NCBI RefSeq assembly: GCF_013283645.1
Contig: NZ_JABEKV010000004.1
Location: 1-64,000 of the forward strand
Source: Sinorhizobium psoraleae
GTDB lineage: Bacteria; Pseudomonadota; Alphaproteobacteria; Rhizobiales; Rhizobiaceae
Direction: 5' to 3'
DNA: 64,000 nucleotides
In this document: positions 1 to 64,000 of the stretch, one piece after another
Layout of the letters: the number at the start of each line of letters is the position of its first letter
How positions within the stretch are numbered: the first letter of the stretch is position 1
Position numbers and translations under genes: made by a program
Notes under the pieces: model-generated
The model's input: the letters and a program-made list of their open reading frames with translations, nothing else
Told to the model about the DNA's origin: nothing
The model's database searches: none

Positions 1-2
1 GC

Positions 3-200
3 ACGACGCGTCATTCCGGCTATGGGGTCAGCTTGCGCATCCGCAAGCGCATCGAGGAGGCATTCGGCTGGATCAAGACCGTTGCAGGGCAGGACAAGAC
101 GAAGTTCCGTGGCCGCGACCGCGTCGGATGGGCCTTCACCTTCGCGGCCGCCGCTTATAATCTGGTGCGGTTACCGAAACTGATGGCGGTGTTGTCATGA
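3..200 (+). mobile_element. C-terminal end of an IS5-like transposase (partial)
   Basis: An open frame enters from the left edge and ends with TGA at 198-200. The 65 visible residues include the C-terminal DDE signature around RKRIEEAFGWIK, where an R-x3-E-x6-K arrangement typical of IS4/IS5-superfamily transposases is visible, followed by an aromatic/hydrophobic tail. The catalytic glutamate is therefore present, but the rest of the protein lies outside the window. The stop overlaps the start of the next ORF (ATGA at 197-200), which suggests translational coupling inside the element. The exact IS name cannot be given from this fragment. Confidence 0.8.
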
Positions 201-541
201 GCGCGGCCTCGAACTGCGGCCTGATTGGCCGCTGGCGGATCGTCGAGGCGGATCTGTGGAATCGGGACTATCTCGACCTGGTCGCGCCCGCCACAATCAC
301 CATCGGGGCTAATGGTCATGGCGAGATCGCCTTCGGTGCGATGCAAGCGGGCCTCGATCTCGGCTACAGCACGTCCATGGTCTCCTTCACATGGGCCGGA
401 TGCGACGAAATGGACGAGGTCTCGGGTGACGGACATGCCGAATTGCTTGACGATGGCACGATCGAGATCATTTTCGCATACCACAACGGCGACGAGGCCA
501 TCCTCAAGGCCAAACCGGAAACTTCTTCAACAGCCTGCTAG
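197..541 (+). CDS. IS-associated passenger protein, unknown function
   Basis: A 114-residue ORF starts in an ATGA overlap with the transposase. It is acidic and contains the segment GLIGRWRIVEADLWNRDYLD; I see no signal peptide or membrane helix. Similar short proteins follow IS5-type transposases in rhizobia, so it is probably a passenger of the element (family recollection, not checked). Its last codons run through the sequence that looks like the right inverted repeat of the IS, and its TAG stop (539-541) appears to be supplied by the CTAG target site at 538-541. Function unknown. Confidence 0.6.
   Translation: MSAASNCGLIGRWRIVEADLWNRDYLDLVAPATITIGANGHGEIAFGAMQAGLDLGYSTSMVSFTWAGCDEMDEVSGDGHAELLDDGTIEIIFAYHNGDEAILKAKPETSSTAC
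514..541 (+). repeat. Probable right end of the IS5-like element
   Basis: The stretch reading ACTTCTTCAACAGCCTG (521-537) resembles the terminal inverted repeat of IS5-type elements. It is followed by CTAG (538-541), which matches the YTAR target preference of the IS5 group. The phospholipase D frame regains recognisable family sequence immediately after this point. The left end lies outside the window, so the inverted repeat and target duplication cannot be confirmed here. Confidence 0.5.
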
Positions 542-1467
542 ACGTCTGGATGATAGGCCGGGTCGTCGATCAGGCGACGGAGATGTTCGATCGCTATTGG
601 AACAGCGCCTCCGTCCTGCCGATCGCGGCGCTGCGCACGCCGCGCAAGCAATATCTGCCGGCCCTGCGCGAAACGCTCGATGCGCTTTCCCGCACCGCCG
701 CCGCACGTTTCTATCTGGAACGGGTAGGCAAGGCCGTCGCTGAGAAGGGGTGCTTTCGGGGCAGCCGACCGCTCCACCGGAGCGCCGATGTCCGTATCGC
801 TTTCGATCCGCCTGAAAAGGCGCTGATGCAGAAGCGCCAGAATTGGCTGCTGCGTGAACTCTTTCCGCTGATCAATGCCACCAAGCGCGAGTTGCGCATC
901 ATCTCGCCCTATTTCATACCGGGCGCCGAAGGAACGCGCGAACTGACGGCTCTCGCCAGGAAGGGGGCGAAGGTGGCGGTGCTGACGAATTCGCTCGCGG
1001 CGACGGACGTCGCCGCCGTGCATGGCGGCTATATGAAGTATCGCAAAGGGCTACTGCGCGGCGGGATCGATCTTTTCGAACTCAAGGAACGCGGCGATTT
1101 CATCGACCGTCACCGCATGTCGCTGTTCGGCGCCCGCAACGCGAGCCTGCACACCAAGGCCTTCGTTATCGATGGGATGATCGGATATGTGGGCTCGATG
1201 AATTTCGATCCGCGCTCCGCCTCGCTCAACACCGAGATGGGTGTCGTGTTCTCGGATGAGGCGCTGGCCGCAGAGCTGCAATCGATATTCGACGACGAGA
1301 CCTTGCCGGAGACGAGCTATCGGCTGGGGTTGGAGAACGGCAGGCCGGTCTGGCGCGATCGCACGAATGGAACGGAAAGATTGCTGCGGCGCGAGCCGGA
1401 TGCCGGCATTCTTCGGCGGTTGATTGCCGGCGCAATCCGCTTCTTGCCGCTGGAATCCCAACTTTGA
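541..1467 (+). pseudogene. Phospholipase D/cardiolipin synthase-family gene, 5' truncated by IS
   Basis: The frame encodes the C-terminal half of a PLD-superfamily protein. The second HKD motif is intact in HTKAFVIDGMIGYVGSMNFD, with the downstream family block RSASLNTEMG. The first HKD motif, expected before residue 1 of this fragment, is missing. Family-like sequence (DVWMIGRVVDQATEMFDRYW) extends upstream of the first in-frame ATG (550) right up to the IS end at about 538-541, so the IS interrupted the gene instead of lying between genes. With only one HKD motif a monomer could not form the usual active site. An ATG at 550 could still give a 305-residue product, but I see no convincing ribosome-binding site. 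Confidence 0.75.
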
Positions 1468-1618
1468 AGCGCGCGCTCTTCATGCGCGGGCGCGGTTTAC
1501 CGATTGTTTACTGACGCATTGGGAATGCCTGTGAGCAATCCTGCAAGGAGGGCGTGTGCAGGAGAGCGGACCTTGAGGCGGATAGCCCGCGACCATTATG
1601 TCTATTGAATGTTCGCGA

Positions 1619-1651
1619 CTTGAAGTGAAGGGCATTGACACTCTATGTAAG
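1619..1651 (+). promoter_or_regulatory. Candidate RpoH (heat-shock) promoter of clpP
   Basis: CTTG at 1619-1622 (reading CTTGAAG) and TCTATGTAAG at 1642-1651 resemble the alphaproteobacterial sigma-32 pattern CTTG...CYTATNTNNG, with one mismatch and a spacer one base longer than usual. The pattern lies about 70 bp before the clpP start codon. A sigma-70 reading from TTGACA at 1635-1640 is possible but has a poor -10. Role inferred from clpP being a heat-shock gene in many relatives. Confidence 0.4.
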
Positions 1652-1718
1652 GGTAGAGGCTTATCCGATGATTCCCGGTCCGCGAAGGGATTGCGGGCCC
1701 GATTGATGAAGGTTCGAT

Positions 1719-2351
1719 ATGAGAAATCCAGTTGATACGGCCATGGCGTTGGTGCCGATGGTTGTTGAGCAGACCAACCGCGGCGAACGTTCCTACGATA
1801 TCTATTCGCGTCTGCTCAAGGAGCGGATCATCTTCCTGACGGGCCCGGTCGAAGATCATATGGCAACGCTCGTCTGCGCCCAGCTGCTTTTCCTCGAGGC
1901 TGAAAACCCGAAGAAGGAAATCGCGCTCTACATCAACTCGCCGGGCGGCGTCGTGACGGCCGGCATGGCGATCTACGATACGATGCAATTCATCAAGCCG
2001 GCGGTCTCGACACTCTGCATCGGACAGGCGGCATCGATGGGTTCGCTGCTGTTGGCGGCGGGCCACAAGGACATGCGTTTTGCGACGCCGAATTCCCGCA
2101 TCATGGTGCATCAGCCTTCCGGCGGCTTCCAGGGTCAGGCATCCGACATCGAGCGGCATGCAAAAGACATTCTGAAGATGAAGCGCCGGCTGAACGAGGT
2201 CTATGTCAAGCATTGCGGACGGACCTATGAAGAGGTCGAACAGACGCTCGATCGCGACCATTTCATGAGTTCTGACGAGGCTTTGGACTGGGGGCTGATC
2301 GACAAGGTGATCACGTCGCGCGAGGCCGCCGAAGGCGTCGAATCGGCTTGA
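1719..2351 (+). CDS. clpP: ATP-dependent Clp protease proteolytic subunit
   Basis: ClpP is the serine peptidase that forms the barrel degrading substrates fed by ClpX or ClpA. The 210-residue product has the usual length. The catalytic triad is visible: Ser106 in IGQAASMGS, His131 in [10 protein letters not shown] and Asp180 in TLDRD, at the constant offset from E. coli ClpP. The [18 protein letters not shown] start matches rhizobial ClpP proteins. The gene is followed by clpX after 287 bp and then lon, a quality-control cluster conserved in Rhizobiales. A heat-shock-like promoter is visible about 70 bp upstream. Rhizobia often carry additional clpP paralogues elsewhere, so the paralogue number is not assigned. 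Confidence 0.97.
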
Positions 2352-2638
2352 CATCAAGCGTTTGTGTCGCCACCGATGCAATTGTGACACATTTGTAATT
2401 GCTAAGGGGCTTTATCGGCAGGGTAAAGCCGTTAATATGAACCAAAGCGCTATGTTGGAGTTTGAAACATAGCGGTCGGGTTTCGGCGGGAGAGTCGTTG
2501 CGGCCGAAATTCAGGCGTTTGCCTGTACGGTGAGTACTCCCAAGAACCTTGCGAAGAGCGGTGGGCTTTTACGCAAGGCGGATTGAGTGGTCCGGGATAT
2601 CTTTCCGAAGGTGTCCGGCGTGCTGGAAGGAAGTGGAA

Positions 2639-3916
<1,278 letters not shown>

Positions 3917-3941
3917 CGGCGCCATCACGATTGTTTGAGAA

Positions 3942-3966
3942 AGTCCGCCACGTGCGGGCTTTTTCA
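3942..3966 (+). terminator. Rho-independent terminator after clpX
   Basis: A 7-bp stem (AGTCCGC with GCGGGCT, one G-T pair) with a 5-base loop at 3942-3960 is followed directly by TTTTCAT. It lies 25 bp after the clpX stop, separating clpP-clpX from lon. Confidence 0.75.
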
Positions 3967-4287
3967 TATTGTGCAATAGCTGTTGAGATACGGCCGCAGC
4001 CCGTTCGATTTAATGAAACGGTTGTTGCTAAAGTGCGGCAACAACGCGATGATGCGACGATTCAGTGAAGGCTCGTTTGCTGCCTGTCGTTGATGTTTCA
4101 GCGTCCCGTCGCAAGGTCCGCAACAGCGTCCGAGCATAGGGATCGGAAACTATCCGTGAAGGAGGAGGCTGCGCCGTACCTTGAAAAGGCCGCTCTTGCT
4201 CTCCACTTTCATGTAGAAAATATGACAGCCGGGAGTGCCGTAGGGCTCCCGGGAACGGGCCCGAAATCGGGACGGAAAGGAAATGAT
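3967..4287 (+). other. clpX-lon intergenic region
   Basis: About 320 bp without a convincing gene. It must hold the lon promoter, but I could not single one out: CTTGAAA at 4180-4186 followed by TTTCATGTA has too long a spacer for a sigma-32 site. A GGAAAGGA ribosome-binding site lies at the end of the region just before the lon ATG. Confidence 0.5.
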
Positions 4288-6708
4288 ATGACGAACAAAA
4301 CGTCCTCGGCGACTGAAAGCGCGACCTATCCGGTTCTGCCGCTGCGTGACATCGTAGTCTTCCCGCACATGATCGTGCCGCTCTTCGTCGGGCGGGAGAA
4401 GTCGATCCGCGCGCTGGAAGAGGTTATGGGCACGGACAAGCAGATAATGCTTGCCACCCAGATCAACGCCACCGATGACGATCCGGAACCGTCCGCCATT
4501 TATCATGTCGGAACCATTGCCAACGTATTGCAGCTGCTGAAGCTTCCCGACGGCACCGTCAAGGTCCTCGTCGAAGGGCGCGCGCGTGCGGAGATCGATC
4601 GTTATACCGAGCGCGAGGAATTTTATGAAGCACAGGCCAATGCGCTCCACGAACCGGAAGAAGATCCGGTCGAGATCGAAGCGTTGAGCCGCTCGGTGGT
4701 GTCCGAATTTGAAAGCTATGTAAAGCTCAACAAGAAGATTTCTCCCGAGGTCGTCGGCGTCGCAAGCCAGATCGAAGATTATTCGAAGCTCGCCGACACG
4801 GTCGCATCGCACCTCTCCATCAAGATCGTCGAAAAGCAGGAAATGCTGGAGACGACGAGCGTGAAGATGCGCCTCGAAAAGGCCCTCGGCTTCATGGAAG
4901 GCGAGATTTCGGTTCTCCAGGTCGAAAAGCGCATCCGTTCGCGCGTCAAGCGCCAGATGGAGAAGACCCAGCGCGAGTACTACCTCAACGAGCAGATGAA
5001 GGCGATCCAGAAGGAGCTTGGCGACAGCGAGGACGGCCGCGACGAGATGGCCGAAATCGAAGAGCGCATTGCCAAGACCAAGCTCTCCAAGGAAGCGCGC
5101 GAGAAGGCTGATGCGGAGCTGAAGAAGCTGCGCCAGATGAGCCCGATGTCGGCGGAAGCCACGGTCGTGCGCAACTATCTGGACTGGCTGCTCGGCATGC
5201 CCTGGGGCAAGAAGTCGAAGATCAAGACCGACCTCAACCACGCGGAGAAGGTGCTCGACACCGATCACTTCGGCTTGGACAAGGTCAAGGAACGCATCGT
5301 CGAGTACCTTGCGGTACAGGCGCGCTCCTCGAAGATCAAAGGACCGATCCTGTGCCTCGTCGGCCCGCCCGGCGTCGGCAAGACCTCGCTCGCCAAGTCG
5401 ATCGCGAAGGCAACGGGCCGCGAATATATCCGCATGGCACTCGGTGGCGTTCGCGATGAGGCTGAGATCCGCGGCCACCGTCGGACCTATATCGGCTCGA
5501 TGCCCGGCAAGGTCGTCCAGTCGATGAAGAAGGCGAAGAAGTCCAACCCGCTCTTCTTGCTCGACGAGATCGACAAGATGGGCCAGGACTTCCGCGGCGA
5601 TCCGTCCTCGGCGCTTCTGGAAGTGCTCGATCCGGAACAGAACTCGACCTTCATGGATCACTACCTGGAAGTCGAATATGACCTCTCCAGCGTGATGTTC
5701 ATCACCACCGCGAATACGTTGAATATTCCGGCGCCGCTCATGGACCGCATGGAGGTGATCCGGATCGCCGGTTACACCGAAGAGGAAAAGCTGGAGATTG
5801 CGAAGCGGCACCTGTTGCCGAAGGCGATACGCGACCACGCTCTGCAGCCGAAGGAATTCTCGGTGACCGACGATGCTCTGATGGCCGTCATCCAGACCTA
5901 TACGCGTGAAGCCGGCGTCCGCAACTTCGAGCGCGAACTGATGAAGCTCGCCCGAAAGGCTGTGACGGAGATCCTCAAGGGTAAGACCAAGAAGGTCGAA
6001 GTGACGGCGGCGAACGTCAACGACTATCTCGGCGTGCCGCGGTTCCGCCACGGCGAGGCCGAGCGCGACGACCAAGTCGGGGTGGTCACGGGACTGGCTT
6101 GGACCGAGGTCGGCGGCGAACTGCTGACGATCGAGGGCGTCATGATGCCCGGCAAGGGCCGCATGACGGTCACCGGCAACCTGCGCGACGTGATGAAGGA
6201 GTCGATCTCGGCAGCGGCGTCCTACGTCCGTTCGCGCGCGATCGATTTCGGCATCGAGCCGCCGCTTTTCGACCGGCGTGACATCCACGTGCACGTGCCA
6301 GAAGGTGCGACACCAAAGGACGGACCGTCGGCTGGCGTCGCCATGGCGACCGCCATCGTCTCGGTTATGACCGGCATACCGATCTCCAAGGATGTCGCCA
6401 TGACCGGCGAGATCACCTTGCGCGGTCGCGTGCTGCCGATCGGCGGCCTGAAGGAAAAGCTGTTGGCGGCCCTGCGCGGCGGTATCAAGAAGGTGCTGAT
6501 CCCCGAGGAGAATGCCAAGGATCTGGCCGAGATTCCGGACAATGTGAAGAACAGCCTCGAAATCATCCCGGTTTCGCGGATGGGCGAGGTCCTCGAACAT
6601 GCCCTGTTGCGTCGCCCGGAACCGATCGAATGGGATCCGGCGAACCAGCCTTCGCCGGTCGCAGCGGTCGATTCGCAGGACGAAGCGGGCGCTTCGATCG
6701 CGCACTGA
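4288..6708 (+). CDS. lon: ATP-dependent protease La (Lon)
   Basis: Lon is a hexameric cytoplasmic AAA+ serine protease that removes misfolded and regulatory proteins. The 806-residue product has the N-terminal substrate domain ([20 protein letters not shown]), a coiled-coil middle, Walker [10 protein letters not shown], Walker [10 protein letters not shown], and a C-terminal protease domain with Ser681 in DGPSAGVAM and the lysine of [10 protein letters not shown] forming the catalytic dyad. The ATG at 4288 was chosen because it follows GGAAAGGA and starts at the conserved [17 protein letters not shown] region; the frame is open 66 codons further upstream without family similarity. Transcription ends at the terminator near 6771. 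Confidence 0.97.
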
Positions 6709-6770
6709 TCAAGTCGCGAAAGGGGCGTGGGACTGTGTCCCACTTGCGCCCCTGGCCAGAAAAACAAGGA

Positions 6771-6797
6771 AGACCGGCCTTTTGCCGGTCTTTTTTG
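6771..6797 (+). terminator. Rho-independent terminator after lon
   Basis: A perfect 8-bp stem AGACCGGC/GCCGGTCT (6771-6778 with 6784-6791) and a 5-base T-rich loop are followed by TTTTTGTTG. It lies about 60 bp after the lon stop. Confidence 0.9.
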
Positions 6798-6929
6798 TTG
6801 TAAAAGCCTTCCGCAAGCCTTGCATTCCAAGGGATTAGGCGCAATTGGGAATGGCAAGACGTGGGCGATGCGCAAGCCGCCCCGGCTTAGGAAGACAGTC
6901 GTTTCGAACCATATGAAAGGGGTGGAAAC

Positions 6930-7202
6930 ATGAACAAAAATGAGCTCGTGTCTGCCGTTGCTGAGAAGGCCGGACTTTCCAAGACCGATGCATCTTCTGC
7001 AGTTGATGCAGTTTTCGAGACCATCCAGGCTGAGCTGAAGAACGGTGGCGATATCCGCCTCGTCGGTTTCGGCAATTTCTCCGTGACCCGCCGCGAAGCC
7101 TCGAAGGGCCGCAACCCGTCCACGGGCGCGGAAGTTGACATCCCGGCACGCAACGTGCCGAAGTTCACGGCCGGCAAGGGCCTGAAGGACGCTGTCAACT
7201 AA
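6930..7202 (+). CDS. hup: DNA-binding protein HU (beta type)
   Basis: HU is a small histone-like dimer that bends DNA and organises the nucleoid. The 90-residue product starts MNKNELVSAVAEKAGLSK and carries the family arm RRGRNP-like segment SKGRNPSTGAEVDIPARN with the conserved proline at the DNA-intercalating tip, ending TAGKGLKDAVN. A strong AAAGGGG ribosome-binding site precedes the ATG. It follows lon behind its own terminator, so it is probably transcribed separately; the lon-hup order is common in Proteobacteria. An 18-codon ORF and a terminator follow. Confidence 0.96.
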   Translation: MNKNELVSAVAEKAGLSKTDASSAVDAVFETIQAELKNGGDIRLVGFGNFSVTRREASKGRNPSTGAEVDIPARNVPKFTAGKGLKDAVN

Positions 7203-7293
7203 TCTGGTGTTTGCGGGGGTTCGAGAACCCGAGCGAACATCGCACCCTGTCTTGCCCGTTTCCCTCGTGAGAACATAGGCAGCAGAGAGGTTC

Positions 7294-7350
7294 ATGTTTC
7301 ATCTGCCGCGGAGCCGCTTGATGGCGGAAGCACGCAAGCAGATCAATTGA
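7294..7350 (+). CDS. Possible 18-residue peptide downstream of hup
   Basis: An ATG at 7294 with an AGAGAGG ribosome-binding sequence four bases before it opens an 18-codon frame (MFHLPRSRLMAEARKQIN). It ends at TGA 7348-7350, overlapping the first bases of the hup terminator stem. The product is basic and slightly amphipathic. It could be a real leader or small protein at the end of the hup transcript, or chance. No homologue is known to me. Confidence 0.25.
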   Translation: MFHLPRSRLMAEARKQIN

Positions 7351-7378
7351 GGCCCGGTCCGCCCGGGCCTCTTTTCGT
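7349..7378 (+). terminator. Rho-independent terminator of the hup transcript
   Basis: A perfect 9-bp stem GAGGCCCGG/CCGGGCCTC (7349-7357 with 7363-7371) and a 5-base loop are followed by TTTTCGTTT. It stands about 150 bp after the hup stop, leaving an unusually long 3' region. Confidence 0.9.
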
Positions 7379-7387
7379 TTCTATCTC

Positions 7388-7405
7388 CTGTCATTGAGCT
7401 GTTAC
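7388..7405 (+). promoter_or_regulatory. PHO box (PhoB-binding site)
   Basis: CTGTCATTGAGCTGTTAC is two 7-bp direct repeats (CTGTCAT and CTGTTAC) separated by four bases, matching the PhoB consensus CTGTCAT-N4-CTGTCAT at 12 of 14 informative positions. It lies 115 bp before the ATG of the phytase/esterase-like gene and just after the hup terminator. No other gene is positioned to use it in this orientation. Confidence 0.8.
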
Positions 7406-7520
7406 AGGACGGTTGCAAAAGCCTCCCATCCGGCGCGTGAAACGATCGAGCGATTCCGGATGCCAACAGTGGCACATGCGTGAGGGATATTTGCTCATGT
7501 GTCGCGACACGGAGGGACAC

Positions 7521-9716
7521 ATGAAGACATTTTCAATCACCGCAGCATTGGCGGCAGCGCTCGCCGCATCGACGGCGTCAGCCGTACAGGCAGAACAGGT
7601 TTTCAACCGCATCGCATCCTTTGCCGTCGCCGACAATCTGCCGGAAGGTGCGGATCGCAAAGCCGCGACCTCGGCCGAAATCATAACGGCAAGCGAAGAT
7701 GGCAAAACGCTCATCTACTCCGACAGCCCCGGCAAGCGCATCGGCTTCATCGACATCACCGATGCCAAGGCACCGAAAGCGGGCGGCATCGTCTCTTTTG
7801 ATGGCGAACCGACATCGGTTGCTGTCGCCGGCACGAAGGCCCTCGTTGCCGTCAACACGCGCGAAAGCTTCACCAAGCCCTCCGGTCTTGTCGCCGTCGT
7901 CGATTTTGCGACGAAGAAGATCGATGCGACCTGCGACCTTGGCGGCCAGCCGGATTCGGTTGCGATCAATAAGGACAAGACGCTTGCCGCAATTGCGATC
8001 GAAAACGAGCGCGACGAAGAGGTGAATGACGGGGAGATTCCGCAGATGCCGGCGGGCGATCTCGTCATTCTTTCCTTGAAGGATGGTGTCGCCGACTGCG
8101 CGAGCATCAAGCATGTGGCGCTGACCGGTCTCGCCGATGTGGCCGGCGAAGACCCGGAGCCGGAATTCGTTGCCTTCAACGGCAAGGACGAAATCGCCCT
8201 GACGCTGCAGGAAAACAACCACATCGTCATCATCGACGGCAAGTCTGCGAGCGTGAAGACGCATTTCTCCGCTGGCACCGTCGACCTCAAGGGCATTGAT
8301 ACCAAGCGTGACGGCGCCATGTCCTTCGACAGCGAACAGGCAGGCCGCAAGCGGGAGCCGGATGCCGTGAAGTGGCTCGATGACAATCGCCTGGTTGTTG
8401 CCAACGAGGGCGACTACGAAGGCGGAGCGCGCGGTTTCACGATCTTCGATACGACCGGCAAAGTGCTGTTCGAGTCCGGCGCGGGCTTCGAGCATGCGAT
8501 TGCGGCGATCGGCCACTATCCGGACAAGAGATCATCCGCGAAAGGCGTTGAGCCGGAGGGTCTCGAAGCGGCGCGTTTTGGTGACGACAATCTCTTCTTC
8601 GTTCTTTCGGAGCGCGCCTCGATCGTTGGCGTCTACAAGGACACCGGCGCCGAACCCGAGCTGCTCCAGCTTCTCCCCTCCGGAGTATCTCCCGAGGGCG
8701 GAGTCGCGATTCCGAGTCGGGACCTGTTTGCGACGGCGAACGAAGTCGATCTCGTCGAAGACGGCGGCGCGCGCGCCCATGTCATGATCTATGAACGCGC
8801 GGAAGGCGATGCCGCCTATCCGCAGATCCGCTCCTCGGAGAAGGACGGACTGCCTATAGGCTTCGGCGCTCTTTCGGGGCTCGCTGCGGTCGAAGACAAG
8901 CCGGGCTTCCTGCGCGCCGTCAACGATTCGGTCTTCGCGTCCCGGCCGACGATTTTCACGATCGACGCCTCGCAGAAGCCGGCCGTGATCATCGAAGCTC
9001 TGCCGATCACGCGCGACGGTGTGCCGGCTCAGAAGCTCGACATCGAAGGCATCGCCAATGATGGCGAAGGCGGCTTTTGGCTCGCCTCGGAAGGCAACTC
9101 GGACAAGCTTTACAGCCACGCGATTTTCCATGTGAACAAGAAGGGCGAGATCAAGGAAGAGATCGCACTGCCGGAAGCGCTGCGCGCGAACGAGATCCGC
9201 TATGGCTTCGAAGGCATCGCGACGGTCGGCGAGGGCGACGATCAGGTTCTCTGGATGGCGGTTCAGCGCGAATGGAAGGATGACGAGAAGGGCTTCGTCA
9301 AGCTCGTCTCCTATAATCCGGCGACCAAGGAATGGGGTGGCGTGCGGTATCCGCTCGACAAGTCCGAAGATGGCTGGGTCGGCCTTTCGGAAATCTCCGT
9401 CCACGGCAGCTACGCCTACATCATCGAGCGCGACAATCTGATCGGTGAGGCAGCTGGGCTCAAGAAGCTTTACCGCGTTTCACTTGCTGATCTGAAGCCG
9501 GCTGCATTCGGCGGCGAACTGCCGGTCGTCAAGAAGGAAGAGGTGCGTGACCTCATTCCGGAACTGAAAGCGCTGAACGGTTATGTCGTCGACAAAGTCG
9601 AGGGCTTTACCGTCGATGCGGCTGGCAACGGTTATGTGGTCACGGACAACGACGGCGTCGACGATTCCTCCGGCGAAACCCTGTTCTTCTCCATCGGCGC
9701 CATCGACGCGATGTAA
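7521..9716 (+). CDS. Exported phytase/esterase-like beta-propeller protein
   Basis: A 731-residue protein begins with a clear signal peptide (MKTFSITAALAAALAAS...AVQA, likely cleaved before EQVFN), so it is periplasmic or secreted. The N-terminal half shows repeated strand patterns typical of a beta-propeller (SGLVAVVDFATKKI, GFTIFDTTGKV). The C-terminal part matches the 'esterase-like activity of phytase' family, with acidic stretches such as KLDIEGIANDGEGGFWLASEGNSD and KVEGFTVDAAGNGYVVTDNDG that would bind calcium or phosphate. The PHO box upstream supports a role in scavenging phosphate from organic phosphate esters; the actual substrate is not shown by the sequence. ATG chosen after GGAGG. 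A strong terminator follows. Confidence 0.8.
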   Translation: MKTFSITAALAAALAASTASAVQAEQVFNRIASFAVADNLPEGADRKAATSAEIITASEDGKTLIYSDSPGKRIGFIDITDAKAPKAGGIVSFDGEPTSVAVAGTKALVAVNTRESFTKPSGLVAVVDFATKKIDATCDLGGQPDSVAINKDKTLAAIAIENERDEEVNDGEIPQMPAGDLVILSLKDGVADCASIKHVALTGLADVAGEDPEPEFVAFNGKDEIALTLQENNHIVIIDGKSASVKTHFSAGTVDLKGIDTKRDGAMSFDSEQAGRKREPDAVKWLDDNRLVVANEGDYEGGARGFTIFDTTGKVLFESGAGFEHAIAAIGHYPDKRSSAKGVEPEGLEAARFGDDNLFFVLSERASIVGVYKDTGAEPELLQLLPSGVSPEGGVAIPSRDLFATANEVDLVEDGGARAHVMIYERAEGDAAYPQIRSSEKDGLPIGFGALSGLAAVEDKPGFLRAVNDSVFASRPTIFTIDASQKPAVIIEALPITRDGVPAQKLDIEGIANDGEGGFWLASEGNSDKLYSHAIFHVNKKGEIKEEIALPEALRANEIRYGFEGIATVGEGDDQVLWMAVQREWKDDEKGFVKLVSYNPATKEWGGVRYPLDKSEDGWVGLSEISVHGSYAYIIERDNLIGEAAGLKKLYRVSLADLKPAAFGGELPVVKKEEVRDLIPELKALNGYVVDKVEGFTVDAAGNGYVVTDNDGVDDSSGETLFFSIGAIDAM

Positions 9717-9736
9717 GCGCAGCGCCTGGAGAAAAT

Positions 9737-9780
9737 GAAAGAGGCCGGGACATGACGTTCCGGCCTCTTTCTGATTTTCT
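9737..9780 (+). terminator. Terminator between convergent genes
   Basis: A perfect 12-bp stem GAAAGAGGCCGG/CCGGCCTCTTTC (9737-9748 with 9760-9771) with an 11-base loop is followed by TGATTTTCT, with an A-rich stretch on the other side. It can serve both the phytase-like gene (+) and the convergent marR gene (-). Confidence 0.85.
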
Positions 9781-9806
9781 GGGAACTTCGTGGATGGTGG
9801 GCGAGT

Positions 9807-10310
9807 CTAGCGCGCGACGGCCACCTCAGCCTCTTCGGCTTCTTCCTTGCGTTTGCGAATTTCGTCGGTCTTCTCCACGAGTTGCCTGACGATTTCGTAA
9901 AGCTGGTCCAGCTGCTCGTCGTCGAGTGCCGAGAAGATTTCCTCGATAAGCTGCTTGCGCGGATGTTCGGCCGCTTCGAGCACGACCCGGCCGGTCTCGG
10001 TGATGGAGACGATTTTTGCGCGACGGTCCTCGGGATCAGGCTTCCTCATCACCAGACGGTCGCGCTCCAGCCCGTCGATCGCCTCGGTGACTGTGCGTGG
10101 CGCGAAGTTGAGCGCACAGGCGATATCGGTGGATCGACAAGGGCCGAGCTTGCTCAGAAAGAACAGGAACTTGCTTCGGGCAAGCGATACGCCTTCCTCC
10201 GTCATCGACTCGTTCACCAATCGATGAACGCGATGATAAAGTTCGAACAGCTTCTCGGAAACTTCGATTGTCTTCTTCATGACCGTCATAGGTATATGTT
10301 GAGGTGCCAT
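9807..10310 (-). CDS. MarR-family transcriptional regulator
   Basis: MarR proteins are dimeric winged-helix regulators that often sense small molecules. The product is about 167 residues from the ATG at 10310 (MAPQHIPMTV). It shows the MarR winged helix: STDIACALNFAPRTVTEAIDGLERDRLVMRKPDPEDRRAKIVSITETGR, with the wing DPEDRR. The C-terminus is charged and coiled-coil-like (ELVEKTDEIRKRKEEAEEAE). Start is uncertain: the frame is open to 10328 and other ATGs lie at 10289 and 10280, none with a good ribosome-binding site. An imperfect palindrome at 10322-10341 overlaps the 10328 start and may be an autoregulatory operator. Ligand unknown. Confidence 0.85.
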   Translation of the reverse strand: MAPQHIPMTVMKKTIEVSEKLFELYHRVHRLVNESMTEEGVSLARSKFLFFLSKLGPCRSTDIACALNFAPRTVTEAIDGLERDRLVMRKPDPEDRRAKIVSITETGRVVLEAAEHPRKQLIEEIFSALDDEQLDQLYEIVRQLVEKTDEIRKRKEEAEEAEVAVAR

Positions 10311-10321
10311 GTCAAATGGCA

Positions 10322-10341
10322 GTAACACTATTGATAGTTAC
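10322..10341. promoter_or_regulatory. Possible MarR operator palindrome
   Basis: GTAACACTATTGATAGTTAC has 5-bp outer arms (GTAAC/GTTAC) and an AT-rich centre with further partial symmetry, 12 bp upstream of the preferred marR start. MarR regulators often bind such palindromes over their own promoters; the assignment is inferred from position only. Confidence 0.4.
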
Positions 10342-10513
10342 AATTGGCACATTTGTCGACAAAAACCTCCTAATTCTTAAGGTGCGCTTGTTCAGCAAAA
10401 GGAAACGGCCCGCGTTGTAGAGGGCCGTCTGTATTGTGAGGCGAAGAATTGCTGTCTGCGGTTGTATCGGGTCGGCGCAATCGGCTGCGCGATCCGTTGA
10501 AAGGAGAGCGATC

Positions 10514-10564
10514 TTGTTGATGAGGCCGACGGGGATGGTGACCGGATCACCTGTGGTCGAGTGA
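10514..10564 (+). CDS. Possible 16-residue leader ORF before the nuclease gene
   Basis: AAGGAG at 10501-10506 is ideally spaced (7 bp) before TTG at 10514, with an in-frame ATG at 10520; the frame ends at TGA 10562-10564. The product (LLMRPTGMVTGSPVVE) resembles nothing I know. It ends 46 bp before the YhaO-like start, which itself has no good ribosome-binding site. It may be a leader peptide or chance. Confidence 0.2.
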   Translation: MLMRPTGMVTGSPVVE

Positions 10565-10610
10565 TTAGGCGCCATTGACGGGTGAGGCAACGCCGGGCCA
10601 TGGTCCGGCC

Positions 10611-11888
10611 ATGCCCTTCCGCTTCGTCCACACCGCAGACCTCCACCTCGATTCACCCTTGCGAAGCCTGGCCCTCAGGAATGCGGAGCTCGCCGATCTC
10701 GTGCGCGGCGCCACCCGAGGCGCATTGGCAAAGATCGTCGACCTGTGTATCGCCGAAAGCGTCGACGCCCTGTTGATAGCCGGCGACCTCTATGACGGCA
10801 GCCAGACCTCCATGAACACGGCGCTTTTCCTCGCCGGCGAGCTGCGTCGCCTGGACGGGGCCGGCATCAGGACGTTTCTCATTCGCGGCAACCATGACGC
10901 CCAATCCCAGGTGACGCGCGAGCTGACGCTGCCACCTTCCGTTCACGTCTTCCAGGGGCGGAGCAAGCCGATGCTTGCCAAGACACTGGCAAACGGGAGG
11001 ACGGTTCATGTCCACGGAATGAGCTTCGCCAATCCGCACGCACCGGAGAGCCTGCTGCCGTCATTTCACCCGCCGGTCGCCGAAGCGATCAACATTGGCA
11101 TGCTGCACACGAGCCTTTCCGGCTCGCCGGGACATGATCGCTACGCGCCCTGCAGCGTCGTCGATCTCCAACGGCACGGCTTCGACTATTGGGCGCTCGG
11201 CCATGTTCACCAGCGCCAGGTGCACAGCACGCAGCCCTTTGTCGTCATGCCGGGCATGCCGCAGGGTCGCGACATCAACGAAGCGGGTGCGAAGGGCGTA
11301 ACCGTTGTTACGATCGACGACGACGGACGTGTCGAGATTGAGGAGCGCTCGATCGGCGCGGCCGTGTTTGAGCGGCTTTCCGTGGATATCACCGGCGCCG
11401 TGGAATGGCGCGACGCATTGGATCTGGTGACCCGTGGACTCGCCCGACTCCGACACCAGATCTCGGCGGAGAACCTCATTCTGCGTTTATCGCTGACGGG
11501 CGCTTCTCCGCTTGCCTGGCGCCTGAGAAGAGACGCGGATCTTTTGGAAACCGAACTCACGAACATTGCTGCTGGGCTCAGTGGATGCTGGGTAGAGAAA
11601 ATTGAGCTTCACTGCCGGGAGCCGCGAGATGAATACCATCGGCCTTCGCGAGAGCCGGTGGAGGAACTTGCCGCCCTTGTCGAAAACGAGGTGCTACCGG
11701 GCTTCGGCTTTCGGAAGGAAATAAGAGCTGTCGCCGAAGAGCTCTTGCAGCAGTTGCCGCTCGAGCTGCGACAGACGCTGGCGCCCGATGAAAGCGCGCT
11801 CGAAGAACTGGTGATGGGTGCCGGGCTGATGGGGAGCGCGGATGTGCTGGCGCATCTCCACGGCGCCGCCGCCAAGGGTGGCGATTGA
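10611..11888 (+). CDS. Mre11/SbcD-like metallophosphoesterase (YhaO type)
   Basis: A 425-residue calcineurin-like phosphoesterase of the DNA repair exonuclease group. The metal-binding motifs occur in order: ADLHLD near the N-terminus, AGDLYD, RGNHD, and LGHVH. This is the nuclease half of a two-gene module, because the next ORF (overlap TGATG at 11886-11890) encodes a Rad50/SbcC-like ATPase. The arrangement and lengths resemble Bacillus yhaO-yhaN better than sbcD-sbcC. By analogy the pair should process DNA ends or hairpins; substrate is inferred. The ATG at 10611 was chosen because similarity begins at MPFRFVHTADLHLD; an upstream TTG at 10575 is also in frame. Confidence 0.85.
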   Translation: MPFRFVHTADLHLDSPLRSLALRNAELADLVRGATRGALAKIVDLCIAESVDALLIAGDLYDGSQTSMNTALFLAGELRRLDGAGIRTFLIRGNHDAQSQVTRELTLPPSVHVFQGRSKPMLAKTLANGRTVHVHGMSFANPHAPESLLPSFHPPVAEAINIGMLHTSLSGSPGHDRYAPCSVVDLQRHGFDYWALGHVHQRQVHSTQPFVVMPGMPQGRDINEAGAKGVTVVTIDDDGRVEIEERSIGAAVFERLSVDITGAVEWRDALDLVTRGLARLRHQISAENLILRLSLTGASPLAWRLRRDADLLETELTNIAAGLSGCWVEKIELHCREPRDEYHRPSREPVEELAALVENEVLPGFGFRKEIRAVAEELLQQLPLELRQTLAPDESALEELVMGAGLMGSADVLAHLHGAAAKGGD

Positions 11889-14800
11889 TGCGGCTCCAGC
11901 AACTCGATCTTGTGCGCTACGGCAAGTTCACCGGGCGGACCCTCGATTTCGGCGACGCCAAATCCGGGCAACCGGACTTTCACCTTGTCTACGGTCCGAA
12001 TGAGGCCGGCAAGTCGACGTTGTTTGCCGGTTTTCTCGATCTGCTTTTCGGAATCGAGCGCCTCAGCCCCTATGGCTTTTTGCACCCGTACCAGACGATG
12101 CGTGTCGGTGGCATCGTCGAAACCGGCGGTCGGCGACATCACGCCTACCGCATCAAGCGCAACGCAAACAGCCTGATCAGCCACGACGAACAGCCGCTGC
12201 CGGAAAATCTCTTTTCGGCCGCCCTCGGCTCTATCGATCGCGCGACCTATCGAATGATGTTCTCGCTGGACGATGACAGCATTGAACAGGGCGGGGAAAG
12301 CATTCTGAAGAGCGAAGGAGAGCTTGGTTCGCTCCTCTTCTCGGCGAGTTCCGGTCTGCCGGATAGCAGCGCCGTGCTGGCGAACTTGCGCGCCGAGGCG
12401 GATGCCTTCTACAGGCCGCAAGGGCGAAAGCACGGACTCGCCGAACTGAGGGGCGAACTCGATGCGCTGAAGGTCGAGCGCAACGCGGTCGACATCAATG
12501 CGCGCGAATATGCGTCGCTTCGCAAGACGCTGGCAAGCGCCCGCGAGCGCCATGACAGGGCGTCGGCGCAGCGCACGGAATTGCGCGTTGACCGGGACCG
12601 GGTGCGTGCGCAGCTCGACTGTCTGCCGCTTCTCGGGCGGCTGCGCGCGGCGCAGGAAGAACTCGCGCGGCAAGAAGCTCTGCCGCTGCCGCCTTCGGAA
12701 TGGTGGAGCGAACTGCCGGCGCTTCGCAAAACGGAAGCGGAAATCGCCGCCCGGTTTGTACAACTGAGCGAGGAATTGCGCCTCCGGCGCGAAGAGCTGG
12801 AAGACCTGCCTCTGGACGACCTGGCGCTGACGCTTGTGGACAGGTTTAAGGTGCTTCGCGAAACCGCGCTCGACGCCCGCTATCTGACGGCCGCGAGGGA
12901 CATGCCGTCTCGCCTTGAAGAGCTTGCCGTTACGTCAAGCGGGATCGACGCCTGTCTCGTCCGTCTCGGTGAGGCGGGCAATCCCGATCCCGTCGCACTA
13001 CTCTTGCCCGCCGCAGTCGGCGCCCGGCTGCAGGATCTCGTACGGCGACATGCGATGCTCGCCGAAAGGCTCTCATCCGCACGCGAGGAGGCGGGGAAAG
13101 CAAAGCGGCAGTGGCAGGAGGCCGACCGCAATCTTTCCGGGCTGGGTGGAGGCGGGAAGGACCTCAGCCATCTCACCGAACGTCTGCGGCTGGCTCGCCA
13201 GAGCGATTGCCTGCTTCGTCAACAGGCAGCAAGACGCGAGGTCGACCGACTGGAGGCGGAACTTTCCGACAAGCTCGAAGCGCTCCGGCCGTTCGACGGA
13301 AATGCCGACGAGCTTGCGGCGGTTTGCGTTCCGGCGCCGAGCATGGTCGAGGCCTGGCGGGCGGAGGCAGCGCTGCAGGCGGAACGGAGATTGCGCCTCG
13401 ACGCCAGGATTGCAGATGAAAGCGAGCGTCAGGCTGGAGACGAAGCGCGTCTTGCGGCGTTCAACTCTTTCGGCGGCGCGGTGGACGACGCGGCCGCGGG
13501 CGAGTTGCGCCAGCGGCGCGATCTCGCGTGGCAGGCGCACCGCCTTCGGCTGGATGACGTCACGGCGGGCGCCTTCGAGACGCTGCTGAAGGAGGATGAT
13601 CGAGCCACCGCGTTCCGTTTGAGGCAGGCGGAACGGCTCGCAGAGATACGCGGCCTGACATGCGCGATTGCCGAACGGCGCGCCCGCTTGCAGGAACTTG
13701 AAGAGCAAAGAAGAGCAGCGGTCAGGGAGCGCGGGGAGTTGGACGCGGCGGTGGGTCAGGCCGCGAGCGCCTGCGGTTTACCTAACGTCATGCTGTTGCC
13801 GCAACTGGACGCCTGGTTGGCGACGCGTGCCGCCGCCTTGGAAATACGGGTGGCTTTGCGTGCGGCGCGCCAGCAGCACGAGCGGGCGGCCTGCGAAGAA
13901 GCGACAACCGTCAGCACGCTTCAGGACGAACTTGCCCGGGTTGGAGTGACCGGGAACGTGCCAGGACGTTTGGACGGCCTGCTGGCGGTCGTTGAGCGTG
14001 TCGTCTCCGAGGCGCAGACGGCCGCCGCCGCGCATCGTGCTGCTGTTGAGCAGCATCGCAGGGCTTCGGAATCGCTGGAAGGCCGGGAGGCGGCGCTTGC
14101 GATCGTCGAGGTTGAGATGGCCGCCTGGCAGCGGGAATGGGACGAGGCGCTCGCAACGACCTGGCTGGCTCGCCGGATCGAGCGGCCTGTTCCACAAGAG
14201 ATTGGGCCTATGCTCGCCGTCTTGCAGGACTTCGACAAGCTGATGCAGCGCAAGGCTGATCTCGATCATCGAATCGCAGGCATGCGCAAGGACCAGGTTG
14301 CGTTCTGCGACGCGGTTTCAAATCTGGCCGAAACATTCGGGCTGAAGCAGACCGCAGGCGACCCGCTGGTTCTCTTCGGATCCTTGCGCGACCGAATCAG
14401 TACTGCTCATCAGCAGCAGGAGCGCCGCGGGGCGGTCCTTGCGGGCATCGAGCGAACGGAGGAGAACCTAAGAGCGCTGCGCGCGGAGGAGCGACTCCAT
14501 CTCTGCGCAAAACAGGTCATTCTCGATTTCTTTGGATGCACCACGCTTGATGACGCCGGCGCTTGCCTTGACGCAGTGCGCGAGCAGGAGAGGTTGCGGC
14601 AGAGGCTCGCCGAGCTTGAGAATGATCTTGTCACACGGCTTTGCGTGGCCACATGCGAAGAGGCCGAGACAATCCTCGCAGCGGTCGACGAGACGAAATT
14701 GCGCCACGACCTCGCCAGGTTGGAGGAGGCGATTGACGCTGCCGATCGCGATGTCAGCGAACTGCATGCGGAGGTGCGGAGTGCGGAAAAGGCGATTGCC

Positions 14801-15352
14801 GGCGTCGAAGGTGGGGACACGGTCGCTGAATTGGAGCAGCGGCGCCGGACGTTGCTTCTAGACATCGAAAACAGGGCGATCGGTTATTTGCGACTAAGAG
14901 CCGGCGTTGTTGCCGCCGAGCAGGCGCTACGGCTGTTTCGCGAGCGCCATCGCAGCGCCATGATGCAACGCGCTTCCCGGATGTTCATGAAGATCAGCGG
15001 CGGCGAATATTCCGGCCTCTCCACGCATGCGGACAAGGGGCAGGAATTCCTGATCGCGAACGTCGCCTCGGGCGGGTCGAAGCTCGCCGGCGATCTTTCG
15101 AAAGGCACACGGTTTCAGCTTTATCTCGCTCTCAGGATTGCCGGCTACCACGAGGTTGCTGCCGCCAGGGAGGCGCTACCGTTTATCGCCGACGACATCA
15201 TGGAAACATTCGACGACGATCGCGCCGGCCGTGCCTTCGAGCTGATGGCGGACATGGCGCGAGTCGGGCAGGTGATCTATCTTACCCACCACGAACATCT
15301 GTGCGATGTCGCGCGGGACGCGTGCCCGTCAGTAACCATTCACAGGCTTTAA
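11888..15352 (+). CDS. Rad50/SbcC-like ATPase with long coiled coils (YhaN type)
   Basis: A 1154-residue AAA/ABC-type ATPase, the partner of the upstream nuclease. The N-terminus has a Walker A motif ([10 protein letters not shown], about residues 35-44) in an AAA_27-like domain. A long central part rich in E, R, A and L predicts extended coiled coils. The C-terminus has the ABC signature region [16 protein letters not shown], Walker [19 protein letters not shown] and a terminal H-loop (IYLTHHEHL). No zinc-hook CxxC is obvious at the coiled-coil apex, a difference from Rad50. Translationally coupled to the nuclease by TGATG. Likely cytoplasmic, acting on DNA ends. Confidence 0.85.
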
Positions 15353-15413
15353 CCGAAGCGCGCCCGCTTCACGCTGTCTTGGATATTGGATCGACAACAC
15401 GGAGGACTCCCCG

Positions 15414-15812
15414 ATGGAAATCATGGAATGCGGATCGCGGCCTTCTGTGCGCGGGGCGGCGGAGTACTTCACCGGATCGGTGCGGCAGGATCCCGTGCTG
15501 GAGGCACCTGAGCCGGCGCGCGTTCGCGCCGTCACCGTGACGTTCGAGCCCGGCGCACGCACGGCCTGGCATACGCATCCGCTCGGCCAGACCTTGATCG
15601 TGACGGCTGGCCGTGGACTCGCACAAAGCTGGGGCGGGGCGCTGCGTGAGATTCGCGCGGGCGACGTCGTGTGGTTTCCGCCGGGCGAAAAACACTGGCA
15701 CGGCGCCGGGCCGGACACGGCCATGACCCATATCGCGATCCAGGAAGCGCTCGACGGCAAAGTCGTGGATTGGCTCGAACACGTAACGGTTGAGCAGTAT
15801 AGCGGAACGTGA
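15414..15812 (+). CDS. Small single-domain cupin protein
   Basis: A 132-residue cupin. Cupin motif 1 is visible as [19 protein letters not shown] and motif 2 as [16 protein letters not shown], giving the histidines of a metal site. The closest family flavour is the small cupins annotated as quercetin dioxygenase-like or hydroxynitrile lyase-like, but substrate cannot be read from the sequence. It starts 61 bp after the ATPase gene and is unlikely to be functionally tied to it. ATG follows a GGAGGACTCC stretch. Confidence 0.85.
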
Positions 15813-15878
15813 CGAGGAAATGTTATCAGGCGAGACGCGTGCCGTTGCGCTCACATCGTTGACGATATTGGGATGAAA

Positions 15879-15954
15879 TGGTGGGCGATGAGAGACTCGA
15901 ACTCCCGACATCCTCGGTGTAAACGAGGCGCTCTACCAACTGAGCTAATCGCCC
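15879..15954 (-). tRNA. tRNA-Val (TAC anticodon)
   Basis: Read on the minus strand the gene starts GGGCGATTAGCTCAG and ends with ATCGCCC-A-CCA. The D loop (AGCTCAGTTGGTAGAGC), anticodon stem CCTCG/CGAGG with loop TTTACAC (anticodon TAC) and T loop (GTTCGAGTC) fold normally. CCA is encoded. A possible promoter lies upstream on the minus strand (TTGCGG, 17-bp spacer, TAGATC). Confidence 0.97.
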
Positions 15955-16011
15955 GTTCGCGTTTCGAACACGTGTCCGCCGCGTCGGTGGGCGTGATCTA
16001 TGCGCAACGGG

Positions 16012-16054
16012 GAAAAACCGCAAGAGCATTTGCGAGGTTTTTTCGATTTTTTTT
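16012..16054 (+). terminator. Hairpin with T-tract, owner unclear
   Basis: GAAAAACCGCAA (16012-16023) pairs with TTGCGAGGTTTTTTC (16030-16044) apart from a small bulge, followed by a run of about nine Ts. It looks like a good plus-strand terminator but the nearest plus-strand gene, the cupin, ends 200 bp upstream on the far side of the minus-strand tRNA-Val. Confidence 0.5.
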
Positions 16055-16305
16055 ATGAACACCGTTTTCGCGCACCGGAGCGCATCTTCCCCGCCTGTGG
16101 ACAAGCTCCCGCGAGTGTGGCGGTGTTGTCAGATAAGGCACGGCTTTCTCGTTGAGGTATCCGGCGGCAGCCGCGGCCAACGGCAAAGAAAGTGTGCGGG
16201 GGCGACAGGTCACCCGCTGGCGTCTCGGTCCGTGCCTGATTTCGTGTCGCGAAGTCGGCTGTGGATCAAAATTCGCTCCGTCACGGATTTGTCTTCAAAC
16301 ACGCT

Positions 16306-16334
16306 TGACACCCAAATGCGAACCGCTTAGTTAG
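16306..16334 (+). promoter_or_regulatory. Probable promoter of the tRNA-Asp cluster
   Basis: TTGACA at 16306-16311 and TAGTTA at 16329-16334 are separated by exactly 17 bp, about 70 bp before the first tRNA-Asp. It is outside the repeated unit, so it would drive all three copies unless the spacers carry their own promoters. Confidence 0.6.
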
Positions 16335-16404
16335 CCGCTCATCGAACGGCAGGGCCGCTTTGATGCGGGGCGCACGAAAGTCGCTCCGGCCTAGTCAAGA
16401 TGAT

Positions 16405-16481
16405 GCGGGTGTAGCTCAGTCGGTTAGAGTGCCGGCCTGTCACGCCGGAGGTCGCGGGTTCGAGCCCCGTCACTCGCGCCA
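16405..16481 (+). tRNA. tRNA-Asp (GTC), copy 1
   Basis: A 77-base gene with acceptor GCGGGTG/CACTCGC (one G-T pair), D loop TAGCTCAGTCGGTTAGAG, anticodon stem CCGGC/GCCGG with loop CTGTCAC (anticodon GTC), T loop GTTCGAGCC, and encoded CCA. First of three identical copies spaced 151 bp apart. Confidence 0.97.
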
Positions 16482-16533
16482 CTCTTGAAAGGCAAACCAG
16501 CGGCATTCTCAAAATGTGCCGATGATGTAATAA

Positions 16534-16551
16534 TGACCACGCGTGGTCATG
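16534..16551. repeat. 18-bp perfect palindrome in tRNA spacer (first copy)
   Basis: ATGACCACGCGTGGTCAT is its own reverse complement; an identical copy lies 151 bp downstream at about 16685-16702. It stands just before a tRNA-Asp 5' end, where it could be a processing signal or protein site. No T-run follows, so it is not a standard terminator. Confidence 0.75.
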
Positions 16552-16555
16552 ATGC

Positions 16556-16632
16556 GCGGGTGTAGCTCAGTCGGTTAGAGTGCCGGCCTGTCACGCCGGA
16601 GGTCGCGGGTTCGAGCCCCGTCACTCGCGCCA
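16556..16632 (+). tRNA. tRNA-Asp (GTC), copy 2
   Basis: Identical in sequence to the copy at 16405, with the same anticodon loop CTGTCAC and encoded CCA. It is preceded by the palindromic spacer. Confidence 0.97.
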
Positions 16633-16706
16633 CTCTTGAAAGGCAAACCAGCGGCATTCTCAAAATGTGCCGATGATGTAATAATGACCACGCGTGGTCA
16701 TGATGC

Positions 16707-16783
16707 GCGGGTGTAGCTCAGTCGGTTAGAGTGCCGGCCTGTCACGCCGGAGGTCGCGGGTTCGAGCCCCGTCACTCGCGCCA
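16707..16783 (+). tRNA. tRNA-Asp (GTC), copy 3
   Basis: Identical to the two upstream copies; it ends the array. Its 3' flank (TTTCTCCTG) differs from the repeated spacer. Confidence 0.97.
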
Positions 16784-17090
16784 TTTCTCCTGTCCTTCGA
16801 TCGGTTCTGATGGTCCGGATTTTGGCATTTTTTGCATTGCGGCAATCTGTCTCGGTGGGCCATCGTCTACGGTAAGGTTCGTCGATTCCCGCAAATGCGC
16901 GTTTTGTCGCTGCTGCGCCGAATAATGCCGCTTCATCCGGTGTCGCGAAGCGGTTTAAATGCCCCTTGAAGGCTTGCGCGCGGGCGCGGGCTGCGCTAAC
17001 CACTCTGGCGTTGCAACATATTTTTCGGCCTGCGAGATTTGTTGTTCAAGTGCCTCTCCGGCGCTCTCCCGCAGGCAGGGACGGATAACA
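16784..17090 (+). other. tRNA-Asp to nuoA intergenic region
   Basis: About 307 bp without a credible gene. A 7-bp stem CCGCTTC/GAAGCGG (16928-16934 with 16947-16953) followed by TTTAAAT might end the tRNA transcript. The nuo promoter should lie here or in the following 100 bp; I could not pick one with confidence. Confidence 0.45.
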
Positions 17091-17456
17091 ATGACTGAAC
17101 TTCTCGGTTCCTATGTTCCGATCGCGATTTTCATTGGAATCGCTCTTGTGATCGGCCTCGCACTCCTGGTCGCCCCCTTCGCCGTCGCCTTCAAGGCGCC
17201 TGATTCGGAAAAGCTGTCGGCGTACGAGTGCGGCTTCAACGCGTTTGACGACGCCCGCATGAAGTTCGACGTCCGTTTCTATCTCGTGTCGATCCTCTTC
17301 ATCATCTTCGATCTGGAAGTGGCTTTCCTCTTCCCTTGGGCCGTTTCGTTCAGGGAAATGGGCTGGTTTGGCTTCTGGTCGATGATGGTCTTCCTCCTGG
17401 TGCTGACGGTCGGCTTTATCTATGAATGGAAAAAGGGAGCGCTGGAATGGAATTGA
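17091..17456 (+). CDS. nuoA: NADH-quinone oxidoreductase subunit A
   Basis: NuoA is a small membrane subunit of respiratory complex I, which couples NADH oxidation by quinone to proton pumping across the inner membrane. The 121-residue product has three predicted membrane helices and the conserved loop [35 protein letters not shown]. It is the first gene of the nuo operon, with the next start overlapping its end. ATG chosen at [14 protein letters not shown]; the frame is open upstream but lacks similarity. Confidence 0.96.
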
Positions 17457-18025
17457 TGTCCGGCACCACGCTCGTTGCGCCGCAGCCGAAGGGGATTATC
17501 GATCCCTCGACCGGCAAGCCGATTGGCAGCAATGACGCTTTCTTCGGCGAGATCAACAATGAGCTCGCCGATAAGGGTTTTCTCGTTACCTCAACCGACG
17601 AACTGATCAACTGGGCGCGTACCGGTTCGCTGATGTGGATGACCTTCGGTCTTGCCTGTTGCGCCGTCGAAATGATGCAGATGTCGATGCCGCGCTATGA
17701 CGCCGAACGTTTCGGGTTCGCGCCGCGTGCCTCGCCGCGCCAATCCGACGTCATGATCGTCGCCGGTACGTTGACCAACAAGATGGCGCCCGCGCTTCGC
17801 AAGGTCTACGACCAGATGCCGGAGCCGCGCTATGTCATCTCGATGGGCTCCTGCGCCAACGGTGGCGGCTACTATCACTATTCCTATTCGGTCGTACGCG
17901 GTTGCGACCGTGTCGTGCCCGTCGACATCTACGTGCCAGGCTGTCCTCCCACGGCAGAAGCGCTGCTCTATGGCGTGCTTCTGCTGCAGAAGAAGATCCG
18001 CCGAACCGGCACGATCGAGCGCTAA
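17447..18025 (+). CDS. nuoB: NADH-quinone oxidoreductase subunit B
   Basis: NuoB carries iron-sulfur cluster N2, the last electron carrier before quinone, at the junction of the peripheral and membrane arms. The 192-residue product has the cysteine ligands in [11 protein letters not shown] (Cys71, Cys72), [15 protein letters not shown] and [12 protein letters not shown]. The start at 17447 ([10 protein letters not shown]) overlaps the end of nuoA by 10 bases; an alternative ATG lies at 17456. Confidence 0.96.
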
Positions 18026-18044
18026 CGGCAGGGGGTTCTTTGAC

Positions 18045-18650
18045 ATGAGTGAAGCCCTGAACGAGCTTGCCTCCTATCTTCGCGAGATGCGCGGCGCGCT
18101 GATCGTCGACGCAGCCATCACCTTCGGCGAACTGACGGTGACGACCAAGGCGGAAAACGTCGTGGCGCTGTTGACGTTCCTGCGCGATGACGTGCAGTGC
18201 GCCTTCGTCAACCTGGTCGACGTCTGCGGCGTCGACTGGCCGCAGCGGCCGGATCGTTTCGACGTCGTCTATCACCTGCTCTCGCCGCGGCAGAACCTGC
18301 GCATCCGCGTGAAGGTCAAGACTGCAGAAGGTGAGCCTGTGCCGTCTGCGACGGCTGTTTACCCGGGCGCAGACTGGTTCGAGCGGGAAGCCTACGACCT
18401 GTACGGCATTCTCTTCACCGGCCATCCGGACCTGCGGCGCATCTTGACGGATTACGGCTTCGAGGGCCATCCGCTGCGCAAGGACTTCCCGGTCACCGGC
18501 TTCGTCGAAGTTCGTTACGACGACGAGGTCAAACGCGTCGTCTATGAGCCCGTCGAATTGAAGCAGGAATTCCGCAACTTCGATTTCCTCTCGCCGTGGG
18601 AAGGGACCGAATACGTCCTGCCCGGCGATGAAAAGGCGAAGGCACGCTGA
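18045..18650 (+). CDS. nuoC: NADH-quinone oxidoreductase subunit C
   Basis: NuoC (30-kDa subunit) is part of the hydrophilic connecting module of complex I. The 201-residue product contains the family signature [38 protein letters not shown]. It is a separate gene, not fused to nuoD as in enterics. The ATG follows a GGCAGGGGG ribosome-binding site 19 bp after nuoB. Confidence 0.96.
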
Positions 18651-18706
18651 GTTAAGTCGGCCCGTGACGATCCGCCGAGGATGTCATCCGGCCTGGAGCA
18701 ATCGGT

Positions 18707-19897
18707 ATGACCGAACACAACGTCCGCAACTTCAACATCAACTTCGGTCCGCAGCACCCGGCGGCGCACGGCGTTCTACGCCTCGTGCTTGAGCTCGACG
18801 GGGAGATCGTCGAGCGCGTCGATCCACATATCGGCCTCCTGCATCGGGGCACCGAGAAGCTGATCGAGACCAAGACCTACCTGCAGGCGATACCTTATTT
18901 CGACCGGCTCGACTACGTCGCGCCGATGAACCAGGAGCACGCCTTCGCGCTTGCCGTTGAAAGGTTGACGGACACGCAGGTGCCGATCCGGGGACAGCTT
19001 ATCCGCGTCCTCTATTCGGAAATCGGCCGTATCCTTTCGCATCTTCTCAACGTGACGACGCAGGCGATGGACGTCGGCGCGTTGACGCCGCCGCTCTGGG
19101 GCTTCGAAGAGCGCGAGAAGCTGATGGTCTTCTACGAACGCGCCTGCGGTGCCCGCATGCACTCGGCCTATATCCGTCCGGGCGGCGTGCATCAGGACCT
19201 GCCGCACCAGTTGGTCGAGGATATCGGCAAGTGGATCGACCCGTTCCTGAAGACCGTTGACGATATCGACGAGCTCCTCACCGGAAACCGCATCTTCAAG
19301 CAGCGCAACGTCGATATTGGCGTCGTCAAGCTGGAGGATGCATGGGCCTGGGGCTTCTCCGGCGTCATGGTGCGCGGCTCGGGTGCCGCCTGGGATCTCC
19401 GCCGTGCACAGCCCTATGAATGCTATTCCGATCTCGAATTCGATATCCCGATCGGCAAGAACGGCGACTGCTACGACCGCTATCTGATCCGCATGATCGA
19501 GATGCGCGAGGCGGCAAAAATCATGCGCCAGTGCGTGAACCGTCTGCTCGGCGACGCGAAGGCGGGGCCGGTCTCGTCGATGGATGGCAAGATCGTGCCT
19601 CCGAAGCGCGGCGAGATGAAGCGCTCGATGGAGGCGCTGATCCACCATTTCAAGCTCTACACCGAGGGCTACCATGTACCGGCCGGCGAAGTTTACGCCG
19701 CGGTCGAAGCTCCAAAGGGCGAGTTCGGCGTCTATCTCGTCTCCGACGGCTCCAACAAGCCGTACCGGTGCAAGATCCGCGCCCCGGGCTACGCGCATCT
19801 GCAGGCCATGGACTTCCTCTGTCGCGGACACCAGCTTGCCGACGTCTCGGCTGTGCTGGGCTCCCTGGACATCGTTTTCGGCGAGGTAGACCGCTGA
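18707..19897 (+). CDS. nuoD: NADH-quinone oxidoreductase subunit D
   Basis: NuoD (49-kDa subunit) forms the quinone-binding pocket with NuoB. The 396-residue product has the N-terminal [18 protein letters not shown], the [16 protein letters not shown] region and [18 protein letters not shown], all diagnostic. Its stop overlaps the start of the next small gene by one base (TGATG). Confidence 0.97.
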
Positions 19898-20151
19898 TGC
19901 GTCTGGCGCCGCTTGCCGTTCTCGGGCTTCTTGCGTTCACTTCTGCGGCATCGGCCCAGGAGGAAGTGGACAGCGCGTCGTCCCAGGCCTTGCGCGGCGG
20001 CTCCATGTCCGCACTCCTGTCGAAGGGCTATGAGATCAAGGCCGCGGTCGCCAACGGCACGCGCTACATCGTATTTTTGCAGAAAGACCAGTCAGCCTAT
20101 GCCTGCGAATTCGTCTCGGTGGCGAAATCGCGGTGTGGTTCGATTAACTGA
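19897..20151 (+). CDS. Small exported protein inside the nuo operon
   Basis: An 84-residue protein with a clear signal peptide ([20 protein letters not shown], cleavage before QEEVD). The mature part is about 64 residues with two cysteines (AYACEFVSV and KSRCGSIN) that could form a periplasmic disulfide. It overlaps the nuoD stop by one base and lies 16 bp before nuoE, so it must be co-transcribed with complex I. Such a gene is found at this position in other Rhizobiaceae (recollection). It is not a complex I core subunit; an accessory or assembly role is only inferred. Confidence 0.75.
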
Positions 20152-20167
20152 TAAGGTGTCCACTAGA

Positions 20168-21292
20168 ATGTCCGTTCGTCGACTAGCCGAAGACACTGTC
20201 CAGCCAGCGAGCTTTGCATTCAACAAAGAGAATGCTGCCTGGGCCAAGGCAACGATCAAGAAATATCCGAAGGGCCGCGAGCAGTCGGCGGTCATCCCCC
20301 TGCTGATGCGCGCGCAAGAGCAGGACGGCTGGGTGACGAAGGCGGCGATCGAGTCGATCGCAGACATGCTCGGCATGCCCTATATCCGCGTTCTCGAAGT
20401 TGCGACTTTCTACACGCAGTTCCAACTGAAACCCGTCGGTACGCGCGCGCATGTGCAGGTTTGCGGAACGACGCCGTGCATGCTGCGTGGCGCCGAGGAT
20501 CTGATCAAGGTCTGCAAGAGCAAGATTGCTTCGGAACCCTTTGCTCTGAACGAGAGTGGGACGCTGTCGTGGGAAGAAGTCGAATGTCAGGGCGCCTGCG
20601 TGAACGCTCCGATGGTGATGATCTTCAAGGATACTTTCGAAGACCTGACGCCTGAGCGGCTGGAACAGATCATCGACGGTTTCGAAGCAGGCAAGGGCGC
20701 GGAGATCAAGCCCGGCCCGCAGATCGATCGCGTCTATTCCGCGCCCGTTGGCGGTCCGACGACATTGCTGACGGCGGACCCGGCGATTAAGAACAGCCCC
20801 GCTCGGGCAAAAAAGGCGTCGAGCGAGCCGGCTGTCAGCGTGCCGCCGGCGAACGCGGGAAGGCCGAAGACCGCAAGCGCCGTCACCAACCCGACATTAA
20901 AGACTCCGGCGACCGCAAGAAAAGAAGCGGCCGCAATCGCCAAGACCGAAGGCGAGACGATTGACAAGTCCAAGCCGGCGAAGCCTGCGGTCACGGGCCG
21001 GCCATCCCTCGAGGACAAGGATCGCCCGGCGGGCATTGAGAAGCCGGCTGTCGTCGACGATCTCAAGCTGATCTCGGGCGTCGGCCCGAAGATCGAAGGC
21101 ATCCTGAACGAGCTTGGCATCTACACCTTCGCCCAGGTCGCTTCCTGGAAAAAGGCCGAGCGCGAATGGGTCGACGGGTATCTGAATTTCAGGGGCCGCA
21201 TCGAGCGCGACGATTGGGTCAAGCAGGCCAAGGCGCTCGCCAAGGGCGGCGAAGCCGAATACATCAAGGTTTTCGGCAAGAAGCCGCGGTAA
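20168..21292 (+). CDS. nuoE: NADH-quinone oxidoreductase subunit E with C-terminal extension
   Basis: NuoE is a 2Fe-2S subunit of the NADH dehydrogenase module. Residues 1-200 are standard, with ligands Cys99 and Cys104 (VCGTTPC) and Cys140 and Cys144 (ECQGACVN). The product is 374 residues, roughly twice the usual length: a P/A/K-rich linker (about 200-290) leads to a helix-hairpin-helix-like domain ([20 protein letters not shown]...), about 300-374. A homologous domain ends the protein encoded between nuoF and nuoG. The extension is typical of rhizobia; its role is unknown. Confidence 0.95.
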
Positions 21293-21303
21293 AGAGGTGA
21301 ACC

Positions 21304-22608
21304 ATGCTAAAAGATGAAGATCGCATCTTTACCAATCTCTACGGCCTGAAGGACAAGTCCCTGAGCGGCGCCATGGCGCGCGGCCATTGGGACGGGACCA
21401 AGCAGATCCTTGAAAAGGGCCGCGACTGGATCATCAACGAGATGAAGGCTTCCGGCCTTCGCGGCCGTGGCGGCGCGGGCTTCCCGACAGGCCTGAAGTG
21501 GTCCTTCATGCCGAAGGAAAGTGACGGCCGGCCGCACTATCTGGTCGTCAATGCCGACGAGTCGGAGCCGGGGACCTGCAAAGACCGCGACATCATGCGC
21601 CACGATCCGCACACGCTGATCGAAGGCTGCCTGATTGCGAGCTTCGCCATGGGTGCCCACACTGCCTACATCTATGTACGCGGCGAATATATCCGAGAGC
21701 GCGAGGCGCTGCAGGCTGCGATCGACGAGTGCTATGACGCGGGCCTGCTCGGAAAGAACAACAAGCACGGCTGGGACATGGACATCTACGTTCATCACGG
21801 CGCCGGCGCCTATATCTGCGGTGAGGAGACCGCGCTGCTCGAAAGCCTCGAGGGCAAGAAGGGTCAACCGCGTCTGAAGCCGCCATTCCCGGCGAACATG
21901 GGTCTCTACGGCTGCCCGACGACCGTGAATAACGTCGAGTCGATCGCGGTTGCCCCGACGATCCTGCGCCGCGGCGCCGGCTGGTTCTCCTCCATCGGCC
22001 GGCCGAACAACGTCGGCACGAAGCTGTTCATGATTTCCGGCCACGTCAACAAGCCGTGCACGGTCGAAGAGGCGATGGGCATCACGTTCCGCGAGCTGAT
22101 CGAAAAGCACGCCGGCGGCATCCGCGGTGGCTGGGATAACCTCCTGGCCGTCATTCCGGGAGGTGCGTCGTGCCCGGTGGTCAAGGCCGAAGACATCATC
22201 GACTGCCCGATGGACTTCGACGGCCTGCGTGAGGTGAAGTCGTCCTTCGGCACCGCTGCCGCGATCGTCATGGACCGGTCGACCGATATCATCAAGGCGA
22301 TCGCCCGCATCTCGGCATTCTTCAAGCACGAGAGCTGCGGTCAGTGCACGCCGTGCCGCGAGGGCACGGGGTGGATGTGGCGCGTCATGGAGCGCATGGT
22401 GCAGGGCCGCGCGCAGAAGCGCGAGATCGACATGCTTTTCGACGTGACGAAGCAGATCGAGGGGCACACCATCTGTGCGCTCGGCGATGCGGCCGCCTGG
22501 CCGGTTCAGGGCCTCATCCGCAACTTCCGTCCCGAGATCGAAAAGCGCATCGACGAATACACACGCAACGCGACGTCGCACGGCGCGGTGCTCGAAGCAG
22601 CGGAGTAA
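21304..22608 (+). CDS. nuoF: NADH-quinone oxidoreductase subunit F
   Basis: NuoF oxidises NADH, holding FMN and one 4Fe-4S cluster. The 434-residue product shows the glycine-rich FMN/NADH segment [36 protein letters not shown] with KPPFPA, and the cluster ligands in [12 protein letters not shown] plus a later cysteine (HTICALGD). The start lies 11 bp after nuoE behind an AGAGGTGA ribosome-binding site. Confidence 0.97.
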
Positions 22609-22614
22609 CGACCG

Positions 22615-23241
22615 ATGGCCGGGGTACGCAGAGACGGACAGAGCAGCGAGAGGGTCGGCGTAGCCATTCCATTCGCACGGCCCCTCGACGTCGACCCGGC
22701 CGATCCGTTCGGCATGGCCGAATGGATGAAAAGCATGCAGAATCTCCCGCCGTACCCGCTGATGGCGCATCCGGCGGCGGCGGTTGCCGCGGCAACGGCG
22801 CTTGGTTTCGGCCTGTCCAGTCACATCGCCGGCATCATGTTCGGCGCCATGCAGGGCGCTGTCGGTGCCATGCAGAAAGGCATCCCGGCGCCGGCCGAGC
22901 CGGCGCCAACGGCTGCACCGGCCAGACAGGCGGTGCAGCAAGCGCCAGAAGCTTCGCCAGCCCCCGTTGTTGCGCCGTCTTCCAAGGTATCCAGGCCGAA
23001 GGCGAAAACGAAGGCGCCCGCCAAGGTGTCGAGGCAGGTTGCGGCCGATGACCTCAAGCGGATTTCCGGCATCGGTCCGAAGCTTGAGCAGGTCTTGAAC
23101 GCCAGGGGCATTCGCCGCTTTGCGGACATCGCCGGCTGGAGCGAGGCGGATGTGGCGCGGCTGGATAAGGAACTCGGCTTCGACGGCCGCATCCTGCGCG
23201 ACGACTGGGTGGGGCAGGCGAAGGCGCTCAAGGGCGCGTGA
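22615..23241 (+). CDS. Helix-hairpin-helix protein between nuoF and nuoG
   Basis: A 208-residue protein. Residues about 50-88 are alanine/glycine-rich and hydrophobic and could form a membrane helix; 88-140 is a P/A/K-rich linker; 143-208 is a helix-hairpin-helix-like domain (DDLKRISGIGPKLEQVLNAR) clearly homologous to the C-terminal extension of NuoE in this operon (compare [16 protein letters not shown]). It starts 6 bp after nuoF and is co-transcribed. It is not one of the 14 core subunits. An accessory or assembly role is inferred from its position only. Confidence 0.8.
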   Translation: MAGVRRDGQSSERVGVAIPFARPLDVDPADPFGMAEWMKSMQNLPPYPLMAHPAAAVAAATALGFGLSSHIAGIMFGAMQGAVGAMQKGIPAPAEPAPTAAPARQAVQQAPEASPAPVVAPSSKVSRPKAKTKAPAKVSRQVAADDLKRISGIGPKLEQVLNARGIRRFADIAGWSEADVARLDKELGFDGRILRDDWVGQAKALKGA

Positions 23242-23352
23242 TGAGAGATGAGGCGATGACCCTCTGCGGCCATCGCCAGCAAGCGGCATGGCTATAAAGG
23301 AATTGTCTGCCGCCGAGAGGCAGGCGGACGGAAGACAGGATTGAGTGCGAAG

Positions 23353-25434
23353 ATGGCAAAGCTGAAAGTCGACGGAAAAGAGATCGAGGTCCCGGATCAT
23401 TTCACGCTGCTTCAGGCGTGTGAAGAGGCCGGCGCCGAGGTTCCGCGCTTCTGTTTCCATGAGCGGCTTTCGGTTGCCGGCAACTGCCGCATGTGTCTGA
23501 TCGAGGTGAAGGGCGGGCCGCCGAAGCCGGCCGCTTCCTGCGCCATGGGTGTGCGCGATCTGCGCCCCGGCCCGAACGGCGAAGTGCCGGAAGTCTTCAC
23601 GACCACGCCGATGGTCAAGAAGGCACGCGAAGGCGTCATGGAATTCCTGCTGATCAATCATCCGCTCGACTGCCCGATCTGCGATCAGGGCGGTGAGTGC
23701 GACCTGCAGGACCAGGCCATGGCCTTCGGCATTGACAGCTCGCGCTATCAGGAGAACAAGCGCGCGGTCGAGGACAAGTATATCGGCCCGCTGGTGAAGA
23801 CGGTAATGAACCGCTGCATCCACTGCACGCGTTGCGTCCGCTTCACGACGGAGGTCGCCGGCATTGCCGAACTCGGTCTCATCGGTCGCGGCGAGGACGC
23901 CGAGATCACCACCTATCTCGAGCAGGCGATGACGTCCGAGCTGCAGGGCAATGTCGTCGACCTCTGCCCGGTCGGCGCCTTGACGTCCAAGCCATTCGCC
24001 TTCACCGCACGCCCGTGGGAACTGAACAAGACCGAATCGATCGACGTCATGGACGCGCTCGGCTCGGCGATCCGCGTCGACACGCGCGGCCGCGAAGTCA
24101 TGCGCATCATGCCGCGCGTCAACGAGGACATTAACGAGGAATGGATCTCCGACAAGACCCGTTTCATCTGGGATGGCCTGAAGACACAGCGCCTTGATCG
24201 CCCCTACGTCAAGAAGGACGGCCGCCTTCAGCCCGCAAGCTGGAGCGAGGCGTTCCAGGCGATCAAGGCTGCCGTTGCGAAGACCTCGGGCGACGCGATC
24301 GGCGCGATCGCCGGCGATCTCGCTTCTGTCGAGGAAATGTACGCGCTGAAGGAACTCGTTTCGTCGCTCGGCTCGCAGAATATCGACTGCCGGCAGGATG
24401 GTGCAGCGCTCGACCCGTCGCTTGGCCGCGCGAGCTACATCTTCAACCCGACGATTCAGGGCATCGAAAGTGCTGATGCGCTGCTTATCATCGGCTCCAA
24501 TCCGCGCTTCGAAGCGTCCGTGCTCAATGCGCGCATCCGCAAGCGCTGCCGCATGGGCAACTTCCCGATCGCCGTGATCGGCGAACAGGGCGAACTGCGT
24601 TACGAATACGAGTATCTCGGTGCTGGCAGCGAGACGCTGGCCGAACTCCTTTCCGGCAAGGCCAAGTTCTTCGCGACCTTGAAGAAGGCGCAGCGCCCGC
24701 TGATCATCGTCGGCCAGGGCGCGCTGGCAGGGCAGGGCGGTGCGGCCGTTCTCGCAAACGCCGCGAAGCTCGCGGTCGCGGTTGGCGCGGTCGGCACAGA
24801 CTGGAACGGTTTTGCCGTTCTTCATACGGCTGCCTCCCGCGTCGGCGGGCTCGATCTCGGCTTCGTCCCCGGGGAGGGCGGCAAGTCGGCAGCCGATATG
24901 GTCGGCAGCGCGGAAGTGCTGTTCCTGCTCGGCGCGGACGAGCTCGACCTTTCGGCGCGCAAAGCCGGCTTCACCGTCTATATCGGTTCGCATGGCGACA
25001 ACGGCGCACATGCAGCCGATGTCATTCTTCCGGGCGCGACCTACACCGAAAAGTCCGGAATCTGGGTGAACACGGAAGGGCGGGTGCAGACGGGCAACCG
25101 CGCCGGCTTCGCTCCGGGCGATGCGCGCGAGGACTGGGCCATCATCCGGGCGCTTTCCGATGTGCTCGGCCGAAAGCTGCCCTTTGATTCGCTTGGTGAA
25201 TTGCGCGCGAAGCTCTATGCGGCTCATCCGCATTTCGCCGAGAATGACACGATTGCTGCGGGCCGCAGCGATGAAATTGCCGCACTCGCACAAAAAGCCG
25301 GTGAGATGGCGAAATCCGTGTTTGCGTCTCCGGTCAAAGACTTCTATTTGACGAACCCGATAGCGCGCGCATCCGCCGTGATGGCCGAATGCTCGGCTTT
25401 GGCACGCAACAATTTCAAAGCTGCGGCGGAATGA
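23353..25434 (+). CDS. nuoG: NADH-quinone oxidoreductase subunit G
   Basis: NuoG is the large iron-sulfur subunit of the NADH module. The 693-residue product has the N-terminal 2Fe-2S site (RFCFHERLSVAGNCRMC), the HxxxC-type region HPLDCPICDQGGECDLQD, the 4Fe-4S site (CIHCTRCVRF ... CPVGALTSKP) and a molybdopterin-oxidoreductase-like domain without cofactor. ATG at 23353 (MAKLKVDGKEIEVP) preferred; a TTG at 23341 is also in frame. It lies 111 bp after the preceding gene. Confidence 0.97.
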   Translation: MAKLKVDGKEIEVPDHFTLLQACEEAGAEVPRFCFHERLSVAGNCRMCLIEVKGGPPKPAASCAMGVRDLRPGPNGEVPEVFTTTPMVKKAREGVMEFLLINHPLDCPICDQGGECDLQDQAMAFGIDSSRYQENKRAVEDKYIGPLVKTVMNRCIHCTRCVRFTTEVAGIAELGLIGRGEDAEITTYLEQAMTSELQGNVVDLCPVGALTSKPFAFTARPWELNKTESIDVMDALGSAIRVDTRGREVMRIMPRVNEDINEEWISDKTRFIWDGLKTQRLDRPYVKKDGRLQPASWSEAFQAIKAAVAKTSGDAIGAIAGDLASVEEMYALKELVSSLGSQNIDCRQDGAALDPSLGRASYIFNPTIQGIESADALLIIGSNPRFEASVLNARIRKRCRMGNFPIAVIGEQGELRYEYEYLGAGSETLAELLSGKAKFFATLKKAQRPLIIVGQGALAGQGGAAVLANAAKLAVAVGAVGTDWNGFAVLHTAASRVGGLDLGFVPGEGGKSAADMVGSAEVLFLLGADELDLSARKAGFTVYIGSHGDNGAHAADVILPGATYTEKSGIWVNTEGRVQTGNRAGFAPGDAREDWAIIRALSDVLGRKLPFDSLGELRAKLYAAHPHFAENDTIAAGRSDEIAALAQKAGEMAKSVFASPVKDFYLTNPIARASAVMAECSALARNNFKAAAE

Positions 25435-25454
25435 GCGCGAGGGAATAGAGTATC

Positions 25455-26498
25455 ATGGACGCTTTCGTTTCGACCTATGTCTGGCCTGCGATCATCATGG
25501 TCGCCCAGTCGCTGCTGTTGCTGGTCGCGCTGCTGCTCTTTATCGCCTATGTTCTGCTGGCCGATCGTAAGGTCTGGGCGGCCGTGCAGCTTCGCCGCGG
25601 CCCGAACGTCGTTGGCCCGTGGGGACTGTTTCAGTCCTTCGCCGACCTCCTGAAATTCGTCTTCAAGGAGCCGGTCATTCCGGCCGGCGCCAACAAGACG
25701 ATCTTCCTGCTTGCGCCGCTGGTCTCGGTGACGCTTGCTCTTGCCGCCTGGGCGGTCATTCCGCTCAACGCGAACTGGGTGATCGCGAACATCAACGTCG
25801 GTATCCTCTTCGTCTTCGCCATATCTTCTCTCGAAGTTTATGGCATCATCATGGGCGGATGGGCGTCGAACTCGAAGTATCCCTTCCTCGGCGCGTTGCG
25901 TTCCGCCGCGCAGATGGTGTCCTACGAAGTCTCGATCGGCTTCGTCATCGTCACGGTCCTGCTTTGCGTCGGCTCGCTCAACCTGACGGACATCGTCATC
26001 GCTCAGAGCGACGGTCTCGGAACGATGATTGGCCTGCCGGCCTCTTTCCTCGACTGGCACTGGCTGTCGCTCTTTCCGATGTTCATCGTGTTCTTCATCT
26101 CGGCCCTTGCCGAGACGAACCGTCCGCCCTTCGATCTGCCCGAAGCCGAATCCGAACTCGTCGCGGGCTTCATGGTCGAATACGGCTCCACCCCGTACAT
26201 GATGTTCATGCTCGGCGAATATGCGGCGATCTGCCTGATGTGCGCGCTGACGACGATCCTGTTCCTCGGCGGCTGGCTGCCCCCGGTTGACATCTGGCTG
26301 CTGAACTGGGTCCCGGGCATCGTCTGGTTCGTGCTCAAGGCCTCGTTCGTCTTCTTCATGTTCGCGATGGTCAAGGCGTTCGTGCCGCGCTACCGCTACG
26401 ATCAGTTGATGCGCCTTGGCTGGAAGGTCTTCCTTCCGCTGTCGCTCGCCATGGTCGTGATCGTCGCATTCGTTCTGAAGCTGATGGGGTGGGCTTGA
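25455..26498 (+). CDS. nuoH: NADH-quinone oxidoreductase subunit H
   Basis: NuoH is the membrane subunit that joins the arms and helps form the quinone channel. The 347-residue product has about eight to nine predicted helices and the signatures [33 protein letters not shown] and [20 protein letters not shown]. Confidence 0.97.
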
Positions 26499-26562
26499 TG
26501 TCCGCTCAAGCTTCGCTGAATACCGCCGGTGTCTTCGATGCCGGCAAGTTTGGAGGTAAATG

Positions 26563-27054
26563 ATGGCCGGTCTTTCGCAAGCCGTCAACTCGCTGTTCCT
26601 CAAGGAATTCGTCGGCGCATTCTTCCTGTCGATGCGCTATTTCTTCAGGCCGAAGGCAACCGTGAACTACCCCTTCGAAAAGGGCCCGGTCAGTCCGCGG
26701 TTCCGCGGCGAACATGCGCTTCGCCGCTATCCGAACGGGGAAGAGCGCTGCATTGCCTGCAAGCTGTGCGAGGCGATCTGTCCCGCCCAGGCAATCACCA
26801 TCGAAGCCGGCCCGCGCCGCAACGACGGCACGCGTCGCACGGTGCGCTACGACATCGACATGGTGAAGTGCATCTATTGCGGTTTTTGCCAGGAGGCCTG
26901 TCCGGTCGACGCCATTGTCGAGGGGCCGAACTTCGAATTCGCCACCGAAACGCGCGAAGAGCTTTACTACGACAAGGAGAAGCTGCTCGCCAACGGCGAC
27001 CGGTGGGAACGGGAAATCGCGCGTAACATCGCGATGGACTCGCCCTACCGCTGA
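26563..27054 (+). CDS. nuoI: NADH-quinone oxidoreductase subunit I
   Basis: NuoI carries clusters N6a and N6b. The 163-residue product has two classic 4Fe-4S motifs, [12 protein letters not shown] and [17 protein letters not shown] at 26552-26556 fits the ATG at 26563 best; the adjacent ATG at 26560 would add one methionine. Confidence 0.97.
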
Positions 27055-27199
27055 GGCTATCCGCGTGACGCTGCATCGCGCCGCTTCCGAGCGGTGCATG
27101 TGAAACAGGTACTGGGCATTTGGCCGGACCGTGTCCGGCATTGCCCGTGGAGTGGGGGCAGGCGCCTTCACGCCGAGCAAGACGAAAAAGGCACCGATC
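27055..27199 (+). other. nuoI-nuoJ spacer with two hairpins
   Basis: This 145-bp gap is the longest in the nuo operon. It contains a hairpin around CCGCT-TCCG-AGCGG (near 27081-27094) and a stronger one at 27114-27146, where GGGCA pairs with TGCCC and GCCGGAC with GTCCGGC around a 3-base loop. No T-run follows, so read-through is expected. A role in mRNA processing or stability is possible. Confidence 0.6.
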
Positions 27200-27814
27200 A
27201 TGGGTCTGCAGGTTCTTTTTTTCTATCTCTTTGCCTTCATTGCGGTGGCATCGGCATTCATGGTCATTGCGGCCAAGAATCCGGTTTACTCCGTTCTGTT
27301 CCTGATCCTGACCTTCTTTAACTCGGCAGGGCTCTTCCTGCTGACGGGGGCCGAGTTCCTCGCGATGATCCTGCTCGTCGTCTATGTCGGCGCGGTGGCT
27401 GTTCTGTTCCTGTTCGTCGTCATGATGCTCGACGTCGATTTCGCGGAGTTGCGTGCGGGCGTGCTTGAATATGCGCCGATCGGCGCGTTGATCGGCTTGA
27501 TCCTTGCGGCCGAGCTCATCGTCGTCGTCGGGGGCACCACGTTCTCGCCGGAAATCGCCAAGGGCATCTCGATGCCGATCCCGGCGGCAACCGAGCGGAC
27601 GAATACCGCCGCACTCGGCGACGTTCTCTACACCCACTACATCTACTTCTTCCAGATCGCGGGGCTCGTGCTGCTCGTCGCCATGATCGGCGCCATCGTG
27701 CTGACGCTCCGTCACCGCCAGAACATCAAGCGCCAGAGCATTCCGCGCCAGGTTGCCCGCACACCGGAGACCGCCGTCGAGGTGGTCACGGTCAAGCCCG
27801 GGCAGGGCATCTAA
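27200..27814 (+). CDS. nuoJ: NADH-quinone oxidoreductase subunit J
   Basis: NuoJ is a membrane subunit next to the proton-pumping E-channel. The 204-residue product has five predicted helices and the conserved segment [20 protein letters not shown] followed by [16 protein letters not shown]. The ATG was chosen at [13 protein letters not shown]; the frame is open upstream without similarity. Confidence 0.96.
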
Positions 27815-27842
27815 GCCGGACGCGAGGTCGAGGAACTACAAC

Positions 27843-28151
27843 ATGGAAATCGGAATTTCCCACTATCTGACCGTCAGCGCCATCCTGTTCACGCTCGGCG
27901 TCTTCGGCATCTTTCTCAATCGGAAGAACGTCATCGTCATCCTGATGTCGGTGGAACTCATCCTGCTCGCGGTCAATATCAACATGGTGGCCTTCTCGGC
28001 CTTCCTCAACGACATCACCGGTCAGGTCTTCGCGCTGTTCATCCTGACTGTGGCGGCCGCCGAGGCGGCCATCGGGCTTGCAATTCTCGTCGTCTTCTAC
28101 CGCAACCGCGGCTCGATTGCCGTCGAAGACGTCAACATGATGAAGGGCTGA
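27843..28151 (+). CDS. nuoK: NADH-quinone oxidoreductase subunit K
   Basis: NuoK is a small three-helix membrane subunit. The 102-residue product has the conserved intramembrane glutamates in [17 protein letters not shown] and [14 protein letters not shown]. It lies 28 bp after nuoJ. Confidence 0.96.
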
Positions 28152-28158
28152 TTGGGCT

Positions 28159-30153
28159 ATGGACACCATTATCAAGGCTATCGTCTTTTTGCCTCTGATC
28201 GGCTTTCTCATTGCGGGTCTTCTCGGCACGCAGATCGGTGCGAAAGCATCCGAATATGTGACAAGCGGATTGATGATCATCGCGGTCGCGCTGTCCTGGC
28301 TCGTTTTCTTCGATGTCGCGCTCGGCGAAGAGGAAATGATCAAGGTCTCGGTGTTGCGCTGGATCCAGTCCGGCAGCTTCGATGTCGAATGGGCCTTCCG
28401 TGTCGACACCCTGACCGCGGTCATGTTTGTGGTGGTCAACACGGTTTCGACGCTCGTGCACGTCTATTCGATCGGATACATGCATCATGATCCGCATCGG
28501 CCGCGCTTCTTCGCCTATCTATCGCTCTTCACCTTTGCGATGCTGATGCTGATCACGTCGGACAACCTCTTGCAGATGTTCTTCGGCTGGGAAGGCGTGG
28601 GCTTGGCGTCCTATCTCTTGATCGGCTTCTGGTACAAGAAGCCTTCCGCCAACGCGGCGGCGATCAAGGCCTTCATTGTCAACCGTGTCGGCGACTTCGG
28701 TTTCTCGCTCGGAATCTTCTGCGTCTTCGTGCTCTTCGGTTCGATCAACCTCGAAACCATCTTTGCCGCCGCACAAAGCTACCTGCCGGCGGAAGGCGCC
28801 GAGGCAGGGGAAGCCGTCATCACGCTGTTCGGTATGCAGCTCGACAAGGCGCATGCCTTGACCGCCACCTGCCTGCTGCTCTTCATGGGCGCAATGGGCA
28901 AGTCGGCGCAGTTCCTGTTGCACACTTGGCTGCCGGACGCGATGGAGGGCCCGACGCCGGTGTCGGCCCTCATCCATGCCGCAACCATGGTCACCGCCGG
29001 TGTCTTCCTCGTTGCCCGCATGTCGCCGCTGTTCGAGCTCTCGCCCGATGCGCTGACGGTCGTTACCCTGATCGGTGCCATTACGGCATTCTTTGCCGCA
29101 ACCGTTGGCCTCGTGCAGAACGATATCAAGCGCGTCATCGCCTATTCGACCTGCTCGCAGCTCGGCTACATGTTCGTGGCACTCGGCGTCGGCGCCTATG
29201 GTGCCGCTATCTTCCACCTCTTCACGCACGCCTTCTTCAAGGCGCTCCTGTTCCTCGGCGCCGGTTCGGTGATCCACGCCGTCGATGGAGAGCAGGACAT
29301 GCGTTACATGGGCGGATTGCGCACGCACATCCCGGTCACCTACTGGATGATGTTTATCGGTACGATCGCGCTGACCGGCGTCGGCATTCCGGGAACCGTC
29401 ATCGGCACTGCTGGCTTCTTCTCGAAGGATGCGATCATCGAATCCACCTTCGCCTCGCATGGTGCCGTTTCCGGCGTCGCCTTCATCCTTCTCGTGATCG
29501 CCGCTCTGTTCACGAGCTTCTATTCGTGGCGTCTGACCTTCATGACGTTCCACGGCAGGCCGCGGGCTTCTTCGGACGTCATGCATCACGTCCACGAGTC
29601 ACCGCAGGTGATGCTGGTGCCGCTCTATATCCTCGGCGCCGGCGCGCTCTTCGCGGGCTTCCTGTTCCATGATTATTTCTTCGGCCATCACTATGTCGAG
29701 TTCTGGCAGGGCTCTCTCTTCACGCTGCCTGAAAACGAAATTCTCGAGGAATACCACCACGTTCCGCTTTGGGTGAAATGGAGCCCGTTCGTGGCCATGG
29801 CGCTTGGTCTCTATACCGCCTGGTACATGTACATCCGCTCGCCGGAGACGCCGAAGTATCTCGCGCAGCAACACCGTGGTCTCTACCAGTTCCTGCTCAA
29901 CAAGTGGTATTTCGACGAACTGTACGATTTCCTCTTCGTCCGCACCGCAAAGCGTCTCGGCACCTTCCTCTGGAAGGAGGGTGACGGCCGGGTGATCGAC
30001 GGCTTCGGACCGAACGGTGTTGCGGCACGCGTTCTCGACGTGACCGACCGCGTCGTCCGGCTGCAGACCGGTTACCTCTATCACTACGCGTTCGCCATGC
30101 TGATCGGCATCGCTGCGCTCGTTACATGGATGATGCTCGGGAGTTCCTTCTGA
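28159..30153 (+). CDS. nuoL: NADH-quinone oxidoreductase subunit L
   Basis: NuoL is the distal antiporter-like proton-pumping subunit with the long lateral helix. The 664-residue product has many membrane helices and motifs such as [40 protein letters not shown] and [20 protein letters not shown]. Its stop overlaps the nuoM start by one base. Confidence 0.97.
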
Positions 30154-31664
30154 TGACCGATTGGCCCGTACTTTCCGCGGTCACCTTCATGCCGCTCGTC
30201 GGCGTTCTGCTTCTCTTGCTGACAAGGGAAGACAGCGTCTACGGCCGCCGCAACATCCTGAACGTGTCGTTGCTGACGACGATCTTCACCTTCGCCGTAT
30301 CGCTCTACATCTGGTATCAATTCGACGCCTCGAACCCCGGCTTCCAGATGGTCGAGAAGCGCGAATGGCTCGGCACCGGCATCTCCTATCATCTCGGCAT
30401 TGACGGCATTTCCGTTCTGTTCTTGCCTCTGACGGCTCTCTTGATGCCATTCTGCGTGCTCGCAAGCTGGCTCACGATCGAGAAGCGCCTGAAGGAATAC
30501 ATGATCGCGTTTCTGATACTGGAAACGCTGATGCTGGGCGTCTTCGTCTCGCTCGATATCGTGCTCTTCTACGTGTTCTTCGAAGCGGGCCTCATTCCGA
30601 TGTTCATCATCATCGGCGTCTGGGGCGGCAAGGATCGCGTCTATGCGAGCTACAAGTTCTTCCTCTACACGCTGCTTGGCTCGGTGCTGATGCTGCTCGC
30701 CATCATGGCGATGTACTGGCAGGCTGGCACGACCGACATCACGGAACTGCTCGCCTACAAGTTCCCGCGCGGGATGCAGACCTGGCTGTGGCTTGCCTTC
30801 TTCGCCTCCTTCGCGGTGAAGATGCCGATGTGGCCGGTTCACACCTGGCTTCCGGACGCGCACGTCCAGGCGCCGACCGCGGGCTCCGTGATCCTCGCCG
30901 GCATCCTGCTGAAGCTCGGCGGCTACGGCTTCCTGCGCTTCTCGCTGCCGATGTTCCCGCTCGCGTCGGACTATTTCGCGCCGTTCGTCTTCACGCTCTC
31001 GATCATCGCAATCATCTACACCTCGCTGGTGGCGATGATGCAGACCGACATCAAGAAGTTGATCGCCTATTCCTCGGTGGCGCACATGGGCTATGTGACC
31101 ATGGGTACTTTCGCCGCCAACACGCAGGGCGTCCAGGGCGCGATCTTCCAGATGTTGTCGCATGGCGTCGTCTCCGGCGCGCTCTTCCTTTGCGTCGGCG
31201 TCGTCTATGACCGGCTGCACACCCGCGAGATCGCTGCCTATGGCGGCCTCGTCAACAACATGCCGAAATATGCGGTCGCCTTCATGGTCTTCACCATGGC
31301 GAACGTCGGCCTTCCGGGCACCTCCGGCTTCGTCGGCGAAGTACTGACGCTGGTCGGCGCCTTCCGCGCCAATACCTGGGTCGCCTTCTTCGCGACCACC
31401 GGCGTCATTCTGTCGGCCGCCTATGCGCTCTGGCTCTACCGTCGGGTGATCTTCGGTGCGCTCGAGAAGGAGAGCCTGAAGGCGCTGCTCGATCTGTCGG
31501 CGCGCGAGAAGCTCATTCTCTACCCGCTGGTGATCCTGACGATCTTCTTCGGTGTCTATCCGGCGCCGGTCTTCGATGCGACGGCGGCTTCCGTGGATCT
31601 GCTCGTCAACAACTACTCCGCAGCCCTGCAGGCAGCGCAAGACGTTGCGCTTTCGGTGCAATGA
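30153..31664 (+). CDS. nuoM: NADH-quinone oxidoreductase subunit M
   Basis: NuoM is an antiporter-like proton-pumping subunit. The 503-residue product shows [40 protein letters not shown] and [18 protein letters not shown]. The ATG is taken in the TGATG overlap with nuoL. Confidence 0.97.
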
Positions 31665-31683
31665 CCACAGGACGTGACTGGAC

Positions 31684-33126
31684 ATGACTGCTGAAACCCT
31701 CTTTGCAAGCCTGCAACTCTCGGTCCCCGAACTGATCCTCGCGGTCGGCGCGATGGTACTGTTGATGATCGGCGTCTTTTCGAGCGAACGGTCCACGCCG
31801 ACGGTAACCGGGCTTGCGGTCGCACTGCTGATCATCGCAGGGCTGTGGCTCGTCCTGAAGACGGGCGAGGGCGAGGCCTATGGCGGCGCCTTCCTCTCCG
31901 ATCCCTTCGCCAAGTTCATGAAGGTCCTGGCGCTGATCGGCTCCATTACTGCGATGGTGATGACCGTCGGTCATGCCCGCTCGGCCCAGATCGATCGTTT
32001 CGAGTTTCCGGTGCTCCTGGTTCTGGCGACCCTCGGCATGCTGCTGATGATCTCCGCCAACGACCTGATCTCGCTCTACCTGTCGCTGGAATTGCAGTCG
32101 CTCGCCCTCTACGTGGTAGCGGCAATCAATCGTGACAGCATCCGTTCGACGGAAGCCGGATTGAAATATTTCGTTCTCGGTGCCCTGTCATCGGGCATGA
32201 TGCTTTACGGCATGTCGCTCGTTTACGGTTTCACCGGCCATACCGGCTTCGACGAGATCGCTGCGGCGCTGACGGCGGAAGGCCGTTCGCTCGGCCTGGT
32301 CTTCGGCTTGGTATTCATTCTCGCCGGCCTCGCCTTCAAGATTTCCGCGGTTCCGTTCCACATGTGGACGCCGGACGTCTACGAGGGCGCACCGACCCCG
32401 GTCACGGCCTTCTTCGCCGCCGCTCCGAAGGTCGCGGCGATGTCGATCCTCGTTCGCATCGTCATCAACGCCTTCGAACCGGTGGTGGCCGACTGGCAGC
32501 AGATCATCGTCTTCATCTCGATCGCTTCCATGCTGCTCGGTGCCTTCGCGGCAATCGGCCAGAGGAACATCAAACGGCTGATGGCCTATTCCTCGATTGG
32601 CCACATGGGCTATGCCCTGGTCGGCCTTGCGGCCGGCTCGATGGCCGGAGTGCGCGGCGTGATCCTCTACATGCTGATCTACATGATCATGACGCTCGGC
32701 ACCTTTGCCTGCATTCTCGCCATGCGCCGCAAGGAAGGCGAGCACGTCGAGAACATCGATGATCTTGCCGGTCTCTCGCAGACCAATCCGTTCATGGCAA
32801 CGGTGCTGACGATCCTGATGTTTTCGCTGGCCGGCATTCCGCCGCTCGCAGGTTTCTTCGCGAAGTATTTCGTGTTCGTGGCCGCAATCGAGGCGCATCT
32901 CTACGCGCTCGCGATCATAGGCGTGCTCGCGTCCGTCGTCGGCGCCTATTATTACCTGCGCGTGATCAAGGTCATGTGGTTTGATGAAGCCAAGGGTGAA
33001 TTTGCCCGCACTGCTGGCGAACTGCGTCTTGTCTTCGGCCTTTCCGGTCTGTTCGTTCTCGGGTACGTGCTGATCGGCGGTCCGCTCGGAAGCGCCGCGG
33101 AAGTTGCGGCCCGGACCTTCTTTTGA
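31684..33126 (+). CDS. nuoN: NADH-quinone oxidoreductase subunit N
   Basis: NuoN is the third antiporter-like subunit and the last of the 14 nuo genes. The 480-residue product shows [40 protein letters not shown] and [18 protein letters not shown]. Its TGA stop overlaps the TTG start of birA. Confidence 0.97.
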
Positions 33127-33890
33127 CCGGCGGGAAGGGCGGCGGCCGGATTTCGCTTGACGACTTCCGGCACGTCGCACTTGCCGAGACCGTCTCGACC
33201 AACAGCGAGTGCCTGGCGAGGGCGCGCGAAGGCGACCCAGGCAATCTCTGGATCACCGCCGGGCGCCAGACGGGCGGTCGCGGCCGTCGCGGCCGCGCCT
33301 GGTTTTCCGAGCCTGGCAATCTCTACGCATCGCTGCTTCTCATCGATCCGGCACCGATCGCGCGCCTGCATTCCCTGCCTCTTGCAGTCGCGGTGGCGGC
33401 GCACCGGGCGATCCGGATGGTGATGCCGCCGGCGGCAGCGCCGGTTGAGATCAAATGGCCAAACGACATCCTCATCGATGGAAAGAAGGCATGCGGCATT
33501 CTTCTCGAAGGGGAGGAGCTTGCCGATGGCCGCCGGGCGCTGGTCATCGGCTTCGGAGTGAATGTCGGTGTCGCGCCCGAGGGGGCGCTCTATCCTGCGA
33601 CATCTCTTCGTCGCGAAGGGGCGTCGGCGTCTCCCGAGGAACTGTTCGCACATCTCTTTCTCGCCGTGGCCGAGATGCTCGCGCTCTGGGATCGCGGCAC
33701 CAGCGTCGGCAAGATCATTGAGCTTTGGCGTTCGGCGGCGCGCGGCATTGGCGAGACGATCACGGTCAACCTGCCGGATCGATCGCTTTCGGGCCGTTTT
33801 GTCGGTATTGACCACGACGGCAGGTTGTTGCTCGATACCGGCGCCGGCACGCAGCAGGCGATCGCCGCCGGTGATGTATTTTTTGGATGA
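33123..33890 (+). CDS. birA: Biotin-[acetyl-CoA-carboxylase] ligase
   Basis: BirA attaches biotin to carrier proteins such as the acetyl-CoA carboxylase subunit AccB. The 255-residue product lacks an N-terminal DNA-binding domain, so it is ligase only. Visible motifs are [18 protein letters not shown] (biotin/ATP-binding) and [20 protein letters not shown]. The start is TTG at 33123 in a TTGA overlap with nuoN; no in-frame ATG exists until far into the ligase domain. Co-transcription with nuo is common in rhizobia. Confidence 0.93.
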
Positions 33891-33915
33891 TTGAAGAATA
33901 GGGGCGCGCAAAGAT

Positions 33916-35583
33916 ATGGCGCAGGAAGAAGAACTGGTGTTCTTGCCGCTCGGCGGCGTCGGCGAAATCGGCATGAACCTCGGCCTTTATGGCTATGGCC
34001 GGCCGGGCAACCGCCAGTGGATCATGGTTGACTGCGGCGTGACCTTTCCCGGCCCGGAACTGCCGGGCGTCGAACTGGTCTTGCCGGATATCGCCTTCCT
34101 CGCGGAGGAGCGCCGCAATCTGAAGGCGATCATCATCACGCATGCGCATGAGGACCACTATGGTGCGTTGAACGATCTTTGGCCCGGCTTGAACGTTCCG
34201 GTCTATGCCTCGCCCTTCACCGCCGGCATGCTTGAGGCGAAGCGCGATTTCGAAAAGAGCCGCGGCGAAATTCCGATCACGATCTTCAAGCAGGGTGACC
34301 GGATCAATGTCGGCCCCTTCAGCATCGAGGCGGTCGGCGTCAATCATTCGATCCCGGAACCGATGTCACTCGTCATCCGCACGCCGCTCGGCACCGTTGT
34401 ACACACGGGCGACTGGAAGATCGATATCGAGCCGTCGCTCGGCCCGATCACGGATGAGGCGCGCTTCCGCCGGGTTGGCGAAGAAGGCGTGCTGGCGCTC
34501 GTCTGCGACTCGACCAACGCACTTCGCGATGGGGTTTCGCCCTCCGAACAGGAGGTTTCCGAAAGTCTGGCCAGGATCATCGCCAACGCTGAAGGTCGTG
34601 TCGGCATCACCACGTTCTCCTCGAACGTCGGCCGCATTCGCTCCGTCGCCGAAGCGGCGGAAGCAGCGGGCCGAGAGGTGCTGCTGCTCGGCAGTTCTAT
34701 GAAGCGGGTCGTGGACGTAGCGAGGGACCTCGGCCTGATGGAAGGGCTGAAGCCGTTCCTGGCGGAGGACGAGTTCGGCTATATTCCGCGCGATAAGGTC
34801 GTCGTGATCCTGACCGGCAGCCAGGGCGAGCCCCGGGCAGCGCTTGCCAAGATTGCCCGGGACGAGATGCGCAATGTGGCGTTTTCCGCCGGCGACACGA
34901 TCGTCTTCTCTTCGCGAACCATCCCCGGCAATGAGAAAGCCATCAACGATATCAAGAACGGTCTGATCGAACAGGGCATTCACATCATCACCGACAGTGA
35001 GGCGCTGGTGCATGTTTCCGGTCACCCGCGGCGCAACGAGCTGCAGCAGATGTATCAGTGGGTCAAGCCGCAGATCGTCGTGCCCGTCCACGGCGAGGCA
35101 GCCCACTTGACGGCGCATGCCGAACTGGCGCTGCATTCCGGGGTCGCCAGTGTACCGCGGCTGCGCAACGGCCAAATCTTGCGCCTGGCTCCAGGGCCGG
35201 CGGAAGTGATCGACGAGGCGCCACACGGCCGCATCTATAAGGACGGAACCCTGATCGGCGATTTCGACGAGATGGGCATCGGCGAGCGGCGCAAGCTTTC
35301 CTTCGCCGGGCACGTCTCCGTCAACGTCGTGCTCGACAACCGCTATGATTTCCTCGGTGATCCGGTTGTCGTGCCGATCGGGCTTCCGGAGTTCGATGAC
35401 GAGGGCGAGGACATGAATGACACGCTCTATGACGCAGTGCTCGGCGCAGTGGAAAGCATTCCTCGGGCAAAGCGGAAGGATCTGGCCATGTTGCAGGAAG
35501 CGGTTCGCCGCGCCGTGCGCAGCACGGCCAATCAGGTCTGGGGCAAGAAACCGGTCGTCACGGTCTTTGTCACCAAAGTCTGA
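33916..35583 (+). CDS. rnj: Ribonuclease J
   Basis: RNase J is a metallo-beta-lactamase/beta-CASP nuclease with endo- and 5'-exonuclease activities in rRNA and mRNA processing. The 555-residue product has the HxHxDH motif (His76, His78, Asp80, His81 in THAHEDHYG), VVHTGDWKID, and the beta-CASP motif regions GSSMKRV, LTGSQGEPRAAL and HVSGHPRRNEL. It begins 25 bp after birA and is probably in the same transcript. Confidence 0.95.
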   Translation: MAQEEELVFLPLGGVGEIGMNLGLYGYGRPGNRQWIMVDCGVTFPGPELPGVELVLPDIAFLAEERRNLKAIIITHAHEDHYGALNDLWPGLNVPVYASPFTAGMLEAKRDFEKSRGEIPITIFKQGDRINVGPFSIEAVGVNHSIPEPMSLVIRTPLGTVVHTGDWKIDIEPSLGPITDEARFRRVGEEGVLALVCDSTNALRDGVSPSEQEVSESLARIIANAEGRVGITTFSSNVGRIRSVAEAAEAAGREVLLLGSSMKRVVDVARDLGLMEGLKPFLAEDEFGYIPRDKVVVILTGSQGEPRAALAKIARDEMRNVAFSAGDTIVFSSRTIPGNEKAINDIKNGLIEQGIHIITDSEALVHVSGHPRRNELQQMYQWVKPQIVVPVHGEAAHLTAHAELALHSGVASVPRLRNGQILRLAPGPAEVIDEAPHGRIYKDGTLIGDFDEMGIGERRKLSFAGHVSVNVVLDNRYDFLGDPVVVPIGLPEFDDEGEDMNDTLYDAVLGAVESIPRAKRKDLAMLQEAVRRAVRSTANQVWGKKPVVTVFVTKV

Positions 35584-35658
35584 TTTCCTCGCCACCAAGG
35601 TACGATGTAAACGGTCACGCAGCCATCGGCTTTGGTCTTTGAGCGAACGGAGCATTCG

Positions 35659-36063
35659 ATGTTGGGAAGGGTAAACCACGTGGCGATCGCCGTGCCGGAT
35701 TTGTCTTCGGCCGCTGAAAGCTATCGTTCGACGCTCGGTGCAAACGTCACCGAGCCACAGGCGCTTCCCGAACACGGTGTCACGGTTGTGTTCGTAACGC
35801 TCCCGAACACGAAGGTGGAACTGCTGGAACCGCTGGGCGAGGCATCTCCGATTGCCGCCTTCCTTGCAAAGAACCCGGCGGGCGGCATGCACCACATTTG
35901 CTATGAGGTGGCGGATATCATCGCGGCGCGCGATCGGTTGAAGCAGGCGGGCGCGCGGGTGCTCGGCGATGGAACGCCGAAAATCGGCGCGCACGGCAAA
36001 CCGGTCCTGTTCCTCCATCCCAAGGATTTTCAGGGTACTCTGATAGAGTTGGAACAGGTGTGA
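35659..36063 (+). CDS. mce: Methylmalonyl-CoA epimerase
   Basis: The enzyme interconverts (2R)- and (2S)-methylmalonyl-CoA in propionyl-CoA metabolism. The 134-residue product is a vicinal-oxygen-chelate (glyoxalase-fold) protein with metal ligands in VNHVAIAVPD, MHHICYEV and the terminal LIELEQ glutamate. The ATG at 35659 (MLGRVNHVAIAV) gives the typical length. It lies 75 bp after rnj. Confidence 0.93.
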   Translation: MLGRVNHVAIAVPDLSSAAESYRSTLGANVTEPQALPEHGVTVVFVTLPNTKVELLEPLGEASPIAAFLAKNPAGGMHHICYEVADIIAARDRLKQAGARVLGDGTPKIGAHGKPVLFLHPKDFQGTLIELEQV

Positions 36064-36196
36064 CAGTCGGGCGCGGCCCACTTGTTTGCCGGCTGGGCTG
36101 AGGAACGCTATAAGGCGGACGCCATAGCCTTGGCGGCAGTTCCGGCGGAAACGCGCCGGCGCTCGGTCTGTCCAGCGATTTGAATTGAGACCCGCA

Positions 36197-36466
36197 ATGT
36201 CCGCTTTTTCGACCCTTGCCATCTACTTCATCATCTGGTGGCTGACGCTGTTTGCCGTTCTGCCTCTGGGAGTCCGGACGCAGGCCGAGGAAAACGATGT
36301 CGTACCCGGCAGTGTCGAAAGCGCTCCAGCGCGGTTTCGTGCACTTCGTGTCGTTTTGCTGACCACTGTCATCGCTGCGGCCATTCACCTCGGTTGGTAC
36401 GTCGTTTCTGTCAAACTCGGATACGGGATCGATTCTATCCCGCGGTTCGCTCCGGAATTTTACTGA
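36197..36466 (+). CDS. DUF1467 family membrane protein
   Basis: An 89-residue protein with two predicted membrane helices (STLAIYFIIWWLTLFAVLPL and VVLLTTVIAAAIHLGWYVVS) joined by an acidic loop (RTQAEENDVVPGS). This matches the DUF1467 family, found in Alphaproteobacteria, often downstream of mce. Function unknown. Start taken at ATG 36197; a TTG at 36185 is also in frame. Confidence 0.85.
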   Translation: MSAFSTLAIYFIIWWLTLFAVLPLGVRTQAEENDVVPGSVESAPARFRALRVVLLTTVIAAAIHLGWYVVSVKLGYGIDSIPRFAPEFY

Positions 36467-36566
36467 ACGGCCGCCGCGCCTGCCGGGTGGATGGCAAAAA
36501 AACATGCTACGGGCGAAGCCGACAGCCGTGTCGCCAGCGTTCTGCCACCCCATCTCGTGACGGCTC

Positions 36567-36670
36567 CTACAGGGCCGCGTGTCTCATCAGACGCGCCAAA
36601 GGAGCCTGTAGCACGTTGAATTGCTGCATGTTTTTGGCGCTAAATCGAATACGACTAAGGAAACATGAGC
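36567..36670. repeat. RIME-like palindromic repeat, copy 1
   Basis: About 104 bp containing two successive palindromes: CTACAGG (36567-36573) with CCTGTAG (36605-36611) enclosing GCGTGTCT/AGACGCGC, then CATGTTT with AAACATG (36627-36667). The same two-palindrome architecture and very similar sequence recur at 41769-41869. This matches the description of Rhizobium intergenic mosaic elements (RIME1); the name is from memory. It lies about 100 bp after the DUF1467 gene. Confidence 0.75.
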
Positions 36671-36789
36671 AGGAGATGCGGATAGCATTCCTGCCAGCCC
36701 CTCGGCGCCAACGGGAAATTCGCGGCCTTGACAACCGGAGAATTGACATTTTTGAAAAGTGCTTCGGTTCTGGGGTATTGTGAAAAAGC

Positions 36790-36961
36790 AAAAAAAAACA
36801 AGGCGTAAAGCCTTGTTTTTAAGTTTCGCGTGATCTTTAATCCGTTTCCGGCGGCAGCGGACGAGCGCGCCTAAGATCTTATCCTCCCAAGACTTGACCG
36901 CGAATTTCGGCAAGAATTTGGTCTTCTTGCCTGTTTTGTGAGCCGAAATTAGCTCAAACAT
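36790..36961 (-). ncRNA. Candidate structured small RNA upstream of proS
   Basis: On the minus strand the region carries AATTTCG...CGAAATT arms enclosing a 7-bp stem GCAAGAA/TTCTTGC, and about 100 bases later a perfect hairpin CAAGGC-TTTAC-GCCTTG followed by nine Ts, an excellent rho-independent terminator. No convincing protein gene is present on either strand. A minus-strand RNA of roughly 170 bases is the simplest explanation. The promoter is not evident, so the 5' end is a guess. Confidence 0.45.
36793..36822 (-). terminator. Strong hairpin terminator, best read on the minus strand
   Basis: AAAACAAGGC (36795-36804) pairs with GCCTTGTTTT (36810-36819) around a 5-base loop. The minus strand is followed by a run of nine Ts; the plus strand only by five. 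It may be bidirectional, ending both a minus-strand RNA and any read-through from the rnj-mce side. Confidence 0.85.
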
Positions 36962-37334
36962 TGGGCGCTGTCATCTGCTTTTTTTGCATTTTTGCTACAG
37001 TCTGACAAAATTTTCCCGTTGACAGGAGCCGTCATTGTCCTGTTACTACCGTGCTCTTTTGACGCAGGCGAGCTCGGCGCATTTCCTGTCAAATCCCATC
37101 TGTTATGTGGCTTTCTTCCCGCCGCGGCAGGGTTTTCTTCCGCTCGCGAAGCGGTTATGAACGCTGAGCTCGAATGCTTTCCACACCGGCGGTGCCGGAG
37201 GAGAAATTCAAGAGTACGATCGCAGTAAGGCAAAGCCGCTTCTCCTCGCTTGCAGGTGGACGGCGGCCGAAGCACAACGTCATTTCGCCCGAATCCGCCG
37301 ATAGTGCGAAGTCCACCAAGTTCTGGAACCCGTC
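36962..37334 (+). other. proS upstream region
   Basis: About 370 bp before proS without a credible gene. TTGACA at 37019-37024 with TTACTA 18 bp later is a weak promoter candidate. An 8-bp inverted repeat (TGACAGGA/TCCTGTTA, one G-T pair) overlaps it. Confidence 0.4.
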
Positions 37335-38663
37335 ATGCGCCTGTCCCGCTATTTCATGCCCATCTTGAAGGAAAATCCGAAGGAAGCGGAAATCGTTTCC
37401 CACCGTCTGATGCTGCGGACGGGCATGATCCGCCAGCAGTCTGCCGGCATCTACACCTGGTTGCCGCTCGGCAAGCGCGTGCTCGACAAGGTCAATGCGA
37501 TCATTCGCGAAGAGCAGAACCGCTCCGGCGCGATCGAGCTCCTGATGCCGACGCTGCAGTCGGCAGAGTTGTGGCAGGAGAGCGGGCGCTACGATGCCTA
37601 TGGCAAGGAAATGCTACGCATCAAGGACCGGCAGGACCGGCCGATGCTCTATGGTCCGACGAACGAGGAGATGATCACGGACGTGTTCCGCTCCTATGTG
37701 AGGTCCTACCGCGACTTGCCGCTGAACCTCTATCATATTCAGTTGAAGTTCCGCGACGAGATCCGTCCGCGCTTCGGCACGATGCGTTCGCGCGAGTTCC
37801 TGATGAAGGACGCCTATTCCTTCGATCTTAACCGCGAAGGGGCGGAACATGCCTATAACAGGATGTTCGCCGCCTATTTGCGCACTTTCGCCCGCATGGG
37901 CCTGCGCGCCATTCCGATGCGCGCCGATACCGGCCCCATTGGCGGTAATCTCAGCCACGAGTTCATCATTCTCGCCGACACCGGCGAGTCCGAAGTCTTC
38001 TGCCACAAGGATTTCCTCGGTTTCGATATTCCGGGTGAGGAAACCAATTTCGATGACGTCGCCGGCCTGAAGACGATCTTCGAGAAATGGACGTCGCGCT
38101 ATGCGGCGACGTCGGAAATGCATGACGAGCCGGCTTTCAACGCGATCCCCGAGGGGGAGCGTCTTTCCGCGCGCGGCATCGAGGTTGGCCATATCTTCTA
38201 TTTCGGCACAAAATACTCCGAAGCGATGGGCGCGAAGGTGCTTGGGCCGGACGGCAAGGAGCACGTCGTGCATATGGGCTCCTACGGCATCGGTCCGACG
38301 CGTCTCGTGCCGGCGATCATCGAAGCGTCGCACGACGAAAACGGCATCATCTGGCCGAAGTCGGTCGCCCCGTTCGATGTGGTGGTAATCAACATGAAAG
38401 CGGGTGATGCCGCTTGCGATGCGGCCTGCGGCACGCTCTACTCGGATCTCGGCAAGGCTGGATTCGACGTGCTTCTGGACGATACCGATGATCGCGCCGG
38501 CGCGAAATTCGCGACCGCCGATCTCATTGGCGTTCCGGTTCAGATCATCGTCGGCCCGCGTTCGGTCGCGAATGGCGAGATCGAGGTCAAGGACCGCAAG
38601 ACCGGCGAACGCGAGACGATGACGATCGAAGCCGCGATCAACAAGCTGGTTGCGACCAGATAG
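37335..38663 (+). CDS. proS: Prolyl-tRNA synthetase
   Basis: A class II aminoacyl-tRNA synthetase charging tRNA-Pro. The 442-residue product has [19 protein letters not shown] at the start, the class II motif 1/2 region ([53 protein letters not shown] in part), motif 3 near [15 protein letters not shown], and a C-terminal anticodon-binding domain. It is about 130 residues shorter than E. coli ProS because the insertion editing domain is missing, as is known for alphaproteobacterial enzymes. lolC follows after 17 bp. Confidence 0.96.
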
Positions 38664-38680
38664 AGACGAAGGAAGCGAAG

Positions 38681-39991
38681 ATGACCGCGGCGACGGAAGA
38701 CCAGGTGCAGGCTGCCGCTCCGTCTGGGGCGCCTTCCAGTCGTCCCTTTTCCGCGTTCGAGCGCATGGTAGCCTGGCGCTATCTGCGCTCGCGACGGAAG
38801 GAAGCCTTTATCTCGGTCATCGCCGGCTTTTCCTTCATCGGCATCATGCTGGGTGTGGGGACGCTGATCATCGTCATGGCGGTGATGAACGGATTCCGTA
38901 CCGAGCTTATTTCGCGCATCCTCGGCATGAACGGCCATATCATCGTTCAGCCGCTCGATGGACCGCTCACCAACTATGCCGATCTCGCCACCAAGTTTTC
39001 CGCGGTCCCCGGCGTCACCATGGCGATCCCTATGGTCGAAGGGCAGGTTCTCGCCCAAGGGCTGGGTGACGCGTCAACAGGAGCCCTCGTTCGCGGTGTC
39101 CGTGCCGACGACCTCTCGAAGATGAAATCCATCTCGGAGCACATTCAGCAGGGCGATCTTGTCGGCTTTGCGTCGGGCAGCGGCGTCGCCATCGGTTCGC
39201 GTATGGCCGAACAACTGGGCATCCGTGTCGGTGGCACGATCACGCTGACGTCGCCGAATGGCGATGTGACGCCCATGGGCATGAATCCTCGCGTCAAGGC
39301 CTATACGGTCTCGGCGATCTTCGAGATCGGAATGTCGGAATACGACGCAACGATCGTCTTCATGCCGCTCGAGGAGGCGCAGCTTTATTTCAATGCGGAA
39401 GGTCTCGTCCAATCGATCGAGATTTTCGCCGAGCATCCGGACGCCGTCGACGCCTTGCGCAAGCCCCTTGAAGACGCGGCCGGCCGGCAGATCTTCATCA
39501 GCGACTGGCGCGACCGCAACAAGACCTTCTTCTCCGCGCTCGAGGTCGAGCGGAACGTCATGTTCATGATCCTGACGCTGATCGTACTGGTGGCGGCCTT
39601 GAACATTATTTCGGGCCTCATCATGCTGGTGAAGGACAAGGGCAGCGACATCGCGATTCTCAGAACGATGGGCGCGACATCCGGGTCGGTGATGCGCATC
39701 TTCTTCATGACCGGGGCTGCCATCGGCGTCACCGGCACCATCGCCGGGGTGCTCCTTGGCGTCGTTGTCTGTCTCAATATCGAATCGATCCGTCAGTTCT
39801 TCTCCTGGATTTCGGGAACGACGCTCTTCAATCCGGAACTTTATTTCCTGAGTCAGCTTCCTGCGGATATGAATGCCGACGAGACCGTCGCCGTCGTCAT
39901 CATGGCGATTGCCCTTTCCTTCCTTGCCACGATCTTTCCAGCCTGGCGCGCCTCGCGCCTCGATCCGGTGCAGGCCCTGCGATACGAATAA
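38681..39991 (+). CDS. lolC: Lipoprotein-releasing system permease LolC/LolE
   Basis: This inner-membrane permease works with the LolD ATPase to extract outer-membrane lipoproteins. The 436-residue product has an N-terminal cytoplasmic stretch, one membrane helix ([30 protein letters not shown] region), a large periplasmic domain and three C-terminal FtsX-type helices, ending in [13 protein letters not shown]. Alphaproteobacteria have one LolC/E-type gene (LolF-like), so the membrane part is probably a homodimer. lolD follows after 17 bp. Confidence 0.93.
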
Positions 39992-40008
39992 TAAGGACAA
40001 TAACGCAA

Positions 40009-40695
40009 ATGAATGCGCGAGTGGCACTGCAGCTCTCCGGCATCGAGCGGCACTATGGCGAGGGCGACACCTACCTCCCGATTCTCAAGGGCGTCGATCT
40101 CACGCTGCGGGCCGGCGAGACGGTCGCGCTCGTGGCACCCTCCGGAACCGGAAAGTCGACGCTCCTGCATATTGCCGGCCTGCTTGAGCATCCGGACGCG
40201 GGTGAAGTCGTCGTGAGCGGGTTGGCCTGTAATGGGCTTAGCGATGACCGGCGCACGGCGATCCGCCGCAAGGAGATCGGCTTCGTCTACCAGTTCCATC
40301 ACCTTCTGCCCGAATTTTCCGCGCTGGAAAACATCATGATGCCGCAACTGATCGCCGGCCTTTCCAAAGCGGAAGCGGCGGAGAGAGCGACGGCGTTGCT
40401 CGATTACATGCGCATCGGGCACCGGGCCAGTCATCGGCCGACCGAACTTTCCGGCGGCGAGCAGCAGCGTGTCGCGATCGCCCGCGCCGTGGCCAATGCG
40501 CCGCTCGTTCTCCTGGCCGATGAGCCGACCGGCAATCTCGATCCCGAGACCGCAGGCTATGTGTTCGAGGCGCTGGAGGCTTTGGCGCGACAGTCGGGGC
40601 TGGCCGCGCTGATCGCGACGCACAACCACGAACTCGCCTCGCTGATGGATCGCCGCGTAACGATCGAGGATGGCAAGGTCGTCGAACTGAAGTAG
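40009..40695 (+). CDS. lolD: Lipoprotein-releasing system ATP-binding protein LolD
   Basis: The ABC ATPase of the lipoprotein exporter. The 228-residue product has Walker [10 protein letters not shown] (43-51), signature [14 protein letters not shown], Walker [14 protein letters not shown] and the H-loop THNHEL. It is the last gene of the proS-lolC-lolD group; the following gene is convergent. Confidence 0.95.
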
Positions 40696-40729
40696 CCATA
40701 CGGCAATTCAAAGTGTCTGCAGCGACTTT

Positions 40730-40751
40730 TGCGCGTCTGGGGTGACGCGCA
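40730..40751. repeat. Hairpin between convergent lolD and DUF5680 genes
   Basis: TGCGCGTC and GACGCGCA form a perfect 8-bp stem with a 6-base loop. No T-run follows on either strand, so it is at best a weak terminator or an RNA-stability hairpin. Confidence 0.45.
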
Positions 40752-40762
40752 GCGCTGTCGCG

Positions 40763-41230
40763 TCAGGGAACGATGAGGCCACCGCGATATTCAAGCTCAT
40801 AGGCTTCTTCGCCATCGACGAAAATCACTTCGCGGCCGGAAAAGTGATCTGTCGCGCCGCGGCTGCTATCGACATAGCAACCATAGGCGTGCTGATACTC
40901 CATGCCGCCGAGGAAATGGCGCTTCTCACGATACATCGTCTGTAGCGCGGCCTTGATAACGGCGCCGGCTCGTTCAGCATCGATCAGGTCCGGACGAACG
41001 ATGCGGCCGAAGTAATTCATGGCCCAGCGCGGATTGCCCTCATGCCAGACCGCCTCTTGGCCGGCAAAATCCGTTCCGCCAAAATAGCTGTCGAGATAGC
41101 TCCACACGCCGCGCCGATGTCCGATATCGCGAGAGCCGGGTCTGCAGGCGGGAAGCTCGGCGCCGTTGCCGACATAGGTCTTCGATTTCGCCTCGACGAT
41201 GAAGTCGGTGAGTTCCTGTATGCTGAACAT
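40763..41230 (-). CDS. DUF5680 family protein, probably SOS-regulated
   Basis: A 155-residue soluble protein starting MFSIQELTDFIVEAKSKTYVGNG, which matches my recollection of the DUF5680 family (typically ~150 residues, sometimes next to an XRE domain, absent here). It is rich in aromatic residues (GVWSYLDSYFGGTDFAGQEAVWHEGNP) and ends EEAYELEYRGGLIVP. Function is unknown. GGGAG stands 7-9 bases before the ATG. A perfect LexA box (41285-41299) lies 55 bp upstream in the right place for control of this gene, suggesting induction by DNA damage. Confidence 0.75.
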   Translation of the reverse strand: MFSIQELTDFIVEAKSKTYVGNGAELPACRPGSRDIGHRRGVWSYLDSYFGGTDFAGQEAVWHEGNPRWAMNYFGRIVRPDLIDAERAGAVIKAALQTMYREKRHFLGGMEYQHAYGCYVDSSRGATDHFSGREVIFVDGEEAYELEYRGGLIVP

Positions 41231-41284
41231 GAGCGTGCTCCCAATTCGGCCGCCGAGGATGCCGGAACATTGCCGCCATGTAAA

Positions 41285-41299
41285 GAACAAAACAGGAAC
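41285..41299. promoter_or_regulatory. LexA (SOS) box 1
   Basis: GAAC-AAAACAG-GAAC is a perfect alphaproteobacterial LexA site (GAAC-N7-GAAC, the reverse of GTTC-N7-GTTC). It lies 55 bp upstream of the minus-strand DUF5680 gene and about 200 bp from the second SOS box. Confidence 0.8.
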
Positions 41300-41496
41300 A
41301 TACGTGTGAATTGTGTGGCTACGAGTTGCCTGTCTTGGTGTCGACCTCGGGGAAGCCGTGAGTCGTTGGTGCGCTTGGTTTAGCCTTCCTTGACCGAATC
41401 CGGAGCGGCACAGTCGTGGCGCCACGCCGGCTGCGCGGGCGCATTAACCATGAAAGCTGAATAGCGGGACCTTTTATGCAGCCTTGCTTGACTATG

Positions 41497-41511
41497 GAAC
41501 AAAAAAAGAAC
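41497..41511. promoter_or_regulatory. LexA (SOS) box 2
   Basis: GAAC-AAAAAAA-GAAC again fits GAAC-N7-GAAC exactly. It begins 4 bp after a TTGACT -35-like hexamer (41488-41493) and ends 34 bp before the start of the 28-residue peptide, so LexA bound here would block that promoter. Confidence 0.8.
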
Positions 41512-41545
41512 AAAAGAAAAACAATAGCGGAAAAGGAGCCATGTT

Positions 41546-41632
41546 ATGACTGATTTCGTTCGTGATCTCGCCGCCTTCGCCTCGATGAGCCTCTTCATCG
41601 CCAGCATTTCCGTGATTGCGCTCGGATTGTAA
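41546..41632 (+). CDS. 28-residue membrane peptide behind an SOS box
   Basis: The ORF starts at ATG 41546 with AAGGAG at 41533-41538 (spacing 7) and ends at TAA 41630-41632. The product begins MTDFVRDLAAF and continues as one hydrophobic helix (FASMSLFIASISVIALGL) to the C-terminus, so a single-pass inner-membrane peptide is predicted. The upstream LexA box predicts induction by DNA damage. Size, topology and regulation recall Caulobacter SidA (29 residues, inhibits division) and E. coli TisB (toxin), but I cannot show homology to either. No antisense antitoxin RNA is obvious. The RIME-like repeat and dnaE follow. Confidence 0.7.
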   Translation: MTDFVRDLAAFASMSLFIASISVIALGL

Positions 41633-41768
41633 CCCTCCTGCTTCGGTGTCGTCTCGCAGGGTAGGGCCGCGTCGGGTTTGCGCTTTCCTCGGATGCAGTG
41701 TTGAAAAAGACGGCGGTTCCGGTCGTTACACTGGACACGGGGGACCGGACACGGGATACCCTCTGCTC

Positions 41769-41869
41769 CTACAGCGCCGCGCGTCTTGTCAGACGCGCAA
41801 AAGGACGCTGTAGCACTTTGAATTGCTGCATGTTTTGTCCCTGAATCGGCTACGATTTAAGCAACATGC
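41769..41869. repeat. RIME-like palindromic repeat, copy 2
   Basis: Two palindromes as in copy 1: CTACAGCG (41769-41776) with CGCTGTAG (41806-41813) enclosing GCGCGTCT/AGACGCGC, then GCATGTT (41828-41834) with AACATGC (41863-41869) enclosing AATCG/CGATT. The element ends 24 bp before the dnaE start codon, so it forms the dnaE 5' leader or overlaps its promoter. Together with copy 1 this is a dispersed repeat family. Confidence 0.8.
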
Positions 41870-41893
41870 GGTAGCGCGAATCGGAGTACGACG

Positions 41894-45388
<3,495 letters not shown>

Positions 45389-45463
45389 AGTGTTTCCAGG
45401 AGTGTGTTTAGCGGTTGTCCGGTCGGAATTGCATAATTCCAAAGGCTTCGAGGCGGACAGTCG

Positions 45464-46696
45464 TCAGCGTGGGCCAGAGCGTGTGATGGTGATGAAGTCC
45501 GTTCCCTCGCCAGTTTCCTGTCCGCTCTCCGCATCGGATATCGACAAGGACGATCCGTTGACGAGAAGAGCTGCGATCCGTTTACGCACATCAGGGGGTA
45601 CCGTGAGCCGATCCAGCGTTGCTTGAAGCGCGTTGGAATCAAACAGATCGGTATCGATGGAAATGCCGAGTCGTTTTTTCGTCGACGCGGGAAGGTGATT
45701 TTCCAGGGAAACGCCAAACCATTTGCCGCTGCCGCTTGCCGCATCGAGATCCTGGAACTGCAGGAAGTGCGTTCCCAGGGCCACCTCCGGCTGCTCGATG
45801 TGGATGTCGGCCGAGAGGAGCGGCTGGAACTGTTGACGCACGAGCAAGATGCCGTTCGACGGTTTCTCGCGACCGGCTTTGCGGAACACCGCGTCAATCA
45901 GTTCCGGGGTTATTTTGCCGTCAGCTGGAAGACCTTGAGCCGACTGGAAAGCGCTGATAGCGTCAAACGTGGCGGGACCGGCCCAGCCATCCGGGACGCC
46001 GGCATCAAAGCCGAGGCTGCTCAGCAGCGTCTGCAACTCGCGAACGACGTCGCGAGTGCTGCGTCGGGTGATCAAAATGCGAATCGGTAGTTGGGATTGG
46101 CCGGAGACGGCAGGCACGGCAGCCGTCTTTATCATTGCCACTTTGAGTGTGTCGGTCTCTTTCTGACTAAGCGCCGGACGCAAAGGGACGTCGGAAAGCG
46201 GGGCCGGCTCTTCCTCATGCGCTTGGTTCGGCTGGAAAAGCGTGGCGTTCGAAACCTCGGCGGGGATCACCGGACGATCCGATATCAGAACGTGCATTCC
46301 GTGCCTGGTCATCTTGAACAGTTTCGCCGCAAATTTGCTGGGCAACCGCACGCAACCGTGAGAGGCCGGGTGTTTCGGCACATGGCTGGAGCCATGCAGG
46401 GCAATTCCTGACCAGGTCAGTCGCTGCATGAACGGCATCGGTGCGTTCGAATAGATGTTGGACTTGTGGTGACGGCGTTTCTCGAGGATCGAGAAGATGC
46501 CCGTGGGCGTCGAGTGACCGGCCTTCCCGGTCGATACCTTTGACTTGGCTACGACGGCATTGCCGTCATAGACGGTGACCGATTGCTGCTGCGTCGAGAC
46601 GATCACCTGCAGCGGTGTATCGCTGGCTGCAAACACGGACGAGGCCGACGCCAGCAGGAGGGCAAACCCGCCTCCGAGAGTGAAACGCAAAACCAT
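45464..46696 (-). CDS. L,D-transpeptidase with peptidoglycan-binding domain
   Basis: A 410-residue exported protein. The start at 46696 gives a signal peptide (MVLRFTLGGGFALLLASASSVFAA). The YkuD catalytic domain is visible with HGSSHVPKHPASHGCVRLPS, Cys115 being the nucleophile, followed by a peptidoglycan-binding-1 domain (RELQTLLSSLGFDAGVPDGWAG). L,D-transpeptidases form 3-3 crosslinks or attach proteins to peptidoglycan in the periplasm; rhizobia have many. A TTG 15 codons upstream (46741) is also in frame. It follows dinB on the same strand. Confidence 0.88.
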   Translation of the reverse strand: MVLRFTLGGGFALLLASASSVFAASDTPLQVIVSTQQQSVTVYDGNAVVAKSKVSTGKAGHSTPTGIFSILEKRRHHKSNIYSNAPMPFMQRLTWSGIALHGSSHVPKHPASHGCVRLPSKFAAKLFKMTRHGMHVLISDRPVIPAEVSNATLFQPNQAHEEEPAPLSDVPLRPALSQKETDTLKVAMIKTAAVPAVSGQSQLPIRILITRRSTRDVVRELQTLLSSLGFDAGVPDGWAGPATFDAISAFQSAQGLPADGKITPELIDAVFRKAGREKPSNGILLVRQQFQPLLSADIHIEQPEVALGTHFLQFQDLDAASGSGKWFGVSLENHLPASTKKRLGISIDTDLFDSNALQATLDRLTVPPDVRKRIAALLVNGSSLSISDAESGQETGEGTDFITITRSGPR

Positions 46697-46785
46697 CCGC
46701 TCATTCCAACGCAAGAACTGTCGAATGAGCCTATCCGCCAATATTTAAGGAATTCGATCACAGCGGCCGTCCCCGCGCGAGAGCA

Positions 46786-48078
46786 TTATTGATCGCGACG
46801 CCGGTGGCCGAAGGTGTAGCCCGTCTCGACGGTTGTCTTGCCGAACTTGTCACGCAGCTTGTTGATCGCATCTTCGGCAGCCGCGCGTCTCGTCGCCCCC
46901 GGGTCCACCAGATCCGGCGGATCGGCAAGACCGGGATCGGACAGGTCGCTAACGCCTATGCCGATGAGCCTGTATCGGGTGCCGTCGGCTTCTTTTTCCA
47001 GAAGCTGAAGGCCGGTGCGGAAGATACGATCCGCCAGGCGCGTCGGGCTGTCGAGCCGCCGGTTACGCGTGCGGGTCTTGAAGTCGGCGGTCTTTAGCTT
47101 GAGCACCACGGTTTGCCCGGCAAGCTCTGCCTTGCGCAGCCGCAGCGCCACCTGTTCGCTGAGCCTCCTCAGATGGGGGATCAGTTCTTCCGGACGCGAG
47201 AGGTCGTCGTTGAATGTGGTTTCCGACGACACGCTTTTCGCTTCCCCGTCCGTTTCCACGATCCGCTCGTCCTGACCGCGCGAGAGGCGATAAAGCCTTT
47301 GGCCCATCGTGCCGTAGCGGCGCATGAGGTCGGCTTCCTCCATCATCTGCAACTGGCCGATCGTGCGAATGCCATCCCGCTCGAGCGTCGCGGCAAAGGC
47401 CTTGCCGACTCCCCAGATCAGCGTCACGGAACGCTCCTTGAGGAAGTCGACGGCCTCGGCCTGTCCGATGACGGAAAAACCTCGCGGCTTCTGCAGGTCG
47501 GAAGCGACCTTGGCGAGGAACTTGCAATAGGACAGGCCGACCGAGACGGTGATGCCGATTTCCCGCTCCACCCGCTTGGCGAACCGGGCGAGCGTTCGGG
47601 CCGGAGGATCATGGTGGAGCCGCTCGGTGCCGCTGAGATCGAGAAAAGCTTCGTCTATCGAAAGCGGCTGCACAAGCGGCGTCAATTCCAGCATCAGCGA
47701 CCGCACTTCGCGCCCGACGCGGGAATATTTCTCCATGTTCGGCTTGATCACGACCGCCTGCGGACAGGCTTCCAGCGCCTTGAACATCGGCATGGCGGAG
47801 CGCACCCCGTGAATGCGGGCGATATAACACGCGGTGGAGACGACGCCGCGTTTACCGCCTCCGATGATCACCGGCTTGTCGGCGAGTTCCGGATCGTCGC
47901 GCTTTTCAATCGAGGCATAGAATGCGTCGCAGTCGATATGCGCCAAGGTCAGCTTGTAGAGTTCGGAATGGCGAAGAAGTCGCGGGCTGCCGCAGGAAAG
48001 GCACCGCCGCGCCGCGACGGTTTGTTCCCTGAAGCAGTCTCGGCAGAAGCCAGGAATCGATGCAGCGCTGTCGGGCAT
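46786..48078 (-). CDS. dinB: DNA polymerase IV with N-terminal zinc-binding segment
   Basis: A Y-family translesion polymerase. The 430-residue product shows the catalytic segments [18 protein letters not shown] and [13 protein letters not shown], and the thumb/little-finger regions to the C-terminus. About 40 residues precede the polymerase fold, with a C-x2-C...C-x2-C pattern (Cys12, Cys15, Cys26, Cys29) that could bind zinc; rhizobial DinB proteins share this extension. A LexA box (48084-48098) ends 5 bp from the start codon, so the gene should be SOS-induced. No Shine-Dalgarno sequence fits between them. Confidence 0.95.
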
Positions 48079-48083
48079 ATCCG

Positions 48084-48098
48084 GAACAAATGTTGAAC
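48084..48098. promoter_or_regulatory. LexA (SOS) box of dinB
   Basis: GAAC-AAATGTT-GAAC fits the alphaproteobacterial LexA site exactly and lies 5 bp upstream of the minus-strand dinB start. It also lies 55 bp before the divergent acetyltransferase start. Confidence 0.88.
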
Positions 48099-48153
48099 GC
48101 GGCGACTTTACGCTCTACGCTACTGAGTCTCAAGGCGGAGATCGGAGGGGAGT

Positions 48154-48741
48154 TTGGATATCGCCCTGGAATTTCAACCGGTCACGGCAGAGCGCTGGCA
48201 GGATTTCGAACAGCTCTTCGGCCGGCAAGGAGCCTTCTGCGGCTGCTGGTGCGTTGCCCTGCGACTGCCGCACGCGATTCGCACCCGCATGTCGGCCGAT
48301 GAGCGCAAGGGCTTCATCAAGGATCGGATTGCCGCCGGACCGCCACCCGGCATCCTCGGCTATTGCGAAGGGGCGCCCACCGCCTGGGTGCAGGTCGGCC
48401 CGCGTTATGACGTGCCCCAATTCAATTCGCCGCGCACGGTTTCTCGACCACTCGCAGAGGGCGAGGCCGAGGACGCGAGTGTCTGGGCGCTGAGCTGTCT
48501 CTTTCTACTGCCGCGGTTGCGGGGCCATGGATTGAGCCATCGCCTGCTTGGTGCGGCGATCGATTACGCGCGAGCCGGGCGCGCGCGCTTTCTTGACGCA
48601 TGCCCGATCGACCACGCCAAGCAGTCGAAATCGGCGACCCTTTGCATCGGCTCCACCGCGATCTTTGACCTTGCCGGTTTCGAGACCGTTGCGCGACGCA
48701 AGGACGGCAGACCGCTGATGCGGCTGGATTTGAGTCAATGA
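48154..48741 (+). CDS. GNAT-type N-acetyltransferase
   Basis: A 195-residue protein with the GNAT pattern: GYCEGAPTAWVQVGPR as the central beta strands and CLFLLPRLRGHGLSHRLLGA as the acetyl-CoA-binding motif A (R-G-H-G-L-S). The N-terminal CGCWCVALRLPH is typical of a cysteine-rich subgroup. The start is TTG at 48154 behind a strong GGAGGGG site. It is divergent from dinB across 75 bp and could share the SOS box, though position favours dinB. Substrate unknown. Confidence 0.8.
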   Translation: MDIALEFQPVTAERWQDFEQLFGRQGAFCGCWCVALRLPHAIRTRMSADERKGFIKDRIAAGPPPGILGYCEGAPTAWVQVGPRYDVPQFNSPRTVSRPLAEGEAEDASVWALSCLFLLPRLRGHGLSHRLLGAAIDYARAGRARFLDACPIDHAKQSKSATLCIGSTAIFDLAGFETVARRKDGRPLMRLDLSQ

Positions 48742-48839
48742 GTGCAACAGCGGGCATCACCTGGGCATTGCATTCGGCGGGCGTGGCCTTCCGCCGCAAA
48801 ACGGCGCGCCGACAGGGCTGCTCAAGGCGCGGCGCTGAC

Positions 48840-49499
48840 TCAGCGGCTTGCCGTCGAACGTCCGACGTGAGCGCGGATCAGGCGCGCTGCATCGGCCCAA
48901 TCCGCAACGGTATGGATGCCTATATCCGGGACCGGGGCGAGGGCGCGAAACTCCGCGTTTGCCATCAGGTTTATGAGGAGGCAGGGAGGTGCGTAATCCC
49001 TTACCGAGTGGAGATTGCGCAGGATGTCGTCGATAAAGACGACCGGGAGCTTCCGGGCGCCGTGCAGTCGCTCGACCAGCGGACCTTTGGGCTCTTCGGA
49101 GGCGAACAGCGGATAGGGGAGGCCGAGGGCGTCGAGCAACGCACGCCGCACGGCAGCGTGGCGTGGTGGCATCGCTGTCAGAAACACGATGTCCGCCTCG
49201 GCGGAGAGTTCCGCGAGCGTCTTGACCACCAGCGCGGCCGGTATCTGCCACTGCTCCTGCGCGGCGTAGAAGGCGTCAAGCAGCGCCTTCACAGCGGCTT
49301 CGCTCGCCGCCTCACCGTTTTGCAGGTCGACTATGTTGCCTGCCAGGCGGAAGGAACGAGGCAGCAGCCTGTGCCGACGACTTTCGAGGAAGAGCTTGAA
49401 GGGCGTCAGGAATTCGAGGACGACTTCATCGACATCGCTGACGATCAGAGGCCTGTTCCCGAGAACGATGTCATCGGATCGGTCGGTGGCCTCGCTCAG
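48840..49499 (-). CDS. HAD-like protein with a probable CTG start
   Basis: A continuous frame of 219 codons from CTG at 49499. HAD-superfamily motifs are visible: motif I in [18 protein letters not shown], motif II in [15 protein letters not shown] and motif IV in [21 protein letters not shown], so a phosphatase-like fold is likely. Similarity begins well before the first ATG/GTG (GTG 49292 would delete motif I). The CTG forms a CTGA overlap with the stop of the upstream DUF3572 gene, where an ATGA would be usual, so an A-to-C change of the start codon is the simplest reading. Substrate unknown. Confidence 0.7.
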
Positions 49500-49768
49500 C
49501 TATCCTCGAAATCCGATGCACCGGAGAGAAGCTGGTGCGCCCGCACGACGTCTTCCGGGGTCGTTTGCGTTGCCGCGCAAAAAGCCATCAGCGTCGGTTC
49601 GTGGTCCATCAGGAAAGCAACCAAACCGCCCATGAAACCCGGCTCGCCGATTGCCGCGCGCAGCGAGCCGGGATCGGTTCCGGTCAGGGCGAGGAAACGC
49701 GACAGAAGTTCCGGTTCGTCAGCGAGCCAGGCGAGGATCGCGATCGCCGTTTCGTCAGCACTCTTCAT
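49496..49768 (-). CDS. DUF3572 family protein
   Basis: A 90-residue acidic protein ([22 protein letters not shown] ... [20 protein letters not shown] in parts) fitting the DUF3572 family, which lies next to divK in many Rhizobiales. No membrane helix or signal peptide. Function unknown. It is divergent from divK across about 155 bp and translationally coupled to the HAD-like gene. Confidence 0.85.
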
Positions 49769-49924
49769 GGTGTCGAACCCCGCGTCATCTTGCGCCCGGA
49801 ATTACCTATTTTTCAACCAAATAGCGCTAGCCTCGCGACTGAGGAAATGGGCCGAGTCGTTGATTGTGCAACTTATATCTCTTCAGTGGACTTGCAAGGC
49901 GGCGGCGGACAGCAAGGTATCGAC

Positions 49925-50296
49925 ATGCCCAAACAGGTGATGATTGTTGAGGACAACGAGCTGAACATGAAGCTCTTCCGCGACCTGATTGAGGCTTCTG
50001 GCTATCAGACGATCCAGACGCGGAACGGCATGGAGGCGCTCGAGCTTGCGCGCAAGCACCGGCCCGATCTGATTCTGATGGACATCCAGTTGCCCGAGGT
50101 TTCCGGCCTGGAGGTTACGAAATGGCTCAAGGAAGACGATGAACTCCATGTCATTCCGGTCATTGCGGTGACCGCCTTCGCAATGAAGGGCGATGAGGAG
50201 CGTATACGTCAGGGCGGTTGCGAAGCCTATGTCTCCAAGCCGATTTCGGTTCCGAAATTCATCGAAACGATCAAGACCTATTTGGGCGATGCCTGA
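49925..50296 (+). CDS. divK: Cell-cycle response regulator DivK
   Basis: DivK is a single-domain response regulator that controls the CtrA pathway through PleC/DivJ and DivL in Alphaproteobacteria. The 123-residue product has acidic residues Glu9-Asp10 (MIVEDNELN), phosphoacceptor Asp53 ([13 protein letters not shown]), the Thr in [10 protein letters not shown] and Lys104 (YVSKPIS). No output domain. It is followed by pleD after 18 bp, the classic pair. Confidence 0.96.
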
Positions 50297-50314
50297 GCGT
50301 CGGGGAAGATTGAG

Positions 50315-51682
50315 ATGACAGCGCGTATCCTCGTCGTCGATGACGTACCAGCCAATGTGAAGCTCCTCGAGGCGCGTCTGGTGGCTGAGTATTTCGACGT
50401 TTTGACGGCCGGGGACGGGCAATCGGCATTGGCGATCTGCGAAAGGACGCCGGTGGACCTGGTGCTGCTCGACATCATGATGCCGGGCATGGACGGGTTC
50501 GAGGTTTGCGAGAGGTTGAAGGCAAACAGCCGTACCGCGCATATTCCGGTGGTCATGGTGACCGCGCTCGATCAGCCGTCCGACCGCGTGCGCGGGCTGA
50601 AGGCGGGGGCGGACGACTTCCTCACAAAGCCAGTCAACGATCTGCAACTGATGTCGCGCGTGAAAAGCCTGGTGCGGCTGAAGAATGTCAGCGATGAATT
50701 GCGTCTGCGGGCGCAAACGGCACACACGATCGGCCTTCAGGAACTTGCGCGGCCGGATCGCCCGGACGAACCGGGCAACATCCTCCTGGTGGACGCACGC
50801 GCCTCATCCCAGGAACGGCTTGTGCGCGCGCTGAAACCGATCGCCGACGTTTCGGTCATATCGGATCCCCAGGCTGCCTTATTCGAGGCGGCCGAAAGCA
50901 GTTTCGATCTGGTCATCGTCAACGCAAACTTCGATGACTACGATCCGTTGCGCTTGTGCTCGCAGCTGCGCTCGTTGGAGCGCACACGCTTCATCCCGAT
51001 CCTGCTCGTCACCGAGCAGGGGCGTGACGAGATGGTCGTTCGGGCGCTCGAACTTGGCGTGACGGACTATGTGATGCGTCCGGTCGATCCCAATGAACTT
51101 GTCGCTCGCTCGCTCACGCAGATCCGTCGCAAGCATTGCAATGACCGGCTGCGGGCGAGCGTCCAGCAGACGATCGAACTGGCGATCACCGACGATCTCA
51201 CCGGTCTTCACAATCGCCGATACCTGGACAACCATCTAAAGCTGTTGATGGACCGCGCCGCTGCCCGCGGTCGCCCGCTTTCCATCTGCATTACCGATAT
51301 CGATCGCTTCAAATACGTCAACGATACCTATGGCCATGACGCAGGCGACGAGGTGTTGCGCGAGTTTGCCAACCGCGTGCGAGCGACGGTCCGTGGTGCC
51401 GATCTCGCGTGCCGGTTTGGTGGCGAGGAGTTCGTGATCGTCATGCCGGACACCACGCCAGAAATGGCGGCAATCGTCGCCGAGCGCCTTCGTCTGGCGG
51501 TTGAGAGCCGTGCATTCCCCATTTCGCGGGCTGATACGCTTCATTCCGTCACGGCCTCCCTTGGCATCTCCAGCCTGAGAGCGGACGGCGACACCCCGGA
51601 AGCGTTGTTGAAGCGAGCCGACACGGCGCTGTATCAGGCAAAAAACAACGGCCGCAACAGGGTAGTGGCGGCAGCCGCCTGA
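50315..51682 (+). CDS. pleD: Response regulator/diguanylate cyclase PleD
   Basis: PleD makes cyclic di-GMP when phosphorylated and links cell-cycle signals to surface and motility switching. The 455-residue product has two receiver domains, the first with Asp53 (LVLLDIMMPGMDGFEV) and the second degenerate, then a GGDEF domain with active-site GGEEF (about 369-373) and an RGAD inhibitory site (about 360-363) five residues upstream, so product inhibition is expected. Operon with divK. Confidence 0.96.
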   Translation: MTARILVVDDVPANVKLLEARLVAEYFDVLTAGDGQSALAICERTPVDLVLLDIMMPGMDGFEVCERLKANSRTAHIPVVMVTALDQPSDRVRGLKAGADDFLTKPVNDLQLMSRVKSLVRLKNVSDELRLRAQTAHTIGLQELARPDRPDEPGNILLVDARASSQERLVRALKPIADVSVISDPQAALFEAAESSFDLVIVNANFDDYDPLRLCSQLRSLERTRFIPILLVTEQGRDEMVVRALELGVTDYVMRPVDPNELVARSLTQIRRKHCNDRLRASVQQTIELAITDDLTGLHNRRYLDNHLKLLMDRAAARGRPLSICITDIDRFKYVNDTYGHDAGDEVLREFANRVRATVRGADLACRFGGEEFVIVMPDTTPEMAAIVAERLRLAVESRAFPISRADTLHSVTASLGISSLRADGDTPEALLKRADTALYQAKNNGRNRVVAAAA

Positions 51683-51944
51683 CCTTGATGCGGCAAGTAA
51701 CACGGTCGCACGACCGCGATTAGAATGCTCTTTTCAGGCTCTTGTTAAGTTTCTTTAAAGTTGTATTCTCCGCTCGGTCGCTAGTGCTGGGGCAAAGCAT
51801 TTCCATAAGCGGCAAATTCGGCGTTGTCCGAATATGAGACAGAATTAACCAAACGCCGAGCAACCTTGTTTCGGCGATTAAGAATTCGTTGATTTTTTTT
51901 TATTTTCAGGCAATGCTGATACGTATGGAAGTATGACTTCCGTC
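51683..51944 (+). other. pleD downstream region
   Basis: About 260 bp of AT-richer sequence after pleD. It includes TTAACCA-type and TTTAAAG sequence resembling half CtrA sites and a run of nine Ts near 51893-51901, but no complete motif or credible gene. It should hold the promoter of the downstream sRNA candidate. Confidence 0.4.
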
Positions 51945-52097
51945 ACCAATCGGTTACCCCATGATGCTCAGGTCCGCCGCATCTCCTGGGTCGTGGGGTC
52001 GGTCGGCTGGCTCTGATGTTCGCGGATTCCTCGTGCCGCAGTCGGAAGTCAGCCGACCCCCTTTCAAAACGCCGCTTCGCAAGAGGCGGCGTTTTTC
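51945..52097 (+). ncRNA. Candidate sRNA between pleD and rpmG (alpha-r9-like)
   Basis: The stretch is GC-rich and structured, with a 9-bp stem GGTCGGCTG/CAGCCGACC (about 51999-52058) followed by a textbook terminator at 52066-52097. No protein gene explains it. I recall that the rhizobial sRNA family alpha-r9 (Smr9C of S. meliloti, about 150 nt) lies between pleD and rpmG; position and length fit. The 5' end is estimated from that length, and the family assignment is from memory. Confidence 0.55.
52066..52097 (+). terminator. Rho-independent terminator of the sRNA candidate
   Basis: AAAACGCCGC (52066-52075) pairs with GCGGCGTTTT (52086-52095) around a 10-base loop, with the T-run continuing into TCG. 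No annotated plus-strand gene ends nearby except pleD, 390 bp away. Confidence 0.85.
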
Positions 52098-52169
52098 GTT
52101 TCGGTTCAGCTAGATAGAGCGTCGGGAAAGGCGCACCATTGAGGCCTTCGTCGAAGACAACAAGATCAA

Positions 52170-52200
52170 AGAAAAAGCGCCGACCTTGCGGCCGGCGCTT
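52170..52200 (-). terminator. Rho-independent terminator of rpmG
   Basis: On the minus strand AAGCGCCG (52193-52200 complement) pairs with CGGCGCTT (52175-52182 complement) and is followed by TTTC, 23 bp after the rpmG stop. Confidence 0.85.
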
Positions 52201-52222
52201 AAAGCAGACTGGAACGCTGATC

Positions 52223-52390
52223 TTACTTGATCTTCGTTTCCTTGAACTCGACATGCTTCTTTGCGACCGGATCGTACTTGGTCTTCGTCATCTTTTCCGT
52301 CATCGTACGGCTGTTCTTGGTCGTGACGTAGAAGAAACCCGTGTCCGCTGTCGACAGAAGCTTGATCTTGATGGTGGTAGCTTTCGCCAT
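52223..52390 (-). CDS. rpmG: 50S ribosomal protein L33
   Basis: The 55-residue product begins [20 protein letters not shown] and ends [10 protein letters not shown], a typical bL33. The two CxxC zinc pairs of some L33 forms are absent, so this is the zinc-independent type (C-minus). The gene is too short for many ORF filters but start, length and terminator are unambiguous. Confidence 0.96.
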
Positions 52391-52483
52391 GGTCGTCCTG
52401 CCTTTATAAAGATGAAAGCCGTGGACAACCGGTTGCGGGCCACGGTCAAGGTTGGCGCGAAACTACAAATCGCGGCCGAAAAG

Positions 52484-53668
52484 TCAAGGCCGTTTTGGTT
52501 TCAAAACGATCCGGACCACTGAAAGCGCAACATAAAGCCCGAAGAACGCCGCGATCGCCCAGGCAAAACCGCTGTTGCCGGTGACGTCCATTGCCGCTCC
52601 GATCACCTGCGGACCGGCAACGGTGCCGACCGCGTAGGAGAAAACGAAGGCCGCATTCGCTGCGGCGAGGTCAGCGCCCTGGAGCCGGGAACCCAGATGG
52701 CTGAGGCCGACTGTGTAGAGGCCTGAAACGCAACCGCCCCAGAACAACAGCACAAGGGCCATCAGAATCCAGCTTTCGATCAGCATCGGCAGGCACAGGG
52801 CGCCGATCAGGCCGATCACCGTCATCGCGGAAAGGAGCGTGCGGCGATCCTTGACTCGGTCGGACAACATGCCGAGCGGAATCTGGAAGATGAAGTTTCC
52901 GATGCCCATCACCGTCAACAGCAGCGCTGCCTGCGATTCGGTGAAGCCGGCCCGCGTCCCGAAAATCGGAAACAGCGAGAGGCCCCCCGATTCGACGGCG
53001 CCGAAGATGAACACCGCGGCGGTTGCCGTGGGTACTAGGAACACATAGCGCATGAAATGGCGCTCGGGCTTCTCGTCGAGCACGGGACTTTCATTGCGCG
53101 CCAGAAAGATCGGTATGGCCGCGAGCAGAATCACGCCGGCGCCAACGGCGAAGGGCAATATCCCGTCGCTACCGAGAATCGAGAAGAGCAGGGGACCGCT
53201 CGCGAAACCGAGCGACAGCACGGTGCCGTAGATGCCGAGCACGAAGCCCCGCCGGTTGGGGGGCGCCGTCGCATTGATCCAGAATTCAGAGAGGATGAAA
53301 AGGACGGTGATCGCGCCGTGGAATACGACGCGCAAGGGGAACCAGAGCCAGAAATTGGTAATGTAGTAAAAGCCGAGCGCGCTCGCGGCGGCAAACAATA
53401 TCGCCAGGAGCATTGTCGGCGCGACGCCATGGCGGTGCGCGAACTTCGTCGTGAACGGGGCGGCTGCCATGGAGGCGAGGCCGGCCATTGCCGAATTGAA
53501 CCCGATCAGAGTCGACGGAATTCCGCGCTTCTCCATGATGATGCTGAGCAACGGCAGTCCCAAGCCGATGGCAATGCCGACCGCGGTGATTGCGGCGACG
53601 GCGGCAATCAGCGAAAGCCAGTGAATTTCGTCAACCGGTGCAGGCGTACCGGACGGCGGCTTTGACAT
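52484..53668 (-). CDS. Major facilitator superfamily transporter
   Basis: A 394-residue inner-membrane protein with about 12 predicted helices. The MFS loop 2-3 region (KFAHRHGVAPTMLL) and the second-half equivalent (GMLSDRVKDRRTLLSAMTVIG) are visible. It resembles YcaD/UMF-like sugar or drug transporters in general form, but substrate cannot be predicted. ATG at 53668 (MSKPPSGTPAPVDEI); the frame is open 25 codons upstream. Its start is 13 bp from the upstream Nudix gene end, suggesting one transcript. Confidence 0.85.
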   Translation of the reverse strand: MSKPPSGTPAPVDEIHWLSLIAAVAAITAVGIAIGLGLPLLSIIMEKRGIPSTLIGFNSAMAGLASMAAAPFTTKFAHRHGVAPTMLLAILFAAASALGFYYITNFWLWFPLRVVFHGAITVLFILSEFWINATAPPNRRGFVLGIYGTVLSLGFASGPLLFSILGSDGILPFAVGAGVILLAAIPIFLARNESPVLDEKPERHFMRYVFLVPTATAAVFIFGAVESGGLSLFPIFGTRAGFTESQAALLLTVMGIGNFIFQIPLGMLSDRVKDRRTLLSAMTVIGLIGALCLPMLIESWILMALVLLFWGGCVSGLYTVGLSHLGSRLQGADLAAANAAFVFSYAVGTVAGPQVIGAAMDVTGNSGFAWAIAAFFGLYVALSVVRIVLKPKRP

Positions 53669-53681
53669 TCGAAAAGAACCC

Positions 53682-54398
53682 TTAGAGGAGCGTGCGGACG
53701 AAGCGCCCACGGCGCGTGAAGTAGAACGGCACTGACCTCTCACGAGGAAGGGAGGGATCCGATTCGAGGCTGCTCCTCAGGTCCGCAAGGATTATGGCGG
53801 TGATCTCCGGTATTTGGAGGGGCGGAAAATCGTTCACATCGATCCACTGCAAATCCTGAAGCTCCCGGCTTTCCAGAATCAGCGAAGCATCGATGTCAGC
53901 CTCATCCGCGAAAACCGCGAAGAAACGCGTGTCGAACCGCCTCGGGTATCCCGGAGGAGTGATGGCCCGAGCCATATAGCGCAAGTTTGCAAGATCGGGA
54001 AGGAAGGGAAGCTCGGCGTTTGGTTCAAGCCTCGGCTTGCCGACACGGACGCCGGCCTCCTCGTAGAGTTCTCTCAGGGCCGCCAGCGCCAGCGCCCGCG
54101 CGCGTGCATCGGTCACCGCTCGCCCGTCGACCGACCTCAGCGACCGCAGAACTGCCGGATGGAGATCGCCCGCAAAGGCCAGCCGGTGGTCGGAGGGGTC
54201 GCGCCTGCCGCCGGGAAAAACATAGAGGTCCGGCATGAACGCATGGGCGCTGTGCCGCCTGCCCATCAGCACGCGCACGCGCGCGTCGGAGCGGTCGAGG
54301 AGCATGATGGAAGCGGCGTCTCGCGGCCTCGCGGGCCGGCTGTTCGTTGCCTCGGCTGGCGGCGAAGGTGCCCTGCCGCTGATGCACTCCGACGTCAT
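53682..54398 (-). CDS. Nudix hydrolase (NUDT7/19-like)
   Basis: A 238-residue Nudix protein. The first strand AASIMLLDRSDARVRVLMGRR, the FVFPGGRRD-type turn (LYVFPGGRRDPSD) and the core Nudix box LAALRELYEEAGVRV are visible, with a long insertion between the glycine turn and the box, as in coenzyme A-type NUDT7/NUDT19 relatives. Substrate is not proven. It overlaps the end of the DUF983 gene by four bases (ATGA), so translation is coupled. Confidence 0.82.
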   Translation of the reverse strand: MTSECISGRAPSPPAEATNSRPARPRDAASIMLLDRSDARVRVLMGRRHSAHAFMPDLYVFPGGRRDPSDHRLAFAGDLHPAVLRSLRSVDGRAVTDARARALALAALRELYEEAGVRVGKPRLEPNAELPFLPDLANLRYMARAITPPGYPRRFDTRFFAVFADEADIDASLILESRELQDLQWIDVNDFPPLQIPEITAIILADLRSSLESDPSLPRERSVPFYFTRRGRFVRTLL

Positions 54399-54865
54399 GC
54401 CGAAGGGTCTCGCGCCGGAAGAACGTCCTCCGGGGCATCCTCCTTGCCGCCGAAACCATGCATCTTAACGGCCCATTGCAGCCCGATGACGGCACCCTTG
54501 ACCGGCTGCAGCAGTGCCAAAGAACTGGCAACCGTGACCGGCGCCCAGATCGCCAGATGCTGCCAGGTCGAAAGAGGGAGCACGAGGTCGGTCATCATGT
54601 AGCCCCCGAGCACAAGGTGGCCGACGATCGTGACGACGATGTAAGGCGGGAAGTCATCGGCGCGATGATGATCCATGCGCTCGCCGCAGACGGCACAGGC
54701 GTCGACCGACTTGATGAAGGCGCGGAAAAGACGCGCTTCGCCGCAGGCGGGGCACCGGCTGAGAAAGCCGCGCTTGATCGAGCGCATGACGGGACGTTCG
54801 CCGTCCTGCATTCCCCCGAGCCGTAGCTCTTCCGTGGCCGTTGCCTTCATAGCGATATCCTTCAT
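54395..54865 (-). CDS. DUF983 family membrane protein
   Basis: A protein of about 156 residues with two CxxC pairs (CPACGEARLF and CAVCGERMDHH), likely zinc-binding, followed by two membrane helices (PPYIVVTIVGHLVLGGYMM and LAIWAPVTVASSLALLQPV). This matches DUF983, common in Alphaproteobacteria. Function unknown. Start uncertain among ATGs at 54877, 54865 and 54850; 54865 is chosen for its distance of 25 bp from the rnr stop. Confidence 0.82.
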   Translation of the reverse strand: MKDIAMKATATEELRLGGMQDGERPVMRSIKRGFLSRCPACGEARLFRAFIKSVDACAVCGERMDHHRADDFPPYIVVTIVGHLVLGGYMMTDLVLPLSTWQHLAIWAPVTVASSLALLQPVKGAVIGLQWAVKMHGFGGKEDAPEDVLPARDPSA

Positions 54866-54889
54866 GTCCGACCGCATTCCTGTCGGCTG

Positions 54890-57259
54890 CTATCGTCTGC
54901 CTCGCGGTGCTCGCGTTCCCGGTCGTTTGCCCGCGCCAGGTCGCTCGCGGCGACCGGCCTTGTGGAAGGAGCGTGTTGCGGTCGGCATCTTTCGCCCTTC
55001 GCTCAACATCTCGAAGCGGAGCGCGCCGGCAAGCGGCACGGCCTCTTCCAGTTTGACGCGCACCGGATCACCGAGGCGATAGCCAAGTCCGGATTTTTCA
55101 CCGGAGAGGGCCTGATGGGCCTCGTCATAGATGTAGTAGTCGCGACCGAGCGTAGATATAGGGATAAAGCCGTCGGCGCCATAGGCGGGGAGGGTGACAA
55201 AAAGTCCCGCTCTCGTGACTCCGGAGACGCGCCCGTCGAATTCCTCGCCGACGCGTCCGTTCAGGTGATGCGCGATCAACCGATCGATCGTATCGCGTTC
55301 GGCCGCCATTGCGCGCCGCTCGAACGTCGAAATCTCGGCGGCGACGTCGTCAAGGGTACCTTCCTCCTGCGGTGTCGTGCCGCCCGCGCCGAGGCCGAGC
55401 GCGGTGACCAAGGCGCGATGCACGACCAGATCCGCATAGCGCCGGATGGGAGAGGTGAAGTGGGCATACTTCATCAGGTTCAAGCCGAAATGGCCGATAT
55501 TCTCCGGGCTGTAGATCGCCTGGCTTTGTGAGCGCAGCACCATTTCGTTGACCATGGTCTCGTAGGGTTTGCCCTCGGCCGTCGAGAGCACGCCGTTGAA
55601 ATGGTTCGAACGCATATTGCCGCCCTTGACGAGCGAGATGTCGAGCGTCGCCAGGAACTCGCGAAGCGTCTCCTGCTTTGCGAGCGACGGCTGATCATGA
55701 ACACGATAGATGAGTGCCTGCTGCTTCTGCTCCAGCGTCTCGGCCGCCGCGACATTGGCCTGGATCATCATTTCCTCGATCAGCTTGTGCGCGTCGAGTC
55801 GTTCCGGCACGAAGACGCGGTCGACGGTGCCGTCCGGTTTCAGGATGATCTTGCGCTCCGGCATGTTGAGCTCGAGCGGCTGGCGACGGTCGCGTCCGCG
55901 CGTCAGTATGCGATAGGCTTCCCAGAGTGGCTTCAGGATCGTTTCCAGGATCGGCCCGGTCTTCTCGTCCGGCGCCCCGTCGATTGCAGCCTGAGCCTGA
56001 TTGTAGGAAAGCTTGGCTGCGCTGCGCATCATGATGCGGTGGAACGTGTGTCCGGCCTTGCGGCCCTCTTTCGAAAAGCGCATCCGGACAGCTAGCGCGG
56101 GGCGGTCGACGCCTTCCTTCAGCGAGCAAAGATCGTTTGAAATGCGCTCGGGCAGCATCGGGACGACGCGGTCGGGAAAATAGACCGAATTCCCGCGCTT
56201 CAACGCTTCTAAATCGAGCGCAGACTTCGGCTGGACATACCAGGAGACGTCGGCAATCGCGACGGTGACGATCACGCCGCCCGGATTATCGGGTGAGGGA
56301 TCCGGCTCGGCGTAAACGGCGTCGTCGTGGTCCTTGGCATCGGCGGGATCGATGGTGATCAGCGGCAGCGACCGCCAGTCCTCGCGGTGTTCCATGGTTG
56401 CCGGACGCGCTGCCTCGGCTTCTTTCAGCACACGCTCGGAAAAGACGTAGGGTATTCCATGCGCATGGATGGCGATCATCGAGATCGCCTTCTCCGACGC
56501 CACGGAGCCGATGACGTTCTGCACCTGGGCACGCGGCAGGCCGTAACGTCCGAGGCGGGCAAGGTGCACCTCCACGAGATCGCCGTCCTGAGCGTCGCCG
56601 GTGAAGTCCGGGTCGACCAAAACCTCTTCACCGCGCTTGTCGATCGGCATCAGCCGCCCGCCACCGCCGGGCGTGGCGCGAAAGACACCGAGCACGGCAT
56701 CCTTGCGCTTGTCGAGAATCTTGATGATGCGAGCCGTATAGGCAGGGCCGCCGCGGTCCTTCGAGGGGAATATCTTGGCCAGCACCCGGTCGCCGAGACC
56801 GCCGACCGGCGCCTTGCCCTTTGCCTTCCCGACCGCGGATTGCTTGATAAGAACCGCGGGCGCAACGCCGTCGTCATCCAGCCACTCCGCCGGTCGGCCG
56901 ATCAATTCGCCATCGATGTCGCGTATCGTGATGTCGAGCACTGTGACAGGGGGCAGGGCACCCGGACGGACGAGCGATTTGCGCTTCTTTTCGACCAGCC
57001 CGTCTTCCTCGAGCGAGCGCAACAGCGCCTTCAGCTCGACGCGTGCCTCCCCCTTCAAACCGAAGGCCTTCGCGATTTCCCGCTTCGACGCCTGTTGCGG
57101 GTTCTCGGCGATGAAACGCATCAGCACATCGCGAGGCGGAACCGCGCCGTGAATGATCGTTTCCTTTTCGGCGGCAGGTGCCGTCTTGGCCGCGCGGCCG
57201 TTCTTCTTGCCTGCGCCCTTTCCGGGCCGTTGGGTCGGGTCGCGCGGGATTCTGGTCAA
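54890..57259 (-). CDS. rnr: Ribonuclease R
   Basis: RNase R is a processive 3'-5' exoribonuclease that degrades structured RNA. The 789-residue product has an N-terminal winged-helix segment (ASKREIAKAFGLKGEARVELK), cold-shock domains, the RNB catalytic domain (ITIDPADAKDHDDAVYAE with the catalytic aspartates), and a C-terminal S1 domain (GRVSGVTRAGLFVTLPAYG), ending in a basic tail. The start is TTG at 57259; 2 bp separate it from the topA stop, so the two are coupled. Confidence 0.95.
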   Translation of the reverse strand: MTRIPRDPTQRPGKGAGKKNGRAAKTAPAAEKETIIHGAVPPRDVLMRFIAENPQQASKREIAKAFGLKGEARVELKALLRSLEEDGLVEKKRKSLVRPGALPPVTVLDITIRDIDGELIGRPAEWLDDDGVAPAVLIKQSAVGKAKGKAPVGGLGDRVLAKIFPSKDRGGPAYTARIIKILDKRKDAVLGVFRATPGGGGRLMPIDKRGEEVLVDPDFTGDAQDGDLVEVHLARLGRYGLPRAQVQNVIGSVASEKAISMIAIHAHGIPYVFSERVLKEAEAARPATMEHREDWRSLPLITIDPADAKDHDDAVYAEPDPSPDNPGGVIVTVAIADVSWYVQPKSALDLEALKRGNSVYFPDRVVPMLPERISNDLCSLKEGVDRPALAVRMRFSKEGRKAGHTFHRIMMRSAAKLSYNQAQAAIDGAPDEKTGPILETILKPLWEAYRILTRGRDRRQPLELNMPERKIILKPDGTVDRVFVPERLDAHKLIEEMMIQANVAAAETLEQKQQALIYRVHDQPSLAKQETLREFLATLDISLVKGGNMRSNHFNGVLSTAEGKPYETMVNEMVLRSQSQAIYSPENIGHFGLNLMKYAHFTSPIRRYADLVVHRALVTALGLGAGGTTPQEEGTLDDVAAEISTFERRAMAAERDTIDRLIAHHLNGRVGEEFDGRVSGVTRAGLFVTLPAYGADGFIPISTLGRDYYIYDEAHQALSGEKSGLGYRLGDPVRVKLEEAVPLAGALRFEMLSEGRKMPTATRSFHKAGRRERPGAGKRPGTRAPRGRR

Positions 57260-57261
57260 CG

Positions 57262-59937
57262 TCAGTCCTTCTTGGCCTTCGCGGCCGCTTTCGTTTTCGC
57301 CTTCGCGGCGGTCTTCGGCTTGGCGGCCTTTGCCGCGCCGTTCGAGGCAGTCTTGGTGGCCCTTGCCGCCGTTGATTTCGCTTTGGACGCCTTGCCTTTC
57401 GTTGAACCGCCCTTGGCCGCGCGTTCGGCAATGAGTGTCAGTGCCTCTTCCACCGTCACGGATTGCGGATCCTTGCCCTTCGGCAACGTCGCATTGACCT
57501 TGCCCCAGTTAACATAGGGGCCAAACCGCCCGTCGCGCACGGTGATCGGGCCGCCGTCTGGGTGCTCTCCAAGTTCCTTGAGCGCGGTCGCGGCCGTGCG
57601 TCCACGGGAGCCGTTGGCGCCCTTCGACTCCTTGTCTGCGAGCACCGAAACCGCGCGGTTGAGCCCGATCGCAAAAACATCTTCGATCGAATCCAGATTG
57701 GCGTAGGTGCCGTTGTGAAGCACGAAGGGTCCGTAGCGGCCGAGCCCGGTGGAGATCATCTTGCCGGTTTCCGGATGCGCGCCGATATCGCGCGGCAGCG
57801 ACAGCAGCGCGATGGCCTTTTCATGGTCGATCGATGCCGGCGTCCAGCCCTTCGGCAGGCTGGAGCGCTTTGCTTCCTTGCCATCACCGCGCTGGACGTA
57901 GGGTCCGAAACGGCCGCTGCGGAGCGTGATTTCCTCGCCGGTATGCGGATCCTTGCCGAGGCTCAGCGGCTCGTTCGACACCGAGGCTTCCGCATCGCCG
58001 TTGGTTTCGGAGGAAAGCTGGCGCGTGTAGTTGCACTCCGGATAGTTGGAGCAGCCGACGAACGCACCGTATTTGCCGAGCTTCAACGAAAGTTTTCCCG
58101 TTCCGCAGACCTGGCAGATGCGCGGGTCGCTGCCATCTTCGCGTTTCGGGAAGACGAGCGGCGCCAGTTCCTCGTTGAGGGCGTCGAGCACGTTGGTGAC
58201 GCGCAGTTCCTTGGTGTCTTCGACCTGCGAGAAGAAGTCTCTCCAGAACTCGCGCAGGACGTCCTTCCAGTTGAGTTCGCCGGCGGAAATCTGGTCGAGC
58301 TTTTCCTCCAGCGACGCGGTGAAATCATATTCCACATAGCGCGTGAAGAAGCTCTCCAGGAACGCTGTCACGAGACGGCCCTTGGCCTCAGGCACCAGCT
58401 TGCGCTTGTCGGTCGTCACATAGTCGCGGTCAATGAGCGTCGTGACCGTTGCGGCATAGGTCGAAGGGCGGCCGATGCCGAGTTCTTCCATCTTCTTGAT
58501 CAGTGTCGCTTCCGAGTAGCGCGGCGGCGGCTCGGTGAAGTGCTGGGAGGCGTTGATCTTCTGCTTGGCGAGATTTTCTCGCGCGTTGATCTCCGGCAGC
58601 CGACCGTCCTCGTCGCCGTCGTCGGGCTGCTCGCCTTCTTCCTTCATATCGGTGTATGCAGCAATGAAGCCGTCGAAACGGATGACCGAACCGGTAGCTC
58701 TGAGACCAGCTTTCTTGCCGCCGTTATCAGCGGTGATCTCGGCGGTCGTCCGCTCGATTTCGGCCGAAGCCATCTGGCTCGCGATGCCACGCTTCCATAC
58801 GAGATCGTAAAGTTTGAGCATATCGCCGTCGAGGAAGCGGCGCACCTGGTCGGGCGAGCGGTTGAAATCCGTCGGGCGGATGGCCTCGTGCGCTTCCTGG
58901 GCATTCTTCGCCTTGGTGGAATAGAAGCGGGGTTTTTCCGGCAGATACCGGTCGCCGAACTGGCTGCCGATCGCCCGGCGGGCAGCGTCGATCGCTTCGG
59001 GCGCCATCTGTACGCCATCGGTACGCATATACGTGATGAGACCGACAGTCTCGCCGCCGATGTCGACGCCTTCGTAGAGTTTCTGTGCCACCTGCATCGT
59101 GCGTGAGGCCGAGAAGCCGAGCTTGGAAGAAGCGGCCTGCTGCAGTGTCGAGGTGGTGAAGGGTGGCGCCGGATTGCGCTTGACCGGCTTTGCCTCGACG
59201 CTGTCGACGACATAGGTCGCGCCATCGAGCAGCGCTTTCAGCCGGTTGGCCTCGTCGCCGTTGCCGATCGCCCTCGGCTGCAGCCGCTTGCCATCGGCGG
59301 AGACGAGGCGTGCTTCGAATTCATCGCCGCGCGGCGTCTTCAGGAGCGCTGAGAGGTTCCAGTATTCCTCGGTGACGAAGCGCTCGATTTCAGCTTCGCG
59401 ATCGCAGACGAGACGCAGCGCTACCGATTGCACCCGGCCGGCCGAGCGCGCGCCCGGCAACTTGCGCCAGAGGACGGGGGAGAGATTGAAACCGACGAGA
59501 TAGTCGAGCGCCCGTCTGGCGAGATAGGCGTCGACCAGCGAGATGTCGATGTCACGAGGGTCGGCCATGGCGTCGAGCACGGCCTTTTTCGTGATCGCGT
59601 TGAAGACAACGCGCTTCACCGGCTTGTCACCGATGACCTTCTTCTTCTTCAGAAGGTCCAGCACGTGCCAGGAGATTGCCTCGCCCTCGCGATCCGGGTC
59701 GGTCGCGAGGATCAGTCCATCGGACGATTTCACGGCGTCGGCGATATCCTTCATGCGTTTCGCCGATGCGCCGTCGACCTCCCAGGACATCTCGAAGTCT
59801 TCATCCGGGCGGACGGAGCCGTCCTTGGCGGGCAGATCCCGCACGTGGCCGAACGAAGCAAGCACCTTGTAGCCGGGGCCCAGGTACTTGTTGATCGTCT
59901 TAGCCTTAGAAGGCGATTCCACCACTACAACATTCAT
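57262..59937 (-). CDS. topA: DNA topoisomerase I
   Basis: TopA relaxes negatively supercoiled DNA. The 891-residue product has the Toprim domain (MNVVVVESPSKAKTINKYLG, with DPDREGEAISWH), the active-site tyrosine in VGLITYMRTDG, one C4 zinc finger (CQVCGTGKL...CSNYPEC) and further degenerate C-terminal repeats (LRSGRFGPYVQRG; VRDGRFGPYVNWG). It ends in an Ala/Lys-rich tail (KAKTKAAAKAKKD) that probably binds DNA. ATG at 59937 chosen at MNVVVVESPSK. Confidence 0.96.
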   Translation of the reverse strand: MNVVVVESPSKAKTINKYLGPGYKVLASFGHVRDLPAKDGSVRPDEDFEMSWEVDGASAKRMKDIADAVKSSDGLILATDPDREGEAISWHVLDLLKKKKVIGDKPVKRVVFNAITKKAVLDAMADPRDIDISLVDAYLARRALDYLVGFNLSPVLWRKLPGARSAGRVQSVALRLVCDREAEIERFVTEEYWNLSALLKTPRGDEFEARLVSADGKRLQPRAIGNGDEANRLKALLDGATYVVDSVEAKPVKRNPAPPFTTSTLQQAASSKLGFSASRTMQVAQKLYEGVDIGGETVGLITYMRTDGVQMAPEAIDAARRAIGSQFGDRYLPEKPRFYSTKAKNAQEAHEAIRPTDFNRSPDQVRRFLDGDMLKLYDLVWKRGIASQMASAEIERTTAEITADNGGKKAGLRATGSVIRFDGFIAAYTDMKEEGEQPDDGDEDGRLPEINARENLAKQKINASQHFTEPPPRYSEATLIKKMEELGIGRPSTYAATVTTLIDRDYVTTDKRKLVPEAKGRLVTAFLESFFTRYVEYDFTASLEEKLDQISAGELNWKDVLREFWRDFFSQVEDTKELRVTNVLDALNEELAPLVFPKREDGSDPRICQVCGTGKLSLKLGKYGAFVGCSNYPECNYTRQLSSETNGDAEASVSNEPLSLGKDPHTGEEITLRSGRFGPYVQRGDGKEAKRSSLPKGWTPASIDHEKAIALLSLPRDIGAHPETGKMISTGLGRYGPFVLHNGTYANLDSIEDVFAIGLNRAVSVLADKESKGANGSRGRTAATALKELGEHPDGGPITVRDGRFGPYVNWGKVNATLPKGKDPQSVTVEEALTLIAERAAKGGSTKGKASKAKSTAARATKTASNGAAKAAKPKTAAKAKTKAAAKAKKD

Positions 59938-60165
59938 CGTCATTCTCTGAGACAATCTCTTTTGGCAAAGCGCAAATGCTGCGCGCCGGATGTTGACGCC
60001 ACGAAATGGACAGGGATTCGGGCGCGGTCAAGGGGTTTCATTGAAAATAGCAACATCGCCATGGACTGCAACCAAGCGGCAATATCCGAAATTCCGCAAC
60101 CGAAGGTCGTTTTGTCCTGCAAGTTTGCATGTGCCCCGATGGCGCGTTGCCTGCCTTCTGGCACG

Positions 60166-61317
60166 TCACTCCTTGGGAGCAAGAGACACCAGGCTGGCGC
60201 CGTGCCGGCAAAGTTGGCCTGCGAGATCCAGTTCCAGAAGCACGAGATGGACCTGGGACGCGGAGAGCGCGGTGTGGCGGATGATGTCGTCGATTTTGAC
60301 CGGCGTTGGCCCAAGCGCTTCGACGATGCGGTTGCGCTCGCTGTCATCGGGCGCCGCAGGTGGCGTTCGCGTGTTCTCGATCGTCGGTTCCTTGATGTCG
60401 AGGCGCGTAAGGAGGTCGTCACGCGTGAGCGGCGCGAGCGCTTCCAGAACGTCCGCCGAAGAGGTCGTGACGGTTGCGCCCTGCTTCAAGAGGTCGTTCG
60501 TGCCGTGGCAGCGCGGATCGAGTGGCGATCCGGGAACCGCGAAAACGAGCCTCCCGAAGTCGGCCGCGTAACGGGCGGTGATCAGTGAGCCGGAGCGGTT
60601 GGCCGCCTCGATGATGGCAACGCCAAGGCTGACGCCGGCGATGAGCCGGTTTCGCCGCGGAAAATCACGCGCGCGGGGTTCCCAGCCGAATGGCATTTCG
60701 CTGATCGCCAGTCCTTCGCCGGATGTCATCTCCTGCAACAGCCCGATATTCTCCGGCGGATAGGGCCGGTCGAGGCCGCCGGCAAGCGCTGCGATCGTGC
60801 CGGTCTGGAGACTTGCGCGGTGGGCGGACGTGTCGATGCCACGGGCGAGCCCCGACGTGATGACATAGCCTGCGGCCCCCGCATCGCGTGCGATCATGGC
60901 GGCGAATTTCGCTCCGCTCACCGAGGCATTGCGCGAACCGACGATGCCGAGGGAGGGGCGCGTTGCCGCTTGGATATGACCCTTCATGGCAAGCAGCGGC
61001 GGAGCGCCGTCGATCTCTCTCAAGGCCGGCGGATAGTCCGGCTCGCCGATCCCGACAAAAACGGCGCCGAACCGGTGCGCCGCCTCGAGCTCGCGTTCCG
61101 CATCTGCCGCCGTCGCAATGCGAAATGCACGCTCCGAGCCGCCGCGCCGGGAAAGTTCGGGCAGTGCTTCAAGAGCGGCCTCTGCCGTGCCGAAGTGATT
61201 GATCAGGTCTCGGAAGGTGGCGGGACCGACATTGTCGCTGCGGATGAGCCGTAGCCAGGCGATTTTCTGCCGTTCCGTCAGCGCGATTCCTCTTTGTTGG
61301 GCGCTGACGTTCAACAT
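60166..61317 (-). CDS. dprA: DNA-processing protein DprA
   Basis: DprA loads RecA on incoming single-stranded DNA during transformation and recombination. The 383-residue product has the SAM-like N-terminal region ([20 protein letters not shown]), the Rossmann fold with [31 protein letters not shown] and [17 protein letters not shown], and a C-terminal winged helix ([20 protein letters not shown]). ATG at 61317 overlaps the plsY stop by one base; upstream frame lacks similarity. Confidence 0.93.
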
Positions 61318-61928
61318 CACCCCTTTTCTCCGATCCGGCTTTCCGTGCCGCTGAGCAACCGCTGGATGTTCGCACGGTGTTTGATCCAGGTGATGATGGT
61401 CATGATTGCGAAGAGCAGCGCCACTTTTCCATATCCGGTGGCATAAAGGACGAGCGGCACGATAGCGGTCGCAGTGAGGGCGCTGAGCGACGAGTAACGC
61501 GTGACCTTGGCCATGGTGAGCCATATTGCGCCAAAGACGACCACCATGACCGGTGCAAGGCCCAGCAACACGCCGATGTAGGTTGCGGCGCCCTTTCCGC
61601 CCTTGAACGATAGCCAGACTGGATAAAGATGCCCGAGGAAAGCGGCAAGGCCGGCGGCAATACCGGCCTCAATACCCCAAAGAGAGGCGATGACGGCGGC
61701 GGCTGTGCCTTTGAGAGCGTCGAGGAGCAGGGTTGCCGCAGCGAGCTTCTTGTTGCCGGTCCGAAGCACGTTCGTCGCGCCGATGTTGCCCGAGCCGATC
61801 TTACGAACATCGCCGAGGCCTGCCATGCGGGTGAGAACGAGACCGAACGGGATCGACCCCAGAAGATAGCCGAAGACGAGGCACGCGAACGTCGCGGGCA
61901 GTCCGAGCTGCCAGGAAAATATCTCCAC
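61317..61928 (-). CDS. plsY: Glycerol-3-phosphate acyltransferase PlsY
   Basis: PlsY acylates glycerol 3-phosphate with acyl-phosphate in phospholipid synthesis at the inner membrane. The 203-residue product has about five membrane helices and the three family motifs: [30 protein letters not shown] and [17 protein letters not shown]. Its stop overlaps the dprA start (TGATG). Confidence 0.95.
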
Positions 61929-61958
61929 CGGTTCTCCTCCCCCGCCTGCAGTTCCGGT

Positions 61959-63251
61959 TTACGCCGAATGCACTAGTTTGCCCGCAACATAAGTTTGGAC
62001 GACCCGTCCGGTAAAGCGGGCATTTTCAAAAGGTGTGTTCTTCGAGCGGGAGACCAGCGCCTTCTCGTAGAGAACCCAAGGCTCTTCCAGGTCGAGAACG
62101 GTGATGTCGGCTTTCGCGCCTGGTTTCAGCGTGCCTGCATCGAGGCCGAAGATCGCGGCCGGGCGCGTCGACATCGCATCGATCAGGCGCATCAGCGGTA
62201 CCTGGCCGCTGTGGTAGAGCCGAAGAGCTGCCGCCGCGAGCGTTTCCAGGCCGATCGCACCGTCGGCCGCGTCGGAGAAGGGCAGGCGCTTGGTGTCGAC
62301 ATCCTGCGGATCGTGCGACGATACGATGATGTCGATGGTCCCGTTGGCAAGCGCCTCTGTCATGGCGACGCGGTCATCTTCGCCGCGCAACGGAGGCGAC
62401 AATTTGAAGAAGGTCCGATATTCGCCGATGTCGTTCTCGTTCAACGTCAGATGATTGACCGAGATGCCGCAGGTGACATTGGTCCCGCGCTCCCGCGCGA
62501 CGCGCACGGCATCGGCCGATTCCGGTACGGAAATCTCGGCAGCGTGGTAGGCGGCCCTGGTCAATCCGGCGATGCGAAGGTCGCGTTCGAGCGGAATGAT
62601 TTCCGCTTCGCGCGGCACCCCTGAAAGGCCGAGCCAGCTGGCGAGCAGGCCTTCGTTCATGACGCCGTTGGCGCCAAGATATTTGTCGCGGGTCTCAAGA
62701 GCGATAACCGCTCCGAATTCGCGCGCGTACGTCATCGCGCGGCGCAACACGAGCGTGTCGTGAACCGGTTGCCGGCCGTTGGTGAAGCAGACAGCGCCCG
62801 CGTCGCGAAGCAGTCCGATTTCGGTCATTTCTTCGCCGAGCAATCCCTTGGTGAGGGCTGCAGCCGGGTGGACATTGACGAGCGCCTTGTCGCGCGCCGT
62901 CTTCTGCACAAATTCCACCAGGGCGATTTCGTCGATGACGGGATCGGTGTCCGGCATGGCGATGAACGATGTGACGCCACCCGTCGCCGCGGCCCGCGCG
63001 GCGGATTCGATCGTCTCGCGATGCTCGCTTCCGGGCTCGCCGACGAAGACGCGCGCATCGACGAGGCCCGGGACAGCCGCGAGACCCCCGCAATCCTTGA
63101 CAAAGGCATCATCCGGTGCGCCCTGGTTCTGGGCGTCGCTACCGGCTGCAAGGATGCGGCCGTCGCTGCCGACGATGATCGTGCCCGTTTCGTCGAGATT
63201 GCGCGAAGGGTCGATAACGCGCAGGTTTTTCAGAACGAGTGGTCTGGTCAT
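61959..63251 (-). CDS. pyrC: Dihydroorotase-like protein lacking metal ligands (PyrC')
   Basis: A 430-residue amidohydrolase-fold protein next to pyrB. The usual metal motif D-x-H-x-H reads [11 protein letters not shown] (no histidines), the lysine/histidine segments are altered ([21 protein letters not shown]) and the later D is in [12 protein letters not shown]. It is therefore probably the non-catalytic dihydroorotase-like partner that stabilises aspartate carbamoyltransferase, as known for Pseudomonas PyrC'. A catalytic dihydroorotase must then be encoded elsewhere. The start overlaps the pyrB stop by four bases. Confidence 0.85.
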
Positions 63252-64000
63252 AGGCGCGGCCCCTGGTTCTGCGAAAGGAGAAGCGTTTCCATCACCGCCA
63301 TGCGCACGGCAACACCCATCTCGACCTGTTGCTCGATGACGCTCTGAGGACCGTCGGCGACTTCGGAAGCGATCTCGACGCCGCGATTCATCGGCCCCGG
63401 GTGCATCACCAGCGCATCGTCCTTGGCCGCCTTCAGCTTTTCAGCGTCGAGGCCGTAATAGTGGAAATATTCGCGCACCGAGGGCACGAAAGAGCCGGTC
63501 ATGCGCTCGCGCTGGAGCCGCAGCATCATCACTACGTCCGCGTCCTTCAAGCCTTCCGCCATGGAATGATAGACCTCGACACCCATCTGCGCGATGCCGG
63601 CGGGCAGCAGCGTTGCCGGTGCGACGACGCGCACGCGCGCTCCCATCTCGTTGAGCAGCAGAATGTTGGACCGGGCGACACGCGAATGCAGCACATCGCC
63701 ACAGATTGCGACGATGATCCGCGAGAGCTTGCCCTTGGCGCGGCGGATCGTCAGCGCGTCGAGGAGCGCCTGGGTCGGGTGCTCGTGCTGACCATCGCCT
63801 GCGTTGACGACCGAACAGGAGACCTTCTGGGCAAGCAGCGCCGCCGCGCCCGCCGAGGAGTGGCGCACGACCAGCACGTCGGGATGCATCGCGTTCAGCG
63901 TCATCGCCGTGTCGATCAGCGTCTCGCCCTTCTTCACCGAGGAATTGCCGACGGACATGTTCATGACGTCGGCACCGAGACGCTTGCCCGCCAGTTCGAA
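63248..64000 (-). CDS. pyrB: Aspartate carbamoyltransferase, 3' part (runs off right edge)
   Basis: PyrB condenses carbamoyl phosphate and aspartate in pyrimidine synthesis. The frame enters from the right edge at [17 protein letters not shown] and has 250 residues inside the window, including [35 protein letters not shown] and [13 protein letters not shown], all diagnostic. The N-terminal carbamoyl-phosphate site lies outside. Overlaps the dihydroorotase-like gene (ATGA). Confidence 0.95.

Follow-up and report, generated by a model that had tools for sequence, protein, structure and literature searches.

The region just upstream of dnaE1 in Sinorhizobium psoraleae raises the question of whether a 28-codon open reading frame behind a LexA-type operator is a real gene and, if so, what its product would do in a cell with damaged DNA. 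We analyzed it in a window of 64,000 nucleotides (the whole stretch of DNA under study), which belongs to a genome of 7.4 Mb. The closest named DnaE1 locus is that of Sinorhizobium sp. 8-89 (99% over a DnaE1 query of 287 residues). The original prediction had proposed a LexA-controlled peptide gene here, and the hexamer, operator, ribosome-binding site and reading frame on which it was built were all found in place (Table 1).

Table 1. Features of the dnaE1-upstream region (positions in the window).
Feature	Position	Strand	Remarks
proS	37335-38663		
lolC/E	38681-39991		
lolD	40009-40695		
DUF5680 gene	40763-41230	minus	
-35-like hexamer TTGACT	41488-41493	+	fixed spacing ahead of the box
LexA-type operator GAACAAAAAAAGAAC (GAAC-N7-GAAC)	41497-41511	+	starts 49 nt before the peptide ATG
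Third, degenerate half-site AAAC	41519-41522	+	continues the 11-nt phase of the two preceding half-sites
Shine-Dalgarno AAGGAG	41533-41538	+	7 nt before the ATG
Putative SidA-like SOS peptide gene, 28 codons + stop	41546-41632	+	ATG at 41546; profile similarity to SidA
dnaE1, DNA polymerase III alpha subunit	41894-45388	+	NF004226, 1506.8 bits

The predicted product, MTDFVRDLAAFASMSLFIASISVIALGL, consists of 28 residues. It begins with the polar segment MTDFVRD, in which Asp7 is the final charged residue, and residues 8-28 are uncharged by inspection, so that it agrees with SidA of Caulobacter in size and in having a single putative hydrophobic helix. The peptide gave zero matches against Pfam and NCBIfam, and a scan for the sigma-70 consensus did not return a full promoter at the peptide locus. 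dnaE1 is the conserved downstream neighbour and lies outside the peptide gene proper.

Several smaller features were observed around the reading frame. A two-codon mini-ORF (ATG-TTA-TGA, 41541-41549) straddles the ATG of the peptide gene; it is common to close relatives and absent in loci L009 and L011-L030. Between the peptide gene and dnaE1 lies a palindromic, repeat-like element (~41764-41840), the core of which is present in one copy in the window and which may resemble the rhizobial element RIME1. A weak terminator-like stem at 41809-41830, in the same interval, was matched by as many in shuffled sequences. The gap between the peptide gene and dnaE1 is ~100 nt longer in the window and in L031 than in L032-L036.

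The box as such is not a rare motif. In the window, four GAAC-N7-GAAC matches compare with an expectation of 2.39, and four or more were obtained in 16 of 100 shuffles; genome-wide there are 252, a reversed control pattern giving 199. Box statistics alone were therefore rejected as evidence, their frequency being near chance in the window and in the genome, and the weight has to come from conservation. The genome does contain lexA, and a GTTC-N7-GTTC box, GTTCCATATGTGTTC, is located ~45-50 nt ahead of the point where the LexA match begins, which is consistent with the motif being the LexA operator in this genome. It also contains ftsW.

Two further genes in the window have boxes of this type. 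One is the DUF5680 gene (PF18931, 76 bits over 144 of its residues), which is divergent from the peptide gene; its ATG is preceded at a distance of 54 nt by the LexA-type box GAACAAAACAGGAAC (41285-41299). Measured from the peptide ATG, all six of the closest loci (L031-L036) have a perfect box in a similar place, between -193 and -263, and none of the 17 loci L037-L053 does; L005 likewise has one at -257. This gene is a candidate lineage-specific SOS gene. The second is dinB (DNA polymerase IV) on the minus strand; gene and box together span 46786-48098, the box, GAACAAATGTTGAAC, being perfect and occupying 48084-48098, 5 nt ahead of the dinB ATG. dinB would be another SOS-type gene of the window.

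Conservation was first assessed with the single peptide as query. Matches of E 1 or better were obtained in 144 of 297 family genomes, the weakest of them indistinguishable from chance; in the best 30, the ORF was always 28 codons long, the box lay no more than 52 nt from the ATG and the dnaE1 frame was open downstream. Since this sample was picked through the peptide, a second one was selected by the N-terminus of DnaE1 alone. It comprised 80 named loci, which were the best 80 of 133 and thus the nearer relatives by DnaE1. A 28-codon ORF was present in 80/80 (L105 has an alternative in-frame ATG two codons upstream). Within 75 nt before the ATG, 76 loci had a perfect box and the other four a box with one mismatch, and GGAG or AGGA occurred in the last 18 nt before the ATG in all 80.

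The spacing of these elements is also conserved. Perfect boxes start 46-58 nt before the ATG in the 76 loci, and 47-49 nt in 71 of them, and in 74/76 the distance from the first base of TTGAC to the box is exactly 9 nt. With such a spacing, the operator would cover the stretch from -35 to -10, and LexA would block RNA polymerase there. The third half-site is largely conserved as well, at the 11-nt phase, giving the consensus GAACAaaAataGAACAaaataa.AACAtaA, and 29/80 relatives have at least two perfect boxes within 75 nt upstream of the ATG. In L019 and L021 two perfect boxes before the peptide overlap at this phase, and among L236, L251, L254 and L256 two perfect boxes are 16-25 nt apart; double boxes perhaps confer tighter repression.

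The reading frame itself is under selection. Mean pairwise differences at codon positions 1, 2 and 3 were 0.27, 0.05 and 0.48 over the 80 loci, and pN/pS was 0.33 over 1407 pairs with 0.05<pS<0.6. Internal stops occurred at none of the 80 loci in the peptide frame, and at 80/80 and 69/80 in the other two frames. Thr takes the place of Ser/Gly in the peptides of L079 and L084. Constraint thus acts on the protein level. Loss of the frame between species had been set beforehand as the observation that would count against a gene, and it was not found. Together with the position of the box and the Shine-Dalgarno sequence, the conserved frame argues for the predicted LexA-controlled, single-helix peptide gene beside dnaE1.

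Beyond these nearer relatives, 141 family genomes spread evenly over the genera were searched with a profile, and at least 57 had a match immediately ahead of dnaE1 and co-directional with it, eight of these matches being weak (E above 0.001). Among 78 other family genomes with a dnaE1 match, 40 were inspected. A perfect box was present upstream in nine, each time with a small hydrophobic ORF behind it (9/9), and was absent in 31 of these 40 dnaE1 regions lacking an adjacent profile match.

The original prediction also knew of no described peptide at this rhizobial locus, a view that probably needs some correction. A Ribo-seq study published in 2023 reported, for S. meliloti 2011, a novel translated small ORF, sORF25, in the 5'-UTR of dnaE1 (PMC10117765). 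This ORF and the window peptide gene agree in being small, in their position ahead of dnaE1 and in genus. In S. meliloti 4H41 (L038), a 28-residue peptide is encoded in the dnaE1-upstream interval behind two overlapping boxes. As this interval holds further ORFs of at least 20 codons, sORF25 is probably, though not provenly, the same gene as the one in the window. The words SOS, LexA and SidA are absent from the main text of the study. Among the literature matches listed, we found none that links SidA to rhizobia; an earlier mention of homologues in the founding SidA paper or in the 2004 LexA regulon paper is possible.

For some such 5'-UTR ORFs, roles as uORFs have been suggested (PMC10117765), and the peptide gene does precede dnaE1 in the 80 loci selected by DnaE1. 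It could accordingly be a leader ORF of the dnaE1 mRNA: the act of translating it would adjust dnaE1 expression, and its product would be irrelevant. We regard this as unlikely, because the amino acid sequence is constrained while synonymous positions change more freely, and because the gap between the peptide stop and the most upstream in-frame dnaE1 ATG varies from 50 to 647 nt. Nor was the RNA over the ORF and leader (41515-41680) any more structured than shuffled sequences (z 1.11).

Copies located away from dnaE1 bear on the same point. Of 21 tabulated peptide matches that were not adjacent to dnaE1, 16 were fetched, and 11 of these encode a 28-residue peptide that a perfect box precedes by 45-52 nt. 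At locus L326, box and peptide directly follow proS-lolE-lolD and dnaE1 is 330 kb away. A simple leader ORF of dnaE1 would hardly be expected to retain box and peptide at such places. Three other matches (L267, L272 and L276) are box-less relatives of the peptide in outer Rhizobiaceae genomes, for example MRDFLRDLLALAAMSGFLAAAAIWLSQVPA in L276, and two of these three genomes (G078 and G016) have a further copy beside dnaE1. The remaining two of the 16 look like chance. The surroundings of the L272 copy (L336) include a DUF3799 gene that weakly resembles exonuclease VIII, a hint that they may be phage-like.

If the peptide itself is the functional product, the comparison at hand is with SidA, a 29-residue inner-membrane protein of Caulobacter that inhibits division through FtsW (PMC4211646). 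The original prediction had named SidA as an analogue known from elsewhere. By profile and register, the two peptides look homologous. Caulobacter dnaE is CC1926 (PMC1839093) and sidA is CCNA_02004 (PMC11034885), and sidA and the window peptide gene hold the same chromosomal place, upstream of dnaE1.

This arrangement was followed through the Caulobacteraceae, the genomes of which were picked via MreB: identities were 93-100% in a single family (f66) and 74-76% in the family that followed. The dnaE1-upstream stretches of the best 30 of 56 matched genomes were inspected. A peptide of 29-30 residues was found in 24/30, with a perfect box in 18 and a one-mismatch box in six, ~28-65 nt before the peptide start; the lengths depend on the start codon chosen, as several have longer in-frame starts. 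With the patterns used, the peptide was not found in the other six loci. An alignment of 21 of these peptides (L236 and L247 duplicate sequences in it and are left out, as is L250) was compared with NF033228, the NCBIfam model "cell division inhibitor SidA". All 21 matched, that of locus L239 with 59.7 bits at a cut-off of 35.

The rhizobial peptides behaved differently toward this model. At E 10, neither the window peptide nor any of 27 rhizobial members (three identical ones left out) matched NF033228. They are consequently not filed in the SidA equivalog, and we call them SidA-like homologues. Comparison of the two profiles by hhalign nevertheless gave a P of 1e-5 (probability 82%) over 19 ungapped columns that start at the initiator Met. 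On a SidA matrix, the true register was the best of nine, and only 13 of 20,000 column permutations that kept the polarity gradient scored as well; the rhizobial score was negative in absolute terms and far above the permutations (-22.84 vs -57.33). Peptides of the outer Rhizobiaceae act as intermediates, with P 7.7e-12 to the window family and P 8e-6 to SidA, in an alignment of 20 hand-chosen sequences without L313, L325, duplicates and the box-less L267, L272 and L276. In another family of the same order (locus L144), MFKIFVEEAAALASITLFVGMIAIWAQVIPQL is encoded behind a box upstream of dnaE1.

The core common to SidA and the rhizobial peptides is about M....[RK][DE]..A[LF].S...F. Including the dnaE1-upstream locus, the LexA-type box, the similar length (28 and 29 residues) and the polar N-terminus followed by one helix, this likeness suggests that the peptides are homologous, over a short and distant match. 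They also differ. FVWM of SidA corresponds to F[IV]AS in the rhizobial peptides, and the C-terminal half is unlike as well. The contacts with the target may differ with this exchange.

The divergent C-terminal half could also mean that the peptide no longer acts on FtsW and now serves, under SOS control, another membrane complex (that of polar cell-wall synthesis or the Lol exporter, for instance) as a small subunit or regulator. Rhizobia are described as growing from the pole, and the gene at L326 is located behind proS-lolE-lolD, away from dnaE1. We consider such a role improbable. To our knowledge, neither polar cell-wall synthesis nor the Lol exporter has a functional link to the SOS response, and the linkage to lolD can be explained by simple inheritance of gene order.

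A toxin of the TisB type, which would depolarize the membrane and slow the cell rather than block the divisome, has the same outward appearance: SOS control and one short hydrophobic helix, features common to TisB- and DinQ-type peptides of enterobacteria, and a size within the range of TisB. The helix of TisB is amphipathic and charged, however, and its locus is a different one. The window peptide has no charged residue after Asp7, and hence no amphipathic helix of the pore-forming type, and it shares locus and register with SidA. We find this reading very unlikely.

We consider it likely that we are dealing with a genuine gene, which encodes an inner-membrane peptide of 28 residues that is homologous to SidA, though diverged, and serves as a LexA-controlled divisome inhibitor of the SidA type. 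Upon DNA damage, RecA would be activated and LexA cleaved, so that it would leave an operator that appears to overlap the promoter. The peptide would then be made from its strong ribosome-binding site. Its N-terminus MTDFVRD would probably stay at the cytoplasmic face, with the uncharged helix (about residues 8-28) inserted in the inner membrane, where it might bind the late divisome subcomplex FtsW/FtsI/FtsN and keep it inactive. Cell division would be halted until the DNA is repaired.

Functionally, the peptide would join other inhibitors that are set apart from it by their descriptions. SulA, YneA and SosA exceed it in length. DidA, at 71 residues, is independent of the SOS response and binds FtsN (PMC4211646). 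All four belong to the same physiological class, in which DNA damage leads to division arrest (PMC4211646).

The shared place of sidA and the rhizobial gene raises the possibility of a wider distribution. Outside the family, 89 of 260 dnaE1 loci were inspected, mostly the best-scoring ones, and 86 of them were anchored by script. A forward perfect box within 900 nt upstream of dnaE1 was present in 22 of these 86 regions and absent in 64. A hydrophobic ATG ORF of 22-60 codons started 15-100 nt downstream of the box in 21 of the 22 box-bearing regions, as compared to 441 of 6505 background positions, 0/7 reverse-strand boxes and 1/11 boxes with wrong spacing or reversed motif. The sole miss, L173, encodes a similar peptide from a TTG or GTG start. 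Three loci not anchored by script (L145, L166 and L168) showed the same arrangement of box and peptide by eye. The 21 regions carry ten family labels, or twelve with the three found by eye, and are not independent events.

Profile searches alone would hardly have revealed these peptides. Among 385 genomes of the class (that of the window and 384 from outside the family), the profile gave only chance-level matches outside the family, with a best E of 0.008. One such match (G657, E 0.31) proved to be real, being located just upstream of dnaE1. E-values at this level mean that sequence search alone is nearly blind to the wider family.

On this evidence, we lean cautiously towards SidA being the best-known member of an ancestral alphaproteobacterial checkpoint. 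Its effector would be a LexA-controlled one-helix peptide that arose beside dnaE1, was inherited by many families and diverged fast, probably along with its divisome target, so that the version in each lineage escaped annotation. In rhizobia, which grow from the pole, the contact surface within FtsW/FtsI/FtsN may have shifted.

The gene described here, overlooked by NCBIfam and Pfam models, provides a concrete candidate for how rhizobia halt division after DNA damage, and it offers an alternative to the uORF reading of S. meliloti sORF25. The results suggest that the DNA-damage checkpoint is wider in the alphaproteobacteria than annotation shows. If the wider reading is true, the Caulobacter checkpoint becomes a trait common to many alphaproteobacterial families, and these families would provide a natural set of diverged peptides with which to map how a helix of 28 residues silences FtsW.
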